Positions 1-64,000 of a stretch of DNA of 64,000 nucleotides are shown here, in pieces; the first letter of the stretch is position 1; each line of letters begins with the position of its first letter. The translations under genes and the position numbers were made by a program. The notes beneath the pieces are model-generated. The model ran no database searches, was not told the DNA's origin, and worked only from the letters and a program-made list of their open reading frames with translations. Source of the stretch: Dongia rigui (GTDB taxonomy: Bacteria > Pseudomonadota > Alphaproteobacteria > Dongiales > Dongiaceae); contig NZ_JAXCLX010000001.1 in NCBI RefSeq assembly GCF_034044635.1, forward strand, positions 1,054,001 to 1,118,000, in the 5' to 3' direction.

Positions 1-1215
1 CCCCAAGCTGACGGGGCGCCGCTGGTGGCGCGGACCCGGTTCCCGTTGCTCCGCAACCAGCCGGACCTGGTCTATCTCGACAGCGCCGCCAGCGCCCAGA
101 AGCCGGATGTGGTCATCGACCGGCTGACGCGCTTCTACACGGGTGAATATGCCAATATCCATCGTGGGCTTTACCCCTTAAGCGAGATTGCGACGGAAAA
201 TTACGACGCGGCGCGGACGCGGGTCGCGCGCTTCCTCAATGCCGGCCGGGATGAGGTCATCTTCACCCATAATGCGACCGAGGGGACAAACCTGGTGGCG
301 CATGCCTTCGGCGACGCCAATCTCAGGCCCGGCGACCTCATCCTCACGACCCTCCTCGAACACCACGCCAATATCGTGCCCTGGCAGCTCCTCAAGGAGC
401 GCCGGCACCTGCGTCTCGCGGCGGTGCCGATCGATGCCCATGGCGATCTCGACCTCGAGCGGTTCGAGATGTTGTTGTCGCGCGAGCCGAAACTGGTCTG
501 CGTCACGGCCGCTGCCAACACCATCGGCACGGTGACGCCGCTTAAAGAGATCGTCGCCATGGCGCACCGGGCCGGGGCCTTGGTCATGGTCGATGCGGCG
601 CAGGCGGCCCCGCATTTCCGCCTCGATGTCAGGGATCTCGACTGCGATTTCCTCACCATCACGGGCCACAAGCTCTACGGCCCCGATGGCATCGGCGCCC
701 TCTATGTGAAGGAAAAGCTGCTGGCCGATCTGCCGCCCTTCATGGGCGGCGGCGGCATCATCCGCTCGGTCAGCATCGATCACACGGACTATGCCGCCGG
801 ACCCCGCCGCTTCGAGGCCGGCACGCCGGCGATCGGCGCTGCCATCGCGTTGGCGACCGCGCTCGACTTCATCGACGAGATCGGCTTTGGGGCCATTGCA
901 GCCCATGATGCCGCCTTGACCGACTATGCCGCTGGTCGGTTGGCCGAGATTTCCGGCCTCAAGATCCTGGGGCGTCCGCAGCACCGCATCGGCATCCTGT
1001 CCTTCACCTTGGATGGGATCCACCCGCACGACATCGGCACGCTGCTGGGCGAAAGCCGCATCTGCATTCGCGCCGGCCACCACTGCGCGCAGCCGCTGAT
1101 GGAGCATTTCGGTGTTACCGGCACGGCCAGGGCTTCCTTCGGCGTCCATAACACAACCCAGGATGTCGACCGGCTGGTTGACAGCCTTGCCCGCGTGCGG
1201 CAGATGCTGCGCTGA
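1..1215 (+). CDS. SufS/CsdA-type cysteine desulfurase (5' end probably outside the window)
   Basis: PLP enzyme of aminotransferase class V that removes sulfur from cysteine for Fe-S cluster assembly. Numbering from the GTG at 25 (396 residues), the PLP lysine is K216 in the TGHKLYGPDG motif. The persulfide-forming cysteine is C354 in RAGHHCAQPLM, the group II (SufS) signature. The N-terminal YLDSAASAQKP stretch is also typical. The frame is open back to base 1, and the residues before the GTG (ending in LVAR) fit the usual SufS leader, so the true start is probably upstream of the window. The cofactor-contact segments read ATEGTN and NTIGTV, close to but not identical with housekeeping SufS, so a SufS-like paralogue is possible. 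No other suf gene is visible. Confidence 0.88.
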   Translation, partial: PQADGAPLVARTRFPLLRNQPDLVYLDSAASAQKPDVVIDRLTRFYTGEYANIHRGLYPLSEIATENYDAARTRVARFLNAGRDEVIFTHNATEGTNLVAHAFGDANLRPGDLILTTLLEHHANIVPWQLLKERRHLRLAAVPIDAHGDLDLERFEMLLSREPKLVCVTAAANTIGTVTPLKEIVAMAHRAGALVMVDAAQAAPHFRLDVRDLDCDFLTITGHKLYGPDGIGALYVKEKLLADLPPFMGGGGIIRSVSIDHTDYAAGPRRFEAGTPAIGAAIALATALDFIDEIGFGAIAAHDAALTDYAAGRLAEISGLKILGRPQHRIGILSFTLDGIHPHDIGTLLGESRICIRAGHHCAQPLMEHFGVTGTARASFGVHNTTQDVDRLVDSLARVRQMLR

Positions 1216-1246
1216 CACCTTCGACAATTCGCGTGAGTAAGCTTCC

Positions 1247-1921
1247 ATGATCGTCATCATTCCCGACGTCCTCACCGTGGACGAACAATCGCAGCTTCGC
1301 TTGCTGGCCTCGCAGTCGAACTTCGTCGATGGCAAAGAGACGGCCGGGTTCCGGGCCAAGATGGTCAAGAACAACGAGCAGGTCGCCAAGGACGCCGCCA
1401 ACAAGCGGCAGCTCCAGGAAATTGTCGTCGCGGCACTCAACCGGTCGAAGGATTTCCGCCGCGGCGCCATCCCCTTCCGCATCCGCCCGCCGCTGATCAG
1501 CCGCTACCGGCCAGGGATGACCTATGGCCCCCACATCGATGACGCATTGATGGGGTCGGCCACCAGCCGTGACCGCACCGATGTCTCCTGCACCGTCTTC
1601 ATCAATGACGCCTCGGAGTATGAGGGCGGCGAGCTTGTCATCCACTCCCCCTTCGGCGTCCAGGAAGTGAAACTGCCCGCGCGCTATGCCGTGATCTACC
1701 CGTCCGGCACGCTGCATGAGGTGGCCGAGGTGACCAAGGGCGAGCGCCTGGTGGCGGTCACCTGGATCCAATCCTATGTCCGCGACGAGCGGCACCGGCA
1801 GTTCCTGTCGGACGCATTGGAGGTGCGCGACAAGCTGCACACGATCGACCCGAAGATGGTGGAAGCGGATACCGCCTCGCGCCTTTACACCAACCTGTTG
1901 CGCATGTGGGCCGAAACCTGA
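1247..1921 (+). CDS. PKHD-type Fe(II)/2-oxoglutarate dioxygenase (PiuC/YbiX family)
   Basis: 224-residue non-heme iron dioxygenase of the family annotated PiuC or YbiX, often linked to iron uptake. The iron ligands are visible as H96-x-D98 in YGPHIDDALM and H157 in SGTLHEVAEV. R167 (KGERLVAV) is positioned to bind 2-oxoglutarate. Length matches the family (about 225). The ATG at 1247 follows the cysteine desulfurase by 31 bases, so the two may be co-transcribed. It converges on the peptidase gene, with only 4 bases between the stops. The physiological substrate of the family is not firmly known, and no TonB receptor lies nearby to suggest one. Confidence 0.9.
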   Translation: MIVIIPDVLTVDEQSQLRLLASQSNFVDGKETAGFRAKMVKNNEQVAKDAANKRQLQEIVVAALNRSKDFRRGAIPFRIRPPLISRYRPGMTYGPHIDDALMGSATSRDRTDVSCTVFINDASEYEGGELVIHSPFGVQEVKLPARYAVIYPSGTLHEVAEVTKGERLVAVTWIQSYVRDERHRQFLSDALEVRDKLHTIDPKMVEADTASRLYTNLLRMWAET

Positions 1922-1925
1922 CGCC

Positions 1926-3743
1926 TCATGGCCCGAAAGCGTCGGCGAAGAAATCCGCCATCTCGGTGAGCCAGCGGGCACGGTTGCCAGCCTTGTAGAT
2001 GCCGTGGCCTTCGTCGGGGAAGGTCAGCAGCCGATAGGGAATGCCGCGGGCATCAAGATCCTTGACGGCCATGTCCGTGTTGGCTGGCGAGACATTGCTG
2101 TCGGCGAGGCCATGGACGATCATGAGCCGGCCCTTGATCCGGTCGACGAAGTTGCGCGGTGAGGCATTGAAGTAGCGTTCCGGAAACTCTTCCGGCGTGC
2201 CGCCCATCATCTCCTCGCTATAGGCGCGGCCATGGGGCATCTCGGTATTGCGGTAATCGATGCCAAGCTCATACATGCCGCAGATGGCGCAGGCCGCATC
2301 GACCAGGTCTGAGAAGCGCGTGATGGCCACCCAGGACGAATAGCCGCCGTAAGACAAGCCAGCGACGCCGATCCGCCCGGTCCTCGCTTTGCCGGCAGCG
2401 ATCAGCGCCTCGATGCCGGCGCGAATGTCTTCCTGTTCACGACCACCCCAGCCATCCTGCTTGATCGCCTCGCGGAAGGGTATGCCGAAGCCGGTGGAGC
2501 CGCGGTAATTGGGATCGAGCACGGTGAAACCAGCAGCAACCAGGAACTGCACCACCGGGTTGACCCAATCCTCGCTGTGCCAGGTGGGACCACCATGCAC
2601 CCAGACGACGAGGCCCCGGCTTGCGCCCGCAGGCTCGTAGAGCCAGCCCTGGACCGGGATGCCGTCCCTCGACGCCCAGCGGAAATCCTGCGCCGCCGCG
2701 AAATCTCGTGGCGCTCCTTCGGCAGCCGAGACCGCCAGGGACTGCACATTCGACCCCGCCGGGCCGATGCGCCAGAAGGCGTGGGGCGCCGTCGAGCGAT
2801 AGGCTTCAAAAATCCAGTCACCGCCAGGATGCTGCTGCAGCGGCAACAGACTGACGCCCATCTGCGGCAGCGGCGTTTCGCGACCGCTCTCGAAATCGAG
2901 CAGGCGTGGCATCAGACGGGCCGCGTTGACCTCGCACAGCATCGCCTGATGGCCGCCGTGGCCCACGACGACGTTTTCGATATTGCGCGCCGGATCATCC
3001 ACCAGCCAGCGGATGTCGCCGCGCTCAAGGTCGAGCACGCCAATCCGCGCATGCGTTTCCGTTTCCGCCTGGATGAGAAGGCGCGCGTCATCGAGCCAGT
3101 GCCCATAGGCGCGGAAACGATCCCCGGCGCTGAACAGGAGCCTGTCGTCGCTGCCATCCCAATGGGCCATCCAGACCTGCGTCCCGGCCGGGTGCAGATC
3201 GCCCCGGTGATAGAGCACGCGCCGGCCATCGTGGCTGATCTCGGGGGCGCGTTCGACCATCGACAGCGCGCGAGCGATCACGCGGCGGGTGCCCGTGGCC
3301 AAGTCCTGCACATAGAGCCAGGAACCAGCCGTGGTCTTGCCCGAGGCGTAATCGACATCTGCCGTATAGAGGATCGAGCGGCCGTCGGGATGGAAGCTGC
3401 CGCCAAAGACATAGTGATCGGATTGTTCCGGCGTCAGCGGCTGCAATTCGCCGCTCTCTCGCGTGAGCAGAAACAGCCGGTCGTGTTCGTTGCTGCCGCG
3501 GCTCTGCGCGACGATGAGGCGGCTGCCATCGGAGGCGATGCCGTTGACATTGAAATGATCGGTGCCGTCCGTCAGCTGGCGCGGTGCCGCGCTGCCATCG
3601 GTCGGCACGATCCAGACATTGGCGGTGTCGGCAAGGCCAGTCCAGGACCAGGCCAGCCAATTGCCATCTGCCGACACATGCGGCGACCCGATGATCGGGT
3701 AGCGCGACCAGAGCGCGGCGAGGTCGGCAAACCGGGATGTCAT
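1926..3743 (-). CDS. S9 family (prolyl oligopeptidase-type) serine peptidase, last gene of peptide uptake operon
   Basis: 605-residue S9 peptidase with an N-terminal beta-propeller (about 1-345) and a C-terminal alpha/beta hydrolase domain (about 355-605). The triad is S464 in GLSYGGYSSW, D548 in HGLADSNVSP and H580 in FPDEGHGI. HGGPTWH (about 383-389) forms the oxyanion region. There is no signal peptide, so it should act in the cytoplasm on short peptides. Its start overlaps the stop of the next S9 gene by 4 bases (3740-3743), and it is the seventh gene after the peptide ABC transporter. I infer that it trims imported oligopeptides. It is a clear paralogue of its neighbour, suggesting an old tandem duplication with divergent specificity. 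Confidence 0.9.
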   Translation of the reverse strand: MTSRFADLAALWSRYPIIGSPHVSADGNWLAWSWTGLADTANVWIVPTDGSAAPRQLTDGTDHFNVNGIASDGSRLIVAQSRGSNEHDRLFLLTRESGELQPLTPEQSDHYVFGGSFHPDGRSILYTADVDYASGKTTAGSWLYVQDLATGTRRVIARALSMVERAPEISHDGRRVLYHRGDLHPAGTQVWMAHWDGSDDRLLFSAGDRFRAYGHWLDDARLLIQAETETHARIGVLDLERGDIRWLVDDPARNIENVVVGHGGHQAMLCEVNAARLMPRLLDFESGRETPLPQMGVSLLPLQQHPGGDWIFEAYRSTAPHAFWRIGPAGSNVQSLAVSAAEGAPRDFAAAQDFRWASRDGIPVQGWLYEPAGASRGLVVWVHGGPTWHSEDWVNPVVQFLVAAGFTVLDPNYRGSTGFGIPFREAIKQDGWGGREQEDIRAGIEALIAAGKARTGRIGVAGLSYGGYSSWVAITRFSDLVDAACAICGMYELGIDYRNTEMPHGRAYSEEMMGGTPEEFPERYFNASPRNFVDRIKGRLMIVHGLADSNVSPANTDMAVKDLDARGIPYRLLTFPDEGHGIYKAGNRARWLTEMADFFADAFGP

Positions 3744-5581
3744 GCAAAGGCGACCGCAAAGAAGGCGGCGATGCGCTTATAAAGGACGCGCTGGTTGGCC
3801 GGGCGGCCGATGCCGTGGCCTTCGTCGTCGAAGGTGAGCAGTTCGTAATCGATGCCAGCGGCTTTTAGGCGCGTCACCACGTCGATCACGTTCTGCGGCG
3901 TCACATTGGGATCGTTCTCGCCCTGGACGATCAGCAGCTTGCCCCTGATATCGCCCACGAAATGAATGGGCGAGCGGTCATGGAAGCGTTGCGGCGCGGT
4001 GGTGGGCGAACCACCCATCATTTCTTCGGAATAGGGCCGCAGATCCGGCCGCGTCGTCTCGAAATCCACCACCAGATCGGTCATGCCGCAAATTGGTGCC
4101 GCAGCCGCAATCGTCTCGGTCGGGAAATGCGTGATCGCCCACCAGGAGGAATAGCCGCCATAGGAGGTGCCGGTGATGCCGATGCGGCCCTTCGATGCGA
4201 TGCCGTCGCGGATCAAGGCTTCGGCGCCGGTGCGGATATCCGCCTGCTCCATGCCGCCCCACCCTTCGACCTTGATCGAGTCTTCGAAGGCCAGGCTGAA
4301 GCCGGTCGAGCCGCGGTAATTGGGCGTCATCACATGGAAGCCGCAGGCGAGATAATACTGGATCTCCGGGTCATAGGCGTCTTCGTCGTGATGCGTCGGT
4401 CCGCCATGAACCAGCAGGATGGTGCCGCGCACCGGCTGCCTGGTGCGGAACAGCCAGCCCTGAATTTCCAGCCCATCGTCAGATTTCCAGCGGTAATCCT
4501 CGGCCGGCGCCAATTCCTCTGGCGCCATGCCGGGCCGGGTCGGATGCTGGGCGAGGACACCAGCCAGCCGATAGGGAGCAGCCTGCGTCAAGCGCAACAG
4601 GCGCGGTGGCGTCTGTGCATCGTAATGCCAGGTGATCCAATGGCCATCCGGCGTCAGACCGATCGGATCATAGCTGCCGGGGCCGGGCGCAAACGCCGTC
4701 TCTTGGCCGGTGGCGGGATCGAGGAAGGACATATGCGTGCGCGCGGCGCGCACTTCTTCGATGACGAGGGCATTGGTGCGGCGCAACCACACGGCATCCT
4801 CGACATTGCGATGGGGATCATCGACCAGCCAGTCGATCTCCCCACTCGCCAAGTGCCACAGGCCGATCCGCCGGTGTGGCTTGCCCTCGGCCGCCAGCAC
4901 GACCGACCGCGCATCCGGCGACCAGGCGCCGTCGACCTTGGCCTTGGCACCGACATTGACGATTTCGCGGTCGGAACTGCCATCGATCGCTGCCAGCCAC
5001 AATTGCGTGCCGGCAGGGTCGAGATCCTTGCGCTCGTAAAGCACATATTTGTCGTCCGGCGAGACCAGCGGCCACATGAAGGCGGCCTTTTCCGGCCGCG
5101 CGATGACCGACTTCGCACCGGTTTCGATGTCGTGGACATAGATCAGGGCCGGCTCGATCTCCTCCCCGCTCACCGGATCGACATTGGCCGCGTAAACGAG
5201 CCTTCGGTTGTCGGCCAGCAGCTGCCCGCCATGGATATAGTAGTCGGGTTCCTCCGGCGTCAGCCGGCGGGGCGGTCGACCATCGAGGAAGACCTGCAGC
5301 AGCGTGGTCCGCTCATCGCCGCCACTCGATTGACCGACGACGATCGACTTTCCGTCGCGTGCCCAGATGAAGTAGTCGCAATCCAGCCCGTCATCGACCA
5401 GGCAGCGGGGTGCCACGCTGCCATCTGATGGCTGCAGCCAGAGCTGCGTCGTCGGGCTGAGCTTCGCCCAGATCCAGGCGAGCTCTGTGCCGTCCGGCGA
5501 CAGGCCGGCGGAATAGATCGTCGGCAGATCGAGCAGACGATCGAGGAAGGCATCCTGGGCGGAAAGGTCGGGTTGCATCAT
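3740..5581 (-). CDS. S9 family serine peptidase, second copy in peptide uptake operon
   Basis: 613-residue cytoplasmic S9 peptidase with the same architecture as the downstream copy: beta-propeller to about 355, then the hydrolase domain. The triad is S473 (GTSYGGYSSW), D557 (QGENDPNVTP) and H589 (DDEGHGIG), with HGGPTHHDE near 392-400. The ATG sits in a 4-base overlap with the stop of the upstream ATP-binding subunit (5578-5581), so translational coupling is likely. Having two peptidases directly behind a dipeptide/oligopeptide transporter suggests that the operon imports and breaks down one class of peptide. The family includes dipeptidyl-peptidases and acylaminoacyl-peptidases; specificity cannot be read from sequence. 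Confidence 0.9.
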   Translation of the reverse strand: MMQPDLSAQDAFLDRLLDLPTIYSAGLSPDGTELAWIWAKLSPTTQLWLQPSDGSVAPRCLVDDGLDCDYFIWARDGKSIVVGQSSGGDERTTLLQVFLDGRPPRRLTPEEPDYYIHGGQLLADNRRLVYAANVDPVSGEEIEPALIYVHDIETGAKSVIARPEKAAFMWPLVSPDDKYVLYERKDLDPAGTQLWLAAIDGSSDREIVNVGAKAKVDGAWSPDARSVVLAAEGKPHRRIGLWHLASGEIDWLVDDPHRNVEDAVWLRRTNALVIEEVRAARTHMSFLDPATGQETAFAPGPGSYDPIGLTPDGHWITWHYDAQTPPRLLRLTQAAPYRLAGVLAQHPTRPGMAPEELAPAEDYRWKSDDGLEIQGWLFRTRQPVRGTILLVHGGPTHHDEDAYDPEIQYYLACGFHVMTPNYRGSTGFSLAFEDSIKVEGWGGMEQADIRTGAEALIRDGIASKGRIGITGTSYGGYSSWWAITHFPTETIAAAAPICGMTDLVVDFETTRPDLRPYSEEMMGGSPTTAPQRFHDRSPIHFVGDIRGKLLIVQGENDPNVTPQNVIDVVTRLKAAGIDYELLTFDDEGHGIGRPANQRVLYKRIAAFFAVAFA

Positions 5582-6570
5582 AGGGGCGGCTGATCGATAT
5601 GGTGGCAGGCGGCGATATGTCCTTCAGCATAGCGCAACAGCGGCGGTTCCGCCTGCCCGCAAATGGCGCTCGCCTTGGGGCAGCGCGATTGAAAGCGGCA
5701 GCCGGCGGGCGGGTTGATGGGCGAGGGCAAATCACCTTCCAGCAGCAGCCGCTCGCGCCCCCGCTCCAGCCTTGGATCGGCGATGGGCACGGCTGAAATC
5801 AACGCCTCGGTATAGGGATGGAGCGGCCGCGCATAGAGATCGTCGCGCTCGGCCACCTCCATCACCTTGCCGAGATAAAGCACCATGATGCGGTGGCTGA
5901 TATGCCGCACCACCGCCAGATTGTGCGAGATGAACAGCAAGGAGAGGCCCAGCTCGCGCTGGATCTGCATCAAGAGGTTGATGATCTGCGCCTGGATCGA
6001 GACATCGAGCGCCGAGACCGGTTCGTCGCAGACGATGAGCTTGGGTTTGAGGATGATGGCGCGGGCGATACCGATGCGCTGGCACTGGCCGCCGGAGAAT
6101 TCATGGGGAAAGCGGTTGGCCATGGCGGGTGAAAGGCCAACCAGCGCCATCGTCTCCAATACGCGGCGTTTCACCTCTGCCCGGCCAAGCTCCGGATGGA
6201 AAATGCGCAAGGGCTTGCCGATGATGGTTTCGACCGACATGCGTGGATCGAGCGAGGCCAATGGATCCTGGAAGATAATCTGCATGTGCCGGCGTGCTTC
6301 GCGCATGGCGCGGGTATCGAGCGCAAGGAGGTCATTGCCCATCCACAGCACGCGGCCATCCGTCGGTTGGATGAGGCGCAGGATGGCGCGGCCGAGCGTC
6401 GTCTTGCCGCAGCCGGATTCACCGACGATGCCCAGCGTTTCACCGGCCTTCAGCTCAAGCGAGACACCGTCGACCGCGCGAACCGGCGCACCCTGACCGC
6501 CAAAGAGGTGTGCCGCCCGCATCGGGAAGTGCACCTTTAGGTCGTCGACCTTCAGCAATGTCTCGCTCAT
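5578..6570 (-). CDS. Oligopeptide/dipeptide ABC transporter ATP-binding protein (OppF/DppF type)
   Basis: 330-residue ATPase subunit of a peptide importer. Walker A is GESGCGKTT (about 50-58), the ABC signature is in FSGGQCQRIGIARA (158-171), and Walker B is in LIVCDEPVSALD (about 178-189). The C-terminal oligo_HPY extension contains the cysteine-rich GCRFQSRCPKASAICG segment expected of OppF/DppF. It overlaps the upstream OppD-type gene by 4 bases and the downstream peptidase by 4 bases. It should form a heterodimer with the 6567-7559 product on the cytoplasmic side of the permeases. Confidence 0.95.
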   Translation of the reverse strand: MSETLLKVDDLKVHFPMRAAHLFGGQGAPVRAVDGVSLELKAGETLGIVGESGCGKTTLGRAILRLIQPTDGRVLWMGNDLLALDTRAMREARRHMQIIFQDPLASLDPRMSVETIIGKPLRIFHPELGRAEVKRRVLETMALVGLSPAMANRFPHEFSGGQCQRIGIARAIILKPKLIVCDEPVSALDVSIQAQIINLLMQIQRELGLSLLFISHNLAVVRHISHRIMVLYLGKVMEVAERDDLYARPLHPYTEALISAVPIADPRLERGRERLLLEGDLPSPINPPAGCRFQSRCPKASAICGQAEPPLLRYAEGHIAACHHIDQPPL

Positions 6571-7559
6571 GCCCGCACCTCACGCAGATGGCAGGCGAGG
6601 CGGTGGCCGGCGGCGCCCGCCTTCAACGGCGGCGTTTCGTTGCAGACCGGTTGCTTCAGCCCACAGCGCGGCGCAAAGGGACAGCCTGTAATATCGCCCA
6701 TGGCGGCCCGTGGTTGGCCGGGAATGGTACGCAGCTCGCCATGCGTTGCCGCGTCGAGCCGAGGCGTCGCGGCGAGCAGGCCGGTGGTGTAGGGATGGCG
6801 CGTATCATGGAAGATATCGTCAATCGCCCCTTCCTCCATGACCCGCCCGCCGTAAAGCACCAGCACCCGGTCGCAGAGCCTGGCAATGACCCCAAGATCG
6901 TGGGTAACGATGGCGATGGCGGTGCCAAGATCGCGGCCCAGTTCGGCCATCAACTCCAGGATCTGCGCCTGGACGGTGACGTCGAGTGCGGTCGTCGGCT
7001 CGTCGGCCAGCAGCAGCATTGGCTTACACAGCAAGGCCATGGCGATCATGACACGCTGGCGCATGCCGCCCGAGAATTCATGTGGGAAAAGCTGGATGCG
7101 GCGGCGGGCATCGGGAATGCGCACCCGCTCCAGCATCTCGACCGCAACCTTCAAGGCCTGCACCTCCGATAGGCCCTGGTGGATGGTGAGCACCTCGGTC
7201 AACTGCTCGCTCACCCGCATATAGGGATTGAGCGAGGTCATCGGGTCCTGGAAGATCATGGAGAGAGCCGAGCCGCGAATGCCGTCGAGTTCGGCAGTCG
7301 GGCGATTGAGCAGTTCCGTGCCGCGAAAACGCACGCTGCCCGACGCGCGGCCGTTGCTGGCCAGCAATCCCATGACTGAGAGCAGGATCTGGCTCTTGCC
7401 CGAGCCGGATTCGCCGACGATGCCCACCACCTCGCCAGGACGGATCTCGAAGCCGACGCCATCGACCGCCGTCACCCAGCCTTGCGGCAGCTTGAAGCGG
7501 ACCGAGAGATCCTCGACCGCCAGGAGGGGCACCCCGGGAATACCCGGCTCAGCGCTCAT
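6567..7559 (-). CDS. Oligopeptide/dipeptide ABC transporter ATP-binding protein (OppD/DppD type)
   Basis: Second ATPase subunit, about 330 residues from the ATG at 7559. Longer frames from 7574 or 7586 are possible but place the start deep inside the upstream permease gene. It has Walker A GESGSGKSQ, signature FSGGMRQRVMIA and Walker B LLLADEPTTALD. The C-terminal oligo_HPY region carries CPFAPRCGLKQPVCN. The chosen start gives an N-terminus beginning MSAEPG, close to the usual spacing before the first ABC strand, and an 11-base overlap with oppC. It works with the OppF-type partner to power peptide import. Confidence 0.94.
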   Translation of the reverse strand: MSAEPGIPGVPLLAVEDLSVRFKLPQGWVTAVDGVGFEIRPGEVVGIVGESGSGKSQILLSVMGLLASNGRASGSVRFRGTELLNRPTAELDGIRGSALSMIFQDPMTSLNPYMRVSEQLTEVLTIHQGLSEVQALKVAVEMLERVRIPDARRRIQLFPHEFSGGMRQRVMIAMALLCKPMLLLADEPTTALDVTVQAQILELMAELGRDLGTAIAIVTHDLGVIARLCDRVLVLYGGRVMEEGAIDDIFHDTRHPYTTGLLAATPRLDAATHGELRTIPGQPRAAMGDITGCPFAPRCGLKQPVCNETPPLKAGAAGHRLACHLREVRA

Positions 7560-8451
7560 TGGGGTCGAAGGCATCGCGCAAGCCATCCGTGATGTAGTTG
7601 AGGCAGAAGAGCGTCAAGGCAAGGAACGCACCGGGCAGCAGCAGCAGCCTGGGGTCGGTTTCGAGATTGTCGGCACCGCTGTTGATGAGCGTGCCCCAGC
7701 TGGCCGCCGGCGCCTGCACGCCGATGCCGAGGAAGGAGAGGAAGCTCTCGGTCAGGATCGCTTCCAGCACCAAGAGGCTTGAATAGACGATGACGACATT
7801 GACCGAATTGGGCGCCACATGCTGGCAGATGATCTGCCACGAGCTCATGCCGCCAGCACGCGCCGCCTCGACGAATTCGCGGTTCCTGAGGCTGACCGCC
7901 TGGCCGCGGGCGATAACGGCGGGTGTCAGCCATAATGTGATCACCACGGCGATGAACAGCGAGACGTTCTTCATGCCGAGGAGGTCGCCGAGGCTCACAT
8001 TGATCATGATCACCAGGAACATGAATGGGACGCTGAGGAGGATGTCGACGAAGCGCATCATCAGATCGTCGACGCGGCCGCCGAGATAGCCGGCGGCGGC
8101 GCCATAGACGACACTGATGGCGACCGAGGCCAAAGCGCCGACAAAGCCCAGCGCCAGGGAGACGCGGCCGCCATCCAGGACGCGCAGCAGCAGGTCGCGT
8201 CCCAGATCATCGGTGCCGAAGGGATGCAACGAGAGGAGGTCGATCGGTGCCGAGATATTGTCGAAATCGGCGTCCTCTACCGAGAACGGCATGAAGAACG
8301 GCGCCACGAAGCAGGCGAGGATGATGAGCACCAGGACAACGAGGCTGACGACGGCAAGCCTGTTGCGCGTGAAGCGATAGAGCGAGGCGCGGAAGGGTGA
8401 CAGTCCGCGGGCGGCCGCCGATGCACCTGTGCTTTGCGCGACCTCAGTCAT
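7549..8451 (-). CDS. Peptide ABC transporter permease (OppC/DppC type)
   Basis: 300-residue inner-membrane permease with an N-terminal OppC_N segment, a first membrane helix near 33-55 (LAVVSLVVLVLIILACFVAP) and a BPD_transp_1 domain with about five further helices. The coupling-helix EAA-like loop reads FVEAARAGGMSSWQII, and the typical C-terminal block GIGVQAPAASWGTLI is present. It overlaps the upstream oppB by 8 bases. With OppB it should form the transmembrane channel. Confidence 0.94.
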   Translation of the reverse strand: MTEVAQSTGASAAARGLSPFRASLYRFTRNRLAVVSLVVLVLIILACFVAPFFMPFSVEDADFDNISAPIDLLSLHPFGTDDLGRDLLLRVLDGGRVSLALGFVGALASVAISVVYGAAAGYLGGRVDDLMMRFVDILLSVPFMFLVIMINVSLGDLLGMKNVSLFIAVVITLWLTPAVIARGQAVSLRNREFVEAARAGGMSSWQIICQHVAPNSVNVVIVYSSLLVLEAILTESFLSFLGIGVQAPAASWGTLINSGADNLETDPRLLLLPGAFLALTLFCLNYITDGLRDAFDPNER

Positions 8452-9364
8452 AGCTCACCTTCGGGTCGAGCCAGGAGCGGGCAATATCCGTCACCAGATT
8501 GGCGCCGATGACGATGGCGCCGTAGAACATGGTGACGCCCATGACCAGCGGATAGTCACGCCCCGTCGCCCCTTCGACGAAATAGCGGCCGATGCCGGGG
8601 ATCTGGAAGATCTTCTCAATGACGATCGAGCCGGTGATGGTGATGGCTGTGGCCGGCCCCAGATAGGCGACGACCGGCAAGATGGCGCCGCGCAGGGCAT
8701 GGCGGACTATCGTACGCCTTGCGCCGATACCCTTGGCGCGCGCGGTGCGCACGTAATTGCTGCGCATCGTTTCGATCATGCTGGCCCGCATCAGCCGCGA
8801 GACATAGGCGATGCCAGGGAGCGACAGGGTGATGATGGGCAGAATCTTGAAGGTCCAGCTGCCATCCCAGCCGGCGATCGGCAACCAGCGTAGATCCAGC
8901 CCCAGCACCAATTGCAGCACCGGGCCAATGACGAAGACCGGGATGGCGAGACCCAGCATGGCGATGGCGCCGGCACCGTAATCGATCGAGGTGTTGCGCC
9001 GCAAGGCACCGGCGATGCCGAGTGCCAGGCCGATGACGGTCGAGATGATCATCGCCCAGAGGCCGACTTCGAGCGAGGTAGGCAGGCCGATGGCGATGAG
9101 TTCCGAGACGTTATAGTCGCGGTACTTCATCGACGGGCCGAAATCGAAATGGAGGACGCCCCATATCCAGCGACCGAACTGCATCCACAAGGGTTCGTCG
9201 AGATGGAAGGCACGCTCGACATTGGCGCGGATTTCGTCGGGCACGCGGCGGTTGCCGGAGAACGGCCCGCCGGGCGCCACGCGCATCATGAAGAAGCTGA
9301 TAATGGCGAGCGCCACCAGCGTCGGAAGGGCGCCGAGAATGCGGCGGATGGCATAGGCGAACAT
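8444..9364 (-). CDS. Peptide ABC transporter permease (OppB/DppB type)
   Basis: 306-residue permease starting with the family-typical MFAYAIRRILGALPTLV membrane helix. The coupling loop (YVRTARAKGIGARR) and the C-terminal motif IFQIPGIGRYFVEG are both characteristic of OppB/DppB. It is separated from the upstream binding-protein gene by 65 bases and overlaps oppC by 8 bases. The conserved proline-rich segment after helix 1 (APGGPFSGNRRVPDE) is intact. Confidence 0.94.
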   Translation of the reverse strand: MFAYAIRRILGALPTLVALAIISFFMMRVAPGGPFSGNRRVPDEIRANVERAFHLDEPLWMQFGRWIWGVLHFDFGPSMKYRDYNVSELIAIGLPTSLEVGLWAMIISTVIGLALGIAGALRRNTSIDYGAGAIAMLGLAIPVFVIGPVLQLVLGLDLRWLPIAGWDGSWTFKILPIITLSLPGIAYVSRLMRASMIETMRSNYVRTARAKGIGARRTIVRHALRGAILPVVAYLGPATAITITGSIVIEKIFQIPGIGRYFVEGATGRDYPLVMGVTMFYGAIVIGANLVTDIARSWLDPKVSYD

Positions 9365-9429
9365 GGCGTCTGGCTACCGGGCTGGACGTGAGGGCGGGCG
9401 GCGCCTTGCAGGCACCGCCCGTCACTCTG

Positions 9430-11019
9430 TCACTGGCTGATCGACATGAAGCGCGTCGCGTGGACGTCGGCCGGATTGTCGACCCAGCCCTTGATCTTGG
9501 ACGCGACCAGATGCCGGTTCGGGCTGGAGGCGATAGGGGCTACGAGATAATCGTCGAGCAGCGCCTTTTCCGCCTCGGCCAGCACCTTCCAGCGTTCCTT
9601 CTGATCGGTGAGCGGCATCGCCTTGTCGAAGGCCGCTTCAAAGGCTGGGTTCTTCCAGTGGTAACCGACCTCGGCGCGGGGATCCATATAGGCCAAATAG
9701 GTTTCCGGCCCGGGAAAATCGCCGATGAGATTGTCATTGAACACATCCCAGCCGCCGGCATTGAAGGCCGCGAGCCAACCGTCGCGGTCTTGCGCATTGA
9801 CCTTGGCATCGACGCCCAGGACCTGCTTCCACATGACGGCGACCGTTTCCGCCTGCTTCTTATAGACGTCGTTGTTACTGGATTCGATGGTGAGCGAGAC
9901 CGGCTTGTCGGGACCGAAGCCTGCCTCGGCATAAAGTGCCTTTGCCTTGGCGATGCGGTCTTCCTTGCTCATGGTCGCCTCGGCGACTTTCGGCGCGTCA
10001 TAGCCGGGGATCGGCACCGCATAGCCATAGTTCACGACATAGCCCGCCTTCACCACCTTGTTGACCAGCGTGTCGCGGTCGATCGCCATGGAGAGCGCCT
10101 GCCGCAGCTTGATGTTGTCGAAAGGCGGCTTGGTGATGTTGAAGCTCATGTAATTGGTTTCGGTCGACGGCGAGATATGAACCTGGTCGGCGAATTCGCT
10201 TTTCAGCGCATCGATCTGCGCGGTCGGGATGTCGGCCGTCGCGTCCAGTTCGCCGGCGCGCCACAGCTTCACCGCCGTGCTGTCGTCCTCGGTCACGCGG
10301 TAGACGACCTTGTCGATCTTGACGTTGGCGGCATCCCAGTAATTGGGGTTCTTCTCCAGGGTCACATGGCTCTGCGGCACATTCTCGGTGAGGATATAGG
10401 CGCCGTTGCTGACGATGTTGCCGGGCTTGATGAAGTCTTTCCCGAATTTCTCCAGGCTGGGCTTATGGAGTGGCGGCGCATAGAAAGAGCCGAGCACGAA
10501 GAGGGCGTGCGGCGCGGGTGCCGCCAGCTTCAGCACCACGGTCTTGTCGTCCGGGGCCGAGATGCCGACCGACTTCGCGTCCTTGCTCTTACCATCGACG
10601 AAATCCTGGGCGCCAGCCACACGGATGGTCGAGGTGAAGATATAGGCCTTGTCGGAGGCGGTCGCCGGATCGATCGTGCGGACGATGCCGTCGACGAAAT
10701 TCTGCGCCTTCAGCGCATCGCCGTTCGACCATTTGAGGCCGTCACGCAGATGGAAGGTATAGGTGAGGCCGTCATCGCTGATGTCCCACTTTTCCGCGGC
10801 ACCCGGAATGACGGCGCCGCCGGCATCGTTGGCGACCAGGCCTTCATAGGCGTCGTCAAGGATCCAGCCTTCCCAGGCGAGGAAGTTGATATGCGGATCG
10901 AGCGTGCCGATGGTGGCGCCGATGCCGCGATTGAGGACCATTTCGGCGCTGGCAGCAGCAGCCGAAAACGCGAGCAGCGCAGCCATGCTGGTCGCCAGCG
11001 CCAACTTCCTGATAATCAT
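9430..11019 (-). CDS. Periplasmic peptide-binding protein of ABC transporter (SBP_bac_5 family)
   Basis: 529-residue cluster C solute-binding protein. It has a Sec signal peptide (about 1-25, ending ASA) followed by the SBP_bac_5 fold. Family landmarks are TYTFHLRDGLKWSNGD and the downstream LRQALSMAIDRDTLVNKVV. It is the first gene of the operon, with a ribosome site GGGAGAG 9-10 bases before the ATG. Peptide, nickel and glycoside binders share this fold; the two peptidases at the end of the operon make peptides the likeliest ligand, though opine-like or modified amino acid ligands cannot be excluded. The regulatory region is shared with the divergent aminotransferase gene. Confidence 0.92.
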   Translation of the reverse strand: MIIRKLALATSMAALLAFSAAAASAEMVLNRGIGATIGTLDPHINFLAWEGWILDDAYEGLVANDAGGAVIPGAAEKWDISDDGLTYTFHLRDGLKWSNGDALKAQNFVDGIVRTIDPATASDKAYIFTSTIRVAGAQDFVDGKSKDAKSVGISAPDDKTVVLKLAAPAPHALFVLGSFYAPPLHKPSLEKFGKDFIKPGNIVSNGAYILTENVPQSHVTLEKNPNYWDAANVKIDKVVYRVTEDDSTAVKLWRAGELDATADIPTAQIDALKSEFADQVHISPSTETNYMSFNITKPPFDNIKLRQALSMAIDRDTLVNKVVKAGYVVNYGYAVPIPGYDAPKVAEATMSKEDRIAKAKALYAEAGFGPDKPVSLTIESSNNDVYKKQAETVAVMWKQVLGVDAKVNAQDRDGWLAAFNAGGWDVFNDNLIGDFPGPETYLAYMDPRAEVGYHWKNPAFEAAFDKAMPLTDQKERWKVLAEAEKALLDDYLVAPIASSPNRHLVASKIKGWVDNPADVHATRFMSISQ

Positions 11020-11150
11020 GTTGTCTCTCTCCCGATCGTTTCATGCCTGTCCTGTCACGCACCGACCGGTTGTCCCGATCTGGTTCCGCCACCCTAGCGC
11101 CCCTCGCCCGAATTGCACAAATGGGCTAAAAGAGGCTGCCAGCCGCCAAT

Positions 11151-11163
11151 GTTGCGCCGCAAC
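11151..11163. promoter_or_regulatory. Perfect palindrome GTTGCGCCGCAAC, possible operator
   Basis: Perfect 6-base arms around one central base, in the 253-base gap between the divergent peptide-transport operon and the aminotransferase gene. It lies 15 bases before a second palindrome. No regulator gene sits next to it, so the binding protein is unknown; this is inference from symmetry and position. Confidence 0.35.
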
Positions 11164-11178
11164 AAGGCCTTATGGCAT

Positions 11179-11190
11179 GCTGTATACAGC
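11179..11190. promoter_or_regulatory. Palindrome GCTGTATACAGC, GntR-like operator candidate
   Basis: Perfect 12-base palindrome with a TGTATACA core, resembling the TNGTATACNA sites bound by many GntR (FadR subgroup) regulators. It sits between the divergent peptide transporter and class III aminotransferase genes, where one site could control both. The regulator itself is not in the window. Confidence 0.45.
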
Positions 11191-11272
11191 TTGTGCACCC
11201 ACTCTAGTCGAGGAAGTGGGGGCGCTGTCAAGCTGCCCCACCGATTTCGCGCCGCCGATATTGAGGTTAACG

Positions 11273-12583
11273 ATGAACGTCTCGCTCGATGCCGCCCTTG
11301 CCGAAGCCGAAAGCCGCTACACGGCCGCCAATCCGGCGAGCCTCGCCCGCCACGAAGCCGCGCGCAGCGCGATGCCGGGCGGCAACACGCGCACGGTCCT
11401 GCACTATTCCCCTTTCCCGCTCGCCTGGAGCAAGGGCGAAGGCGCCACGCTCACCGACCTCGACGGCCACAGCTACACCGATTATCTCGGCGAGTATTCG
11501 GCCGGGCTCTACGGCCATTCCAACCCGAAGATCCAGGCAGCATTGAAGAGAGCCATCGATGACGGCACGGTGCTCGGCGGGCCCAATGTCTATGAGGCGG
11601 AACTGGCAGGGCTGCTGAAGAGCCGCTTTCCGTCGCTGCAAGCCCTGCGCTTCTGCAATTCCGGCACCGAGGCCAATGTCTTTGCCCTGATGACCGCCCA
11701 GGCGCACACAGGGCGCAAGAAGGTGATGGTGTTCGACGGCGGCTATCATGGCGGCGTGCTTTATTTCGGCCATGGCGGCATTCCCATCAACCTGCCGCTC
11801 GATTGGGTCATCGCGCCCTATAACGATGTCGAGGGCACACTGGGTCTCATCCGCCAGCACGGCGCCGAACTGGCGGCCATCCTGATTGAACCGATGCTGG
11901 GCAGCGGCGGCTGCCTGCCGGCGCGCCAGGACTTCCTCGGCGCCCTGCGCCAGGCGGCAAGCGAGCTCGATATCATCCTCATCTTCGACGAGGTAATGAC
12001 CTCGCGCCTCTCCTCCGGCGGCTTGCAGGCAGCTTTGGGCGTGACGCCGGACATGACGACGCTGGGCAAATATCTCGGCGGTGGCTCGTCCTTCGGTGCC
12101 TTCGGCGGGCGCGCCGACATCATGGGCCATTACGACCCGGAAAAGCCCGGCTATTGGCCCCATGCCGGTACCTTCAACAACAATGTGCTGTCGATGGCCG
12201 CCGGCCTCACGGGACTGCGCGATATCTACACGCCGGAAGCGGCGATGTCGCTCAACGCCAAGGGCGACCGGCTGCGCGACGGGTTGAATGCGCTGGGCGA
12301 GAAACACGGCGTGCCGTTCACCGCGACCGGCGTCGGCTCCTTCATTGGCATACACTTCACCCAGGACGTCATGGATCGCCCGGTCCATGACAGCGCCGAG
12401 GAGGAAGCGCGGCAAAGCAAGATCCACAAGCTGATGCATCTTGACTTCATCGCCGCCGGTCTGTTCTTCGCGCGCCGCGGCTATATGGCGCTGAGCCTCG
12501 CTTTGACCGATCGCGATATCGACCGCTTCGTCGCCCAGACGGACGAATTCATCACCTCGCGCAAGCCGCTGCTGGCAGCGTAG
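11273..12583 (+). CDS. Class III PLP-dependent aminotransferase (glutamate-1-semialdehyde aminomutase-like)
   Basis: 436 residues from the ATG at 11273; the open frame extends upstream but only this start fits the family. Landmarks are the phosphate-binding NSGTEANVFA (129-138), GGYHGG near 156-161, the cofactor aspartate in LIFDEVMTSR (about 237-246), and PLP lysine K266 in TTLGKYLGGG. The N-terminal SAMPGGNTR motif is shared with HemL-like enzymes. As this lineage makes 5-aminolevulinate with HemA synthase, it is more likely a catabolic transaminase of the HemL-like clade than true hemL. It is divergent from the peptide operon and may process a product of imported peptides. Substrate is unknown. 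Confidence 0.87.
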   Translation: MNVSLDAALAEAESRYTAANPASLARHEAARSAMPGGNTRTVLHYSPFPLAWSKGEGATLTDLDGHSYTDYLGEYSAGLYGHSNPKIQAALKRAIDDGTVLGGPNVYEAELAGLLKSRFPSLQALRFCNSGTEANVFALMTAQAHTGRKKVMVFDGGYHGGVLYFGHGGIPINLPLDWVIAPYNDVEGTLGLIRQHGAELAAILIEPMLGSGGCLPARQDFLGALRQAASELDIILIFDEVMTSRLSSGGLQAALGVTPDMTTLGKYLGGGSSFGAFGGRADIMGHYDPEKPGYWPHAGTFNNNVLSMAAGLTGLRDIYTPEAAMSLNAKGDRLRDGLNALGEKHGVPFTATGVGSFIGIHFTQDVMDRPVHDSAEEEARQSKIHKLMHLDFIAAGLFFARRGYMALSLALTDRDIDRFVAQTDEFITSRKPLLAA

Positions 12584-12589
12584 AACCCC

Positions 12590-13291
12590 TCACGTCCCGA
12601 GATAGTCGCGGATCGCTGGGTGCTCTGATGCCAGCACCGCGGCGGTCCGGCCGCTGGTGACGACCTTGCCCGCGGCGATGAAGGCCGTGTGATCGGCGGC
12701 AAAGAGCGCATCTGCCGGATCATGCGTCACCATCAGCACGGTGAGATCCTTCTGCGTCCTCAAGGAAAGAACCAGTTCCAGCATCTCTTTGCGCAAGGCC
12801 GGCCCCAGCGCCGCGAAGGCTTCGTCCAGCATCAGCACGGGACGCCGGCGCAGGATGCAGCGCGCGATTGCGACACGCTGGCGCTCGCCGCCGGAGAGCT
12901 GGCCGGGCAGGCGTTCCTCGAAGCCGGTGAGGCCCACCTCGTTGAGGGCCCAGGTCACCTGTTCCTTCTCCGCCGGCATCAGGCGCAGACCCGGATGGAG
13001 GCCGAGGCCCACATTCTGGATGACGGTGAGATGGGCGAAGAGATTGTGGTCCTGAAAGAGGGTCGTCACGGGGCGCACCTCTGGCGGCAGATCGGTGATA
13101 TCGGCGCCGTCGATCAGAATACGGCCCGCCTGCGCCGTCTCAAACCCGCCGACCAGGGCGAGAAGCGTGCTCTTCCCCGCCCCGCTCGGGCCAATGACGG
13201 CCATGACCTCGCCCCGTTCGACGGCCAGATCGAAATGCATCAGCAGATCTTCATAGGTGAACTCGACACCCTTGATCTCAACGTAGCTCAC
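12590..13291 (-). CDS. thiQ: Thiamine ABC transporter ATP-binding protein ThiQ
   Basis: ATPase of the thiamine/TPP importer, 233 residues from the GTG at 13291; an ATG at 13321 would add ten residues and lengthen the overlap with thiP. Walker A is GPSGAGKST (34-42), the signature LSGGERQRVAIARC and Walker B PVLMLDEAFAALG. The start of the domain (FTYEDLLMHFDL) aligns with ThiQ, whose members begin close to this point. It is the last gene of thiBPQ, overlapping thiP by 14 bases, and is controlled with it by the TPP riboswitch at 15975-16075. It converges on the aminotransferase with 6 bases between stops. Confidence 0.9.
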   Translation of the reverse strand: MSYVEIKGVEFTYEDLLMHFDLAVERGEVMAVIGPSGAGKSTLLALVGGFETAQAGRILIDGADITDLPPEVRPVTTLFQDHNLFAHLTVIQNVGLGLHPGLRLMPAEKEQVTWALNEVGLTGFEERLPGQLSGGERQRVAIARCILRRRPVLMLDEAFAALGPALRKEMLELVLSLRTQKDLTVLMVTHDPADALFAADHTAFIAAGKVVTSGRTAAVLASEHPAIRDYLGT

Positions 13292-14885
13292 GTCCACCCA
13301 CCCAGCGTTCCAATGCGGCATATGTCACCAAAGTCAGGGCCAGCAACAACAGCGCGGTACTCGCGGCACCGTCCAGGCGATAGGCGCCGAGCTGGCCATA
13401 GAGCAGCAGTGTGAGGTTGGTGAGATCCTGGCTGCCAAAGAGGGCGATGGCGCCCAGATCGCCCATGGCGATGACGCTGGCAAAGGCAAAGGCACTGCCG
13501 AGCGGCCGGCGCAAGACCGGCCAGTCGATCTCGCGCCAGCGGTGCCACCCCTTGATGCCGAGCGCCGCGCACAGCCGATCATGGCGTTCGGCCGCCATCG
13601 CGATGGCCGGTTCCAGCAGGCCAAGGACGAAGGGCAAGGCCATGACGGCGTTCAGCACGATGACACCGGGAACGGCCAGCGCATAGAGATCGACGTGGCC
13701 CGTAGCGGCGAGGAAGATGCCGGTGCCGATCACCATCGGCGAGACGAAGAGGCCGAGCCGGCCAGTGAGCGCCATCAGCATGGCAGCACGCGGGTGGCCC
13801 AGTGCGACCAGCCGCTGCCTTGTTTGTGCCAGCAGATAGCCGATAACCGTCGCGAGCCCGCCGCCGCCGAGACCCAGTGCCAGGCTGACGATGCCGGCCC
13901 TCGACAGGCTGGCAGGTGAAGCGGCGGCGCTGATGCCAGCGATGCCCTTCTGCACCAAAGCCGCGATCGGCAGGACCAGAAACAGCGCCGCCAGCAGAAT
14001 GAAGCCGTAATCCATCAGTTGCGTTCCGGTGGTCGCACCATCATAGCGCCTGATCACGAGACGGGTGGCGGCCCCCATCGTCATCTCGCGCCCCATGCGC
14101 CAGACCGCGAAGGCACCACCGGCGCAAAGCACCACCTGCAGGATCGCCAGCAGGGCGCCAAGGCTCAAGTCGAAATCGAAGCGCAGCGCCTGATAGATCG
14201 CGACTTCCAGCGTCGTCGCCGCCGGACCGCCGCCCAATGTCAGCGCCACGGCAAAGGTCGTGAAGCACAGCATGAAGATGATGACGGCGATGCCCGGCAG
14301 TTGCTGGCGCAGCAGCGGCATTTCGATGAAGCGGAAGACATCGCGCCCCGTCATGCCGAGTTGTGCCGCAAGGCGCCAGCTTTCCGCGGGCACCGCGGCA
14401 TAGGCCGGCAGCAGCAGGCGGATGGCGAGCGGCAGGTTGAAGAAGACATGGGCGATGAGAATGCCCTGAAGGCCATAGAGGCGCGGGCGCCAATCCGATC
14501 CGGCGAGCGCCGCCACTGCCGCCAGATAGCCGCTGCCGCCGAACACGGCGACGACGCCGAAGATGCCAACGATGGTCGGCATCACCATCGGCAAGGCGCA
14601 GAGGCGCAGCAGCCAGGCGCGGCCAGGAAATTCGGACCGCCGCGCCAAGGCGCGAGTCACTGGAACGGCGGCCACCAGGGACAACACTGTCGACAGCAAG
14701 GCCTGCCACAAGGTGAAGGCCAGCACCTTGCCGAGATAGCGGAACGAGACGCTGGCGATATCTCCACCCGCCTGCCACAGCAAGACAAGCACGGCGATCG
14801 CCGCTGCCGCCAGGGCGAGCGCCAGCCCGCAACCGATGAGGAAGGCTGCAGGCTGGCGCCCGTTTGCGGTGGTCCTCTGCGACAT
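13278..14885 (-). CDS. thiP: Thiamine ABC transporter permease ThiP
   Basis: 535-residue permease from the ATG at 14885, five bases after the thiB stop; the open frame continues upstream through thiB but that part is a shadow. It contains two fused BPD_transp_1 halves with about twelve membrane helices in all, as expected for ThiP, which is a single-chain dimer. The first half has the coupling-loop region SWRLAAQLGMTGRDVFRFIE and the second LCAALGIKGWHRWREIDWP. It forms the membrane channel for ThiB-delivered thiamine, TMP or TPP. Confidence 0.92.
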   Translation of the reverse strand: MSQRTTANGRQPAAFLIGCGLALALAAAAIAVLVLLWQAGGDIASVSFRYLGKVLAFTLWQALLSTVLSLVAAVPVTRALARRSEFPGRAWLLRLCALPMVMPTIVGIFGVVAVFGGSGYLAAVAALAGSDWRPRLYGLQGILIAHVFFNLPLAIRLLLPAYAAVPAESWRLAAQLGMTGRDVFRFIEMPLLRQQLPGIAVIIFMLCFTTFAVALTLGGGPAATTLEVAIYQALRFDFDLSLGALLAILQVVLCAGGAFAVWRMGREMTMGAATRLVIRRYDGATTGTQLMDYGFILLAALFLVLPIAALVQKGIAGISAAASPASLSRAGIVSLALGLGGGGLATVIGYLLAQTRQRLVALGHPRAAMLMALTGRLGLFVSPMVIGTGIFLAATGHVDLYALAVPGVIVLNAVMALPFVLGLLEPAIAMAAERHDRLCAALGIKGWHRWREIDWPVLRRPLGSAFAFASVIAMGDLGAIALFGSQDLTNLTLLLYGQLGAYRLDGAASTALLLLALTLVTYAALERWVGGRELR

Positions 14886-14890
14886 CGGCG

Positions 14891-15901
14891 TTACTGGCTG
14901 ACCGCCTCGACCCATGTCTTGATCCAGTCGTCGCGATGCTTGGCGGCCTCGTCTGCCGGCAGCAACAGCGATTTTTCCGGCTTGGGCAAAGCGACAAATT
15001 CCGCCGGCAGATCGGCGCCGATATCGCGCACCGGATACATGTAGTTCGTGGTCGGGATGACCTTCTGGGCCTCCGGCGAAACCAGGAAGGCGAGGAAGGC
15101 CTTGGCAAGATCCGCCTGCGCCGAACCGGCGATCGCCGCCGCCACTTCGACCTGCATGTAATTTCCTTCCGGGAAGACCAGCGCCTTGTAGCGGTCGGTC
15201 TTCTCGACGATCTGGTGATAAGCGGGCGAGGTCGTGTAGGAGAGCACCATCGGCGCTTCCCCTTGCGTGAACAGGCCATAGGCCTCGCTCCAGCCCTTGC
15301 TGACGGTAAGGATCTTCGGCTTCAGCCCTGCCCAGGCTTCGCCGGCCTTGTCGCCATAGACTTCGCCCAGCCACATCACCAGGCCAAGGCCCGGCGTGCT
15401 GGTGCGCGGATCTTCGAGAATGACCTTTGGCGCATCCTTGCCGTCGATGAGATCGGCAAGGCTTTTCGGGGGGTCTTTGAGCTTTTCGCTGTCATAGACG
15501 AAGGCGAAATAGCCCCAGTCATAGGGCACGAATTCGGCATCGTTCCAGGCGATCGGCAATGTCAGCGCCGACAAATCCGTGCCATGCGGGGCAATGAGCC
15601 CGGTGGCCTTTGCCTCGGCCGTGAGGTTGGTGTCGAGACCCAGCACCACATCCGCCTTGGTGTTCTTGCCTTCGAGCTTCAACCGCGCCAGAAGCGCCGC
15701 GCCATCTTCCAGCGCCACCCAATTGATGTCGCAGCCGCAAGTCCCTTCGAAGGCCTTCTCCAGCACCGGACCTGGACCCCATTCACTGGTGAAGGAATTG
15801 TAGGTGTAGATGGTGAGAACCGGCTTCTCCGCCGCCAACGCTGCGGGCATGGCCGCCATGGACAAGAACAGGGTCGAAAGCAACAAGGGGTGCAAGCGCA
15901 T
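14891..15901 (-). CDS. thiB: Periplasmic thiamine-binding protein ThiB
   Basis: 336 residues from the ATG at 15901, chosen because it opens a clean signal peptide (MRLHPLLLSTLFLSMAAMPA, cleavage near ALA-AE). The longer frame from 15967 would bury this signal. The mature protein begins VLTIYTYNSF, the ThiB/SBP_bac_6 hallmark, and continues with YDWGYFAFVYD and DPRTSTPGLG, segments shared with E. coli ThiB. It is the first gene of thiBPQ, about 75 bases after a TPP riboswitch. It delivers thiamine or its phosphates to ThiP. Confidence 0.93.
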   Translation of the reverse strand: MRLHPLLLSTLFLSMAAMPAALAAEKPVLTIYTYNSFTSEWGPGPVLEKAFEGTCGCDINWVALEDGAALLARLKLEGKNTKADVVLGLDTNLTAEAKATGLIAPHGTDLSALTLPIAWNDAEFVPYDWGYFAFVYDSEKLKDPPKSLADLIDGKDAPKVILEDPRTSTPGLGLVMWLGEVYGDKAGEAWAGLKPKILTVSKGWSEAYGLFTQGEAPMVLSYTTSPAYHQIVEKTDRYKALVFPEGNYMQVEVAAAIAGSAQADLAKAFLAFLVSPEAQKVIPTTNYMYPVRDIGADLPAEFVALPKPEKSLLLPADEAAKHRDDWIKTWVEAVSQ

Positions 15902-15974
15902 GACGTCATCTCCTCCGCAAGGGCGCCGGAAGAGACTGAAAGTCGTGATTGGGGCTGATGCGCTCAAATCGCTG

Positions 15975-16075
15975 ACTCATATCCCTCCGCCGGCATGACC
16001 CGGATCAGGTTCCGCGGGTTGAAGCGCAGCTCTCGCTTCTCTCAGCCCCTCGCAAACTGGGGCACCCCGTTGAGT
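15975..16075 (-). promoter_or_regulatory. TPP (THI-box) riboswitch upstream of thiBPQ
   Basis: Read on the minus strand, all conserved TPP-aptamer elements are present: GGGGTGCC at the 5' side, CTGAGA (16040-16045), ACCTGATCCGGGTCATGCC around 15993-16010 and the closing GGAGGGA (15982-15988). The outer helix P1 is formed by ACTCA (16071-16075) pairing with TGAGT (15975-15979). It should lower thiBPQ expression when TPP is abundant. I see no strong U-tract terminator before thiB, so translational control is more likely. Confidence 0.96.
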
Positions 16076-16140
16076 GGCGGCCAATGTCGTCAGCTTCGGG
16101 TGACTTGTCAAGCGGGGTGCCGGTACCCGCAAGCAAGGCC

Positions 16141-16243
16141 CCTCACCCCAACCCTCTCCCCGCAAGCGGGGCGAGGGAGTTTCCAGCGGCTTCGGCAAAA
16201 AGCCCCTTGCCCCACGTTAGTGGGGAGAGGGGTTGGGGTGAGG
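16141..16243. repeat. Inverted repeat, arms of the CCTCACCCCAACCC type
   Basis: Arm 16141-16163 (CCTCACCCCAACCCTCTCCCC...) and arm 16220-16243 are reverse complements apart from about two changes, separated by 56 bases. The left arm has its own small hairpin, CCCCGCAAGCGGGG. The element sits between the 3' end of the kinase-like gene and the TPP riboswitch. A reduced version of the same sequence occurs at 36587-36613. It looks like a dispersed intergenic palindromic repeat and could also act as a terminator for the kinase-like gene. Confidence 0.7.
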
Positions 16244-16249
16244 GGGCGC

Positions 16250-17137
16250 TCAAGCGCTCCGCAGCCAGTCCTGGTATCGCGGATCACCCAGGCGCTGCTT
16301 GAGGTGCAAAAGCCGGTCATCGCGCAAGGCGACGAGGTCCGGGGAATCATTGGCTGCCACCAGCTCCGCCTCGCACCAGCTAGCGGCGACCAGATTGAGC
16401 GCCGTCTTATAGAGTTCGAAGCGCGGCCATTGCGCGGACCCGATCAATGGCTCGATTTGCACCTGTGCCATCGCGGGGTCGACGCCTGCCTCCATCGTCA
16501 CGGCGGCGAGATCCCACAGCGGTTCCTCGGTCGCCGCGAATTCCCAGTCGATCAAAAAGAGCCGGCCCGCGCCGTCACGCAGGAAGTTCGCCGGGTTGGG
16601 ATCGATATGGCAGGCGACGCGCGGCAAGGGATGGCGCGCAAGCGCCAGGCGCAGCGGCTCCAGCGCCCGCCGCACGTCCTGCATCAGCTGCGTCGGCGCC
16701 AGCTTGATATAGAGATCGATCGCCTTGAAGAGGCCTTGCTGAAAGGGAAAGGCCACGTCCGACCGGTGCAAGGTGGTGAGCAGCTTCAGCATGCCGGCAA
16801 AGGTCTCCGGGTCGGCCACATCACCGGCATTCAATGTCTCGGCACCGGTGACGAAGGCGGTGATGTACCAGCCGGCATCCGGATCCGCGGCCAGCACCGG
16901 CGGTGCCAAACCCAATCCTGCCACGGCCTGTGCATTGAGCGGCTCGGCGCGGCGATCGAGATAGCGCGAGGCACTGGCACCGGGCCAGCGCAGGACCAGG
17001 TCCTGCCCATCGGCCTGAAGGCGATAGCTGCGATTGGTGATGCCGCCCAAAGGCGACATGCGCCACGCCGCCCGCGGCACCCCCGCCAGCAGCGGCACGT
17101 GCGTAAACAAATGTTCGATGTCGTCGTCGAGTTGCAT
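16250..17137 (-). CDS. Choline/ethanolamine/thiamine kinase-fold phosphotransferase
   Basis: 295-residue protein of the APH/ChoK kinase fold. The catalytic loop reads CHIDPNPANF (H177, D179, N184) and the metal-binding DFG-equivalent is LIDWEFA (D197). GGITNRSYRL (31-40) is the glycine-rich nucleotide loop seen in choline kinases and in thiamine kinase ThiK/YcfN. It lies directly upstream of the TPP riboswitch and thiBPQ on the same strand, 348 bases from thiB. A role phosphorylating imported thiamine is attractive, but ThiK and ChoK cannot be told apart from these motifs alone. No frameshift or missing catalytic residue is seen. Confidence 0.8.
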   Translation of the reverse strand: MQLDDDIEHLFTHVPLLAGVPRAAWRMSPLGGITNRSYRLQADGQDLVLRWPGASASRYLDRRAEPLNAQAVAGLGLAPPVLAADPDAGWYITAFVTGAETLNAGDVADPETFAGMLKLLTTLHRSDVAFPFQQGLFKAIDLYIKLAPTQLMQDVRRALEPLRLALARHPLPRVACHIDPNPANFLRDGAGRLFLIDWEFAATEEPLWDLAAVTMEAGVDPAMAQVQIEPLIGSAQWPRFELYKTALNLVAASWCEAELVAANDSPDLVALRDDRLLHLKQRLGDPRYQDWLRSA

Positions 17138-17254
17138 GCTGTCCGCTTAGCCCAGCGCCGCCGGATTTGGCAAGCCGGGCTTGTGCAGCAGTCTTGCCAG
17201 GGGCGCCGGCCTCTGTCACCGTTCGGGCTTGCCTAACCGCCAAGCGAGTTCCTG

Positions 17255-18181
17255 ATGGCCAGCGACACCCCCGCCTTTTCCATGGTCGACACAGCCGTGA
17301 CGCTGGTGGCCCTCACCGGCGATGCCGACTTGGCGGGGCGGATCAAGCAATATGCGCAGGATGCGGCCCAGGAACCACTGACGCTGTCGGTCGTGGGTGA
17401 CCCGGAAAAGGCATCGCGGGCGCTGGCGGAAGCCGGCATCCTGGGCGTTGCCCTCTATGATCTGCGCGGCGGCGGCACCAACCATCACAATCTGCTCGCC
17501 GCCATTCCTATCATCTCGCGCAGCGGCCCGGTCATCGGCCTGGTCGACAGCGAAGCCTCGCAGGTGGCGCAAGGGGCGCTGGCTGCCGGCGCCACCGATG
17601 TGCTGGCCATTGCCGATTTGTCCGGTCCCTTGCTGCGCCGCGCGGTGCGTTATGCCCTGGCGCGGCGGGAATCGGAACGCAAGCTCACGCGCCTGCGCCT
17701 CTTCGATCCCATCACCAGCCTGCCCAGCCAGATCCTGTTCTGGGAGATCCTGTCGCTGGCCGTGCGGCGCGCCAAGCGCAACCGAGATTTCTTCGCCGTG
17801 CTGCTGGTCGATATCGAGAACCTGCCCGACGGCCATGGCGAGGATGGCCCCTATCGCGACCTTGCCATGCGCGAGCTGGCCGAGCGCATCACGCCGATCC
17901 TGCGCAGCAGCGATACGATCGCGCGCTTCGAGCAGCAGCAGCTGGCGATCCTGGCCGAATCGATGCCCCGCGTCGAAGACATCCAGATCGTCGCCGAAAA
18001 AATCATCGAAGAGTTCGTCAAGCCCTTGGACGCGGGCGGGGGTCCGCTCTCGGTCAATGTGGCGATCGGCATCTCGCTCTATCCGACCAGCGCCACCGGT
18101 GCCGAGGGGCTGCTGTCGCGCGCCACCGACGCCATGCTGCAGGCGCGCGATCACGGCAGCAATCTCTTCGTCTTTGCCTGA
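17255..18181 (+). CDS. Degenerate GGDEF-domain protein with N-terminal receiver-like region
   Basis: 308 residues. Residues 12-135 look like a receiver-type alpha/beta domain without the acidic pocket, and 145-308 align with a GGDEF domain: FDPITSLPSQILFWE (150-164), LLVDIENL (183-190), VAIGISLYPTSA (269-280) and ATDAMLQARDHGSN (290-303). The active-site loop that should read RLGGDEF is R224-FEQQQL, so all four GGDE positions are changed (EQQQ). It should not make cyclic-di-GMP; a binding or scaffold role is inferred. The ATG at 17255 is used. The last codons and stop are followed by two extra copies of a 17-base unit. A 173-residue unknown gene follows 104 bases later. Confidence 0.8.
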   Translation: MASDTPAFSMVDTAVTLVALTGDADLAGRIKQYAQDAAQEPLTLSVVGDPEKASRALAEAGILGVALYDLRGGGTNHHNLLAAIPIISRSGPVIGLVDSEASQVAQGALAAGATDVLAIADLSGPLLRRAVRYALARRESERKLTRLRLFDPITSLPSQILFWEILSLAVRRAKRNRDFFAVLLVDIENLPDGHGEDGPYRDLAMRELAERITPILRSSDTIARFEQQQLAILAESMPRVEDIQIVAEKIIEEFVKPLDAGGGPLSVNVAIGISLYPTSATGAEGLLSRATDAMLQARDHGSNLFVFA

Positions 18182-18215
18182 GAGTCGTCTTTGCCTGAGA
18201 GTCGTCTTTGCCTGA
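18165..18215 (+). repeat. 17-bp unit in three tandem copies across a stop codon
   Basis: The 3' end of the degenerate GGDEF gene, including its TGA, is repeated: TCGTCTTTGCCTGAGAG recurs with exact 17-base spacing. The first copy differs at its upstream edge and the third ends before ACGCGGG. The extra copies lie after the stop and are not translated in that frame. This looks like recent slippage or tandem duplication. Confidence 0.85.
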
Positions 18216-18285
18216 CGCGGGATAGGACGGCACACCCCTTGCATCGTCTGGGCATGACCTCACGAGCAAGGGGAAGATTCTGCCC

Positions 18286-18807
18286 ATGTTGTCCATGTTC
18301 TCGAAGCGTGCCGAGCCTGAAAAACCGAATGATCGCAGCCGTATAGAGGTCAGCCTCGGGCGGCCGGACGCAGCCGGCAATGTGACACCGCTCAAAGTGC
18401 CGCAGGCAGGCTTTGCCGAGGTGCGCCCACCGCGTGCGGCCCAGCCCCAGGGGCTGGCGCAAGGACGGGCCAAGATTTTCGAGAACGTGCCGAGCGTCGG
18501 CCAGTATCTCTACCACCTCAATTCCGACATCCGCGCCTTTACGCGCGCCGAAACGGCGCATGCGGTGAGCTCCTGCACGCCGATCGAGGTGCAGCGCGTG
18601 GCGCGACTCCTTGCCAAACTGAAGGGCCGGTATCTGGCCCAGATCGTCGATCTGGCAAGCGGTAAGCGCGGACCGATCGGTGAGCTGGATGTGGTCGACA
18701 TCCGGCGCGCGCGTGAGATGGCCGAGGAAGTGGAGCTCGGCCTCGCCGCCTTGCGCCAGGCTATCGAAAACGGCGATCTGGCCCTGGACGGCGTGAAGGC
18801 GGAGTAA
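18286..18807 (+). CDS. Hypothetical protein, 173 residues
   Basis: I do not recognise a family. The start is supported by AGGGGAAG about 10 bases before the ATG; a second ATG at 18295 is possible. The first 65 residues are charged and proline-rich and probably disordered. Residues 67-173 look mostly helical, with segments such as VQRVARLLAKLKGRY and REMAEEVELGLAALRQAI. There is no signal peptide or membrane segment, so it is likely cytoplasmic. It follows the pseudo-GGDEF gene on the same strand, and the two may be functionally linked. Third-position GC resembles its neighbours, supporting a real native gene. Confidence 0.65.
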   Translation: MLSMFSKRAEPEKPNDRSRIEVSLGRPDAAGNVTPLKVPQAGFAEVRPPRAAQPQGLAQGRAKIFENVPSVGQYLYHLNSDIRAFTRAETAHAVSSCTPIEVQRVARLLAKLKGRYLAQIVDLASGKRGPIGELDVVDIRRAREMAEEVELGLAALRQAIENGDLALDGVKAE

Positions 18808-18858
18808 TCGTTCAGCCTTTGCGCGCCCGCCTTGCCCGTTCCGGCAAGATCGCCTAAT

Positions 18859-19852
<994 letters not shown>

Positions 19853-19888
19853 GTGGGAAACCGCTTCGTTCCCGGCAATCCCAAACCC

Positions 19889-19976
19889 GTCATGGTCGGC
19901 GCAGGCCGACCATCCACGCGTTGCTTTCATCAGCCTCTGACAAACTCGTGGATGGTACGCCTTCGCGTACCATGAC
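19889..19976. repeat. Bipartite palindromic repeat, copy 1 (88 bp)
   Basis: The left half runs GTCAT-GGTCGG...CCGACC-ATCCAC, the right half GTGGAT-GGTACGC...GCGTACC-ATGAC. Each half is a hairpin, and the halves are mutually inverted at their GTCAT/ATGAC and ATCCAC/GTGGAT ends. Five related copies occur at 30666, 35315, 51432, 52199 and 61931. This copy is the most diverged in stem sequence but keeps the pairing. It lies between convergent pip and secA. Confidence 0.85.
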
Positions 19977-19987
19977 GAATTAAGAAC

Positions 19988-20026
19988 AAAGCCCGCCGCA
20001 TTCAGAATGCGGCGGGCTTTTTTTTC
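19988..20026. terminator. Intrinsic terminator between pip and secA
   Basis: The strong hairpin AAAGCCCGCCGCATT-CAG-AATGCGGCGGGCTTT is followed by a run of T on the plus strand. The symmetrical A-run on the other side lets it work for convergent secA as well. Confidence 0.9.
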
Positions 20027-20044
20027 ATCAGACCGTTAAGCGCT

Positions 20045-22687
20045 CTACGCTGTCAGCTGGCCGTGGCAGTGCTTGTATTTCTTGCCCGAACCGCAGGGGC
20101 ATTCGGCGTTGCGGTTGAGGTTGGTCCAGGTCGCCGGGTTGTTCTTGTCGATACCGCTGTTCTCGATCACTGGACCGGCGGGAGCTGCGGGGGCCGCCTG
20201 CTGCGGCGCTTCAGCCCGGACTTCGATATGCGAGAGCATCGAGGTCGCCTGCTCCCGCAGGCGGTCGAGCATCGCTTCGAACATCTCGAAGCCTTCGCGC
20301 TTGTACTCGTTCAAGGGATCGCGCTGGCCATAGGCACGCAGGCCAATGGCATGGCGCAGGTGATCCATGTTGAGGAGATGCTCTTTCCAGTTCTGGTCCA
20401 AGACCTGCAGCACCAGCGACTTCTCGATGGCGCGCATCAGATCCGGGCCGATATTGGCGGCCTTTTCCGCCATCTTGCGGTCGATCGCCTCGACCAGGCG
20501 CTCGCGCATTGCCTCATCCGCGATGCCTTCTTCCTTGGCCCAATCGGCAAAGGGCAGGTCGAGCGCGAAGATGCGCAGGACTTCTTCATGCAGGGCCTTG
20601 GTGTCCCATTGTTCGGCAAAGGCCTTTTCCGGCACATAGCGGCCGATGAGGTCTTCGACGACCTCATGGCGCATGGAGAGAACCTCTTCCTTGAGGTCAT
20701 CCGCCGCCATCATCTCGCGGCGCTGTTCGTAGACGACCTTGCGCTGGTCGTTCATGACGTTGTCGAATTTCAGCAGGTTCTTGCGGATCTCGAAGTTGCG
20801 CGCCTCGACCTTCTGCTGCGCCTTCTCCAGCGCCTTGTTGATCCAGGGATGGACGATCGCCTCGCCCTCCTTGAGGCCTAAGCGCTTCAACATGGTGTCC
20901 ATGCGCTCCGAGCCGAAGATGCGCATGAGGTCATCTTCGAGGGAGAGGAAGAAGCGCGAGGCGCCGGGATCGCCCTGGCGACCCGACCGGCCGCGCAGCT
21001 GGTTGTCGATGCGGCGGCTTTCATGACGTTCGGTCGCGATGACGAAGAGGCCGCCGGCTTCAAGCGCGATCTTCTTCTTGGCTTCCACATCGGCGGTGAT
21101 GGCCGCAATCTTGGCATCGCGCTCGGGGCCCGCCGGCACATCGGCGAGCTCGCGCTCGACGCGCATCTTCACGTTGCCGCCCAGCTGGATGTCGGTGCCG
21201 CGGCCCGCCATGTTGGTGGCGATGGTGACGGCGCCCGGCACGCCGGCATCGGCGATGATATAGGCTTCCTGTTCGTGATAGCGTGCGTTCAGGACCGAAT
21301 GCGGAATCTTCTTCTTCTTCAAATGCTCCGAGAGCATTTCCGATTTCTCGATCGACACCGTACCGACCAGCACCGGCTGGTTGCGGGCGCGGCATTCCTC
21401 GACCAGTTCGCTGATCGCCTTGAATTTCTCGGCCGCAGTCCGATAGACCTCGTCGTCGTAATCCTTGCGGCTGACCGGCACATTGGTCGGGATCTCGACC
21501 ACGTCCAGGCCATAGATGTCCGAGAATTCCGGCGCTTCCGTCATCGCCGTACCCGTCATACCGGAGAGCTTCGGATACATGCGGAAATAGTTCTGGAAGG
21601 TGATCGAGGCCAGCGTCTGGTTCTCGTTCTGGATCGAGACGTTTTCCTTGGCTTCCAAGGCCTGGTGCAGGCCTTCCGAATAGCGGCGGCCTTCCATCAT
21701 GCGGCCGGTGAATTCGTCGATGATGACCACCTTGTCATCCTTGACGATGTAGTCGACATCGCGGGCAAAGAGCTTATGGGCGCGCAGGGCCTGGTTCACA
21801 TGGTGGACCAGGCTGATATTGGCCGTGTCGTAAAGTGTCCCCGCCTTCATGAGACCCACGCCGCGCAACAGCTGCTCGATATGCTCATTGCCGGCATCGG
21901 TCAGCGTCACATGGCGCGACTTCTCGTCCTTTTCGAAATCGGCATCGACCAGATGCGGAATGAGCTTGTCGACCTTGTAATAGAGGTCGGAATTATCCTC
22001 GGTCGGACCTGAGATGATGAGCGGCGTGCGCGCCTCGTCGATGAGGATGCTGTCGACTTCGTCGACGATCGCGTAGTTGAACGGCCGCTGCGTCATGTCC
22101 TCGACGCGGTGCTTCATGTTATCGCGCAGATAATCGAAGCCGAATTCGTTATTGGTGCCGTAGGTGATGTCGCAGGCATAAGCGGCCCGGCGTTCCTGGT
22201 CGTTGAGGCCATGGACGATCGACCCGACGCTGAGGCCCAGGAACTGATAGACCTGACCCATCCAGCTGGCGTCGCGCTTGGCAAGGTAGTCGTTGACGGT
22301 GACCACATGCACGCCCTTGCCTTCGAGCGCATTGAGATAGACCGCAAGGGTCGCCACCAGCGTCTTGCCTTCGCCGGTCTTCATTTCCGAGATCTTGCCC
22401 TGGTGCTGGACGATGCCGCCCTTGATCTGGACATCGAAATGCCGCTGGCCCAGGGTGCGCTTTGCTGCTTCGCGGACGGTCGCAAAGGCATCGGGCAGGA
22501 TGTCGTCGAGGGTCTCGCCCTTTTCCAGACGGCCGCGCAGCCAATCGGTCCGGGCGCGCAGGTCCTGGTCGGAGAGGGCCTGGACGGCGGGCTCCAGGGC
22601 GTTCACGGCTTCGACCGTCTTGTCTAAGGTCTTAATAAAACGGTCATTCGCGGATCCGAAGACCCGCCTCGCCAACGCCGCGAACAT
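20045..22687 (-). CDS. secA: Preprotein translocase ATPase SecA
   Basis: 880-residue motor of the Sec pathway that drives unfolded preproteins through SecYEG. Walker A is MKTGEGKTL (102-110), the DEAD-box segment [16 protein letters not shown] lies near 205, and GTDIQLGGN and [18 protein letters not shown] mark the second nucleotide-binding fold. The C-terminus carries the SEC-C zinc motif [13 protein letters not shown] for SecB and lipid contact, after an alanine/proline linker. Length is normal. It is divergent from the parvulin gene, with about 217 bases between starts. Confidence 0.98.
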
Positions 22688-22904
22688 GCTGAGAAACCCT
22701 TAAAAATCCTGAATGTGGTTGCGCAACAGATAGGTCGCGGGCGTTCCCCTGTCAACTTGGGGTGAAGTACCGGAAATCCTTGACCTTTCCGCTTGTAAGG
22801 GCAGGAAACGCGCGGCATAGTCCCCGGCGCTTGGCGGCTTGGCGACCCAAAATGGCCCACCCCGCCCCGGGCATTTTCAGGCACCAAAGGATACCCCTAA
22901 TCCC

Positions 22905-23834
22905 ATGGCCACTCCGACCTTCCGCCAGGCCCTGACGGCCAGCGTCCTCCTCGCCCTCAGCCACAGCTTTGCCTGGGCGCAGGACAATTCCACCACCACC
23001 CAACCGGCGACCGCCGCCCCGGCGCAAGCCGGCCAGCCAGACCCCAAGCTGGTGGTAGCCAAGCTCGACGGCGTCGACATCACGCGCCAGGACATCATCG
23101 AGTCCGCCTCGGGCCTCGACCCGCAGATCCGCAACAATGTCGACCAGTTCTTCCCGCAGTTGCTCGACCGCTACATCTTCCTCAAACTGGTCGCCGCCAA
23201 GGGCCGCGCCGACGGTCTCGACAAGGACCCGGAAGTCACCAAGCTGGTCGATGATTCGGTCCGCCAGATCGAGGACAACGCCATCCGTCAGGTCTTCTTC
23301 AAGAAGCTGATCGAGGAAAAGGTCACCGACGCCCAGGTCGATGCCAAATACAACGAGCTCAAGGCGAAGTTCGACGACGATGTGAAGAAGCTGCCGCCAG
23401 AGCGCGAGATCTCGGCCAGCCACATCCTGGTCAAGACCGAGGATGAGGCAAAAGCCATCATCGCCGATCTGGAAAAGGGCGGCGACTTCGCCAAGATCGC
23501 TGCTGAAAAGTCGATCGACCCCAGCGCCAAGAGCAATAGCGGCGCGCTGGGCTGGTTCGCCAAGGGCATGATGGTGAAGGAATTCGAAGAAGCCGCCTTC
23601 GCCATGAAGGATGGCGAGGTCAGCAAGGCCCCGGTGAAGTCGCAATTCGGCTATCACGTCATCAAGATCACGGGCGACCGCACCAAGCCGCTGCCCACCT
23701 TCGACAAGTCGAAGGAAGACGTGCGCCTCGACCTGGTCGAAGAACTGCGCCAGCAGGTTGCCAAGGATCTGAAGGATGCCGCCAAGCTCGACATCGTTGA
23801 TCCCAATGGCGGCCTGAAGCCGGCCCAGCCGTAA
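22905..23834 (+). CDS. Parvulin-type peptidyl-prolyl cis-trans isomerase, periplasmic
   Basis: 309 residues from the ATG at 22905. An upstream in-frame ATG at 22839 is rejected because the signal peptide (ending SFAWAQ) begins only at 22905 and AAAGGA lies about 14 bases before it. It has an N-terminal SurA-like chaperone region (about 45-145), then a PPIC domain (about 165-265) with EISASHILVKTEDEA, GALGWFAKGMM and SQFGYHVIKI. It should assist folding of exported proteins, which fits its position beside divergent secA. argJ follows 42 bases later, the usual alphaproteobacterial order secA-ppiC-argJ. Confidence 0.93.
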   Translation: MATPTFRQALTASVLLALSHSFAWAQDNSTTTQPATAAPAQAGQPDPKLVVAKLDGVDITRQDIIESASGLDPQIRNNVDQFFPQLLDRYIFLKLVAAKGRADGLDKDPEVTKLVDDSVRQIEDNAIRQVFFKKLIEEKVTDAQVDAKYNELKAKFDDDVKKLPPEREISASHILVKTEDEAKAIIADLEKGGDFAKIAAEKSIDPSAKSNSGALGWFAKGMMVKEFEEAAFAMKDGEVSKAPVKSQFGYHVIKITGDRTKPLPTFDKSKEDVRLDLVEELRQQVAKDLKDAAKLDIVDPNGGLKPAQP

Positions 23835-23876
23835 CCTACCCATCCCACCAACGATCCCAGGAAAGGCCGACAACAG

Positions 23877-25112
23877 ATGGCCTCTAAGGTCTCGCCGCTT
23901 GCACCGAATGTGATTCATCCGTTGCCGGCCCTTCCCGGGGTCAGGCTTACCGCCCGCGAATGCGGCGTCCGCTATAAGGGCCGCAAGGACGTGATGCTGA
24001 TGGAGATTGCCCCGGGCAGCACCATCGCCGGCGTCCTCACCAAGTCGCTCACCTGCTCGGCCCCGGTCGATATCTGCCGCAAGCATTTGAAAGGCGGCAA
24101 GGCGCGAGCCATCCTGGTCAATGCTGGCAATGCCAATGCCTTTACCGGCAAGGTCGGCATCGAGGCGGTCGACCGCTGCCTCAAAGCCACGGCCAAATCT
24201 CTGGGCTGCAAGGTCTCCGAGATTTTCATCGCCTCGACCGGTGTCATCGGCGAACCGATCAACGACAAGCGCATCACCGACAATCTGCCGGCCCTCATCA
24301 AGGACCTGCAGGAAGATGCCTGGAACGATGCCGCCCGCGCCATCATGACGACGGACACGTTCGAAAAGGTGGCGACCCGCACGGCCAAAATCGGCGATGC
24401 AGAAGTGACGATCAACGGCATCGCCAAGGGTTCCGGCATGATCGCGCCGGACATGGCGACGATGCTGGCTTTTGTGGCAACCGACGCCAAGATCCCGGCC
24501 GCCATCCTGCAGACATTGCTTGCCAAGGCAGCCGACAAATCCTTCAACTGCATCACGGTGGATGGCGACACCTCGACCAGCGACACGTTGCTGCTGGTCG
24601 CGACAGGGCAAGGGCCCAAGCACAAGAAGCCGGCATCGGCCACCGACCCGATCCTCAAGGAATTCCGCGCCGCCCTTGAATCGCTCCTTACCGATCTTGC
24701 CGTGCAGGTGGTGCAGGATGGCGAAGGGGCGGAAAAGCTCGTCACCATCGACGTCTCGGGTGCCGCCAGTGCGGCCGCCGCCCGCCGCATCGGCCTCGCC
24801 ATCGCCAATTCGCCGCTGGTCAAGACCGCCATTGCCGGCGAAGACGCCAATTGGGGCCGCATCGTCATGGCCGTCGGCAAGTCCGGCGAAAAGGCCGACC
24901 GTGACAAACTGTCGATCAGTATCGGCGGCGTCGAGATCACCCGCAATGGCCAGCGCCGCCCCGATTACGACGAGGCACCGGTTGCCGCCCATATCAAGAC
25001 GCGTGACGTCCATATCGGCGTCGATGTCGGTATCGGCAGCGGCAAGGCCCGCGTCTGGACCTGCGACCTCACCCATCGCTATATCGAGATCAATGCCGAT
25101 TATCGTTCCTGA
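23877..25112 (+). CDS. argJ: Bifunctional glutamate N-acetyltransferase/amino-acid acetyltransferase ArgJ
   Basis: 411-residue ornithine acetyltransferase of arginine synthesis. It transfers acetyl from N-acetylornithine to glutamate and may also use acetyl-CoA. The precursor self-cleaves before nucleophile T195 in APDMATMLAFVATD. GNANAFTG (about 84-91), NCITVDGDTSTSD and the C-terminal GEDANWGRIVMAVG are family hallmarks. The ATG follows a GGAAAGG ribosome site. Its 3' end overlaps the downstream GNAT gene by 20 bases, forming an argJ-GNAT-mutT unit. Confidence 0.97.
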   Translation: MASKVSPLAPNVIHPLPALPGVRLTARECGVRYKGRKDVMLMEIAPGSTIAGVLTKSLTCSAPVDICRKHLKGGKARAILVNAGNANAFTGKVGIEAVDRCLKATAKSLGCKVSEIFIASTGVIGEPINDKRITDNLPALIKDLQEDAWNDAARAIMTTDTFEKVATRTAKIGDAEVTINGIAKGSGMIAPDMATMLAFVATDAKIPAAILQTLLAKAADKSFNCITVDGDTSTSDTLLLVATGQGPKHKKPASATDPILKEFRAALESLLTDLAVQVVQDGEGAEKLVTIDVSGAASAAAARRIGLAIANSPLVKTAIAGEDANWGRIVMAVGKSGEKADRDKLSISIGGVEITRNGQRRPDYDEAPVAAHIKTRDVHIGVDVGIGSGKARVWTCDLTHRYIEINADYRS

Positions 25113-25677
25113 GATCGTTACGGAACGCCTGCGCCTGCGCCCATTGACGGTTGCCGACGCGCCGGAAGTCGTGCGCCTGGTCGACGATTTCGAAGTGGCG
25201 CGCTACACCGCCACCATTCCCTATCCGTACGATCTGAAGATGGCGCTCGATTTCATCGCCACGCCCGAGGCGGCACCCGAGGCCGCCTCCCGCTTCATCG
25301 ACGATCCGGAAGCGGCATTGGTGCTGGCCATCGCCAAGAAGGACAATGACCAGCTGCTCGGCTGCGTCGGCTTGCAGAAGACGCCGGAAGGTCCGGAGCT
25401 TGGCTATTGGATCGGCCGCGAGCACTGGCGCCAGGGCTATGCCTCGGAAGCCGCCGGCCGCCTCGTGCGCCTCGCCTTCGAGAACTTCGCCTTGCCGGAA
25501 CTGATCGCCTCGGCCGTCACGGTCAATGACGCCTCGCACCGTGTCCTTGAAAAGATCGGCTTCACCATCTGCGGTACGGGCGAGATTCATTCCCGCGCCC
25601 AGAACGGCCACCTCCCCGTCATTCATCGGCGCTTGAAGCGCAACGATTGGCTGCGTGCCACGGGCCGCGCCGCATGA
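25093..25677 (+). CDS. GNAT family N-acetyltransferase (RimJ/RimL-like)
   Basis: 194 residues from the ATG at 25093, inside the end of argJ. It opens with the RimJ/RimL-type TERLRLRPLTVADAPEVVRL. The acetyl-CoA pyrophosphate loop is REHWRQGYASEA (about 113-124), and AVTVNDASHRVLEKIGF is the usual C-terminal signature. This subfamily acetylates protein N-termini or small amines; the substrate here is unknown. The gene overlaps argJ by 20 bases and mutT by 4, so the three are translated together. Much of the longer open frame upstream is an argJ shadow. Confidence 0.9.
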   Translation: MPIIVPEIVTERLRLRPLTVADAPEVVRLVDDFEVARYTATIPYPYDLKMALDFIATPEAAPEAASRFIDDPEAALVLAIAKKDNDQLLGCVGLQKTPEGPELGYWIGREHWRQGYASEAAGRLVRLAFENFALPELIASAVTVNDASHRVLEKIGFTICGTGEIHSRAQNGHLPVIHRRLKRNDWLRATGRAA

Positions 25678-26081
25678 CGACCAAGAAAATGGTTCTGGTG
25701 GTTGCCGTGGCCCTGGTCGATGCCGATGGCCGCGTGCTGCTGGCCCAACGCCCCGAGGGCAAGAGCATGGCTGGCCTGTGGGAATTTCCCGGCGGCAAGG
25801 TCCATGAAGGCGAGACACCGGAAGCGGCGCTCATCCGCGAGCTCCAGGAAGAGCTTGGCATCGACGTCAAGGAAAGCTGCCTGGCACCCCTCACCTACGC
25901 CTCCCATACCTACGAGACCTTCCATCTCCTGATGCCGCTCTATGTGTGCAGGCGTTGGGAGGGGCAGGTGCGCGGGATGGAAGGCCAGCAACTGGCCTGG
26001 GTGCGCCCGACGCGCCTCGGCGACTATCCGATGCCGCCCGCCGACAAGCCGCTCATTGCCATGATCTGCGATTTGCTGTGA
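25674..26081 (+). CDS. mutT: MutT-type Nudix hydrolase (8-oxo-dGTP diphosphatase)
   Basis: 135 residues from the ATG at 25674, which overlaps the GNAT stop by 4 bases. The full Nudix box GX5EX7REUXEEXGU spans 41-63 (GKVHEGETPEAALIRELQEE then LGI). The preceding RPEGKSMAGLWEFPGG is the MutT-specific substrate region. It should hydrolyse 8-oxo-dGTP and so prevent A:T to C:G mutation. Position after argJ-GNAT is common in alphaproteobacteria. Confidence 0.93.
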   Translation: MTTKKMVLVVAVALVDADGRVLLAQRPEGKSMAGLWEFPGGKVHEGETPEAALIRELQEELGIDVKESCLAPLTYASHTYETFHLLMPLYVCRRWEGQVRGMEGQQLAWVRPTRLGDYPMPPADKPLIAMICDLL

Positions 26082-26113
26082 GATACCCCGACGCGACACC
26101 GGGGAATCATAAA

Positions 26114-26806
26114 ATGCGATCTAAGACCAAGATCTGCGCCGCCGCCGGCAGCCTCGCCGTGCTGTTGCTGAGCGCCGCCCAGCCGGCCTTGGCCGATCCG
26201 GTCGGTCTGGTGCAGCGCGTACAGAATGCCGTCTATGGGACCGAGCCGCAGGGCAGCCGGACGCCGAAGCAACGGCGCGACGGCATCGTCGCCGACGAGC
26301 TCATCGAAACGACCCAGCACAGCGCCATCGAGATCGGCTTCATCGATGGCTCCGACCTAGTCATCGGCGCCGAGGCCAAGGTGACGATCGACCGTTTCGC
26401 CTTCGATGCCGGCGCCAATAGTGGCGAGGCGGTCTTGACCCTGACCCGTGGCGCCTTCCGCTGGATCACGGGCGTGATGCCCAAGGGCGGTGTCTCGTTG
26501 GAGACGCCGACTGCCACCATCACCATTCGCGGCACCAATTTGAAGCTCGGCGTGCGCGCCAATGGCGACACGCTGCTGGGCCTCGTCGATGGCGAGGTCG
26601 ACATTCGCGCCAAGGGTACCGGCGCCAGCGCCAAGCTCAGCGCCGGACAAAGTGCGCGCGTGACATCGAACGGCATCGAAATTATCGACGATGTGATCTC
26701 GGTCGCCGATGCCATCGTCGATGACGGCTGGTTCAATGCCATAGGCCGCGACAATTCGAGCCGCGCCCGCGACGGCGACAGCGAAGGTGGCGGCGGCAAC
26801 AACTAG
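26114..26806 (+). CDS. Secreted FecR-domain protein
   Basis: 230 residues from the ATG at 26114, which begins a signal peptide (about 1-27, ending ALA-DP). The FecR domain (about 55-185) includes the typical VSLETPTATITIRGTNLKL and LVDGEVDIRAKG. The C-terminus is acidic and glycine-rich (DGDSEGGGGNN). It lacks the cytoplasmic and membrane part of an iron-sensing FecR anti-sigma factor, and no sigma factor or TonB receptor is near, so it is a stand-alone periplasmic FecR-domain protein of unknown role. It is 32 bases downstream of mutT. Confidence 0.85.
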   Translation: MRSKTKICAAAGSLAVLLLSAAQPALADPVGLVQRVQNAVYGTEPQGSRTPKQRRDGIVADELIETTQHSAIEIGFIDGSDLVIGAEAKVTIDRFAFDAGANSGEAVLTLTRGAFRWITGVMPKGGVSLETPTATITIRGTNLKLGVRANGDTLLGLVDGEVDIRAKGTGASAKLSAGQSARVTSNGIEIIDDVISVADAIVDDGWFNAIGRDNSSRARDGDSEGGGGNN

Positions 26807-26821
26807 GCGCGCACGCCCCTT

Positions 26822-27703
26822 TCAGCACGTGCTGCCGAACACGTCCCGCAGATTGACCTCGCCGCTGCCGCGCCGCGCTGGCTGCTGTTGGTTGGCGGCC
26901 GGTGCCCAGCCAGTGAGGAAGATCGCCTGGAACGTTGCCCGGATGCGCCCGTCGGGTTCGGCAAAGCGCGCAGCATAAAGGGCGCTGGCCCGGGCGATCA
27001 CTTCGCGGCGGGCCGGACGCCGCGGGCGGGCCACCAGCGCATTGCCCTCGCCCATGCCGCGCAATTCGCGCATCAAGGCGAGCGCGTCTTTATAGGTGAC
27101 GGTGATCGTCTCGGAATCCGCGACCGGCAGGGCAAAGGACGCGCGCTGCAGCAGCCCCGCCGCGTCGCGCATGCCGACCATGGGGGAAACGCGGGGGCTC
27201 GCCCCGCCGCTCGCCGCCAGTTCCGCTTCCATCAGGCATTGCCGCAATTCGGTCAGGGTCTCGCCCCCCAGCAGCACGCCCAGGAACAAGCCGTCGGGCC
27301 GCAGCGCATCGCGGATCTGTACCAAGGCGCCCGGCAAGTCGTTGACCCAATGCAGCCCCAGACAGCTGAGGATGAGGTCGAGGCTGCCGGGACGGAAGGG
27401 CAAGGCCTCCTCCTCGCAGACCACACCGACAGCGCCGGGGGGTGGCGATACGGGGCCGGCCGCGAGCATCCGCTCGATGCCGCCCAGGGCCGGGTCGATC
27501 TCGCGCCGCAGGGCGGCAAGGAAACCCGGCTGCGGTGAGATATCTGCTGCCAGCGGAAAGCCCTGGCGGATATCGGCCAGCCGATCGAGCAGCCGCTCCG
27601 CCAGTTCTCGGAACAGAAAGTCGTGGCCGCCAAAGCCAGATGCTGCCCGCCGGCGTTGCCGGCGCAGTTGTGCGCGGTCGAAGATGAGACGGTCATCGGT
27701 CAT
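26822..27703 (-). CDS. SAM-dependent methyltransferase-like protein (BioC/NDUFAF5 type)
   Basis: 293 residues from the ATG at 27703; an upstream frame from 27739 is less likely. It starts MTDDRLIFDRAQLRRQRRRA, the pattern of alphaproteobacterial homologues of mitochondrial NDUFAF5, and has LDLILSCLGLHWVNDLPG and a following LRPDGLFLGVLLGGETL, both diagnostic. The glycine-rich SAM motif I expected near residue 50 is reduced to PLAADISPQPG, so cofactor binding may differ. NDUFAF5 is an arginine hydroxylase for a complex I subunit rather than a methyltransferase; a related role is possible here. It is divergent from comF. Confidence 0.8.
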   Translation of the reverse strand: MTDDRLIFDRAQLRRQRRRAASGFGGHDFLFRELAERLLDRLADIRQGFPLAADISPQPGFLAALRREIDPALGGIERMLAAGPVSPPPGAVGVVCEEEALPFRPGSLDLILSCLGLHWVNDLPGALVQIRDALRPDGLFLGVLLGGETLTELRQCLMEAELAASGGASPRVSPMVGMRDAAGLLQRASFALPVADSETITVTYKDALALMRELRGMGEGNALVARPRRPARREVIARASALYAARFAEPDGRIRATFQAIFLTGWAPAANQQQPARRGSGEVNLRDVFGSTC

Positions 27704-27799
27704 GGCGCCGGAGTATGCCGATGGGGTGCCGCGGCGCAACCGCCTTTCGCCCTGCGCGCCAAGATTGACGAACCGTTCAGCAATTCGTCAAATGGCTTT

Positions 27800-28567
27800 A
27801 TGACCGTCACGCAAGATCTTGGACAACGGCTCATCCCGCCCTTGAAGCGCAGCCTTGCGCATGTGCTGAATGCCGTCCTGCCACCGCGCTGCCTTAAATG
27901 CGGCGAGGTGGTGGCGGCTGCCGGCGCCCTTTGCCCCACCTGCTGGCAACAGCTGAGCTTCCTGTCGCCGCCTTGTTGCGCCTGCTGCGGCCAGCCTTTC
28001 GATTTCGACCTGGGGCCGGATGCTCTGTGCGGTGCCTGCACGCAGAATCACCCGGCCTTCGATCGCGCCCGCGCGGTGCTGCGCTATGACGAGGCGAGCC
28101 GCGACCTGGTCCTTGCCTTCAAGCATGCCGACCGCACCTCGCTCGCCCCCACCTTCGGCGCATGGCTGGGCCGGGCCGGACGCGAGTTGGTGGCGGAGAG
28201 CGACCTCATCGTGCCGGTGCCGCTGCATTGGTCGCGCCTGTTCGCCCGCCGCTACAACCAGGCGGCACTCCTGGCGCAAGAACTGGGCAGTCTGTCGGAC
28301 AAGCCCGTCATCCCCGATCTTCTCATCCGCCGCCGGGCCACCCAAAAACAGGGCCATCTTGGTCGCCTTGCCCGCCAACGCAATGTCGCCGGTGCCTTTG
28401 CACTCCATCCGCGGCGCCTGGCCGCGCTGCCGGGGAAGCGAATCCTGCTGATCGACGATGTGATCACGACCGGGGCCACCGTCACCAATTGCGCCAAGGT
28501 CCTGCGCCAGGGCGGTGCCGGCGCGGTCAATGTCCTGGCCATTGCCAGGGTCATTCAGGCGGATTGA
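27800..28567 (+). CDS. ComF family phosphoribosyltransferase-like protein
   Basis: 255 residues from the ATG at 27800. It has an N-terminal double zinc-finger region (CLKCGEV, CPTCWQQ, CCACCGQP, CGACTQNHP) and a C-terminal phosphoribosyltransferase domain with the PRPP motif ILLIDDVITTGATV. LIVPVPLHWSRLFARRYNQA is the family signature. Homologues act in DNA uptake, but in most alphaproteobacteria the role is unknown. It begins the comF-grxC-nitrilase-peroxiredoxin series. Confidence 0.92.
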   Translation: MTVTQDLGQRLIPPLKRSLAHVLNAVLPPRCLKCGEVVAAAGALCPTCWQQLSFLSPPCCACCGQPFDFDLGPDALCGACTQNHPAFDRARAVLRYDEASRDLVLAFKHADRTSLAPTFGAWLGRAGRELVAESDLIVPVPLHWSRLFARRYNQAALLAQELGSLSDKPVIPDLLIRRRATQKQGHLGRLARQRNVAGAFALHPRRLAALPGKRILLIDDVITTGATVTNCAKVLRQGGAGAVNVLAIARVIQAD

Positions 28568-28736
28568 CGGGTAAACCCCTGTTCCAGCAAAAATTCTGCG
28601 TCTTTTGGCAAGGAAAGCTTGTGCCGGCTCCGGGACCACCCCCTTGTCAACGGCACGGCGAAGCCTGACATTACCCCAGTGGGCGGCATTGCCGGGTGAC
28701 CGGTCGCCGCCGGGTTCATCTCCTATCGGTGCGTCA

Positions 28737-29000
28737 ATGGCCAAGGTTGAAATCTACACGACCATGCTGTGCGGTTACTGCTACCGCGCCAAGAAACTGC
28801 TGGAAGAGCGTGGTGCCGCCTTCACCGAAATCGACGTCATGACCGACGGCAAGCTGCGCGATGAAATGCGCCGGCGCGCCGGTGGCCGCACCTCGGTTCC
28901 GCAGATCTTCATCGACGGCGAACATGTCGGCGGCTGCGACGACCTCTACGCCCTCGACCAGGCCGGCAAATTGAAGCCGCTGCTCCAGGCCAGCCACTAA
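28737..29000 (+). CDS. grxC: Glutaredoxin 3 (GrxC)
   Basis: 87-residue class I dithiol glutaredoxin. The active site is C12-GY-C15 in TTMLCGYCYRAKK; the second residue is glycine rather than the common proline of CPYC. The cis-proline TSVPQIFI and the GSH-binding GGCDDLYAL are present. The ATG at 28737 is the only start that fits family length. It uses glutathione made by GshA (33935) to reduce disulfides and is part of a redox gene group with the nitrilase and peroxiredoxin. Confidence 0.95.
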   Translation: MAKVEIYTTMLCGYCYRAKKLLEERGAAFTEIDVMTDGKLRDEMRRRAGGRTSVPQIFIDGEHVGGCDDLYALDQAGKLKPLLQASH

Positions 29001-29067
29001 CCGAGCATCGCCCAGGACCGGCTGCCTGTATTGCCACCGGCCATTTGACATGAGGGGAACGAAAATC

Positions 29068-29931
29068 ATGACGGAAAACACATCCGCCGTCTTCACCGCC
29101 GCCTGCGTGCAGATGAATGCGCAGCGCGATGTCGAACCCAACATCAAGGCCGCGACCGACCTCATCCGCGCCGCCCATGCCAAGGGTGCCAGGCTGATCG
29201 TGACGCCTGAGAACACGACCATCCTTGAGCCTGACAAGAAAGCCTCGCTTGCCAAGACGCCGGTCGAGGCCGAGCATCCCGGCCTGCCGGCTTTCAGTGC
29301 GCTCGCCAAGGAATTGGGCGCGTGGCTGGTGATCGGCTCGATGCCGGTGCGCGCGGAACCGACGCGCATCGCCAATCGGCAATTCGTGTTCAATCCGGCG
29401 GGCGACATCGTGGCGCGCTACGACAAGATCCATATGTTCGATGTCGACCTGCCGACGGGCGAAAGCCACCGCGAATCGGCGCAGGTGCGCCCCGGCGTCG
29501 AGGCCGTCGTCGCCGACACGCCCTGGGGCGGCCTTGGCCTCACCATCTGCTACGACGTGCGCTTTGCCTATCTGCACCGGGCCCTGGCGCAAGGTGGCGC
29601 CAAATATCTGACCGGCCCCGCCGCCTTCACCGTGCCGACGGGAGAAGCGCATTGGCATGTGCTGTTGCGTGCCCGCGCCATCGAGACCGGCTGCTTCATG
29701 TTTGCAGCGGCCCAGACCGGCATGCATGCCGATGGCCGCGGCACCTATGGCCATTCGCTGATCATCGACCCCTGGGGCAAGGTGCTGGCCGATGCCGGCA
29801 GCGAGGTCGGTGTCGTGACCGCCGAGATCGACCCAGCGTTGGTGACCAAGGCGCGCCACGCCGTGCCCGCCTTGACCCATGACCGCAGCTTTACCAAACC
29901 GCAGGGCGCGCTCAGCGCCGCCGGCGAATGA
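29068..29931 (+). CDS. Carbon-nitrogen hydrolase, Nit1/deaminated glutathione amidase-like
   Basis: 287 residues from the ATG at 29068, preceded by AGGGGAA; an ATG at 29050 would place the ribosome site inside the gene. The nitrilase triad is E48 (TPENTT), K120 (RYDKIHMFD) and C161 (LTICYDVRF). The RYDKIHMFDVDLP segment is typical of the Nit branch that removes the amide from deaminated glutathione, a metabolite-repair reaction. Neighbours support a glutathione link: grxC is 67 bases upstream. An omega-amidase role is the main alternative. Confidence 0.9.
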   Translation: MTENTSAVFTAACVQMNAQRDVEPNIKAATDLIRAAHAKGARLIVTPENTTILEPDKKASLAKTPVEAEHPGLPAFSALAKELGAWLVIGSMPVRAEPTRIANRQFVFNPAGDIVARYDKIHMFDVDLPTGESHRESAQVRPGVEAVVADTPWGGLGLTICYDVRFAYLHRALAQGGAKYLTGPAAFTVPTGEAHWHVLLRARAIETGCFMFAAAQTGMHADGRGTYGHSLIIDPWGKVLADAGSEVGVVTAEIDPALVTKARHAVPALTHDRSFTKPQGALSAAGE

Positions 29932-29968
29932 TTTCTTTGAAAAACAAGTAGCGACAGAGGAGATAGAT

Positions 29969-30607
29969 ATGAGCCTTCGACTTGGCGACACCGCCCCGGA
30001 TTTCGAGCAGGATTCGACCGACGGCAAGATCAAGTTCCACGACTGGATCGGCAATTCCTGGGCGATCCTCTTTTCGCACCCCAAGGACTTCACCCCGGTC
30101 TGCACCACCGAACTGGGTGAAGTGGCGCGCCTGAAACCGGAATTCGACAAACGCAACACCAAGGTGATCGGTCTGTCGGTCGACGGCTTGAAGGAACACC
30201 AGGGCTGGATCGGCGACATCAAGGAAACGCAGGGCCATGCCCTGAACTTCCCGCTGCTGGCCGATGCCGACCGCAAGGTTTCCGAGCTTTACGACATGAT
30301 CCACCCGAATACCGATGCAACCGCCACCGTGCGCTCGGTCTTCATCATCGGCCCGGACAAGAAAGTGAAGCTGCAGATCACCTATCCGATGAGCACGGGC
30401 CGCAATTTCGACGAGATCATCCGTGTCCTCGATTCCCTGCAGCTCACCGCCAATTTCAAGGTGGCGACGCCGGTCAACTGGCGCGATGGCGATGATTGCA
30501 TCATCCCGCCGAGCATTCCCGACGCCGAAGCCGACAAGCTGTTCGCCGCCAAGGGCTATAAGAAGATCAAACCGTATCTGCGCATCACCCCGCAGCCGAA
30601 CAAGTAA
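29969..30607 (+). CDS. 1-Cys peroxiredoxin (Prx6 type)
   Basis: 212 residues from the ATG at 29969, after an AGAGGAGA ribosome site. The peroxidatic cysteine is C45 in DFTPVCTTELG. The long C-terminal arm with VNWRDGDDCIIPP and YLRITPQP places it in the Prx6/AhpC-type 1-Cys group. It reduces hydrogen peroxide and organic hydroperoxides, with glutathione or another thiol as likely reductant. It follows the nitrilase gene by 37 bases and is closed by a strong terminator. Confidence 0.95.
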   Translation: MSLRLGDTAPDFEQDSTDGKIKFHDWIGNSWAILFSHPKDFTPVCTTELGEVARLKPEFDKRNTKVIGLSVDGLKEHQGWIGDIKETQGHALNFPLLADADRKVSELYDMIHPNTDATATVRSVFIIGPDKKVKLQITYPMSTGRNFDEIIRVLDSLQLTANFKVATPVNWRDGDDCIIPPSIPDAEADKLFAAKGYKKIKPYLRITPQPNK

Positions 30608-30622
30608 GCGGCGTTGAAATGT

Positions 30623-30657
30623 GAAAAGCCCCGCGAGGAAACCCGCGGGGCTTTTTT
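30623..30657 (+). terminator. Intrinsic terminator after peroxiredoxin gene
   Basis: The hairpin AAAAGCCCCGCG-aggaaac-CCGCGGGGCTTTTTT begins 15 bases after the stop. It has a stable GC stem followed by six T. Confidence 0.92.
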
Positions 30658-30665
30658 GGTTGGCT

Positions 30666-30751
30666 GTGGATGCCCGGGTCACGCCCGGGCATGACGAAAA
30701 AAGAGCGAACCGGAAGATCTCGTCATCCCCGGGCTTGACCCGGGGATCCAC
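30666..30751. repeat. Bipartite palindromic repeat, copy 2 (86 bp, halves in reversed order)
   Basis: GTGGATGCCCGGG...CCCGGGCATGAC (30666-30695) is followed by GTCATCCCCGGG...CCCGGGGATCCAC (30722-30751). Compared with the other copies, the two halves are swapped, so the outer ends are GTGGAT/ATCCAC. It lies between the peroxiredoxin terminator and the convergent MOSC gene. Confidence 0.88.
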
Positions 30752-30760
30752 TGTCGCCGG

Positions 30761-31483
30761 TTACGCGACCACCTTCACGGCGTCGCCGACCTTCACAGTG
30801 CCTTGGCTGGCGATCGCGCTGTAGACGCCGGCATTCGTCTTGTTGGCAGCGGTGGCGTGGAGAATACCTGGGTCGTCGGGCAGATCGCCTTGCGCGCGCG
30901 TGGTCATCGCACAGCGCTTGCAGACGTCGTTCACGTTGAAGGTCGCACCGCCGATCGCGACAGGATGGCCGATCCAATCCTCTTCGATGAAACCCACGGC
31001 GTCACCGGCATCCAGCATGATGTTGGGGCGAAAGCGGGCCGGCGCGAAATTGCCGCGCGCATGCTCCTGCTGCAAGCGCTTCAAGGTGGCGGTGGTCAGC
31101 AGATGGCAATGGCTGAGCTCATAGAGCTTCGGCACACGCCTGCCGTCATTCTTCACGAAGGCCGCCGGCATGCCGAGGCGCTCGCTGATGACGGCGTCGA
31201 GCTGGGTATCGTCGCTGCGCATCGTGCTGCCATCGGCAAAGTCGAGCTCCACCACCGGTGCGGCAGCATCGACATCGGTTACAAAGCGCGCATGCCAGGT
31301 GATGAGCGGGCGATAATTCTTCTTGGCGCGGCTGGAATGCGCGATGGCGCCCAGTTCCAGATCGACAATCGCAAAGTCCCGGTCGCCGGGCATGCCACGC
31401 GGGCCGAATGTCGCCTGCGGCAATTCCTCGCCCCGCACGCTTTGCACCGGATAGCGATAGAGACCGCTCACTCTCACGCTCAC
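30761..31483 (-). CDS. MOSC domain-containing protein (YcbX/mARC-like)
   Basis: 240 residues with an N-terminal MOSC_N beta-barrel (VSGLYRYPVQSVRGEELP) and a C-terminal MOSC domain. The cysteine motif NDVCKRCAMTTRAQGD and FRPNIMLDAG match YcbX and mitochondrial mARC, which bind molybdenum cofactor and reduce N-hydroxylated compounds. There is no ferredoxin domain, so electrons must come from a separate partner. It overlaps the upstream methyltransferase gene by 4 bases (31480-31483). Confidence 0.9.
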   Translation of the reverse strand: MSVRVSGLYRYPVQSVRGEELPQATFGPRGMPGDRDFAIVDLELGAIAHSSRAKKNYRPLITWHARFVTDVDAAAPVVELDFADGSTMRSDDTQLDAVISERLGMPAAFVKNDGRRVPKLYELSHCHLLTTATLKRLQQEHARGNFAPARFRPNIMLDAGDAVGFIEEDWIGHPVAIGGATFNVNDVCKRCAMTTRAQGDLPDDPGILHATAANKTNAGVYSAIASQGTVKVGDAVKVVA

Positions 31484-32139
31484 GCCACATCTCCTTTGCC
31501 GATACGCCAGACCAGTGTCAGTCGCATGTCCTTGTCTTCCAGTTCGATCGAGGTCGGCACCTGGTAGCGTGCGACCTCGGTAAGCCCTTTTCGCGGCAGA
31601 TAGGCGCGACCCGGATCGCCCATCAGCACGGTGACACCGGCTTCAGCCAATTGTTCGAACCAGGCAAAGACCCGCTCCGCCATCGGCCGCTCGTAACACA
31701 CGTCGCCGGCGAGAACGAGATCGAGGCCGAGATCCATCCGCCCGACCAGATCCTGTGTCACCACCTCGATCCGCGTCTTGTTGAGATCGGCATTGAGGCG
31801 GATCGCCTCGGCTGCGAAATCGTCGATTTCGGCCGCGATCACCGAAGCAGCGCCAGCACGCGCCGCAGCGATGCCGGAAAGGCCGCTGCCGGCTGCAAAA
31901 TCCAGCACGCGCTTGCCCTTCACCGATTTGGGATCGTCGATCAGGTAGCGTGTGAGCGCCTGCCCACCCGGCCAGCAGAAGGCCCAATAAGGCGGCGGCA
32001 GGCCCAGATCATCGAGCTCCTTCTGCGTTGCGCGCCAGATCGGGCTGATCTCGGTGGCGAGATGCAGTTTCAGCTCCGGCACCAGGCTGGGTCTTGCGAT
32101 CTTCGTCTGGGCGCGGATGAAGCTGGTGGGATCGCTCAC
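31480..32139 (-). CDS. METTL20/ETFB-lysine methyltransferase-like protein
   Basis: 219 residues from the GTG at 32139, 4 bases after the ubiA stop; a longer frame reads antisense-like sequence inside ubiA. The N-terminal EISPIWRATQ and PPPYWAFCWPGGQALTRYL blocks are diagnostic of the METTL20 group. SAM motif I is DFAAGSGLSG (80-89) and GDVCYE is the post-motif. Mitochondrial and Agrobacterium members methylate two lysines on the beta subunit of electron transfer flavoprotein; that is the likely role here. Members are often mis-annotated as ribosomal protein L11 methyltransferase. It lies between ubiA and the MOSC gene. Confidence 0.88.
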   Translation of the reverse strand: MSDPTSFIRAQTKIARPSLVPELKLHLATEISPIWRATQKELDDLGLPPPYWAFCWPGGQALTRYLIDDPKSVKGKRVLDFAAGSGLSGIAAARAGAASVIAAEIDDFAAEAIRLNADLNKTRIEVVTQDLVGRMDLGLDLVLAGDVCYERPMAERVFAWFEQLAEAGVTVLMGDPGRAYLPRKGLTEVARYQVPTSIELEDKDMRLTLVWRIGKGDVA

Positions 32140-32143
32140 CGGG

Positions 32144-33049
32144 TCAGAGCCGATCCACGATGATGCCGAGAAACAAGATCCAGCCGATGAAACGGTTGGA
32201 GCGGAACTTGGCATCGCAATCGGGCCCATCATCGATATCGACATCGTAAAGCTGCCAGGCAAGATGCATGGCAACGCCGGCAAGGGCGAGATAAGCGGCA
32301 AAGCCGCTCCCGGCGGAGAGCAGTGCCGCACCAAAACACAACACCACCAGCGCGCCAAACCCACTCAGCCATTTCTTGGTATCGGCGCCAAGACGCCGCG
32401 CGGTCGATTTGACGCCGATCAGGGCGTCGTCATCCTTGTCCTGGTGGGCATAGATCGTGTCGTAGAACAGCGTCCAGAAAAGGCCGCCGACATAAAGCCA
32501 GACCGGCGCCGCGGCGAGGTCGCCTGTGACGGCAGCCCAGCCGAGCAGTGCCCCCCAGTTGAAGGTGAGGCCCAGGAACGCCTGCGGCCACCAGGTGATG
32601 CGCTTCATGAATGGATAGGCAGCGACCAGCGCCAGGGACGCGACGCCGAGCAGGATGGCAAAAAACGGCAGCTGAATGAGAATGACGAAGCCGACGAGCA
32701 GCTGCAGCGCCAGGAACACCAGCGCCTGTTTGAGGCTCAAGGCACCGGAGGCGAGCGGCCTGGTCGCCGTGCGCGCCACCTTGGCATCGAAATCGCGGTC
32801 GGCGATGTCGTTGACCGTGCACCCCGCCCCGCGCATGACCAGCGCGCCGATGGCAAAAAGGACGACGAGCTTCAGATCCGGCGCGAAGCCTTTCGGGCCG
32901 GCAAGGGTGATCGACCACCAGCAGGGAAAGAGCAACAGCCAGGTGCCGATCGGCCGGGAGAGCCTGGCCAGGCGCGCATAGGGCCGCAAGCTGGCCGGCA
33001 GGTACCGGTCGACCCAATCAAGCGCGCGGATATTGCTGGCGTCGTTCAT
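32144..33049 (-). CDS. ubiA: 4-hydroxybenzoate octaprenyltransferase UbiA
   Basis: 301-residue membrane prenyltransferase of ubiquinone synthesis. It attaches the polyprenyl tail to 4-hydroxybenzoate. The first aspartate-rich motif is NDIADRDFD (80-88) and the second is YDTIYAHQDKDDD, both binding Mg-diphosphate. About eight membrane helices are visible. RPIGTWLLLFPCWW and FMKRITWWPQAFLGL are typical of UbiA. The gene is divergent from rsmE, with about 70 bases between starts. Confidence 0.96.
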   Translation of the reverse strand: MNDASNIRALDWVDRYLPASLRPYARLARLSRPIGTWLLLFPCWWSITLAGPKGFAPDLKLVVLFAIGALVMRGAGCTVNDIADRDFDAKVARTATRPLASGALSLKQALVFLALQLLVGFVILIQLPFFAILLGVASLALVAAYPFMKRITWWPQAFLGLTFNWGALLGWAAVTGDLAAAPVWLYVGGLFWTLFYDTIYAHQDKDDDALIGVKSTARRLGADTKKWLSGFGALVVLCFGAALLSAGSGFAAYLALAGVAMHLAWQLYDVDIDDGPDCDAKFRSNRFIGWILFLGIIVDRL

Positions 33050-33121
33050 CGGTTTATCATGTCATCAAATGCCGCTAGTTTGCGCCAAACCATAGTGACC
33101 CACAGGGAATTGCTCAAGAAC

Positions 33122-33904
33122 ATGATCCCACGCCTTTACGTGACGATCGATTTGAAGCCCGGCACCCGCTTTGCGGCCGATGAACGGACGGCGCATTACC
33201 TCAAGAACGTCATGCGCCGGGCGGTGGGCGATCCCGTCATCCTGTTCAACGGCCGGGACGGCGAGTTCAACGCCACGCTCGCTGATGTTGCCAAAAAGAC
33301 CGTCGAGATCGAGATCGCCGCGTTGCGCCGGCCGCAAATGGGTGTGCCCGACATCTCGCTGTGCTTTGCACCGTTGAAGAAGGACGCGGTCGATTTCCTG
33401 GTCGAGAAGGCAACGGAACTGGGTGTCGCCGCCTTTCAGCCGGTCTTTACCAAGCACACCGCTGCGACCCGCCTCAATCTGGAGCGCCTCGCCGCCAATG
33501 CGATCGAAGCGGCCGAGCAGACCGAGCGCCTGACGCTGCCCCAAATTCACGAGCCGCGTTCGCTGAGCGACCTCATCGACGGCTGGGACCCAGCCCGGCG
33601 CATCATCCTCTGCGCCGAGGCGGGCCCGGCCCTTCCCATCGCGGAAGCGTTATCCAACCTAAAGTCCGATGTGAGACAAACTAACGCATGGGCCATACTT
33701 TGTGGGCCAGAAGGGGGATTTGCCCGTTCCGAGCTTGACCTCCTTTCAAAACTGCCATTTGTTACGCCAGTTGGGCTGGGACCTCGAATCCTGCGTGCCG
33801 ACACCGCCGCTCTCGCAGCGCTCGCGGTCTTTCAAAGTATCCTGGGCGACGGCGCCCATCGGCCACCGGCACCCCTTCTGCCGATCGGTCAATCGCCGGC
33901 CTAA
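33122..33904 (+). CDS. rsmE: 16S rRNA (uracil-1498-N3)-methyltransferase RsmE
   Basis: 260 residues from the ATG at 33122; the frame upstream is antisense to ubiA. An N-terminal PUA-like region (HYLKNVMRRAVGDPVILFNG) is followed by a SPOUT methyltransferase domain. The knot motifs are LCGPEGGF (193-200) and LGPRILRADTAALAAL (219-234). It methylates U1498 in the decoding region of the small ribosomal subunit. gshA follows 30 bases downstream, probably in one transcript. Confidence 0.94.
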   Translation: MIPRLYVTIDLKPGTRFAADERTAHYLKNVMRRAVGDPVILFNGRDGEFNATLADVAKKTVEIEIAALRRPQMGVPDISLCFAPLKKDAVDFLVEKATELGVAAFQPVFTKHTAATRLNLERLAANAIEAAEQTERLTLPQIHEPRSLSDLIDGWDPARRIILCAEAGPALPIAEALSNLKSDVRQTNAWAILCGPEGGFARSELDLLSKLPFVTPVGLGPRILRADTAALAALAVFQSILGDGAHRPPAPLLPIGQSPA

Positions 33905-33934
33905 GAAGCGTTACGTGCCAAAGGGGAAACGCAA

Positions 33935-35299
33935 GTGTCAGCACCGCCCAAATCGCGCGGCGAGCCGGTGACGGCTAAGAGCCAGCTCATCGAATGGATC
34001 GCCGAGGGTAACAAGCCCAAATCCGATTGGCGCATCGGCACCGAGCACGAGAAGTTCGTCTACGACCTCAAATCGCTGCGCCGTGTCAGCTATGATGCCC
34101 CCAATGGCATCGGCGCGCTCCTCAAAGGTCTCACCCGCTATGGCTGGGAAGCGATCGACGAAAACGGCAAGACGATCGCCCTCGCCCAGAATGGCGAGAG
34201 CATCACGCTGGAACCCGGCGGCCAGTTCGAGTTGTCCGGCGCGCCCTTGCGCACGATTCACGAAACCTGCCGCGAGGTCGGCGAGCACCTGAAACAGGTG
34301 AAGGAAGTTTCGCAGGAACTCGGCATCGGCGTCCTTGGCATGGGCTTCGATCCCAAATGGTCGCGCGCCGACATCTCGTGGATGCCAAAGGGCCGCTACA
34401 AGATCATGGGCGATTACATGCCAAAGGTCGGCAAGCTCGGCCTCGACATGATGCTCCGGACCTGCACCGTGCAGGTCAATCTCGACTTCTCCACCGAAGC
34501 CGACATGGTGAAGAAGTTCCGCACGTCACTGGCGCTGCAGCCGATCGCCACGGCCCTCTTTGCCGATTCGCCTTTCCTGGAAGGCAAGCCCAGCGGCTTC
34601 CTCTCCTACCGTTCGCATATCTGGACCGATACCGATCCCGACCGCTGCGGCATCCTGCCCTTCGTCTTCGAAGAGGGCATGAGCTTCGAGCGCTATGTCG
34701 ATTACATGCTCGATGTGCCGATGTATTTCGTCTATCGCGACGGCAAATATATCGACGCCTCCGGCCAGTCCTTCCGCGACTTCCTGAAAGGGAAGCTGCC
34801 GGCACTCCCCGGCGAGATTCCCACGACCGGCGATTGGGCCGATCACATGACGACCGCCTTCCCGGAAGTGCGCCTGAAGCGCTTCCTCGAGATGCGCGGT
34901 GCCGATGGCGGCCCATGGGAGCGCCTATGCGCGCTGCCCGCCCTCTGGGTGGGTCTCCTTTACGACCAGACGGCGCTCGATGCCGCCTGGGATCTGGTCA
35001 AGGATTGGACCATCGCCGAGCATGAGCAGCTTCGCCGCGACGTGCCGCGCCTGGCGCTCAACACGCCGTTCCGTGGCGGCACCGTGCGCGACGTGGCGCT
35101 TGAAGTGCTGAAGATCGCCCGCGCCGGCTTGCAGAAGCGTGGCGCCGCCGATCTGGGTGGCATGGACGAATCCGGCTTCCTCAATCCGCTGCAGATCATC
35201 GCCGACACCGGCAAGACCTCGGCCGAGTTGAAGCTCGACCTCTATCACGGCAAATGGGGCGGCAGCGTCGATCCGGTGTTCAAGGAGTTTGCGTACTGA
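33935..35299 (+). CDS. gshA: Glutamate-cysteine ligase (plant/alphaproteobacterial type)
   Basis: 454-residue enzyme for the first step of glutathione synthesis. It belongs to the plant-type GCS2 family: [12 protein letters not shown] (catalytic glutamates near the N-terminus), [17 protein letters not shown] and [14 protein letters not shown] are its signatures. The start is a GTG at 33935 with GGGGAAA upstream. Length matches the family (about 450). It supplies glutathione for the GrxC and Nit products encoded 4-5 kb upstream. Confidence 0.95.
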
Positions 35300-35314
35300 G
35301 TTCGCCCAGAACCC

Positions 35315-35390
35315 GTCATGCCCGGGCTTGACCCGGGCATCCACTCTTCAACGGCACCGGTGGATCCCCGGGTCTTCGCCCGGGGATGAC
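35315..35390. repeat. Bipartite palindromic repeat, copy 3 (76 bp)
   Basis: The left half is GTCATGCCCGGGCTTGACCC..., the right half ends CGCCCGGGGATGAC. Each half is a hairpin and the ends are mutually inverted. It is nearly identical to copy 4 at 51432 and has the same length. It lies between gshA and the LysE gene. Confidence 0.9.
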
Positions 35391-35409
35391 GGATTGGAAA
35401 GGATGACCG

Positions 35410-36042
35410 ATGTTCGATCCGCTGCATTTCGCGATCTTCTTCGGCGCGGCCTTGGCCCTCGCCATCGCGCCGGGGCCGGGCATGCTCTATGTGGCGGCGC
35501 GCTCCATCGCCGGCGGTCGCGCCGAGGGGCTGGCGTCGAGTTTCGGCACGGCGTTGGGCGGCTTCGTCCATGTCATCGGCGGCGCCGTCGGCGTCTCCGC
35601 CATCCTGATGGCGAGCGCCGAGATCTTCACCGCCTTGAAGATCGCGGGCGCCGTCTACCTTGTCTGGCTGGGCCTGCGCACCTGGCGCCAGGCCGGCTTC
35701 GATCTTACCGACATCGCGGTCAAGCCGGCCGGCATCCGCCGCGCTTTCCTCGAAGGCATCGTGGTCGAAGTGTTCAATCCGAAGACGGCCGCCTTCTTCC
35801 TCGCCTTCGTCAGCCAGTTCGTCGATCCGGCCCATGGCCGTGTGGCGCTGCAATTCATTGCCTTGGGCGCCATCTCGGTGACACTCAACACGACACCCGA
35901 CATCATCATCGCCTTCTCCGCCGGTCGGGTCCGCCGGGGCCTGCTCGCCAGGCCCCGCCTGATGACGCGCGTACAAAAGGCTTCGGGCGCACTGCTGATG
36001 GGCCTTGGCGTGATGCTGGCCTTCGCGCGGCGCCCGGCCTAG
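35410..36042 (+). CDS. LysE/RhtB family amino acid exporter
   Basis: 210-residue inner-membrane protein with about six helices. The family motif IAPGPGMLYVAARSIAGGR (about 18-36) is followed by GTALGGFVHV. The segment EVFNPKTAAFFLAFV near 119 is the second signature. It likely exports amino acids or derivatives; the substrate cannot be assigned. A second LysE-type gene is at 51532. The start at 35410 has AAAGGA 10 bases upstream. It stands alone behind a palindromic repeat. Confidence 0.92.
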   Translation: MFDPLHFAIFFGAALALAIAPGPGMLYVAARSIAGGRAEGLASSFGTALGGFVHVIGGAVGVSAILMASAEIFTALKIAGAVYLVWLGLRTWRQAGFDLTDIAVKPAGIRRAFLEGIVVEVFNPKTAAFFLAFVSQFVDPAHGRVALQFIALGAISVTLNTTPDIIIAFSAGRVRRGLLARPRLMTRVQKASGALLMGLGVMLAFARRPA

Positions 36043-36133
36043 CGCCACCGCTCAATTTCCCAATCGCTACCATTTTTTAACCGTTTCAGCGCAGTGTCGT
36101 CGAAACGTTTAGCATTGGTTGTAGCGGGCGCGG

Positions 36134-36583
36134 ATGTTCGACAGTTCCAATACCAAAAAGACGCGTCACAAGGTGATGATGACGGTCGAGCTGGATGACG
36201 GTGCCGAGCGGCTCATGGCCTTGTTCGTCGCTCCGGGCACCCGCGTCAGCGATACATTGAACGACAACCGCCAGTTCCTGCCTTTCGAAGCCGCCGATGG
36301 GTCGGTCGAGATCATCCGCAAGGACGCCATCCGCCGCATCGTGCCGATGGAAAGCAACGCCAGGGCCGCGCGCGGCCCCTATGACATCCTCGGCATTGCC
36401 GAAAATGCCAGCGACGCCGAGGTGAAGGCCGCCTACCACAAGGCGATCATGCCGATCCATCCCGACAACATCGCCTCAAAAGATCTGCCGCCGGATTTCG
36501 TGGCGCTGGCCAATCGCATGTCCGCCCAGGCCAACGAGGCCTATGCCAAGATCAAGAAGATGCGCGGCAAGACTGACGAGTAG
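36134..36583 (+). CDS. J-domain protein with unique N-terminal domain
   Basis: 149 residues. A C-terminal J domain (about 81-146) has GPYDILGIAENASDAEVKAAY and the invariant HPD (109-111), so it can in principle stimulate a DnaK ATPase. Residues 1-75 form a small beta-rich domain (VMMTVELDDGAERLMALFVA, FLPFEAADGSVEIIRKDAI) that I do not recognise and that lacks the G/F and zinc regions of DnaJ. It is therefore a type C J-protein with a possible client-binding N-terminus. It stands alone between the LysE gene and the convergent VWA gene. Confidence 0.85.
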   Translation: MFDSSNTKKTRHKVMMTVELDDGAERLMALFVAPGTRVSDTLNDNRQFLPFEAADGSVEIIRKDAIRRIVPMESNARAARGPYDILGIAENASDAEVKAAYHKAIMPIHPDNIASKDLPPDFVALANRMSAQANEAYAKIKKMRGKTDE

Positions 36584-36586
36584 CCG

Positions 36587-36613
36587 CCTCACCCCAACCC
36601 CAGAGGGGTGAGG
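36587..36613. repeat. Short palindrome of the CCTCACCCC family
   Basis: CCTCACCCC and GGGGTGAGG enclose a 9-base loop, directly after the J-domain gene stop and before the convergent VWA gene. The sequence matches the outer arms of the larger inverted repeat at 16141-16243. It could form a terminator hairpin, but there is no T-tract. Confidence 0.6.
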
Positions 36614-36630
36614 GGCAATGTCCGACAAGC

Positions 36631-37815
36631 TCAATGCGGCCGGCGCAGTTCTTTCAGCGCACCATCCAGTCCATCCAGCGTCAGCGGGAACATGCGTTCC
36701 CCCATCATCTGCTTCAGCAGTTTCAAGGACGCTGTATAGCCCCAGTGATGCGTGTCCTTGGGGTTGATCCAGGCAGCCTTGGGATAATGCTTCAGCAGCC
36801 GCTCCATCCAAACGGCGCCAGCCTCCTCATTCCAATGCTCGACCGAACCGCCGGCATGGGTGATCTCATAGGGGCTCATGGTCGCATCGCCGACGATGAT
36901 CAGGCACCAATCGGGCCCGTAGGTGTTCATCACCGTGGTCGTCGCGGTGAAGTCGTCATAGCGCCGCCGATTGGAGCGCCACAGCTTCTCATAGGGGCAG
37001 TTGTGGAAATAGAACGTCTCGAGATGCTTGAACTCCGATTTCGCGGCTGAAAACAGCTGCGCCGATTCCTCGATATGGTCGTCCATCGACCCGCCGATAT
37101 CGAGGAGGAGGAGCACCTTCACCTTGTTGCGCCGTTCGGGGCGCAAGTGGAGATCAAGCACGCCGCCATTGGCGGCCGTCGCGCGGATCGTGCCACCGAG
37201 ATCAAGCTCGCTCGCCTCGCCCTCGCGGCCCCAGCGGCGCAGGCGCCGCAGCGCCAGCTTGATGCCGCGCGTGCCCAGCTCCACCTCGCCATCGAGATCC
37301 TTGAACTCGCGCTTGTCCCAGACCTTCACCGCGCTGCGATGGCGCGATTCCTTCTGGCCGATGCGCACACCTTCCGGGTTATAGCCATAGGCGCCGAAAG
37401 GCGAGGTGCCGGCGGTGCCGATCCATTTCGACCCACCCTCATGGCGCTTCTGCTGTTCTGCCAAGCGCTGGCGCAGGGTCTCCATCAGCTTCTCGAAGCC
37501 GCCCAGCGATTTGATCGCCGCCATTTCTTCCGCGCTCAGATACTTCTCGGCCAGTTTTTTGAGCCATTCTTCGGGGATTTCGGCCAGCAGATCCTCTGAG
37601 ACGCCGGCAAGGCCCTGGAAATAGAGCGCAAAGACGCGGTCGAAACGATCGACCAGCCGCTCGTCCTTCACCAATGTGGCGCGAGCGAGGTAATAGAAAT
37701 CCTCGACATCCAGCACCGCCACCTGGTGCCGCATGGCCTTGAGCAGGGTCAGGTATTCGGTGAGGCTGACCGCCACACCTTCATTGCGCAAGGAGGTGAT
37801 GAAGCCCGCGAACAT
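36631..37815 (-). CDS. VWA domain protein, CoxE-like
   Basis: 394-residue protein of the VWA_CoxE family, which works with MoxR ATPases in metal-centre or complex assembly. The MIDAS region reads LLLLDIGGSMDDHI; the first serine of the usual DxSxS is replaced by glycine, as in this subfamily. CLIIVGDATMSPYE carries a later metal-site acidic residue. The start matches the family (MFAGFITSLRNEGVAVSLTE). It follows the MoxR gene by 19 bases. No carbon monoxide dehydrogenase genes are near, so its client is unknown. Confidence 0.9.
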   Translation of the reverse strand: MFAGFITSLRNEGVAVSLTEYLTLLKAMRHQVAVLDVEDFYYLARATLVKDERLVDRFDRVFALYFQGLAGVSEDLLAEIPEEWLKKLAEKYLSAEEMAAIKSLGGFEKLMETLRQRLAEQQKRHEGGSKWIGTAGTSPFGAYGYNPEGVRIGQKESRHRSAVKVWDKREFKDLDGEVELGTRGIKLALRRLRRWGREGEASELDLGGTIRATAANGGVLDLHLRPERRNKVKVLLLLDIGGSMDDHIEESAQLFSAAKSEFKHLETFYFHNCPYEKLWRSNRRRYDDFTATTTVMNTYGPDWCLIIVGDATMSPYEITHAGGSVEHWNEEAGAVWMERLLKHYPKAAWINPKDTHHWGYTASLKLLKQMMGERMFPLTLDGLDGALKELRRPH

Positions 37816-37834
37816 CGCCGCTACCGACCGCCCA

Positions 37835-38689
37835 TCATTGACCGCGGCGCGCCAGGAACGCGACGCGCTCGAAGAGATGCACGTCCTGCTCGTTCTTCAA
37901 GAGTGCGCCATAGAGGGGCGGCACCACCATCTTGGGATCGTTCGATTTCAGGATCTCGGCCGGAATGTCGTCGACCATCAACAGCTTCAGCCAATCCAGC
38001 AATTCGGACGTTGCCGGCTTCTTCTTCAAGCCCGGCACCTCGCGGATATCGAAGAACAGATTGAGCGCCTCGCGCACCAGATCGTTTTTGATGTTGGGAT
38101 GATGCGCCGCCACGATCTTCTCCATCGTGGCGCGATCGGGGAAGCGGATGAAATGGAAGAAGCAGCGGCGCAGGAAGGCGTCCGGCAGTTCCTTTTCGTT
38201 GTTCGAGGTAATGATCACCAGCGGGCGGAACTTTGCCTTCACCGTCTCCTTCGTCTCGTAGACGAAGAATTCCATGCGGTCGAGTTCCTGCAGCAGGTCG
38301 TTGGGGAATTCGATATCCGCCTTGTCGATCTCATCGATCAGCAGCACGACTTGACGGTCGGCGGCGAACGCCTCCCACAGCTTGCCCTTGACGATGTAGT
38401 TCGCGATGTCATGAACCTTGGCCTCGCCCAGTTGCCCGTCACGCAAGCGCGCGACCGCGTCATATTCATAAAGCCCCTGCGCCGCCTTGGTGGTCGATTT
38501 CACATGCCATTCGATGAGCGGCAGTCCCAAGGCCTGCGCCACCTCGCGCGCCAGCACGGTCTTCCCCGTCCCCGGCTCGCCCTTGACCAGCAAAGGCCGC
38601 TCCAGCGTCATCGCCGCATTCACCGCAATCTCCAGGTCGCGGGTCGTGATATAACTGTCGGTACCGGTGAACTTGGCGGGCCTGGTCAT
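37835..38689 (-). CDS. MoxR family AAA+ ATPase
   Basis: 284 residues from the ATG at 38689, with AGGGAAC 8 bases upstream; longer starts at 38710 or 38830 are less likely. Walker A is GEPGTGKT, Walker B VVLLIDEIDKAD, sensor 1 PLVIITSNNEKELP and the arginine finger region FLRRCFFH. MoxR proteins act as chaperones with VWA partners, here the gene directly downstream. The pair is likely one operon. Confidence 0.94.
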   Translation of the reverse strand: MTRPAKFTGTDSYITTRDLEIAVNAAMTLERPLLVKGEPGTGKTVLAREVAQALGLPLIEWHVKSTTKAAQGLYEYDAVARLRDGQLGEAKVHDIANYIVKGKLWEAFAADRQVVLLIDEIDKADIEFPNDLLQELDRMEFFVYETKETVKAKFRPLVIITSNNEKELPDAFLRRCFFHFIRFPDRATMEKIVAAHHPNIKNDLVREALNLFFDIREVPGLKKKPATSELLDWLKLLMVDDIPAEILKSNDPKMVVPPLYGALLKNEQDVHLFERVAFLARRGQ

Positions 38690-38979
38690 CGATGTTCCCT
38701 GAAATGCCATTGCAAAAATCCTATGTACGGCGGCGATAATCACCGGCTTCCGGATCGGGATCAAGAAATGACCAAATTGCCCTGATCTGCCGGCGGCACC
38801 CGCGCGACACGCGACAGATCGTGGCCGCACCCAGGCTTCTATTCCACAATGTCAAAATTTTCCGGCGAAATGCTCTGCGCAGGGAAAACGAGAATATCAG
38901 AGAAACCCGATAAACGCTTGAACTTGGCCGTGCTTTAGGTACATCTGTCATTGTAAAGAACAACTGCCGGGATGACCGA

Positions 38980-41592
38980 GTGAGCTGGGTTTCGCAACTA
39001 CGGCATCGTCTCCTGATCCTTATCCTGCTGGTGCTGCTGCCGGCAGCCATCATCATTGCCTTCGACGTCATCGAGGTCCGCACCCGTCAGGTGAAGGCCG
39101 CCGAGTTGCAGGGCCGGCAACTCGCCCAATCCATCACCGGCACGCTCGACCGCGCCATTTCCCATGTCGAAGGCACGCTCGATCTGCTGGCGCAGCTGCC
39201 CGAGGTACGCAACCTCTCGACAGCCGCCTGCTCCACGCTCCTCACCCAGGTCGCCCAAGCCCAGCCCCGTTACGCCAATATCATCGCGACAAATCCCCAG
39301 GGTGACGCGGTCTGTGCCAGCAACCCGAAGGCGGTCGGCGTTTCCGCTGCCGACCGGCCATGGTTCCAGCAGGTTCTGGCGACGCGCAGCTTCACGATCG
39401 GCGATTATGCGATCGGGCGCGTCTCGCACCGGCCGATCCTGGGTTTCGGCGCCCCCCTCTATAATGCCGGCAATGAGTTTACCGGCGTCGTTTATGCCTC
39501 GCTCGACCTCGGCTGGTTCGGCGCGCACGACATCGCCGAAGGTCTGCCCGCCAATGCGACCTTCACCCTCATCGACCAGAATGGCGTGGTCATGGTGCGC
39601 TATCCGGATGACGGCAATTGGGCATCGAAATCGATCGCGGACACATCCCTTTTTGCCGCCCTCAAGGCGACGGCCAACACGACCGACATCGCCGTGGCCG
39701 ACCTGGACGGGTCCAGCACATTCTTTCATCTGGTCAAATCGCAGCGTAGCCCAGGAGCGGCACCGATCTATCTGGCGGTCGGCCTCGATCTCGGTCCGGA
39801 GCTGGCGTCGATCAACCACAATATCGCCATCAAGGTCGCGTTGCTGCTGGCAGCGGCCGCGGCGATCACGGCCTTCTCCTTCTTGACAAGCACGCGGATG
39901 ATTTCACGCCCGGTTCAGACCCTGGTCGATCTCAGTTCGCGCATTGCCGGCGGCGATTTCAGCGTGCGCAGCGGTCTGGCGCATGACAGCAGCGAGTTTG
40001 GCCATCTTGCCAAAAGCCTCGACAGCATGGCGGGCGAACTGGAGCGCCACCAGGCTGAACTTGAGGAGCAGCAGGATTACATGCGCGCCGTCCTCGACAA
40101 CATGTCGGAGATGGTATTCTGCTTCGACACGGACGGGCGTGTCGTCTTCATGAATGGTGCCGCCCGCGCCCTGGGCTTGCCAGAGGATGCGCTCACCTAT
40201 CGGGAATTGATCTCGGCAACCGATGCGCTGCTCGACCGCAACCTCGTGCCGCTCCCGTTTGAGCAGATCCCCATCGTCCGCGTCATGAACGGCGAGACGG
40301 TGGTCAATGCCGAGATCAACGTCCGCATCAACAAGGATGGCTCAATCCTCACCCACCTCCTCAACGGCCAGAAGATCGTCGACGAGCATGGCCGGCGTGT
40401 CGGTGCCGTTCTGGCGGTGCGCGACATCACCACCTTGCGCGCGACCGAAGCCACCCTGCGCCAATCGCAGAAGCTGGAGGCGATCGGCCAGCTCACCGGT
40501 GGCATCGCCCATGATTTCAACAATCTGCTAGGCGTCATCATCGGCAGCATCGACACGCTGATGCCGCACCTTTCAAAACCCGACGACATCGACCTCGCCA
40601 ATGAGGCTCTCAATGGCGCCTTGCGCGGCGCGGCACTCACGCGGCAGATGCTGGCCTTCGCCCGACGCCAGGCGCTCAATCCGGGGATTCTCAACCTGGG
40701 TGAGCATCTGCCGCAGATCGCCACCATGATGCGCCGGACTCTGGGCGAGAACATCGTGGTGACGACGCATTATTCGCCGGATCTTTGGGCCTGCCTGGTC
40801 GATGCCGGCCAACTCGACAACGTGTTGCTCAATTTCGCCATCAACGCCCGCGATGCGATGCCGGAAGGCGGCCATCTCACCATCGAGGTAGGCAATGCCG
40901 TGCTCGATGCGCATTATGCCGACAGCAATGCCGAGGTGGCGTCGGGCGAATATGTCCGCATCGCCGTCACCGATGACGGCATCGGCATTCCACCAGAACT
41001 CCTTGGCCGCATCATGGAGCCGTTCTTCACCACCAAGGAACCCGGCAAGGGCACCGGTCTTGGCCTCAGCATGGCCTTCGGTTTCGCCAAGCAATCCGGC
41101 GGACATCTCAAGGTCTATAGCGAACCGGGCCACGGCACGACGGTCAATCTCTATCTGCCGCGTGCCATGTCGCCCGGTCGAGCCGCGACGATCGACAGCA
41201 TCGAGCGACCGGCTCCCAAGGGTGCCGAGCGCGTTCTGCTGGTCGACGACAATGAAGCCGTGCGCAAGACGGCCGCCCGCCTGCTGACCGATCTCGGCTA
41301 TCAGGTGACCGAGGCGGCGAGCGGTCCCGAAGCTCTGCAGATTCTCGCCCGCGAGAGCGGCATCGACGTGCTGTTCTCGGACGTCGTCATGCCGGGTGGG
41401 ATCAGCGGCTTCGATCTTGCTTCCCAGGCGGAGCAGCTGTATCCGCGCCTCAAGGTTCTCCTCGTGACGGGCTTTGCCGAGGCAGCTGTCCGCACCAGCG
41501 TCGCCAAGGCGCGCAACGTGGCACTGATGAGCAAGCCCTACCGCCGCCATGAACTGGCCGAACGCCTGCGCGCGTTACTCGACAATTCTTGA
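38980..41592 (+). CDS. Hybrid sensor histidine kinase (Cache-HAMP-PAS-HisKA-HATPase-REC)
   Basis: 870 residues from a GTG. Order: membrane helix 10-28, periplasmic double-Cache-like sensor about 30-275, second helix about 287-308, HAMP 310-360, PAS about 375-475, HisKA with phosphorylated H511 in GGIAHDFNNLLG, HATPase with FAINARDAMPEGG and PGKGTGLGLSMAFGF, and a receiver with D801 in LFSDVVMPGG. The HDFNNLL form is typical of the NtrB-like hybrid kinases common in this group. The signal is unknown. A single-domain response regulator follows 20 bases downstream and is the likely phosphorelay partner. Confidence 0.93.
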   Translation: MSWVSQLRHRLLILILLVLLPAAIIIAFDVIEVRTRQVKAAELQGRQLAQSITGTLDRAISHVEGTLDLLAQLPEVRNLSTAACSTLLTQVAQAQPRYANIIATNPQGDAVCASNPKAVGVSAADRPWFQQVLATRSFTIGDYAIGRVSHRPILGFGAPLYNAGNEFTGVVYASLDLGWFGAHDIAEGLPANATFTLIDQNGVVMVRYPDDGNWASKSIADTSLFAALKATANTTDIAVADLDGSSTFFHLVKSQRSPGAAPIYLAVGLDLGPELASINHNIAIKVALLLAAAAAITAFSFLTSTRMISRPVQTLVDLSSRIAGGDFSVRSGLAHDSSEFGHLAKSLDSMAGELERHQAELEEQQDYMRAVLDNMSEMVFCFDTDGRVVFMNGAARALGLPEDALTYRELISATDALLDRNLVPLPFEQIPIVRVMNGETVVNAEINVRINKDGSILTHLLNGQKIVDEHGRRVGAVLAVRDITTLRATEATLRQSQKLEAIGQLTGGIAHDFNNLLGVIIGSIDTLMPHLSKPDDIDLANEALNGALRGAALTRQMLAFARRQALNPGILNLGEHLPQIATMMRRTLGENIVVTTHYSPDLWACLVDAGQLDNVLLNFAINARDAMPEGGHLTIEVGNAVLDAHYADSNAEVASGEYVRIAVTDDGIGIPPELLGRIMEPFFTTKEPGKGTGLGLSMAFGFAKQSGGHLKVYSEPGHGTTVNLYLPRAMSPGRAATIDSIERPAPKGAERVLLVDDNEAVRKTAARLLTDLGYQVTEAASGPEALQILARESGIDVLFSDVVMPGGISGFDLASQAEQLYPRLKVLLVTGFAEAAVRTSVAKARNVALMSKPYRRHELAERLRALLDNS

Positions 41593-41612
41593 TTTCAATC
41601 GCTGGCGTCAAG

Positions 41613-42023
41613 ATGAACGAAGAGACCAAAGTAAAGCAGAAGACCGTCATGGTCATTGATGACGACGAAGCCATCTTGCGCATGATCGCTCGCATGCTGG
41701 CGGAATCGGACTATCACTGCCTGACCTATAGCGACGCCCAGGCGGCCCTCGACGATCTCGGCCACCGTGCCGTGCATCTTGTCATAACCGACATCATCAT
41801 GCCGGGAATGGAGGGAATAGAAGTCATCCTCAATCTGCGGGCCATGTTGCCGGACCTGCCGATCATCGCCATTTCCGGCGGCGGGCGCAGCAATCGTGAC
41901 GATGTGCTGCATCTGGCCCACCAGCTGGGCGCCAGCAGGATTCTGGCCAAGCCTTTCACCCGCGGGGAATTGCTGGGGGCCATCGATGCCCAGATTGCTG
42001 CCAGCCGTCCTGCAGGGACTTGA
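41613..42023 (+). CDS. Single-domain response regulator
   Basis: 136 residues from the ATG at 41613; a TTG at 41589 that overlaps the kinase stop is the alternative. It is a lone receiver domain: acidic pocket DDDEA (16-20), phosphoacceptor D60 in LVITDIIMPGMEG, and the conserved lysine in RILAKPFTRGEL. It has no output domain, so it probably acts as a phosphotransfer intermediate or by protein contact. It is co-transcribed with the hybrid kinase. Confidence 0.92.
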   Translation: MNEETKVKQKTVMVIDDDEAILRMIARMLAESDYHCLTYSDAQAALDDLGHRAVHLVITDIIMPGMEGIEVILNLRAMLPDLPIIAISGGGRSNRDDVLHLAHQLGASRILAKPFTRGELLGAIDAQIAASRPAGT

Positions 42024-42055
42024 CCCGCAGTGCCAGGCATACGATCTCTAGTCCC

Positions 42056-42400
42056 ATGACAGATTCCCCCACGGCGGCGCGCCTTGCCCGCTTCAAGATC
42101 GGCGACATCGTCAAACACCGCGTCTATCCGTTTCGGGGCGTGATCTTCGATGTCGACCCGGTCTTTGCCAACACCGAGGAATGGCTGCAATCCATTCCGG
42201 CCGAGATCCGGCCGCGCCGCGACCAGCCCTTCTATCACCTCCTCGCCGAGAACGCGGAGGCGACCTATGTCGCCTATGTCTCTGAGCAGAACCTGCTGCC
42301 AGACGACAGCGGCAAGCCCTGCAGGCATCCGATGATCCGCGACTTGTTCTTCGGGCCGGAAGCCGGCGCCTATCACCGCAAGGAAACGCGGCTCAACTGA
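42056..42400 (+). CDS. hspQ: Heat shock protein HspQ
   Basis: 114 residues from the ATG at 42056. It contains the YccV/HspQ fold with ARFKIGDIVKHRVYPFRGV and FDVDPVFANTEEW at the N-terminus, and QPFYHLLAENAEATYVAYV and SEQNLLPD later. In E. coli it is a hemimethylated-DNA-binding, Lon-substrate-enhancing heat-shock protein (about 105 residues). It lies 32 bases after the response regulator and may share its transcript. Confidence 0.94.
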   Translation: MTDSPTAARLARFKIGDIVKHRVYPFRGVIFDVDPVFANTEEWLQSIPAEIRPRRDQPFYHLLAENAEATYVAYVSEQNLLPDDSGKPCRHPMIRDLFFGPEAGAYHRKETRLN

Positions 42401-42418
42401 ATGCCTCCGGAATGCCCC

Positions 42419-42447
42419 TTGACGTTGGAACAAGAATGGAACATAAA
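42419..42447 (+). promoter_or_regulatory. SOS promoter: LexA box within -35/-10 spacer
   Basis: The -35 TTGACG (42419-42424) and -10-like CATAAA (42442-42447) are separated by 17 bases. Inside and touching the spacer lies GAAC-N7-GAAC (42428-42442), the reverse complement of the alphaproteobacterial LexA consensus GTTC-N7-GTTC, with both half sites exact. LexA bound here would block RNA polymerase, giving DNA-damage induction. The transcript would start near 42454 and serve the 28-codon gene at 42480. Confidence 0.8.
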
Positions 42448-42479
42448 GGGTCCATAGACGATACAACGGGAGCAGGATC

Positions 42480-42566
42480 ATGGCCTACGGCCTCAAGAAT
42501 GCCATCGAAGCGATCGCTTTTTCCGCCCTCATGATGTTGATTCTGGCACTGCCCAGCTTGGCTTGA
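42480..42566 (+). CDS. SOS-controlled small membrane peptide, 28 residues
   Basis: ATG at 42480 and TGA at 42564-42566. The ribosome site GGGAGCAGG lies about 4-12 bases upstream. The peptide begins MAYGLKNAIEA and then runs hydrophobic to the end (IAFSALMMLILALPSLA), enough for one membrane helix; the N-terminus has one lysine and should face the cytoplasm. It sits 33 bases downstream of a perfect LexA box in a strong promoter context. Size and control match SidA, the 29-residue SOS-induced division inhibitor of Caulobacter, but I cannot show sequence homology. Too short to be found by ordinary gene calling. Confidence 0.7.
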   Translation: MAYGLKNAIEAIAFSALMMLILALPSLA

Positions 42567-42728
42567 GGCGGCGCTTCGGCGCTTGGCCGGGGCGATTAAT
42601 ATCTATTTTTGACAATGCCTTAGGTTGATTTCAGCTTTCTGCGGACCCATTGGGGGCGACAGAATCGCGGGGCTTTCGTTATCTTGGCGCCCAGAGCGCC
42701 ATAGAATGAACAAGGCCCCGCTGCTGTG

Positions 42729-44024
42729 ATGGATCTGACGACGCATTGGAGCGGCCTTGCCGTTCTCTTCATCTTCGCCGCCGCCTACTTCCTCGTGATC
42801 TGCGAGGAAGTGATCGAGATGCGCAAATCGAAGCCCGTCCTGGTCGCGGCGGGCCTCATTTGGGCGCTGGTCGCGATCGGCTACGACGCCGCCGGGGCAG
42901 CGGAGGCGGCGCATGTCGCGGTTAACCAGATCATCCTCGAATATGGCGAACTGCTGCTCTTCCTGCTGGTCGCCATCACCTATGTGAACACGCTGGAGGA
43001 ACGGCGCGTCTTTGATGTGCTGAGGGCCAGGCTCGTGGCGCTGGGCCTTGGCTACCGCGCGCTCTTTTGGCTGACCGGGGCCATCGCCTTTCCCCTCTCG
43101 GCCGTGCTCGACAACCTCACCACCGCTCTGGTGATGGGGGCGGTGGTGCTGGCTGTGGGGGCTGGCTCCCGTGCCTTCATCGCCCTGGGCTGCATCAACA
43201 TCGTCGTGGCGGCCAATGCCGGCGGCGCCTTTTCGCCCTTCGGCGATATCACCACATTGATGGTGTGGCAGGCGGGGAAGCTCGGCTTCTGGGATTTCTT
43301 CGATCTGTTCCTGCCCTCGCTCGTCAACTGGCTGGTGCCGGCGGCGCTGATGCATTTTGCCCTGCCGCCGGGCAAGCCCGCGCCGCGGCAGGAACGGGTG
43401 CGACCGAAGCCCGGGTCCATCGGCGTCATCCTGCTCTTTGCCGCCACCATCGCCACCGCCGTCGCCTTCAAGAACTTCCTGCATTTGCCGCCCGCCATCG
43501 GCATGATGCTGGGGCTCGGTTACTTGCAGATCTGGGCCTATTACCTCAACCGCCTAGGCAAGCGCCGCGACAATTCGGACATGCTGCTTGATTCCTTCAA
43601 GGAGATTCAGCGGGTGGAGTTTGACACCCTGCTGTTCTTCTTCGGCATCATCTTCGCGGTGGGCGGGCTTGGCGCCATGGGCTATCTCGCCGTCACATCG
43701 AAGATCCTCTATGCGGGCCTGGGGCCCACGACGGCCAATATCGTCATCGGCGCCCTCTCTGCCATCGTCGACAACATCCCGCTGATGTTCGCGGTCCTCA
43801 AGATGGACCCCGCCATGACCAACGGGCAATGGCTGCTGGTGACGCTGACCTGTGGTGTCGGCGGCTCGATCCTCTCCATAGGGTCAGCGGCCGGCGTCGC
43901 CCTGATGGGCCAGGCGCGCGGCAGCTATACCTTCTTTGCCCATCTCAAATGGAGCTGGGCGGTGGCGGCCGGCTATGGCGCTTCGATCCTGGTTCATCGT
44001 TTCGTCAACGCCGCGCTTTTCTGA
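42729..44024 (+). CDS. nhaD: NhaD-type Na+/H+ antiporter
   Basis: 431 residues from the ATG at 42729; a GTG directly before it at 42726 would add one residue. About twelve membrane helices of the ion transporter superfamily. Diagnostic NhaD segments are SAVLDNLTTALVMGA, NAGGAFSPFGDITTLMVW and SAIVDNIPLMFAVL, each with membrane acidic residues and paired DN motifs. Expected to expel sodium or lithium in exchange for protons. The intergenic region upstream (162 bases) contains TTGACA at 42608-42613 and a TGGCGC/GCGCCA hairpin, neither clearly assigned. nhaA follows 8 bases downstream. Confidence 0.92.
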   Translation: MDLTTHWSGLAVLFIFAAAYFLVICEEVIEMRKSKPVLVAAGLIWALVAIGYDAAGAAEAAHVAVNQIILEYGELLLFLLVAITYVNTLEERRVFDVLRARLVALGLGYRALFWLTGAIAFPLSAVLDNLTTALVMGAVVLAVGAGSRAFIALGCINIVVAANAGGAFSPFGDITTLMVWQAGKLGFWDFFDLFLPSLVNWLVPAALMHFALPPGKPAPRQERVRPKPGSIGVILLFAATIATAVAFKNFLHLPPAIGMMLGLGYLQIWAYYLNRLGKRRDNSDMLLDSFKEIQRVEFDTLLFFFGIIFAVGGLGAMGYLAVTSKILYAGLGPTTANIVIGALSAIVDNIPLMFAVLKMDPAMTNGQWLLVTLTCGVGGSILSIGSAAGVALMGQARGSYTFFAHLKWSWAVAAGYGASILVHRFVNAALF

Positions 44025-44032
44025 GGGGCCGC

Positions 44033-45196
44033 ATGAATCCGTTGCGCCAGTTCCTGCAGCTTGAATCGAGCGGTGGCATCCTGCTGCTCCTGGCAGCCGT
44101 CCTTGCCCTCATCTGCGACAACAGCGCGCTTTCCGGGCTCTATCAGGGGTTTCTCAATCTGCCCTTCGGCGTGACGCTGGGCCAGGTCGGGCTGGTGAAA
44201 CCGCTGCTGCTGTGGATCAATGACGGCTTGATGGCGATCTTCTTCTTCCTGGTCGGGCTGGAGATCAAGCGCGAGGTTCTGGCAGGCGAGTTGTCGTCAC
44301 CAGCCCAGGCGAGCCTCCCCGGCATCGCCGCTTTGGGCGGCATGGCCCTCCCCGCCCTCGTCTATTGCCTCGTCAACCGGGCGAGCCCGGAATATCTCGC
44401 CGGCTGGGCCATACCGGCCGCCACCGACATCGCCTTCGCCCTTGCCGTCCTCACATTGCTTGGCGACCGTGTGCCCGCCAGCCTCAAGGTCTTCCTGCTG
44501 GCGCTTGCCATCACCGACGATCTGGGCGCCATCATCATCATCGCGGTGTTCTACACTGCCGATCTGTCGCTGATATCATTGGGCCTTGCCGCCATCGGCC
44601 TTGCCGGCCTCCTCGTCCTCAACCGCATGAATGTCCGGCGCATCACGCCCTATGTCCTCATCGGCATCTTCATCTGGGTTTGCGTGCTGAAATCGGGCGT
44701 GCATGCGACCTTGGCCGGTGTCGCCGTCGCCTTCTTCATCCCCTTCAAGGGCGAGGCGGATACCGAACACAGCCCGCTGCGGCGCGCCGAGCATGGCCTT
44801 CACCCCTGGGTCAGCTTCGCCATCATGCCGATCTTCGCCTTCGCCAACGCGGGCGTCTCGCTGAGCGGTGTCTCGACGGAGACCCTGCTGCACCCGCTCA
44901 CCCTCGGCATCGCGCTGGGCCTTTTCCTCGGCAAGCAGGCGGGGGTGCTCGGCGCCGTTCTCATCGGCGTTGCCTTGCGCCTGTGCCAGCGTCCCAGTGG
45001 CGCAAGCTGGGCGCAGATCTATGGCGTGGCGCTCCTGACCGGCATCGGCTTCACCATGTCGCTTTTCATCGGCGGGTTGGCCTTTCCCGATCCGGCCCTG
45101 GCGGCGGAAATTCGCCTCGGCGTCATCGGCGGCTCGCTGCTCTCGGCCGTGCTCGGCTTTGTCGTGCTGCGCCTCACTTCGGCAGCAAAGACCTGA
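44033..45196 (+). CDS. nhaA: NhaA-type Na+/H+ antiporter
   Basis: 387 residues from the ATG at 44033, after GAGGGG; the upstream frame is an nhaD shadow. The transport aspartates are D162-D163 in AITDDLGAIIIIAVFY, and D132 in PAATDIAFALAVL corresponds to the Na+-site support residue. GLEIKREVLAGEL near 75-87 is another family mark. Electrogenic exchange of two protons for one sodium is known for the family. It forms a tandem with nhaD, giving two unrelated antiporters in one unit. Its 3' end overlaps the convergent protease gene by 23 bases. Confidence 0.95.
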   Translation: MNPLRQFLQLESSGGILLLLAAVLALICDNSALSGLYQGFLNLPFGVTLGQVGLVKPLLLWINDGLMAIFFFLVGLEIKREVLAGELSSPAQASLPGIAALGGMALPALVYCLVNRASPEYLAGWAIPAATDIAFALAVLTLLGDRVPASLKVFLLALAITDDLGAIIIIAVFYTADLSLISLGLAAIGLAGLLVLNRMNVRRITPYVLIGIFIWVCVLKSGVHATLAGVAVAFFIPFKGEADTEHSPLRRAEHGLHPWVSFAIMPIFAFANAGVSLSGVSTETLLHPLTLGIALGLFLGKQAGVLGAVLIGVALRLCQRPSGASWAQIYGVALLTGIGFTMSLFIGGLAFPDPALAAEIRLGVIGGSLLSAVLGFVVLRLTSAAKT

Positions 45197-45944
45197 AGGT
45201 CCAGACGGGCACCGCGGCCCCCTTCTCGCTCTTGTCCTTCAGCGTCAGGACACCCGAGAGCACGCCGACGATCTCGGCCTTGTCGTCCTCGATCCGCAGC
45301 AGCGGCCCGCCCGAGGCACCAAAGGTCGTGTCGCAGTCATGGATCAGCAGCGGTCGCTCGGCGAGCGTCCCCAGCAGGCGGCAGCCCTGGTGTGTCATCA
45401 GGATTTCCGACCAGTCGCCGTTATAGCCGGCAGCACTGACCCCGGCTTTGCCCTGTCCGCCGATGATCGCCTGCGCCGCCCCCGGCGCCAGCGGCACCGG
45501 CTTCAGTTTCAGCTTCTGGTCCAGCGTGATGATCGCCCAGTCATGTGTCATCTGCTGGAGACTGGCCGCATTGGTCGGATCGTATTGTGGGTCATGCGTG
45601 AAGCTCCTCCCCCGCGCATGGGCCGCAAAAGAACCGCGGTCGTAGCCAGCCACGAAATGCACTTCGAAGGGCACGGTCCAACGCCCGTCATTCTGATTGT
45701 ACAGGCAATGGGCGGCGGTCAGGACCTTATCGGCCGCAATCAGCGTGCCGGTGCAATGCCCGCCCACCTCGCGGTTGATGCGGCCGATGGCGATCCATGG
45801 CCAGACCTTCGAATCGACCCGGATGCGGTTGTCCTCGCCCTCGATACCGATCTTGGGGAGCGGCGGCAGGCCGGACGTCTGCGCCAGGGCCGGGCTTGCG
45901 CCGATGGCGATGAGTGCCGCCAGCCAAACATGAGCGAGGCGCAC
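45174..45944 (-). CDS. Secreted trypsin-like serine protease (S1 family)
   Basis: 256 residues with a signal peptide (1-21, cleavage ALA-Q). The catalytic triad is H79 in LTAAHC, D135 in THDWAIITL and S211 in TFGASGGPLL. Cysteines at the TAAHC motif and elsewhere (CRLLG, HDCDTTF) could form disulfides. It belongs to the V8/trypsin-like group of short periplasmic or secreted proteases with no PDZ domain, unlike DegP. It is preceded (45948) by a small membrane protein gene with only 3 bases between them, and it overlaps nhaA tail to tail. Confidence 0.9.
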   Translation of the reverse strand: MRLAHVWLAALIAIGASPALAQTSGLPPLPKIGIEGEDNRIRVDSKVWPWIAIGRINREVGGHCTGTLIAADKVLTAAHCLYNQNDGRWTVPFEVHFVAGYDRGSFAAHARGRSFTHDPQYDPTNAASLQQMTHDWAIITLDQKLKLKPVPLAPGAAQAIIGGQGKAGVSAAGYNGDWSEILMTHQGCRLLGTLAERPLLIHDCDTTFGASGGPLLRIEDDKAEIVGVLSGVLTLKDKSEKGAAVPVWTFRSLLPK

Positions 45945-45947
45945 GGT

Positions 45948-46301
45948 TTAAGGAGCCAGCACCGCGTTATGAAACAGGAGTGCGATGAAGGCCGCCAGTG
46001 TGAAGGCCGCAAGACCCAGGCCGAACACCACGATCTGGCTCAACCGATCGGTCGGGCGCAGTTGCCGGTCGAGCTGTCGCCGGGCGCTCGAGCGCTTTTC
46101 CTTGCCCAGCAGGAACACCAGATAAGCCCGTTCGCCGAACGGCAACGGCACCGAGACCCGGAAGTCGACCGGATGCCGGCGCTGGATCGTCCCTTGCGCC
46201 ACCCGGCTGATCGCCTGCGTCTGGGCGGGGGTCAGGCTGTCGCGGATGTCTTGCGGCAGCTTGCGCAAAAAGGCTTCGCCGCGGACTTCGTCCATCAGCA
46301 T
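45948..46301 (-). CDS. Hypothetical protein with one C-terminal membrane helix, 117 residues
   Basis: Not recognised. The first 65 residues are soluble and charged (FLRKLPQDIRDSLTPAQTQA), followed by RVSVPLPFGERAYLVFLLGKE and a basic stretch (KRSSARRQLDRQLRP). A single hydrophobic helix (about 90-112, IVVFGLGLAAFTLAAFIALLF) ends the protein, a tail-anchored layout with the bulk in the cytoplasm. The gene ends 3 bases before the start of the secreted protease, so they are probably one operon. A possible link to the protease is unproven. Confidence 0.75.
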   Translation of the reverse strand: MLMDEVRGEAFLRKLPQDIRDSLTPAQTQAISRVAQGTIQRRHPVDFRVSVPLPFGERAYLVFLLGKEKRSSARRQLDRQLRPTDRLSQIVVFGLGLAAFTLAAFIALLFHNAVLAP

Positions 46302-46502
46302 GGCTTATCTCCTAGAGGTTCCAAACGGAGACAGCGCTAACAGCGCCCCAGCTATCTCCGACTTCGCTTTTCCCGAGAATGACGCCTGATGGTTTAAATT
46401 TTCTTTACCAAAACAGGACTAGAAGCGTGAAAACGGGTCCAAAGACCCACGAAACAATCAATTAGGCGTCTTTTTGCATGTCCTTTCCGGCCTTGTGCCG
46501 GA

Positions 46503-46532
46503 TTGGCTCTTTGCCGCCGGTTCGGCTAGAAT
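46503..46532 (+). promoter_or_regulatory. Possible promoter of the NAD-glutamate dehydrogenase gene
   Basis: TTGGCT (46503-46508) and TAGAAT (46527-46532) are separated by 18 bases, 55 bases before the gene. The 286-base region upstream of gdh is AT-rich compared with its surroundings and also holds a small GGGTC/GACCC hairpin at about 46436-46450. No other feature is seen. Tentative. Confidence 0.3.
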
Positions 46533-46587
46533 CGCAAATAATAACAACAACTAATCACCAATCACTGTCATCGGGGATATTGCTATC

Positions 46588-49500
46588 ATGCGAGCGGAAA
46601 AGCTGAAGACCCAGCTGATCGACGAAGTCGTGCGCTTTGTCGGTGAACGAATTGAGCGCAAGCGCGCCGCGCTCATCGAAACCTTCATCCGCCAGTTCTA
46701 TGCCAACGTGCCCCAATCCGACATTGCCGGAGAGAGCCCTGAGGATCTTTTCAGCGCGGCCCTGTCGCTGGCCAATTTCGCGCAAGTGCGCGCCCCCGGT
46801 CAGGCCAAGGTGCGCGTCTTCAACCCGCGCATCGACGAACATGGCTGGCGTTCGACCCACACGGTGGTCGAGGTCGTCAATGACGACATGCCGTTCCTGG
46901 TCGACTCGCTCACGGCCGAACTCAACCGCCTCGATCTCGGCGTCCATCTCGTCATCCATCCGGTCCTGCGAGCGACGCGCGACGCCAAGGGCCAGCTGAC
47001 GGCGATCGGTGCCGAAGATGGCCAATCGGGCGCGACAGTGGCTGAATCCGTCATGCAGCTGCGCGTCAACCAGGTGGCGACGCAGGAACAGCTCGATACG
47101 GTCAAGGCGCGGATGGAGATCGTGCTGCGTGACGTCCGCGCGGCCGTCACCGACTGGCAGAAGATGCGAGCCAAGCTTGCGACCGTCATAGCAGATGCCA
47201 AGAAGCGCAAGCTGCCGCTGCCCAAGGAGGAAGTGACCGAGGTTTCGGCCTTCCTCGACTGGATCAATGACGATCACTTCACCTTCCTCGGCTACCGCGA
47301 ATACACCTTTGCCGGCGAAGGCGACAGCGTCACCTATCATATCAAGAAGGAAGCCGGCCTCGGCGTGCTGGCTGATCCCGAGACTCGGGTCTTCGAGGGC
47401 ATGCGCAATCTCGATGCCCTGCCGCCCGATGTGCGCAGCTTCCTGACCCAGCCCAAGATGATCCTGGTCACCAAGGCCAATCTGCGCTCGACCGTGCACC
47501 GCAACGTGCATCTCGACACGATCGGCATCAAGATCTTCAACGACAAGGGCGATGTCGTCGGCGAACATCTCTTTGCCGGCCTCTTCACCTCGGTCGCCTA
47601 TAACCGCTCGCCCTGGGACATCCCGCTGCTGCGCCACAAGGTGGAGACCGTTTCCAAGCGCGCCGGCTTCAACCCGCAAAGCCATGACGGCAAGGCGCTG
47701 GCCAACATCCTAGAGATCTATCCGCGCGACGAGCTTTTTCAAGTCGGCATCGACGAACTGTTGGAAACCTCGCTCGGCATCCTCAACTTGCAGGACCGCC
47801 AGCGTGTCGCCCTGTTCGTGCGGCGCGATCCTTATGAACGGTTCGTCTCCTGTTTCGTCTACCTGCCGCGCGACTGGCAGACCACGGAGCTGCGGCAGCG
47901 CATCCAGAACATCCTCTGCAAGGCGTTCAACGGTCGCGTCTCCAACTATTTCGTCCATCTGACCGACAGTCCGCTGGCGCGCGTCCATCTCATCATCGCC
48001 ACCAAGCCGGGTGAGATTCCGCCCTATGACGTCAAGGAACTGGAACAGCTGGTGGCCGATGCCTGCCGCTCCTGGGCCGACCATCTGAAGGATGCGCTCA
48101 TTGAGGCCAAGGGCGAAGCCGAGGGCCTCGCCCTGCAGCGCCGCTATGGCGACGCCTTCCCGCTGGGCTTCGAGGAATACTTCAATGCCCATGCCGCAGT
48201 CAGCGATATCGACCGCGTCGAGGAAGCGCTCAAATTCAACAAGACCGCGATCAACCTCTACCGCCCGGTCGAGGCCGGTTCGAACGAGCTGCATTTGAAG
48301 CTCTATAAATCCGGCGACAAGATTGCACTTTCCAACGTGCTGCCCTCGCTGGAGAATTTCGGCCTCAAGGTCATCAGCGAAAATCCGTTCGACGTGCGTC
48401 CGGTCGGCCAGGAGCAGCCGATCTGGATTCACGCCTTCACCATGGTCACGGCCGACGGGCGCGAGGTCGACATCGCCGCCATCCGCGACAAGTTCCATGA
48501 AGCCTATGCCAAGATCTGGGACGGGCAGATGGAGGATGACGGCTTCAATCGCCTGGTCATCACGGCGGGCCTGGGTTGGCGCGACATCACTTTGGTCCGC
48601 GCCTATTGCAAATATCTGCGCCAGGCGGCGATCGCCTTCAGCCAAGCCTATATGGAAGCGACTCTTAATGCCAATCCAGGCATCACGCGCAACATCGTGC
48701 AGCTGTTCCACGTGCGCAACGACCCGGCTTTCGGCGATCAGCGGGACGAGAAATCGGCGCAGATCGTCGAGAAGATCGGCCAGAAGCTCGATGCCGTCGT
48801 CAATCTCGACGAGGACCGGATTCTGCGGCGCTATTTGAACGCGGTGCAATCGACCTTGCGCACCAATTTCTACCAGCCGGCGGCGGATGGCGGGCCCAAG
48901 GAATACGTCTCCTTCAAGCTCGATTCCGCAAAGATCGAGGAGCTGCCGCTGCCACGACCGCTGGTCGAGGTCTTCGTCTACAGCCCGCGCGCCGAAGCCA
49001 TCCACCTGCGCGGTGGCAAGGTTGCCCGCGGCGGCATCCGCTGGTCGGATCGGCGCGAGGATTTCCGCACCGAGATCCTGGGCCTCATGAAGGCCCAGAT
49101 GGTGAAGAACGCCGTCATCGTGCCGGTGGGTTCCAAAGGCGGCTTCGTGGTGAAGCGCCCGGTCCAGGGCGACCGCGACGCCGTGATGGCCGAGGTCGTG
49201 CATTGCTACAAGACCTTGATGCGCGGCCTCCTCGACATCACCGACAATCTGGTGGGCGGCGCGGTGAAACCGCCCCTCAAGGTCGTGCGCCATGACGGCG
49301 ACGACCCCTATCTGGTCGTCGCCGCCGACAAGGGCACGGCGACCTTCTCCGACATCGCCAATTCGGTCTCGCGCGATTATGGCTTCTGGCTCGACGATGC
49401 CTTTGCCTCGGGCGGTTCGGCCGGCTACGACCACAAGAAGATGGGCATTACGGCACGCGGCGCCTGGGAATGCGTCAAGCGCCATTTCCGCGAGTTCGAC

Positions 49501-51414
49501 CACGACATCCAGAATGTCGACTTCACCTGTGTGGGCGTCGGCGACATGTCGGGCGACGTGTTCGGCAACGGCATGCTGCTGTCCGAGCACACCAAGCTCG
49601 TTGCCGCCTTCAACCACATGCACATCTTCCTCGACCCCAACCCGGACGTGAAGAAGAGCTTTGCCGAGCGCCAGCGCCTCTTCAACCTGCCGCGCTCGGG
49701 CTGGAACGATTATGATGCCAAGATCATCTCCGCCGGCGGCGGCATCTTCGAGCGCAAGGCGAAGTCGATCAAACTGACGCCTGAGGTGAAGCAGCGTTTC
49801 GGCTTCACCCAGGACCAGGTGACGCCCAACGAGCTCATCCAGCTGCTCTTGAAGGCCGAGATCGACCTGCTGTTCTTCGGCGGCATCGGCACCTATGTGA
49901 AATCGAGCGACGAGACCCATGCCGATGTCGGCGACCGCGCCAATGACGCCGTGCGCATCAATGCCGCGGATCTCAGGGCCCGTGTCATCGGCGAGGGCGC
50001 CAATCTGGGTTGCACTCAGCGCGGCCGTGTCGAGGCGGCCCTCACCGGCAAGCGCCTCAACACCGATGCCGTCGACAATTCCGCCGGCGTCGACACCTCG
50101 GATCACGAGGTCAATATCAAGATCCTCATCAACGAGGCGGTGGCGGCGGGCGATCTGACACTGAAGCAGCGCGACAAGCTGCTCGCTGAAATGACCGACG
50201 AGGTTGGCGCCCTGGTCTTGCGCGACAACTACCTGCAATCCCAGGCGCTCTCAGTGGCCGAGGCGCAGAGCTATACGCTCCTCGACCAGCAGGGCCGGTT
50301 CATGCGCGGATTGGAGCGCGCCGGCCGGCTCGACCGCGCCATCGAGTTCCTGCCCGATGACGAGACCATGCGCCACCGCCTGACACAGCGCATCGGCCTC
50401 ACCCGATCGGAAAGCGCCGTGCTGCTCGCTTATTCCAAGATGGCGCTCTATGACGAGCTGCTGCCCTCGGATCTTCCCGACGATCCGCAACTCGCCGACG
50501 ACCTCGTCACCTACTTTCCCAAGAAGCTGCAGGAAGGCTATCAGCCGCTCATTGCCAAGCACCGCCTGCGGCGCGAGATCATCTCGACCGTGGTCACCAA
50601 CAGCCTCGTCAACCGGATGGGTGCCACCTTCATCCATGTGACCAAGGAAAAGACCGGGCAGTCGGCCTCCGCCATCACCCGCGCCTATGCCATCACGCGC
50701 GGTGCCTTCAAATTGCGCGACATGTGGGCGGCGATCCAGGCGCTCGACAACAAGGTCTCGGCCAGCGTCCAGACTTCGATGCTGATCGAGATCAACCGTT
50801 TGGCCGAAGCCGCGACCCTGTGGTTCCTGCGCAATGGCGAGCACCCGCTCGACATCGCCGCCAACATCGCCGGCAGCGCCCCGGGCATTGCCGCCATCGA
50901 AGCGGCACTCCCGAAGATCGTCTCTGGCGCCGACCAGGCGGCCAACCAGAAGCGCCAAGGGGCCTTGCAATCGGCCGGCGTGCCGGAGGCCCTGGCGCGC
51001 CGCATCTCGCAGCTCGCTTCGCTCGGCACCATTCTCGACGTGGTGAAGATCGCGGCGCAGACCAAGATCAAGGTCGAGGACGTGGCGGCGACCTATTTCG
51101 CCATCGGCGACCAGTTCAACATCGACTGGCTGCGGAACGGCGCCAAGGGCCTCATCGGCGACAGCCACTGGCAGCGCCTGGCGGTGTTCGCGATCATCGA
51201 CGATCTCAACACCCACCAGCGCGACCTCACCGGCGCGGTCCTTGCCAACGATCTGGCACAGACCGGCGAAAAGGCGATCGAGGGTTGGAAAGCCGGCCGC
51301 TCCGGGGCCCTGCCGCGCGCCGAAGCGCTTTTCAATGATCTCCGCCAGACAGCAAAGCTCGAACTTGCCATGCTGGCCGTGGCCAACCGCGCGTTGCGGA
51401 GCTTGTTGGACTGA
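46588..51414 (+). CDS. gdhB: NAD-specific glutamate dehydrogenase, large 180-kDa class
   Basis: 1608 residues, the usual size of the L_180 class. It deaminates glutamate to 2-oxoglutarate with NAD. The N-terminal half (about 1-730) holds ACT-like regulatory repeats (VEVVNDDMPFLVDSLTAELN near 91). The catalytic core follows, with K850 in VPVGSKGGFVVKR, GGIRWSDRREDFRTE and CVGVGDMSGDVFGNGML (NAD fold) among its marks. The C-terminal region (about 1210-1608) is a helical class-specific extension. There is a GGGGAT ribosome site. It is a single-gene unit, followed by a palindromic repeat. Confidence 0.96.
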   Translation: MRAEKLKTQLIDEVVRFVGERIERKRAALIETFIRQFYANVPQSDIAGESPEDLFSAALSLANFAQVRAPGQAKVRVFNPRIDEHGWRSTHTVVEVVNDDMPFLVDSLTAELNRLDLGVHLVIHPVLRATRDAKGQLTAIGAEDGQSGATVAESVMQLRVNQVATQEQLDTVKARMEIVLRDVRAAVTDWQKMRAKLATVIADAKKRKLPLPKEEVTEVSAFLDWINDDHFTFLGYREYTFAGEGDSVTYHIKKEAGLGVLADPETRVFEGMRNLDALPPDVRSFLTQPKMILVTKANLRSTVHRNVHLDTIGIKIFNDKGDVVGEHLFAGLFTSVAYNRSPWDIPLLRHKVETVSKRAGFNPQSHDGKALANILEIYPRDELFQVGIDELLETSLGILNLQDRQRVALFVRRDPYERFVSCFVYLPRDWQTTELRQRIQNILCKAFNGRVSNYFVHLTDSPLARVHLIIATKPGEIPPYDVKELEQLVADACRSWADHLKDALIEAKGEAEGLALQRRYGDAFPLGFEEYFNAHAAVSDIDRVEEALKFNKTAINLYRPVEAGSNELHLKLYKSGDKIALSNVLPSLENFGLKVISENPFDVRPVGQEQPIWIHAFTMVTADGREVDIAAIRDKFHEAYAKIWDGQMEDDGFNRLVITAGLGWRDITLVRAYCKYLRQAAIAFSQAYMEATLNANPGITRNIVQLFHVRNDPAFGDQRDEKSAQIVEKIGQKLDAVVNLDEDRILRRYLNAVQSTLRTNFYQPAADGGPKEYVSFKLDSAKIEELPLPRPLVEVFVYSPRAEAIHLRGGKVARGGIRWSDRREDFRTEILGLMKAQMVKNAVIVPVGSKGGFVVKRPVQGDRDAVMAEVVHCYKTLMRGLLDITDNLVGGAVKPPLKVVRHDGDDPYLVVAADKGTATFSDIANSVSRDYGFWLDDAFASGGSAGYDHKKMGITARGAWECVKRHFREFDHDIQNVDFTCVGVGDMSGDVFGNGMLLSEHTKLVAAFNHMHIFLDPNPDVKKSFAERQRLFNLPRSGWNDYDAKIISAGGGIFERKAKSIKLTPEVKQRFGFTQDQVTPNELIQLLLKAEIDLLFFGGIGTYVKSSDETHADVGDRANDAVRINAADLRARVIGEGANLGCTQRGRVEAALTGKRLNTDAVDNSAGVDTSDHEVNIKILINEAVAAGDLTLKQRDKLLAEMTDEVGALVLRDNYLQSQALSVAEAQSYTLLDQQGRFMRGLERAGRLDRAIEFLPDDETMRHRLTQRIGLTRSESAVLLAYSKMALYDELLPSDLPDDPQLADDLVTYFPKKLQEGYQPLIAKHRLRREIISTVVTNSLVNRMGATFIHVTKEKTGQSASAITRAYAITRGAFKLRDMWAAIQALDNKVSASVQTSMLIEINRLAEAATLWFLRNGEHPLDIAANIAGSAPGIAAIEAALPKIVSGADQAANQKRQGALQSAGVPEALARRISQLASLGTILDVVKIAAQTKIKVEDVAATYFAIGDQFNIDWLRNGAKGLIGDSHWQRLAVFAIIDDLNTHQRDLTGAVLANDLAQTGEKAIEGWKAGRSGALPRAEALFNDLRQTAKLELAMLAVANRALRSLLD

Positions 51415-51431
51415 CCGCTCTCTTCAAAACC

Positions 51432-51507
51432 GTCATGCCCGGGCTTGACCCGGGCATCCACTCTCTCAGGGCAATCAGTGGATCCCCGGGTCAAGCCCGG
51501 GGATGAC
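51432..51507. repeat. Bipartite palindromic repeat, copy 4 (76 bp)
   Basis: Same structure and length as copy 3. The GTCATGCCCGGG...CCCGGGCATCCAC hairpin is followed after a short spacer by GTGGATCCCCGGG...CCCGGGGATGAC. It lies between convergent gdh and lysE genes, 18 bases after the gdh stop, where it could also end transcription. Confidence 0.9.
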
Positions 51508-51531
51508 CGAAGAGGGTGTGGAGCGCTCGCC

Positions 51532-52164
51532 TCAAACCTTCACACCGCCAAAAATCAGCCGCAGGCCCAAGGATGCCATCACGGCGCCGGCGGCGCGGTC
51601 GATCCAGGCCTTGAAGCTCAAATAGGCGGCGCGTGGCTTCGCCGTCGAGAAAGCGAGCGCCACCGCGCTGTACCAGCCGCCTTCGATGAGGAACAGCACG
51701 AAAGGCAAGGCGAGGATGAGGGTGAGCGAGGGCTGGGCCGGCAGCAGGGCCGCAAACACGCTGGAATAGAAGATCACCGTCTTGGGGTTGCTGAGCTGCG
51801 TTGCCAGCGACAGCAGGAAGGTCCGGAACAGGCTGCGGTTGCCGCCCGCCATCTCGGTCGCCGCCGCCAGCGGTTCCTTGGCGCCGCGCCACAGGCAGAA
51901 GCCTAGATAAACCAGATAGGCGCCGCCGCCGATCTTGAAGCCGATATAGAGCCAGCCAACTTGCATGAAGAGCGCCTGCAGGCCGACGACCGCCAGTGTC
52001 GCCAGCACCATGCCGCCCACCCCCATGCCGAGCGCCGCCGCCAGGCCATGCGGCCGCGACTGCGACAGCGAGGTGCGCGCCACCAGCAGGAAGCTCGGCC
52101 CCGGCGAAATCGCCCCGATCAGCATCGCCGCCATGATGGCCAGGATGGACATGAAATCGGTCAC
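51532..52164 (-). CDS. LysE family amino acid exporter, second copy
   Basis: 210 residues from the GTG at 52164, with a clear GGAGGAG ribosome site; the longer frame from 52290 runs through a repeat. About six membrane helices. LIGAISPGPSFLLVARTSL is the family N-terminal motif and SNPKTVIFYSSVFAALLP the second. It is only distantly like the copy at 35410. Substrate is unknown; amino acid or homoserine-lactone-type export is typical of the family. Confidence 0.92.
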   Translation of the reverse strand: MTDFMSILAIMAAMLIGAISPGPSFLLVARTSLSQSRPHGLAAALGMGVGGMVLATLAVVGLQALFMQVGWLYIGFKIGGGAYLVYLGFCLWRGAKEPLAAATEMAGGNRSLFRTFLLSLATQLSNPKTVIFYSSVFAALLPAQPSLTLILALPFVLFLIEGGWYSAVALAFSTAKPRAAYLSFKAWIDRAAGAVMASLGLRLIFGGVKV

Positions 52165-52198
52165 GATGGCTCCTCCGTCATTGCTACTAACTGAAACT

Positions 52199-52288
52199 GT
52201 CATCCCCCGGCTTGGCCGGGGGATCCACGAGTTGCTTTCTTCAGGCAGCACAGGAACTCGTGGATGCCCCGCCTGCGCGGGGCATGAC
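52199..52288. repeat. Bipartite palindromic repeat, copy 5 (90 bp)
   Basis: GTCATCCCCCGGCTTGGCCG... is followed after ACGAGTTGCTTT and spacer by CTCGTGGATGCCCCGCCTGC..., ending CATGAC. The ACGAGTT/AACTCGT pair extends the outer inversion. It is nearly identical to copy 6 at 61931. Confidence 0.9.
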
Positions 52289-52454
52289 AAAAGAGAGTTC
52301 TCGCTTACCCGGCTCCTTCAACAAAGCTGTAGGCCATTGGCAACGAGAGCAGCCGCCTGAGCGACGCGAGATAGCATCAAATCTCTTTATACGTGAAGTT
52401 CTGCGATCTTGCAGCTACATTACGTTGACGCTGTCAACTCATGGATATCCGCCA

Positions 52455-52955
52455 GTGAAGTGTTTGCCGCTTCGAACGTTCTTGGTCGCCTTGTGGTTAT
52501 GGGCCCCACCAACCATTGTATCCGCCAATGCTCGCAGTGGTGGCGACGTCGTCGCCTGTGACGTACTGGTCGAACCCAATCGCGTCAGCATGGACGCCGG
52601 CCGGCCAGTCGAGCTGGGGGAGAAGGGTGAAGAAGTCTGCCGCGCATTCATGGACGCCGTCCTGCGCGCTGTCGATGGCAGCGCCAAGAAGGCGAACCTC
52701 GAGTTCAAAGGCGGCGATGGCCACAGAATAGAGCAGCCGCTTCTACCACCACTTTCCAATGCGAATGCCGATATTATTCACGAGGCGGCATCTTATGTGT
52801 ATGAGCGCCAGCAGAAAGGTGACTACCGCTCCTTTAAGCTGATTTCGCGTGCTGACGACAAGTACGTTTTAGCCGTTGTCTGGGAGCGCGGGGGACAGAC
52901 GACACAGTACTATTTCGAGCTGACCAGCTGGCTCAAGCTGCGAATGGCCAACTAG
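52455..52955 (+). CDS. Hypothetical secreted protein, atypical composition
   Basis: 166 residues from a GTG at 52455, chosen because it starts a signal peptide (KCLPLRTFLVALWLWAPP, cleavage near ANA); no good ribosome site is visible. I do not recognise the family. The mature part has one charged region (VELGEKGEEVCRAFMDAVLRAV) and a C-terminal beta-rich end (DDKYVLAVVWERGGQTTQYY). The DNA from about 52370 to 52900 is clearly lower in GC than its neighbours and uses rarer codons, which suggests acquisition by transfer. The upstream frame crosses a palindromic repeat and is not coding. Confidence 0.55.
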   Translation: MKCLPLRTFLVALWLWAPPTIVSANARSGGDVVACDVLVEPNRVSMDAGRPVELGEKGEEVCRAFMDAVLRAVDGSAKKANLEFKGGDGHRIEQPLLPPLSNANADIIHEAASYVYERQQKGDYRSFKLISRADDKYVLAVVWERGGQTTQYYFELTSWLKLRMAN

Positions 52956-53079
52956 GCCGCCCCACTTCGCCAGCTGGGGCCTGCCACCAGCCGGGCAGTT
53001 TCGCCCTTTATGCGGCAAAATGCCCCGCAACATGCGCAAAGCGCCACCCAGCACCGCGTTCAAGGCCCGATAAATCGTA

Positions 53080-53108
53080 TTGTAGCTGGGGCACCGGATC
53101 GGTTAAAT
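53080..53108 (+). promoter_or_regulatory. Promoter of metA
   Basis: TTGTAG (53080-53085) and TTAAAT (53103-53108) have an ideal 17-base spacer. The predicted start is about 53115, immediately before the SAM-II aptamer, so the transcript would begin with the riboswitch. The rest of the 294-base gap (52956-53249) holds only a GCCCCA/TGGGGC hairpin near 52957. Confidence 0.6.
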
Positions 53109-53115
53109 AGGGCCA

Positions 53116-53171
53116 TTCCGTGGTGATTTGGCCGGCCGGCTTGCAGCCACGTAAAAAAACTCGCTAAAGGG
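53116..53171 (+). promoter_or_regulatory. SAM-II riboswitch upstream of metA
   Basis: The sequence matches the SAM-II pseudoknot element point for point. Helix P1 is CCGTGGT...GCCACG, the first loop begins GATTT after the 5' strand, and the 3' tail AAACTCGCTAAAGGG has the conserved GCTAAA-GGG end. The pseudoknot captures S-adenosylmethionine and hides the downstream signal, repressing methionine synthesis. SAM-II elements are typical of alphaproteobacterial metA and metX genes. It ends 78 bases before the ATG. Confidence 0.93.
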
Positions 53172-53249
53172 CCGCCTGAGGTTTCTAGATTTGGAATCCC
53201 AAGGCTGCGGGCCCCGGCGAGCCATTTGCCGATTTTTGGGTGACCGCAC

Positions 53250-54167
53250 ATGCCGATCAAGATTGCCGATAAGCTACCAGCCTTCCGCGCCCTCCAGAAC
53301 GAGGGCGTGCGCGTGATGACCGAGACGGCGGCGATCCGCCAGGACATCCGCCCGCTGCAGATCGGCCTCCTCAACCTGATGCCGAACAAGATCAAGACAG
53401 AGCTGCAGATCGCGCGCCTGCTGGGCGCCACGCCGCTGCAGATCGAGCTTTCGCTGGTCCGCGTCGGCAACCATGCCTCCAAGAACACGGCCGAAGACCA
53501 TCTGCGCACCTTCTATCAGACCTGGGAGGATGCACGGCACCGCAAGTTCGACGGCTTCATCATCACAGGCACGCCGGTCGAGACCATCCCCTATGAGGAC
53601 GTGACCTATTGGCCGGAGATGCAGCAGATCTTCGACTGGACCACGACCAACGCGCATTCGACCATCAATGTCTGCTGGGGTGCCATGGCGGCACTCTATC
53701 ATTTTCACGGCGTGCCGAAGCATCAGCTCGCCGAAAAGGCCTTCGGCGTCTACGCCCAGAAGATCATGAAGCCGTCGTCACCTTTCCTCATCGGCTTCTC
53801 GGACGATTTCGTGATTCCGATTTCGCGCTGGGCCGAGATCAGGACCGCAGATGTGGCCGCCTGCCCGGACGTCGATGTGCTGGCCTATTCCGACGAGAAG
53901 GGTGTGTGCATCGCCCAGAGCCGTGGCACGCGCCGTCTCTATGTGCTCGATCACATGGAATATGACGCGACGTCGCTGGGCGACGAGTATGCGCGCGACG
54001 TCGCGGCCCAGGTCCCCATCAAGCTGCCGCACGGCTATTTCCCGAGCGATGATCCGACCAAGGCGCCGCTCAACCGCTGGCGCCCGCACGCCCACCTCTT
54101 TTTCTCGAACTGGATCAACGAGATCTACCAGACCACCCCGTTCGAGATCGAGAAGGTCGGCGAATAG
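53250..54167 (+). CDS. metA: Homoserine O-acyltransferase MetA, probably acetyl-CoA specific
   Basis: 305-residue enzyme committing homoserine to methionine. The acyl-enzyme cysteine is C142 ([11 protein letters not shown]), with H235 and E237 in [11 protein letters not shown]. Residue 111 is glutamate ([11 protein letters not shown]). In characterised MetA enzymes glutamate at this position gives acetyl-CoA use and glycine gives succinyl-CoA use, so this is likely a homoserine O-acetyltransferase despite the usual succinyltransferase name. The gene is preceded by a SAM-II riboswitch. Confidence 0.94.
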
Positions 54168-54262
54168 GGTCGGCCCAGGGGCTCCCCCAGGCCCTGCAAA
54201 TGCCGCCCGGCGCCTGAAGCCGCCTCGGACGGGCCGGAAGCGAGATTTGCCGTGACCGCCGG

Positions 54263-54300
54263 CCGGGGGGTGGGGTCCGTGGACCCGAAGCCCCCTCCGG
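54263..54300 (+). terminator. Possible GC-rich hairpin after metA
   Basis: GGGTCC-GT-GGACCC forms a perfect inner stem, extended by GGGGGG and CCCCC flanks and CCGG ends. There is no immediate T-run, although the next 40 bases are pyrimidine-rich. It lies in the 259-base gap between metA and the chorismate mutase gene, which otherwise shows nothing. It could be a terminator or a leader hairpin for the aromatic cluster. Confidence 0.4.
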
Positions 54301-54426
54301 AGCCGCGTTCTTTCAAGGTTTTCTTTGCTTTTCCGTCCCTTGGCGGCTATCACTGGCGCCGGTCCGCCGCCGCCCGGGATGGGGTTTGAGGCGCGGCCTT
54401 TAAAACTCATTGGACGGTTTTGGAAC

Positions 54427-55365
54427 ATGCAGGGGCCGAACGGCACTGGGGATGGGAGCGGGGGTAACTCTGGTGATGAGCTGGTTCGGCTCAGGCACAA
54501 GATCGATGCCATCGACAGCCAGCTCCACGACCTCTTGATGCAGCGCACCGAATTGGCGGTGGCGGTGGGTGCCGCGAAGGCGGCCAAGCAGCCGCTCACC
54601 GGCGATTCACCGGCCGAAGGGGCGAAGTTCATCCGCCCGGCCCGTGAAGCCAAGATTCTCCGGCGCCTTACCGCCCGCCATCAGGGCAAGCTGCCCAAAT
54701 CCGTCGTCGTGCGCATGTGGCGCGAGATGATCTCGGCCCTCCTCCAGGTCGAAGGGCCTTTTGCCGTCGCGGTCTATGCCCCGGCGAGCCAGCCCGGGTT
54801 CTGGGACGTGGCGCGCGACCATTACGGCAGCCGCGTCAAGCTCCTCACCTTCAGCCGCGTCGACCGCGCGCTTTCGGCGGTCATGGACGGCTCGGCCACC
54901 GTTGCCGTCTTGCCCTTCCCGCGCGAAGACGAAACCGGCCCCTGGTGGCGCCGCCTGGTGGGCTCGGCCCAATTGCCCCATGTCATCGCCAGGCTGCCCT
55001 TCGGCGACCCCGGCAACCAGCGCAACCCGGATTTGCAGGCCCTGGTCGTCGGGCGCACGCCGACCGAGCCCACCGACCGCGACCATTCGCTGCTGGTCCT
55101 CGAGACTGCCGAACCGGTCAGCCGCTCGACCTTCCGCCAGGCCCTGGCCGGCGTCGGGCTCACCACCAGCTTCATTCATGGCGGGCGCGACCAGTTGGAG
55201 GCCGACCTCAATCTGGCCGAGGTCGCCGGCTATATCGACGGGCATGACCCGCGCCTCGGCCTTGTTGCCAGCGCGCTCGGCAAGGGCGCCCGGCTGCACA
55301 GCATCGGCTCTTATGCCGAACCGCTCACCAAGGAAGAACTGGCCGACGAACCGTCCGGCCATTGA
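54427..55365 (+). CDS. Chorismate mutase with C-terminal prephenate dehydratase-like domain
   Basis: 312 residues from the ATG at 54427; the frame upstream is low-complexity. Residues about 16-108 are an AroQ-type chorismate mutase (LVRLRHKIDAIDSQLHDLLM, VVVRMWREMISALLQVEG). Residues 112-300 resemble the catalytic fold of prephenate dehydratase (FSRVDRALSAVMDGSATVAVLPFPRED), but the ENS and TRF motifs needed for catalysis are not evident and there is no ACT domain. It may be a degenerate regulatory part or a divergent enzyme. It starts the cluster CM-hisC-tyrA-CM, 41 bases before hisC. Confidence 0.82.
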   Translation: MQGPNGTGDGSGGNSGDELVRLRHKIDAIDSQLHDLLMQRTELAVAVGAAKAAKQPLTGDSPAEGAKFIRPAREAKILRRLTARHQGKLPKSVVVRMWREMISALLQVEGPFAVAVYAPASQPGFWDVARDHYGSRVKLLTFSRVDRALSAVMDGSATVAVLPFPREDETGPWWRRLVGSAQLPHVIARLPFGDPGNQRNPDLQALVVGRTPTEPTDRDHSLLVLETAEPVSRSTFRQALAGVGLTTSFIHGGRDQLEADLNLAEVAGYIDGHDPRLGLVASALGKGARLHSIGSYAEPLTKEELADEPSGH

Positions 55366-55406
55366 GAGAGACCGGCGCCGCACCGCGCGCCTCTGGAGCT
55401 GACATC

Positions 55407-56507
55407 ATGACTTTGCACGTGCGTCCCGGAATTCTCGACATCGCCGCCTATGTGCCGGGCGAGCATGACCTGCCTGGATCCGGCCCGATCTATAAAATGT
55501 CGTCGAATGAGAGTGCCTTGGGCGCCAGCCGGCTCGCCATGGAGGCGTATGTTCAAGGTGCCGCCGATCTGCATCGCTATCCCGATGGTGCCAGTCACGT
55601 GCTGCGCGCCGGCCTGGCGCGCGAAATCGGCGCCAAGGAAGATGAGATCATCTGCGGCACCGGTTCCGACGACATCCTCGTCCTCATCACCCGTGCTTAT
55701 GCCGGCCCCGGCGACGAGGTGCTCTATTCGCGCCACGGCTTCCTGATCTACCCGATTGCCGCGCAATCGGTGGGTGCGACGCCGGTGACCGCGCCGGAAA
55801 AAGACCTCACCACCGACGTCGATGCCTTGCTGGCCGCAGTGACCCCGCGCACGAAGATCTGCTTCGTCGCCAACCCGAACAACCCGACCGGCAGCTATAT
55901 CCCGGCCTCGGAAATCCGTCGCCTGCGCGAAGGCCTGCCGGCCAATGTGCTGCTCGTCATCGACGCAGCCTATGCCGAATATGTCGACAAGCCCGACTAC
56001 ACCGACGGGTCCGAACTGGTGAAGGAATACGACAACGTCATCATGTCGCGCACCTTCTCCAAGATCTATGGCCTGGCCGCTCTGCGTCTCGGCTGGGCCT
56101 ATGGCCACAAGTCGATCATCGACGTGCTGCACCGCATTCGCGGCGTCTTCAACGTCGCCGCCCCGGCACAGCTCGCCGGTGTCGCTGGTCTCGCCGACAA
56201 GGACCATGTGAAACGCTCCAAGGCGCATAACGATTACTGGCTGCCCTGGTTCGTGGCCGAGGTGAAGCGCATCGGCCTCCACCCCTGCCCCTCGGTCGGC
56301 AATTTCCTGCTGGTGCGTTTCCCGACCGATCCGAAACTCAATGCCGATGCCGCCGAGAAGTTCTTGAAGTCGCGCCGCGTGCTGGTGCGCAAGATGGGCG
56401 CCTACGGTCTGCCTGACTATTTGCGCATCACCATCGCCGAGGAAGCCGCCGTGAAGGCCTGCGCGCAGGCGCTGGGCGATTTTGTTGCGGGAGCGGCCAC
56501 GCAATGA
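55407..56507 (+). CDS. Histidinol-phosphate/aromatic aminotransferase
   Basis: 366 residues from the ATG at 55407. Class I/II aminotransferase of the HisC group: the PLP lysine is K219 in SRTFSKIYGLA, with NPNNPTGSYIP (156-166) and the aspartate in VLLVIDAAYAEYV (about 181-193). HisC-type enzymes in such clusters also transaminate aromatic keto acids. Its place between chorismate mutase and tyrA, overlapping tyrA by 4 bases, points to tyrosine/phenylalanine synthesis. A histidine role is possible because the family is bifunctional. No other his gene is near. Confidence 0.88.
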   Translation: MTLHVRPGILDIAAYVPGEHDLPGSGPIYKMSSNESALGASRLAMEAYVQGAADLHRYPDGASHVLRAGLAREIGAKEDEIICGTGSDDILVLITRAYAGPGDEVLYSRHGFLIYPIAAQSVGATPVTAPEKDLTTDVDALLAAVTPRTKICFVANPNNPTGSYIPASEIRRLREGLPANVLLVIDAAYAEYVDKPDYTDGSELVKEYDNVIMSRTFSKIYGLAALRLGWAYGHKSIIDVLHRIRGVFNVAAPAQLAGVAGLADKDHVKRSKAHNDYWLPWFVAEVKRIGLHPCPSVGNFLLVRFPTDPKLNADAAEKFLKSRRVLVRKMGAYGLPDYLRITIAEEAAVKACAQALGDFVAGAATQ

Positions 56508-57385
56508 CAGATCCGCTCTTTCAGCGCATCGCCATTATCGGCATCGGCCTCATCGGCTCGTCGTTGGCGCGCGCCATCGCCGAGCAAAAATTGGCAGGCG
56601 AAATCGCGATCTTCGATGCCAGCGCGGAAGCGCGTGCTGCCGCCCATGAGTTGACGCTGGGCCAGGTCGTCGACAGTCTGGCCGCCGCCGCCAAGGATGC
56701 GGACTTGGTCATCCTGGCCACACCCATCGGCGCCTATGCCGATATCGGCCCGGCCCTGGCGCCGCATTTGAAGAAGGGCGCCATCCTCACCGACGTCGGC
56801 TCGGTCAAGCAGGCGGTGATCCGCGACCTCGGGCCCCATGTTCCGGAAGGTGTCCATTTCATTCCCGGCCACCCGATTGCCGGCACCGAGCATTCCGGTC
56901 CCCGCGCCGGCTTTGCCGACCTGTTCAAGGGGCGCTGGGCGATCGTGACGCCCGTGCCCGGCAGCGACCCCACGGCGACGGCGAAGCTGCAGGCGCTCTG
57001 GTCCGCCGTCGGCTCGATGGTCGAGGTGATGGAACCCGCCCACCATGACCAGGTGCTGGCGATCACGTCGCATCTCCCGCATTTGATCGCCTACACCATC
57101 GTCGACACAGCGACACAGCTCGAAACCTCGACGCAATCCGAGGTCATCAAATTCTCGGCCTCCGGCTTTCGCGATTTCACCCGCATTGCCGCATCGGATC
57201 CCACCATGTGGCGCGACATCTTCTTGAACAACCGCGAGGCTGTCCTCGAGATCCTCGGTCGCTTCACCGAAGACCTCACCGCCATGCAGCGGGCCATCCG
57301 CTGGGGCGAGGGCGACAAGCTGTTCGAGACCTTCACCCGCACCCGCGCCGTGCGCCGCGGCATCATCGATGCAAAACAGGCGTGA
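56504..57385 (+). CDS. tyrA: Prephenate/arogenate (cyclohexadienyl) dehydrogenase TyrA
   Basis: 293 residues, ATG overlapping the hisC stop by 4 bases. The NAD(P) fold begins IIGIGLIGSSLARAI. The catalytic histidine segment is IPGHPIAGTEHSG, and ITSHLPHLIAYTIV is a later family motif. It converts prephenate or arogenate to the tyrosine precursor. There is no ACT domain, so tyrosine feedback may be weak or act elsewhere. It is part of the CM-hisC-tyrA-CM unit. Confidence 0.92.
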   Translation: MTDPLFQRIAIIGIGLIGSSLARAIAEQKLAGEIAIFDASAEARAAAHELTLGQVVDSLAAAAKDADLVILATPIGAYADIGPALAPHLKKGAILTDVGSVKQAVIRDLGPHVPEGVHFIPGHPIAGTEHSGPRAGFADLFKGRWAIVTPVPGSDPTATAKLQALWSAVGSMVEVMEPAHHDQVLAITSHLPHLIAYTIVDTATQLETSTQSEVIKFSASGFRDFTRIAASDPTMWRDIFLNNREAVLEILGRFTEDLTAMQRAIRWGEGDKLFETFTRTRAVRRGIIDAKQA

Positions 57386-57398
57386 CGGGGCAGGCGCA

Positions 57399-57734
57399 AT
57401 GACGGCGTCCGAAAAAAGTAACGCGCGGCGTAAAAGCTGCCGCGATATGACTGAAGTCCGCGCCGAGATTGACGCGCTCGATCGCGCGATCGTCGCACTC
57501 CTCGCCGACCGGCTGCACTTCATCGGCGAAGCGGCCCGCATCAAGCCGCAGCGTGCGATGGTGCGCGATGAGGCGCGGATCGAAGATGTGATTGCAAAAG
57601 TGCGTGCCGCCGCAACGACCAGCGGCATAGAACCCGACTTTATCGAGCCGCTCTATCGCGATCTTGTCGAGCGTTCGATCGCGCATGAGCTCGCCTTGTT
57701 CGACCAGCGCCACGGTATCAAGCCGTCGCGCTGA
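57399..57734 (+). CDS. Stand-alone AroQ-type chorismate mutase
   Basis: 111 residues from the ATG at 57399; an internal ATG at 57447 would leave 95. It has helix 1 RAEIDALDRAIVALLADRL and helix 2 with VRDEARIEDVIAKVRAAAT, plus LYRDLVERSIAHE, the AroQ pattern. It turns chorismate into prephenate. It gives this locus a second chorismate mutase besides the fused one at 54427, and is the last gene of the aromatic cluster. The similar PchB isochorismate pyruvate lyase is a less likely alternative. Confidence 0.85.
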   Translation: MTASEKSNARRKSCRDMTEVRAEIDALDRAIVALLADRLHFIGEAARIKPQRAMVRDEARIEDVIAKVRAAATTSGIEPDFIEPLYRDLVERSIAHELALFDQRHGIKPSR

Positions 57735-57936
57735 CAGTGTGACGACACACGAACACATTCCCAGCACTAGGATTTAGATCAACGAAAATCTGCGCGGTGT
57801 TTAACGCGCACTTAAGTTTCTTCCCACTACGCTTGATCGGTCGGTCAGGATCGCAGCGATCTCACTCGTTGTGATGACGACCGCAACAACCAAGGCCGCG
57901 CGCAAGCCTGTGCCAAACGTAGATGCGAGGAAAACC

Positions 57937-58521
57937 ATGTTGAGGACATCCATTCTGTGCGCCGCCTTTGTCGCGGCTGCTGCGACCAGCGCCTTTGCCG
58001 ATGATGCGGAGACGAAAGCCAAGGCCGAAGCCTTCGCCAAAAGCGATATCGCGCAATGGGCGGCAGATCCGGCGATCGTCGCTGCTGTCGAAGCCGCCAA
58101 TGCCGAACACGCTGCCTACGACCAAGCCAAGATCGACGAACTCGATGCGCAATGGAAATCGGAAGTGGGCGCTGCGGCACATCCGCTGATCGATTCCGTG
58201 GTCAATGCCGCCGTCTCTGCCAAGCTGAAGGAGAAGTGCACAGGCACCAACGGCCTCGTCACCGAGATGATCCTGATGGACAACAAAGGCCTTAATGTCG
58301 GCGTCTGCGATGCCACCAGCGATTATTGGCAGGGTGACGAAGGCAAGTGGCAAAAGACTTTCCAGGCTGGTGCCGGCGCCGTTTTCGCCGACGATGTCGA
58401 GCAGGATGAATCGACCCAGCGCTTCCAGCTGCAGACCAGTGTCACCGTGGTCGACGCCAGCGGTGCCCCGATCGGCGCCCTGACCGTTGGTCTCGATGCC
58501 GAAGGTTTGATGGCTCAGTAA
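57937..58521 (+). CDS. Secreted protein with Cache/PDC-like domain
   Basis: 194 residues from the ATG at 57937, beginning a signal peptide (LCAAFVAAAATSAFA-DD); GAGGAAA is the ribosome site. The region about 100-192 resembles a periplasmic Cache/PDC sensor fold: TEMILMDNKGLNVGVCDATSDYWQGD then TSVTVVDASGAPIGALTVGLD. There is no membrane anchor. The next gene (58603) is a chemoreceptor, so this could be a soluble ligand-binding partner of it. Two cysteines (KCTGT, GVCDA) could pair. Upstream, 57735-57936 contains a TGCGCG/CGCGCA hairpin but no clear promoter. Confidence 0.75.
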   Translation: MLRTSILCAAFVAAAATSAFADDAETKAKAEAFAKSDIAQWAADPAIVAAVEAANAEHAAYDQAKIDELDAQWKSEVGAAAHPLIDSVVNAAVSAKLKEKCTGTNGLVTEMILMDNKGLNVGVCDATSDYWQGDEGKWQKTFQAGAGAVFADDVEQDESTQRFQLQTSVTVVDASGAPIGALTVGLDAEGLMAQ

Positions 58522-58602
58522 GACGCGGCCTAATGAGCGAACTTGGCCCGGCCGGCACATGCCGTCCGGGCCGCGTGAATGGGTCTTCAAGGAGAGTTGA
58601 TC

Positions 58603-60291
58603 ATGCAGATGCCGGCAGATAGCGCACCGGTGCGCCAGGCGCGGCTTTGGACCATCGGCCGACGGTTGGCGGCAATCATTGCCATCGGCGTCATCGTCGG
58701 CTTCGCCGTGGTCCTGACACTGCAATCCGTGGCACAGCGGCAGATGGCTTTGAGTGAAGCCGGCATCAACCGCGTCGCCATCGCCAGGCTCATCGCCGGC
58801 CAGGTCGCCGGCGGCGTCAAGTTCAAGAAGGCCGATGCCGTCGCCAAGGGGTATCAGGGCTATTTCGACGAACCGAGTTCGGCGCTGGCGGCCATCGCCG
58901 TGTTCACGGTCGACGATGCCAAGATTTCCGCGGCCGACAACGCCAATCTGCCGAAGATCGACCTTGCCGCCCTGCAAGCTGCAGCCAAGGCGAAGGTCGA
59001 ACAGGACAGCATCTACACCGACCTTACCGCCGATCATCAGATCGTCTTCGTCCCAGTGATGGAAGGTGCCGGCGACAAGGCGCGCCGCATCGGCCTGGTC
59101 GGCCTCGCCTGGGCGACGGCTCCGCTTGAAGCGGCCCTCCATCAGCAGTTGCTGCAGACGGTCGGCATCGCGCTCGGCGTCATGGTTCTGCTGCTGGCCA
59201 CTGTGCTGTGGGTCATCCGTGCCACGGTGAGCAAGCCGCTGGTACGGGTGGCGAGCCTCATCGGCACCAAGGATTCGGTCGAGCAGCTGCAGAACCAGCT
59301 TGGCGTCATCACCGCGCGCGCTGACGAAATCGGCGATATCGCCCGCGCCCTCACCGAATTTCACCGCGCCGATGCCGAGCTTGCCGAATTGCGCCAGGCC
59401 CAGGAAGCCTCAAAGGCGCAGGCCGAACGCGAGCGCGCCGAGACGGCCAATCGTCTCGCCGACGAATTCCGCAACACGGTGGTATCGGTCGCCGAAGCGC
59501 TCTCTGCGGCCATCGACCAGGTTCGCACGACGACGGACCGCCTGGCCACCGCCGCCGACGAGACGGAAAACAAATCGGCCGTCGCCGTGCGCGGCGCCGA
59601 AGCGACCAGCCATAACGTGCAGACCGTCGCCGCCGCCGCCGAGGAACTCTCGGCCTCGGTGAGCGAGATCTCGCGCCAGGTAGGCGAATCCGCGCGCCGT
59701 GCCGGTACAGCCGCCGCCGGCTCCGAACAATCCAACGAGAAGATCGCCAGCCTCGACGCCTCCGTCGCCAAGATCGGCCAGGTGGCGCAGCTCATCAGCG
59801 ACATTGCCAGTCAGACCAACCTCCTCGCCTTGAACGCCACGATTGAGGCGGCGCGCGCTGGCGAGGCTGGTAAGGGCTTTGCCGTCGTGGCGCAGGAGGT
59901 GAAGAACCTCGCGACCCAGACGGGCCGTGCCACCGGCGACATTTCGCAGCAGATCGATGCCGTCCAGCAGGCGACCGCCGGCACGGTTGACGCGATCAAG
60001 ATCATCATCGACGGCATCCACGAGATCGATGGCCTGGCGCGCACGATTTCCAACGCGGTCGAGCAGCAGCAGACCGCCACCGCCGAAATCGCCCGTAGCG
60101 CGCAGGATGCCGCCGCCAGTACGCAGGAAGTCCACACCAGTGTGCTCGGCATTTCCGGTTCCGCCGCGCTGACGCGGGAAGCCGCCACCATCATCCGGCG
60201 CGAGACCGACCAGCTCCTTGTCGAAACCCAGCGATTCCGGTCTGAAGCAGGAAACTTCCTGGAACATCTGGCGGGCGGGCGCGCTGGCTAG
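58603..60291 (+). CDS. Methyl-accepting chemotaxis protein
   Basis: 562 residues from the ATG at 58603, after AAGGAGAG. Membrane helices at about 21-45 and 190-213 enclose a periplasmic sensor domain of about 145 residues. A HAMP linker (about 213-265) leads to a signalling domain whose tip has [47 protein letters not shown], all present in pieces of the usual order. There is no obvious C-terminal CheR pentapeptide. It follows the secreted Cache-like gene by 81 bases, suggesting a two-gene sensory unit. Confidence 0.93.
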
Positions 60292-60490
60292 CGCGCCCCG
60301 TTCCGGGCCTGGCCGAACCACACACGGCACCCTGTAAAATTCACTTGCGATCCCTCCCGATTTTCCGTAAGTGCCGAGGTTCGGGGCTTTTCGGTCGACA
60401 ATCCCGCGTTTGCGGCGTCCTTATTCGGGCAAAGCCGGCTGCGCAATTTGACGCAGCAACACCGACCGCTGTTTTTCTGACATGAGGTAG

Positions 60491-61915
60491 ATGATGGCAA
60501 AATTCCCCTATAAGGGCCGTATTGTAATGATTGGCTATGGCTCGGTCGGCCGGTGCACGATGCCGCTGATCGAGCGTCACTTTGACATGCCTTTGAGCCG
60601 CGTCACGGTGGTCGACGGTCACGACCATTCGGATGACGCCGCCCGCTTCATCGAGAAGGGTGTCAATTACATCGTCGAGCCCCTGCACGAGGGCAATTAT
60701 ATCAAGGTGCTGTCGAAGCAGCTCTCGAAGGGTGATCTTCTGATCAACCTTTCGGTCGAGGTCGATTCGCTGGCCCTCATCGCCTGGTGCCAGAAGGCCG
60801 GTGTCCTCTACATCGACACCTGCATCGAACCCTGGGCCAATTACTACGACAACACCGCCATTCCGGAAGAGCAGCGCACGAACTATTTCCTGCGCCACCG
60901 CGCCCTGGAAGCGGCGAAGAAATTCCCCAAGAACGGCCCCTCGGCGCTGCTCACGCATGGCGCCAATCCGGGCCTCATCACCCATTTCATCAAGCAGGGT
61001 GTGCTCGACATCGCGCGCATGCGCGGCCTCAAATTCTCCAAGCCCAACAACCGCGCTGAATGGGCGAAGCTGATGCGCGATGCGGGCGTCAAGGTGATCC
61101 ACGTCGCCGAGCATGACCTGCAGGTCACCGACGTGCCGAAGATGCCGGGCGAGTTCGTCAACACCTGGTCGATCCCCGGCTTCGTCGGCGAAGGCTGCCA
61201 GCCGGCCGAGCTTGGTTGGGGTACCCACGAGAAGAAGCTGCCCGAGAACGCGGTCGAGCATAAGGTGGGTTCCAAGGCCGCGATTTACCTGCGCCAGCCG
61301 GGCTGCACCACCGAAGTGCGCTCCTGGACGCCACATGGCGGGCCGATGATCGCCTATCTCATCACCCATGGTGAATCGGTGACCACCGCCGATTACTTCT
61401 CGGTCGTCGAGAAGGGCAAGGTGACTTATCGCCCGACGGTGCATTACGCCTATCACCCCTGCGACGACGCCGTCCTCTCGGTGCGCGAGTTCCAGGAAAA
61501 GAACTTCACCATGCAGAAGGACGTGCGTCTGCTGGGCGAAGAGATCGTCGAAGGCATCGACGAATTGGGCGCCTTGCTGATGGGCGATTTCGGCGCCTAT
61601 TGGTATGGATCGCAGCTCTCGATCCATGAAGCGCGCCGCATCATGGGCCCGGAATACAACGCCACTTCGCCGCAGATCGCCTCGCCGGTGCTCGCCGGTG
61701 CCATGTGGCTCATTGAGAATCCGAACCGCGGGGTCGTGGAACCGGAAGAAATCGACCACGACTACATCCTCGATATCTGCCGCCCTTATCTGGGTCCGGT
61801 GGTCGGCTGCTACACCGATTGGACGCCCTTGAAGGACCGCAACGTCCTCTTCAAGGAAACCAATCTGGATCTCACCGACCCCTGGCAGTTCGAGAACTTC
61901 CGCGTGCGGCGGTAA
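60491..61915 (+). CDS. hss: Homospermidine synthase
   Basis: 474 residues, ATG-ATG start at 60491/60494 with GAGGTAG upstream. It joins putrescine aminobutyl groups to make sym-homospermidine in an NAD-dependent reaction. The N-terminal nucleotide fold reads GRIVMIGYGSVGRCTMPLIE (about 9-28). LSVEVDSLALIAWCQ, YIDTCIEPW and LTHGANPGLITHFIK are typical of bacterial HSS. This polyamine is characteristic of alphaproteobacteria. It is an isolated gene; 60292-60490 upstream shows no clear promoter beyond a TTGACG near 60450. Confidence 0.95.
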   Translation: MMAKFPYKGRIVMIGYGSVGRCTMPLIERHFDMPLSRVTVVDGHDHSDDAARFIEKGVNYIVEPLHEGNYIKVLSKQLSKGDLLINLSVEVDSLALIAWCQKAGVLYIDTCIEPWANYYDNTAIPEEQRTNYFLRHRALEAAKKFPKNGPSALLTHGANPGLITHFIKQGVLDIARMRGLKFSKPNNRAEWAKLMRDAGVKVIHVAEHDLQVTDVPKMPGEFVNTWSIPGFVGEGCQPAELGWGTHEKKLPENAVEHKVGSKAAIYLRQPGCTTEVRSWTPHGGPMIAYLITHGESVTTADYFSVVEKGKVTYRPTVHYAYHPCDDAVLSVREFQEKNFTMQKDVRLLGEEIVEGIDELGALLMGDFGAYWYGSQLSIHEARRIMGPEYNATSPQIASPVLAGAMWLIENPNRGVVEPEEIDHDYILDICRPYLGPVVGCYTDWTPLKDRNVLFKETNLDLTDPWQFENFRVRR

Positions 61916-61930
61916 GCGATTGCCTCGTTA

Positions 61931-62019
61931 GTCATCCCCCGGCTTGGCCGGGGGATCCACGAGTTGCTTTCGTCCCGTGCTAACAAACTCGTGGATGCCC
62001 CGCCTGCGCGGGGCATGAC
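61931..62019. repeat. Bipartite palindromic repeat, copy 6 (89 bp)
   Basis: Same halves and ends as copy 5 (GTCATCCCCCGGCTTGGCCG... and ...GCGGGGCATGAC, with ACGAGTT/AACTCGT inner arms). The two copies differ mainly in the central spacer. It lies 15 bases after the homospermidine synthase stop. Confidence 0.9.
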
Positions 62020-62037
62020 AATGAAAGAGCTTTAAAT

Positions 62038-62066
62038 AAGGCTCGCTCCTCGGAGCGGGCCTTTTT
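62038..62066. terminator. Intrinsic terminator after homospermidine synthase
   Basis: The hairpin AAGGCTCGCTCC-TC-GGAGCGGGCCTT runs into a T-tract on the plus strand. It ends the homospermidine synthase transcript between it and the convergent DUF2125 gene. Confidence 0.85.
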
Positions 62067-62106
62067 GAATAGCCCTCCCCCCTGCAGGTGGGAAGAATAA
62101 GCCGAG

Positions 62107-63003
62107 CTACCAGCGCAATGCCGGCAGCCGCGCCAGCTTCAGCGGCCCGAGCCACAGATAGCCCTGCTGCAGGCTGAGGCTGAGATCGACGCGGAGGCGG
62201 CCACTGTCGTCGGTCTTAGCGAGGCCCTGGGCCATGATCTTTGCGGTCTTGGCGCTGCGCGCATCCAAAAGGCCGTCCTGCGCCAGCAATTCGACCGTCT
62301 CAGCAACGCCGTAAGCGTGCAAACTGAGCGCCCCAAGGGGCTGGAGCGCCTCGTCGAGCGCCAGCGTACCGTCCCCGGTTGCCTGGAGCGGGGCTTGGCT
62401 GAAGGCGAAGGCCTTGACCTCCAGCACGCCGCCCGCCGATGCCCAACCGCTGAGTGCCTGCCCAAGATCAGGCGCCACCGGCACCGGCCCCATGATGGCG
62501 CCTTGGACCGTCAGCCGCTCGATCGGCCCCGCCGTCACCGCGCGCTTGCCCGCCGGCAACGCCAGATCGCCCATGCTCACCGCGAAGCCCAGGAAGGGCT
62601 GGTGGTAGTCGGCCGGTGGCGCTTTGGGAATGTCGACAGACCCTTGCGCCTCGGCCGCACGATAGCTATCGGCGCCGAGGGTCAAATCGAGCGCATTGGC
62701 GGCGAACGTCACTTGGTTGATGTTCCAGGGCCGCATCTCGGCCACCAGCGATCCTGTCGCCAGCGACACCGGCGACGCCCCCGGAATGTCGATCCGCGCG
62801 GCCCCGAAATTGCGACGGAAAGCGAACGGATAGCCACTGATGCTGCCGTCGGCAAAGGTGAGACCGATCCCGGCCGCGCGCTGCTCGGCGACCCAGGCTT
62901 CAATCCCCGCCTGCAGTTTTGCCGCCACGAAGAACCAGTAGCCGGTATAGGCGCCACCCAGGATCAGAACCAACCCGAGGCCGAGATAGGCAGGCAACTT
63001 CAC
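62107..63003 (-). CDS. DUF2125 family protein, membrane-anchored
   Basis: 298 residues. An N-terminal hydrophobic anchor (LGLGLVLILGGAYTGYWFFV, about 7-26) precedes a long beta-rich periplasmic part beginning WVAEQRAAGIGLTF and GYPFAFRR, the DUF2125 pattern of alphaproteobacteria. The function of the family is not known; its shape resembles AsmA-like or lipid-transport-type beta domains. It is 55 bases downstream of the permease gene on the same strand, probably independent of it. Confidence 0.85.
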   Translation of the reverse strand: MKLPAYLGLGLVLILGGAYTGYWFFVAAKLQAGIEAWVAEQRAAGIGLTFADGSISGYPFAFRRNFGAARIDIPGASPVSLATGSLVAEMRPWNINQVTFAANALDLTLGADSYRAAEAQGSVDIPKAPPADYHQPFLGFAVSMGDLALPAGKRAVTAGPIERLTVQGAIMGPVPVAPDLGQALSGWASAGGVLEVKAFAFSQAPLQATGDGTLALDEALQPLGALSLHAYGVAETVELLAQDGLLDARSAKTAKIMAQGLAKTDDSGRLRVDLSLSLQQGYLWLGPLKLARLPALRW

Positions 63004-63058
63004 GCTTTCACATTCATGCCAGAGTTGATCATGCCAGAGACGATCATGCCCGAGAGGA

Positions 63059-63787
63059 TCATGCTTGCGCCGATAGCGGCTTGCCCGATACCGGGATCGC
63101 CAGGCGGTCCTTGTTGAGCCTGCGCTCGACCCAATTGAGGCCTCGGGTCAGGAAATAGACGGTGACGAAGTAGACGATGCCGGCGCCGATGAGCGTGTCG
63201 TAGACGCGGTAGGTGTCAACGCGAATCGTCGTCGCCGTGCCCATCACCTCATAGACCGTCACCAGCGACGCGATCGACGTCGCTTTCAACAGCAGGATCG
63301 TTTCCGAACTCATGGTGGGCAGGCAGATGCGCACCGCGCGCGGCAGTGTGATGCGCCAGAACACCTGGAATCGGTTCATGCCGAAGGCGCGCGCCGCCTC
63401 GATCTCGCCATGCGGCACGGCCAGTATGGCGCCACGTAGAATCTCGCCGGTATAGCCAGCCGTGTTCAGCGACAGCGCGAAGATGGCGTAATAGATGCCG
63501 TCCTTCAAAAACGGATAGCCGCGCATCATCCAGCCGGGAATCAGCTGCCCCAGGCCGTAATAGATGAAATAGAGCTGTATGAGGAACGGCGTGCCACGCA
63601 TCATGAAGATGAAGGTGCGTGCCGGGATCCACAGCAGCGGGTTGGGGCTGAGGCGGGCGAGCGCCACCGGCACGGCGCAGATGTTTCCGATAACGCTGGA
63701 GGAAATGGTGAGGAGCAAGGTGAGCGGCAGCGCCCAGATGAGCTGCGGCATCACCACAGTGAACATATAGATCGGATCGAATTTCAT
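63059..63787 (-). CDS. Polar amino acid ABC transporter permease (HisM/ArtM type)
   Basis: 242 residues, with five or so membrane helices. The coupling loop reads GEIEAARAFGMNRFQVFWRI, the EAA motif of the HisMQ/ArtMQ/GlnP permeases. RGTPFLIQLYFIYYGL near the N-terminal third is a second hallmark. It imports a polar or basic amino acid with the partner permease at 63808, 20 bases upstream. The rest of the transporter lies beyond the window. Confidence 0.94.
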   Translation of the reverse strand: MKFDPIYMFTVVMPQLIWALPLTLLLTISSSVIGNICAVPVALARLSPNPLLWIPARTFIFMMRGTPFLIQLYFIYYGLGQLIPGWMMRGYPFLKDGIYYAIFALSLNTAGYTGEILRGAILAVPHGEIEAARAFGMNRFQVFWRITLPRAVRICLPTMSSETILLLKATSIASLVTVYEVMGTATTIRVDTYRVYDTLIGAGIVYFVTVYFLTRGLNWVERRLNKDRLAIPVSGKPLSAQA

Positions 63788-63807
63788 CTTCTGATCTCTC
63801 CCGGCCG

Positions 63808-64000
63808 TCAGGCGCGCCGAACGCCGCGATTGGCGCGCTTCTCAAGACGGCCGGTGACATACATCGAAACGCCCGACACGATCATGAACACGACCGCAGT
63901 GGCGCCGTAATAGAACAGAAAATGCTTGGTCTGGTTGGCCGCACCGCGCCCCACCGACATGATATCGCCCACCGCCGCCACCACACTGACAAAGGCGCTG
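63808..64000 (-). CDS. Polar amino acid ABC transporter permease (HisQ/ArtQ type), C-terminal part
   Basis: The last 63 residues of a second permease, cut by the right end of the window. The reading frame is open to base 64000 and ends with TGA at 63808-63810. The visible part has the helix FLFYYGATAVVFMIVSGVSM followed by TGRLEKRANRG, a typical HisQ/GlnP C-terminus. It pairs with the 63059 permease. Confidence 0.85.
   Translation of the reverse strand, partial: SAFVSVVAAVGDIMSVGRGAANQTKHFLFYYGATAVVFMIVSGVSMYVTGRLEKRANRGVRRA

Follow-up and report, generated by a model that had tools for sequence, protein, structure and literature searches.

Is the 28-codon reading frame that follows a LexA-type box between hspQ and nhaD of Dongia rigui a gene of its own, and what would its product do in a cell with damaged DNA? 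Within the window, the whole 64,000-nucleotide stretch of DNA that was analysed, the perfect GAAC-N7-GAAC box, the ribosome site and the 28-codon frame were all read directly in the sequence (Table 1), in agreement with the initial annotation. The distance between box and frame, previously given as 33 bases, was 37 bases from the box to the ATG. The locus had also been credited with a good promoter carrying the box in its spacer; this held for TTGACG and the perfect box, but the -10 element was weak (4 of 6 consensus bases) and a strict promoter scan called no promoter at the peptide locus. A PF08755 match was obtained at the hspQ position, and one such match was present in each of the 17 family genomes. 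We read the locus as a stand-alone SOS gene whose peptide, by analogy with SidA of Caulobacter, would be induced by the SOS response and inhibit division, a reading to which we assign a probability of about 0.66.

Table 1. Features of the peptide locus and its flanks (feature, position in the window, strand, remark).
LexA box GAACAAGAATGGAAC	42428-42442	+	sole GAAC-N7-GAAC in the 64-kb window
-35 element TTGACG	42419-42424	+	TTGAC-N15-GAAC kept in 12/12 carriers
-10-like CATAAA	42442-42447	+	17-base spacer; overlaps the end of the box; putative, from position only
Shine-Dalgarno GGGAG	42468-42472	+	7 bases before ATG; purine-rich site kept in orthologues
28-codon gene, peptide MAYGLKNAIEAIAFSALMMLILALPSLA	42480..42566	+	ATG at 42480, TGA ends at 42566; one C-terminal hydrophobic helix
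hspQ (YccV-like)	42056..42400	+	upstream neighbour and synteny marker; ORF and PF08755 match
nhaD	42726..44024	+	downstream neighbour, outside the unit; ORF

The box by itself carried no evidential weight. By chance alone, 64 kb should contain 1.29 copies of GAACN7GAAC, and the D. rigui genome held 97 copies compared with 148 copies of a reversed control pattern, showing that the motif was not enriched; because its frequency was at the chance level in both the window and the genome, the box alone was dropped as evidence. The same figures would fit a chance open frame lying beside a chance box. However, the box, the -35 element, their spacing and the peptide were kept jointly in 12 genomes from Dongia and two other genera, indicating that the arrangement is not due to chance; this explanation is already refuted and deserves practically no credence.

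When related genomes were searched for the box, its spacing and the peptide, as the initial annotation had proposed, all three were found to be kept in 12 of the 17 Dongiaceae genomes, with 7 of 7 Dongia genomes among them. The search of relatives recovered the peptide in five other Dongia genomes, including D. mobilis CGMCC 1.7660; the box and TTGAC were kept in all five and the N7 spacers varied. Inspection of the 17 family genomes revealed diverged copies downstream of hspQ in genus g4 (MSAYAAHVLEGAAFAAIMLLIAISPSLLAS and two similar sequences) and in genus g7 (MIRLARHILEGAAFGTLMAVILAGQHLLQ). The copy in genome G016 was MATYLGHLLEGAVFGGIMLLIAVAPGLLAG, and that in the Dongia genome G005, MSGKGLTGIMNQLGEGAAFGALIALILWAPHLL, was located about 3 kb from hspQ, directly before nhaA. 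A profile made from the peptides of eleven of the 12 carriers retrieved all 12 with E-values of 4.6e-8 or better, and the profile search detected no copy in five family genomes (G007, G008, G010, G011 and G014). Profile searches of approximately 390 alphaproteobacterial genomes gave no convincing match outside Dongiaceae, and those weak matches that were inspected there were rejected as chance frames. The 28-codon frame is coding and under purifying selection; pS was 0.27-0.60 versus a pN of 0.06-0.29 within Dongia, and 0.41-0.67 versus 0.09-0.23 within g4. No match for the peptide was found in Pfam and NCBIfam. The family is apparently undescribed and is of a known kind.

The promoter region was conserved in a manner that points to LexA. 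Each of the 12 carriers had TTGAC followed, at a distance of exactly 15 bases, by a GAAC half-site, and the box was perfect in 11 of them, with one mismatch (GAAT) in G005. The partner half-site lay upstream of this invariant GAAC in Dongia and g7 and downstream of the same GAAC in g4, still 7 bases apart (GAACN7GAAC). Unless selection acted to keep LexA control, it would be difficult to account for a box that was rebuilt in this way while the promoter stayed fixed; the case illustrates clearly how a LexA box can turn over via half-site switching. As a positive control, the lexA promoters of the 16 orthologues found, that of D. rigui included, all carried TTGAC and GAAC[CT]AAA[AC]TAGAAC; the fragmented draft G002, where lexA was not found, is left out of this count. 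The LexA domain was confirmed. The imuA promoters of D. rigui and three relatives also bore the box, imuA being named from its recognisable sequence. The GAACN7GAAC (GTTCN7GTTC) consensus matches the LexA motif of Caulobacter (PMC12700426). The locus showed these features of an alphaproteobacterial-type LexA regulon: a promoter-overlapping box, a boxed lexA in the same genome and a box kept in orthologous promoters. The earlier proposal of SOS control was thus strengthened by a box and promoter kept in 12 of 12 carriers, by the box shared with the lexA promoters and by a partner half-site that moved yet was kept. Taken together, the comparison strongly suggests that the membrane micropeptide gene is controlled by LexA. 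LexA represses its targets, and RecA-driven cleavage of LexA frees transcription; on this established biology the gene would be induced by damage, and the peptide is very probably made only after DNA damage. The family lexA box was nearly fixed, and its distance to lexA was approximately 166 bases in most Dongia versus 80-116 bases elsewhere (L089, L263-L278).

Since the peptide gene is flanked in the window by hspQ and nhaD, the frame could be a leader peptide or a cis-acting upstream frame controlling hspQ or nhaD. However, 160 bases without sequence conservation precede nhaD, and it is the amino acids that are conserved, not codons alone. The downstream neighbour also varied among genera (either nhaD or nhaA, or else a small frame unrelated to them), making a leader function very unlikely. 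Homologues of nhaD were present in just some of the peptide carriers, and therefore the peptide is not tied to nhaD. The independence from hspQ and nhaD that had been claimed at the outset was upheld by the changing downstream gene and by the one Dongia copy lying some 3 kb from hspQ. In g4, the peptide was immediately followed by another small frame, about 69 residues long (MFLIDRP...LRADLAPR.LFG..GD.VRAALVARPP...; L149 of G009, with copies in G013 and G015); this frame was absent from Dongia and is a candidate second SOS cistron.

The peptide consists of a short polar N-terminus, the invariant Glu10 and then about 17 uncharged hydrophobic residues, predicted from hydropathy to form a single membrane helix that the charged residues K6 and E10 precede. 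Three residues (E10, F14 and I21) were invariant across carriers, and the invariant or near-invariant E10, A13, F14, L17 and I21 clustered on a single face of the helix (permutation p 0.02), suggesting a specific membrane partner over unspecific membrane damage. The conserved face probably docks on such a partner.

Unspecific damage would be the role of a TisB-type peptide, which after SOS induction would depolarise the membrane, slow growth and promote persistence instead of acting as a division checkpoint. TisB of Escherichia coli is an SOS-induced, LexA-controlled hydrophobic peptide of about 29 residues that forms pores; in genes of its type the leader is long and structured, and an antisense antitoxin RNA is encoded nearby. 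The Dongia peptide falls in the same size range, is regulated in the same way and has one hydrophobic helix. By contrast, neither a structured leader nor an antisense RNA was seen at the Dongia locus. The predicted leader has only about 25 bases; moreover, there was no Rfam match of note at the locus, the scan found no opposite-strand promoter and the sequence after the stop codon was not conserved, each of these three being a weak test. The failure to see an antitoxin RNA, a long leader or a conserved 3' region lowers the likelihood of a TisB-like toxin, although these are weak negatives, and K6 and E10 before the helix together with the conserved face suit a specific partner. We regard this alternative as unlikely.

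The combination of a LexA box and a membrane peptide was not confined to Dongiaceae. The composite pattern TTGACN4GAACN7GAACAT occurred at 14 sites in 387 alphaproteobacterial genomes versus 1 site for the control pattern. These comprised the 4 Dongia copies, 7 other membrane peptides of 33-35 residues, 1 lexA and 2 further sites, so that 11 of 14 preceded a membrane peptide of 28-35 residues. All but one of the seven non-Dongia peptides were found in a lolD-[box, peptide]-dnaE arrangement, in which lolD was read from sequence and dnaE was matched in five of six, the sixth contig ending before dnaE. When the region upstream of dnaE was surveyed in 90 genomes, forward boxes were present in 14, and 13 of these were then followed by a hydrophobic frame of 24-50 codons. 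Genomes of eight families carried these hydrophobic frames, and the composite-promoter search added a ninth family; in most of the dnaE-side peptides the helix was directly preceded by an acidic residue. The LexA-boxed peptides between lolD and dnaE (32-47 residues) have promoter geometry, size and the acidic pre-helix residue in common with the Dongiaceae peptide; they differ in locus and in the helix end, which is mostly Trp-rich versus LP[ST]LA in Dongiaceae. Profile similarity controlled by shuffling was significant for G133 and some f41 members (p values of 0.0015-0.008 for the former and one of the latter), with most others not significant, and G390, a LexA-boxed peptide not linked to dnaE, reached p 0.004 against shuffled controls. 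As similarity was significant in few lineages only, the dnaE-side peptides were treated as look-alikes with possible common descent, and the sequence links to the Dongiaceae peptide are only suggestive. In the D. rigui genome, the 600 bases upstream of the dnaE match contained no box, and the Dongia peptide adjoins hspQ, not dnaE.

Such a class-wide pairing bears on the function of the peptide. Many bacterial membrane micropeptides modulate other membrane proteins, and the Dongia product could likewise be an SOS-induced modulator of a protein outside the divisome (for example FtsH or another protease, a transporter, a sensor of envelope stress or the respiratory chain); its neighbours in Dongia are transporters, and the conserved helical face says only that some partner exists. 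However, the neighbours change between genera, so that neither nhaD nor nhaA is an obligate partner, and the recurrent pairing of peptide and LexA box across the class points to a damage-specific role. We regard a modulator of this kind as improbable.

A SidA-like role is favoured on account of the anatomy and the class-wide occurrence of LexA-boxed membrane peptides. SidA is an SOS-induced peptide of 29 amino acids in the inner membrane of Caulobacter that binds FtsW (PMC4211646), and sidA is CCNA_02004 (PMC10769358). SidA of Caulobacter crescentus and the Dongia peptide are both LexA-controlled and alphaproteobacterial, of 29 versus 28 residues, and each has a single inner-membrane helix (PMC4211646, PMC10769358), that of the Dongia peptide being predicted from hydropathy. 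The Dongia gene differs in being placed beside hspQ, an FtsW/FtsN target like that of SidA would be putative for its peptide, and the two are likened by size, anatomy and regulation, not by alignment. DidA of Caulobacter is also a damage-induced small inner-membrane division inhibitor (PMC4211646), but it is SOS-independent (DriD-activated) and binds FtsN. YneA of Bacillus and SosA of Staphylococcus are SOS-induced membrane division inhibitors, YneA targeting FtsW (PMC13396833, PMC6851548); they are larger, have domains beyond the helix and belong to Gram-positive hosts, and sequence kinship with them is not expected. Division inhibition by the Dongia peptide is plausible on these analogies, and the partner would most likely be the late divisome (FtsW/FtsI/FtsN).

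Under the SidA-like reading, LexA bound to 42428-42442 would block the TTGAC promoter. DNA damage would activate RecA and lead to self-cleavage of LexA, after which a short mRNA with a leader of roughly 25 bases would be produced. The 28-residue peptide would then form a single helix inserted in the inner membrane, and its face of Glu10, Ala13, Phe14, Leu17 and Ile21 would dock on the membrane partner, the late divisome being favoured. Synthesis of the septum would halt until repair was finished, as with SidA in Caulobacter. Membrane insertion, the divisome target and the arrest of division are here modelled on the known inhibitors.

The gene sidA presumably adjoins dnaE in Caulobacter. The Caulobacter dnaE is CC1926 (PMC1839093). 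SidA, the dnaE-side peptides and the hspQ-side peptides may conceivably form a single family of LexA-controlled membrane micropeptides in Alphaproteobacteria, one that is ancient, evolves fast, has largely escaped annotation and serves as an SOS division checkpoint throughout the class; the copy in Dongiaceae would have been relocated to hspQ and its box rebuilt around one fixed half-site. We put this forward tentatively and with some doubt. A conserved LexA-boxed micropeptide in Dongiaceae, together with the similar ones beside dnaE in nine further families, would allow the checkpoint that halts division in the SOS response to be located and tested in most Alphaproteobacteria. Promoter geometry combined with synteny can detect genes that are too short for annotation.

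Several other LexA-type boxes were observed. Five genomes carried a reverse-orientation GTTCN7GTTC 56-83 bases before the dnaE match without a peptide (L188, L210, L211, L215 and L236), which may reflect chance or regulation of dnaE. Outside the window, the D. rigui genome contained a dispersed repeat (L004, L023, L025, L082, L083, L084, L085 and L091, at about 1501-1515) in which GTTCN7GTTC abuts the TTGAC of a strong promoter. The repeat extended over about 390 bases in the closest copies (62-91% identity), and the box was kept although the copies had diverged. No Rfam match was found for the repeat, which is possibly a multi-copy LexA-controlled RNA or a mobile element. In addition, two similar proteins of 470-490 residues without known function were encoded downstream of AT-rich GTTCN7GTTC boxes (L081 on C2 and L093 on C1).
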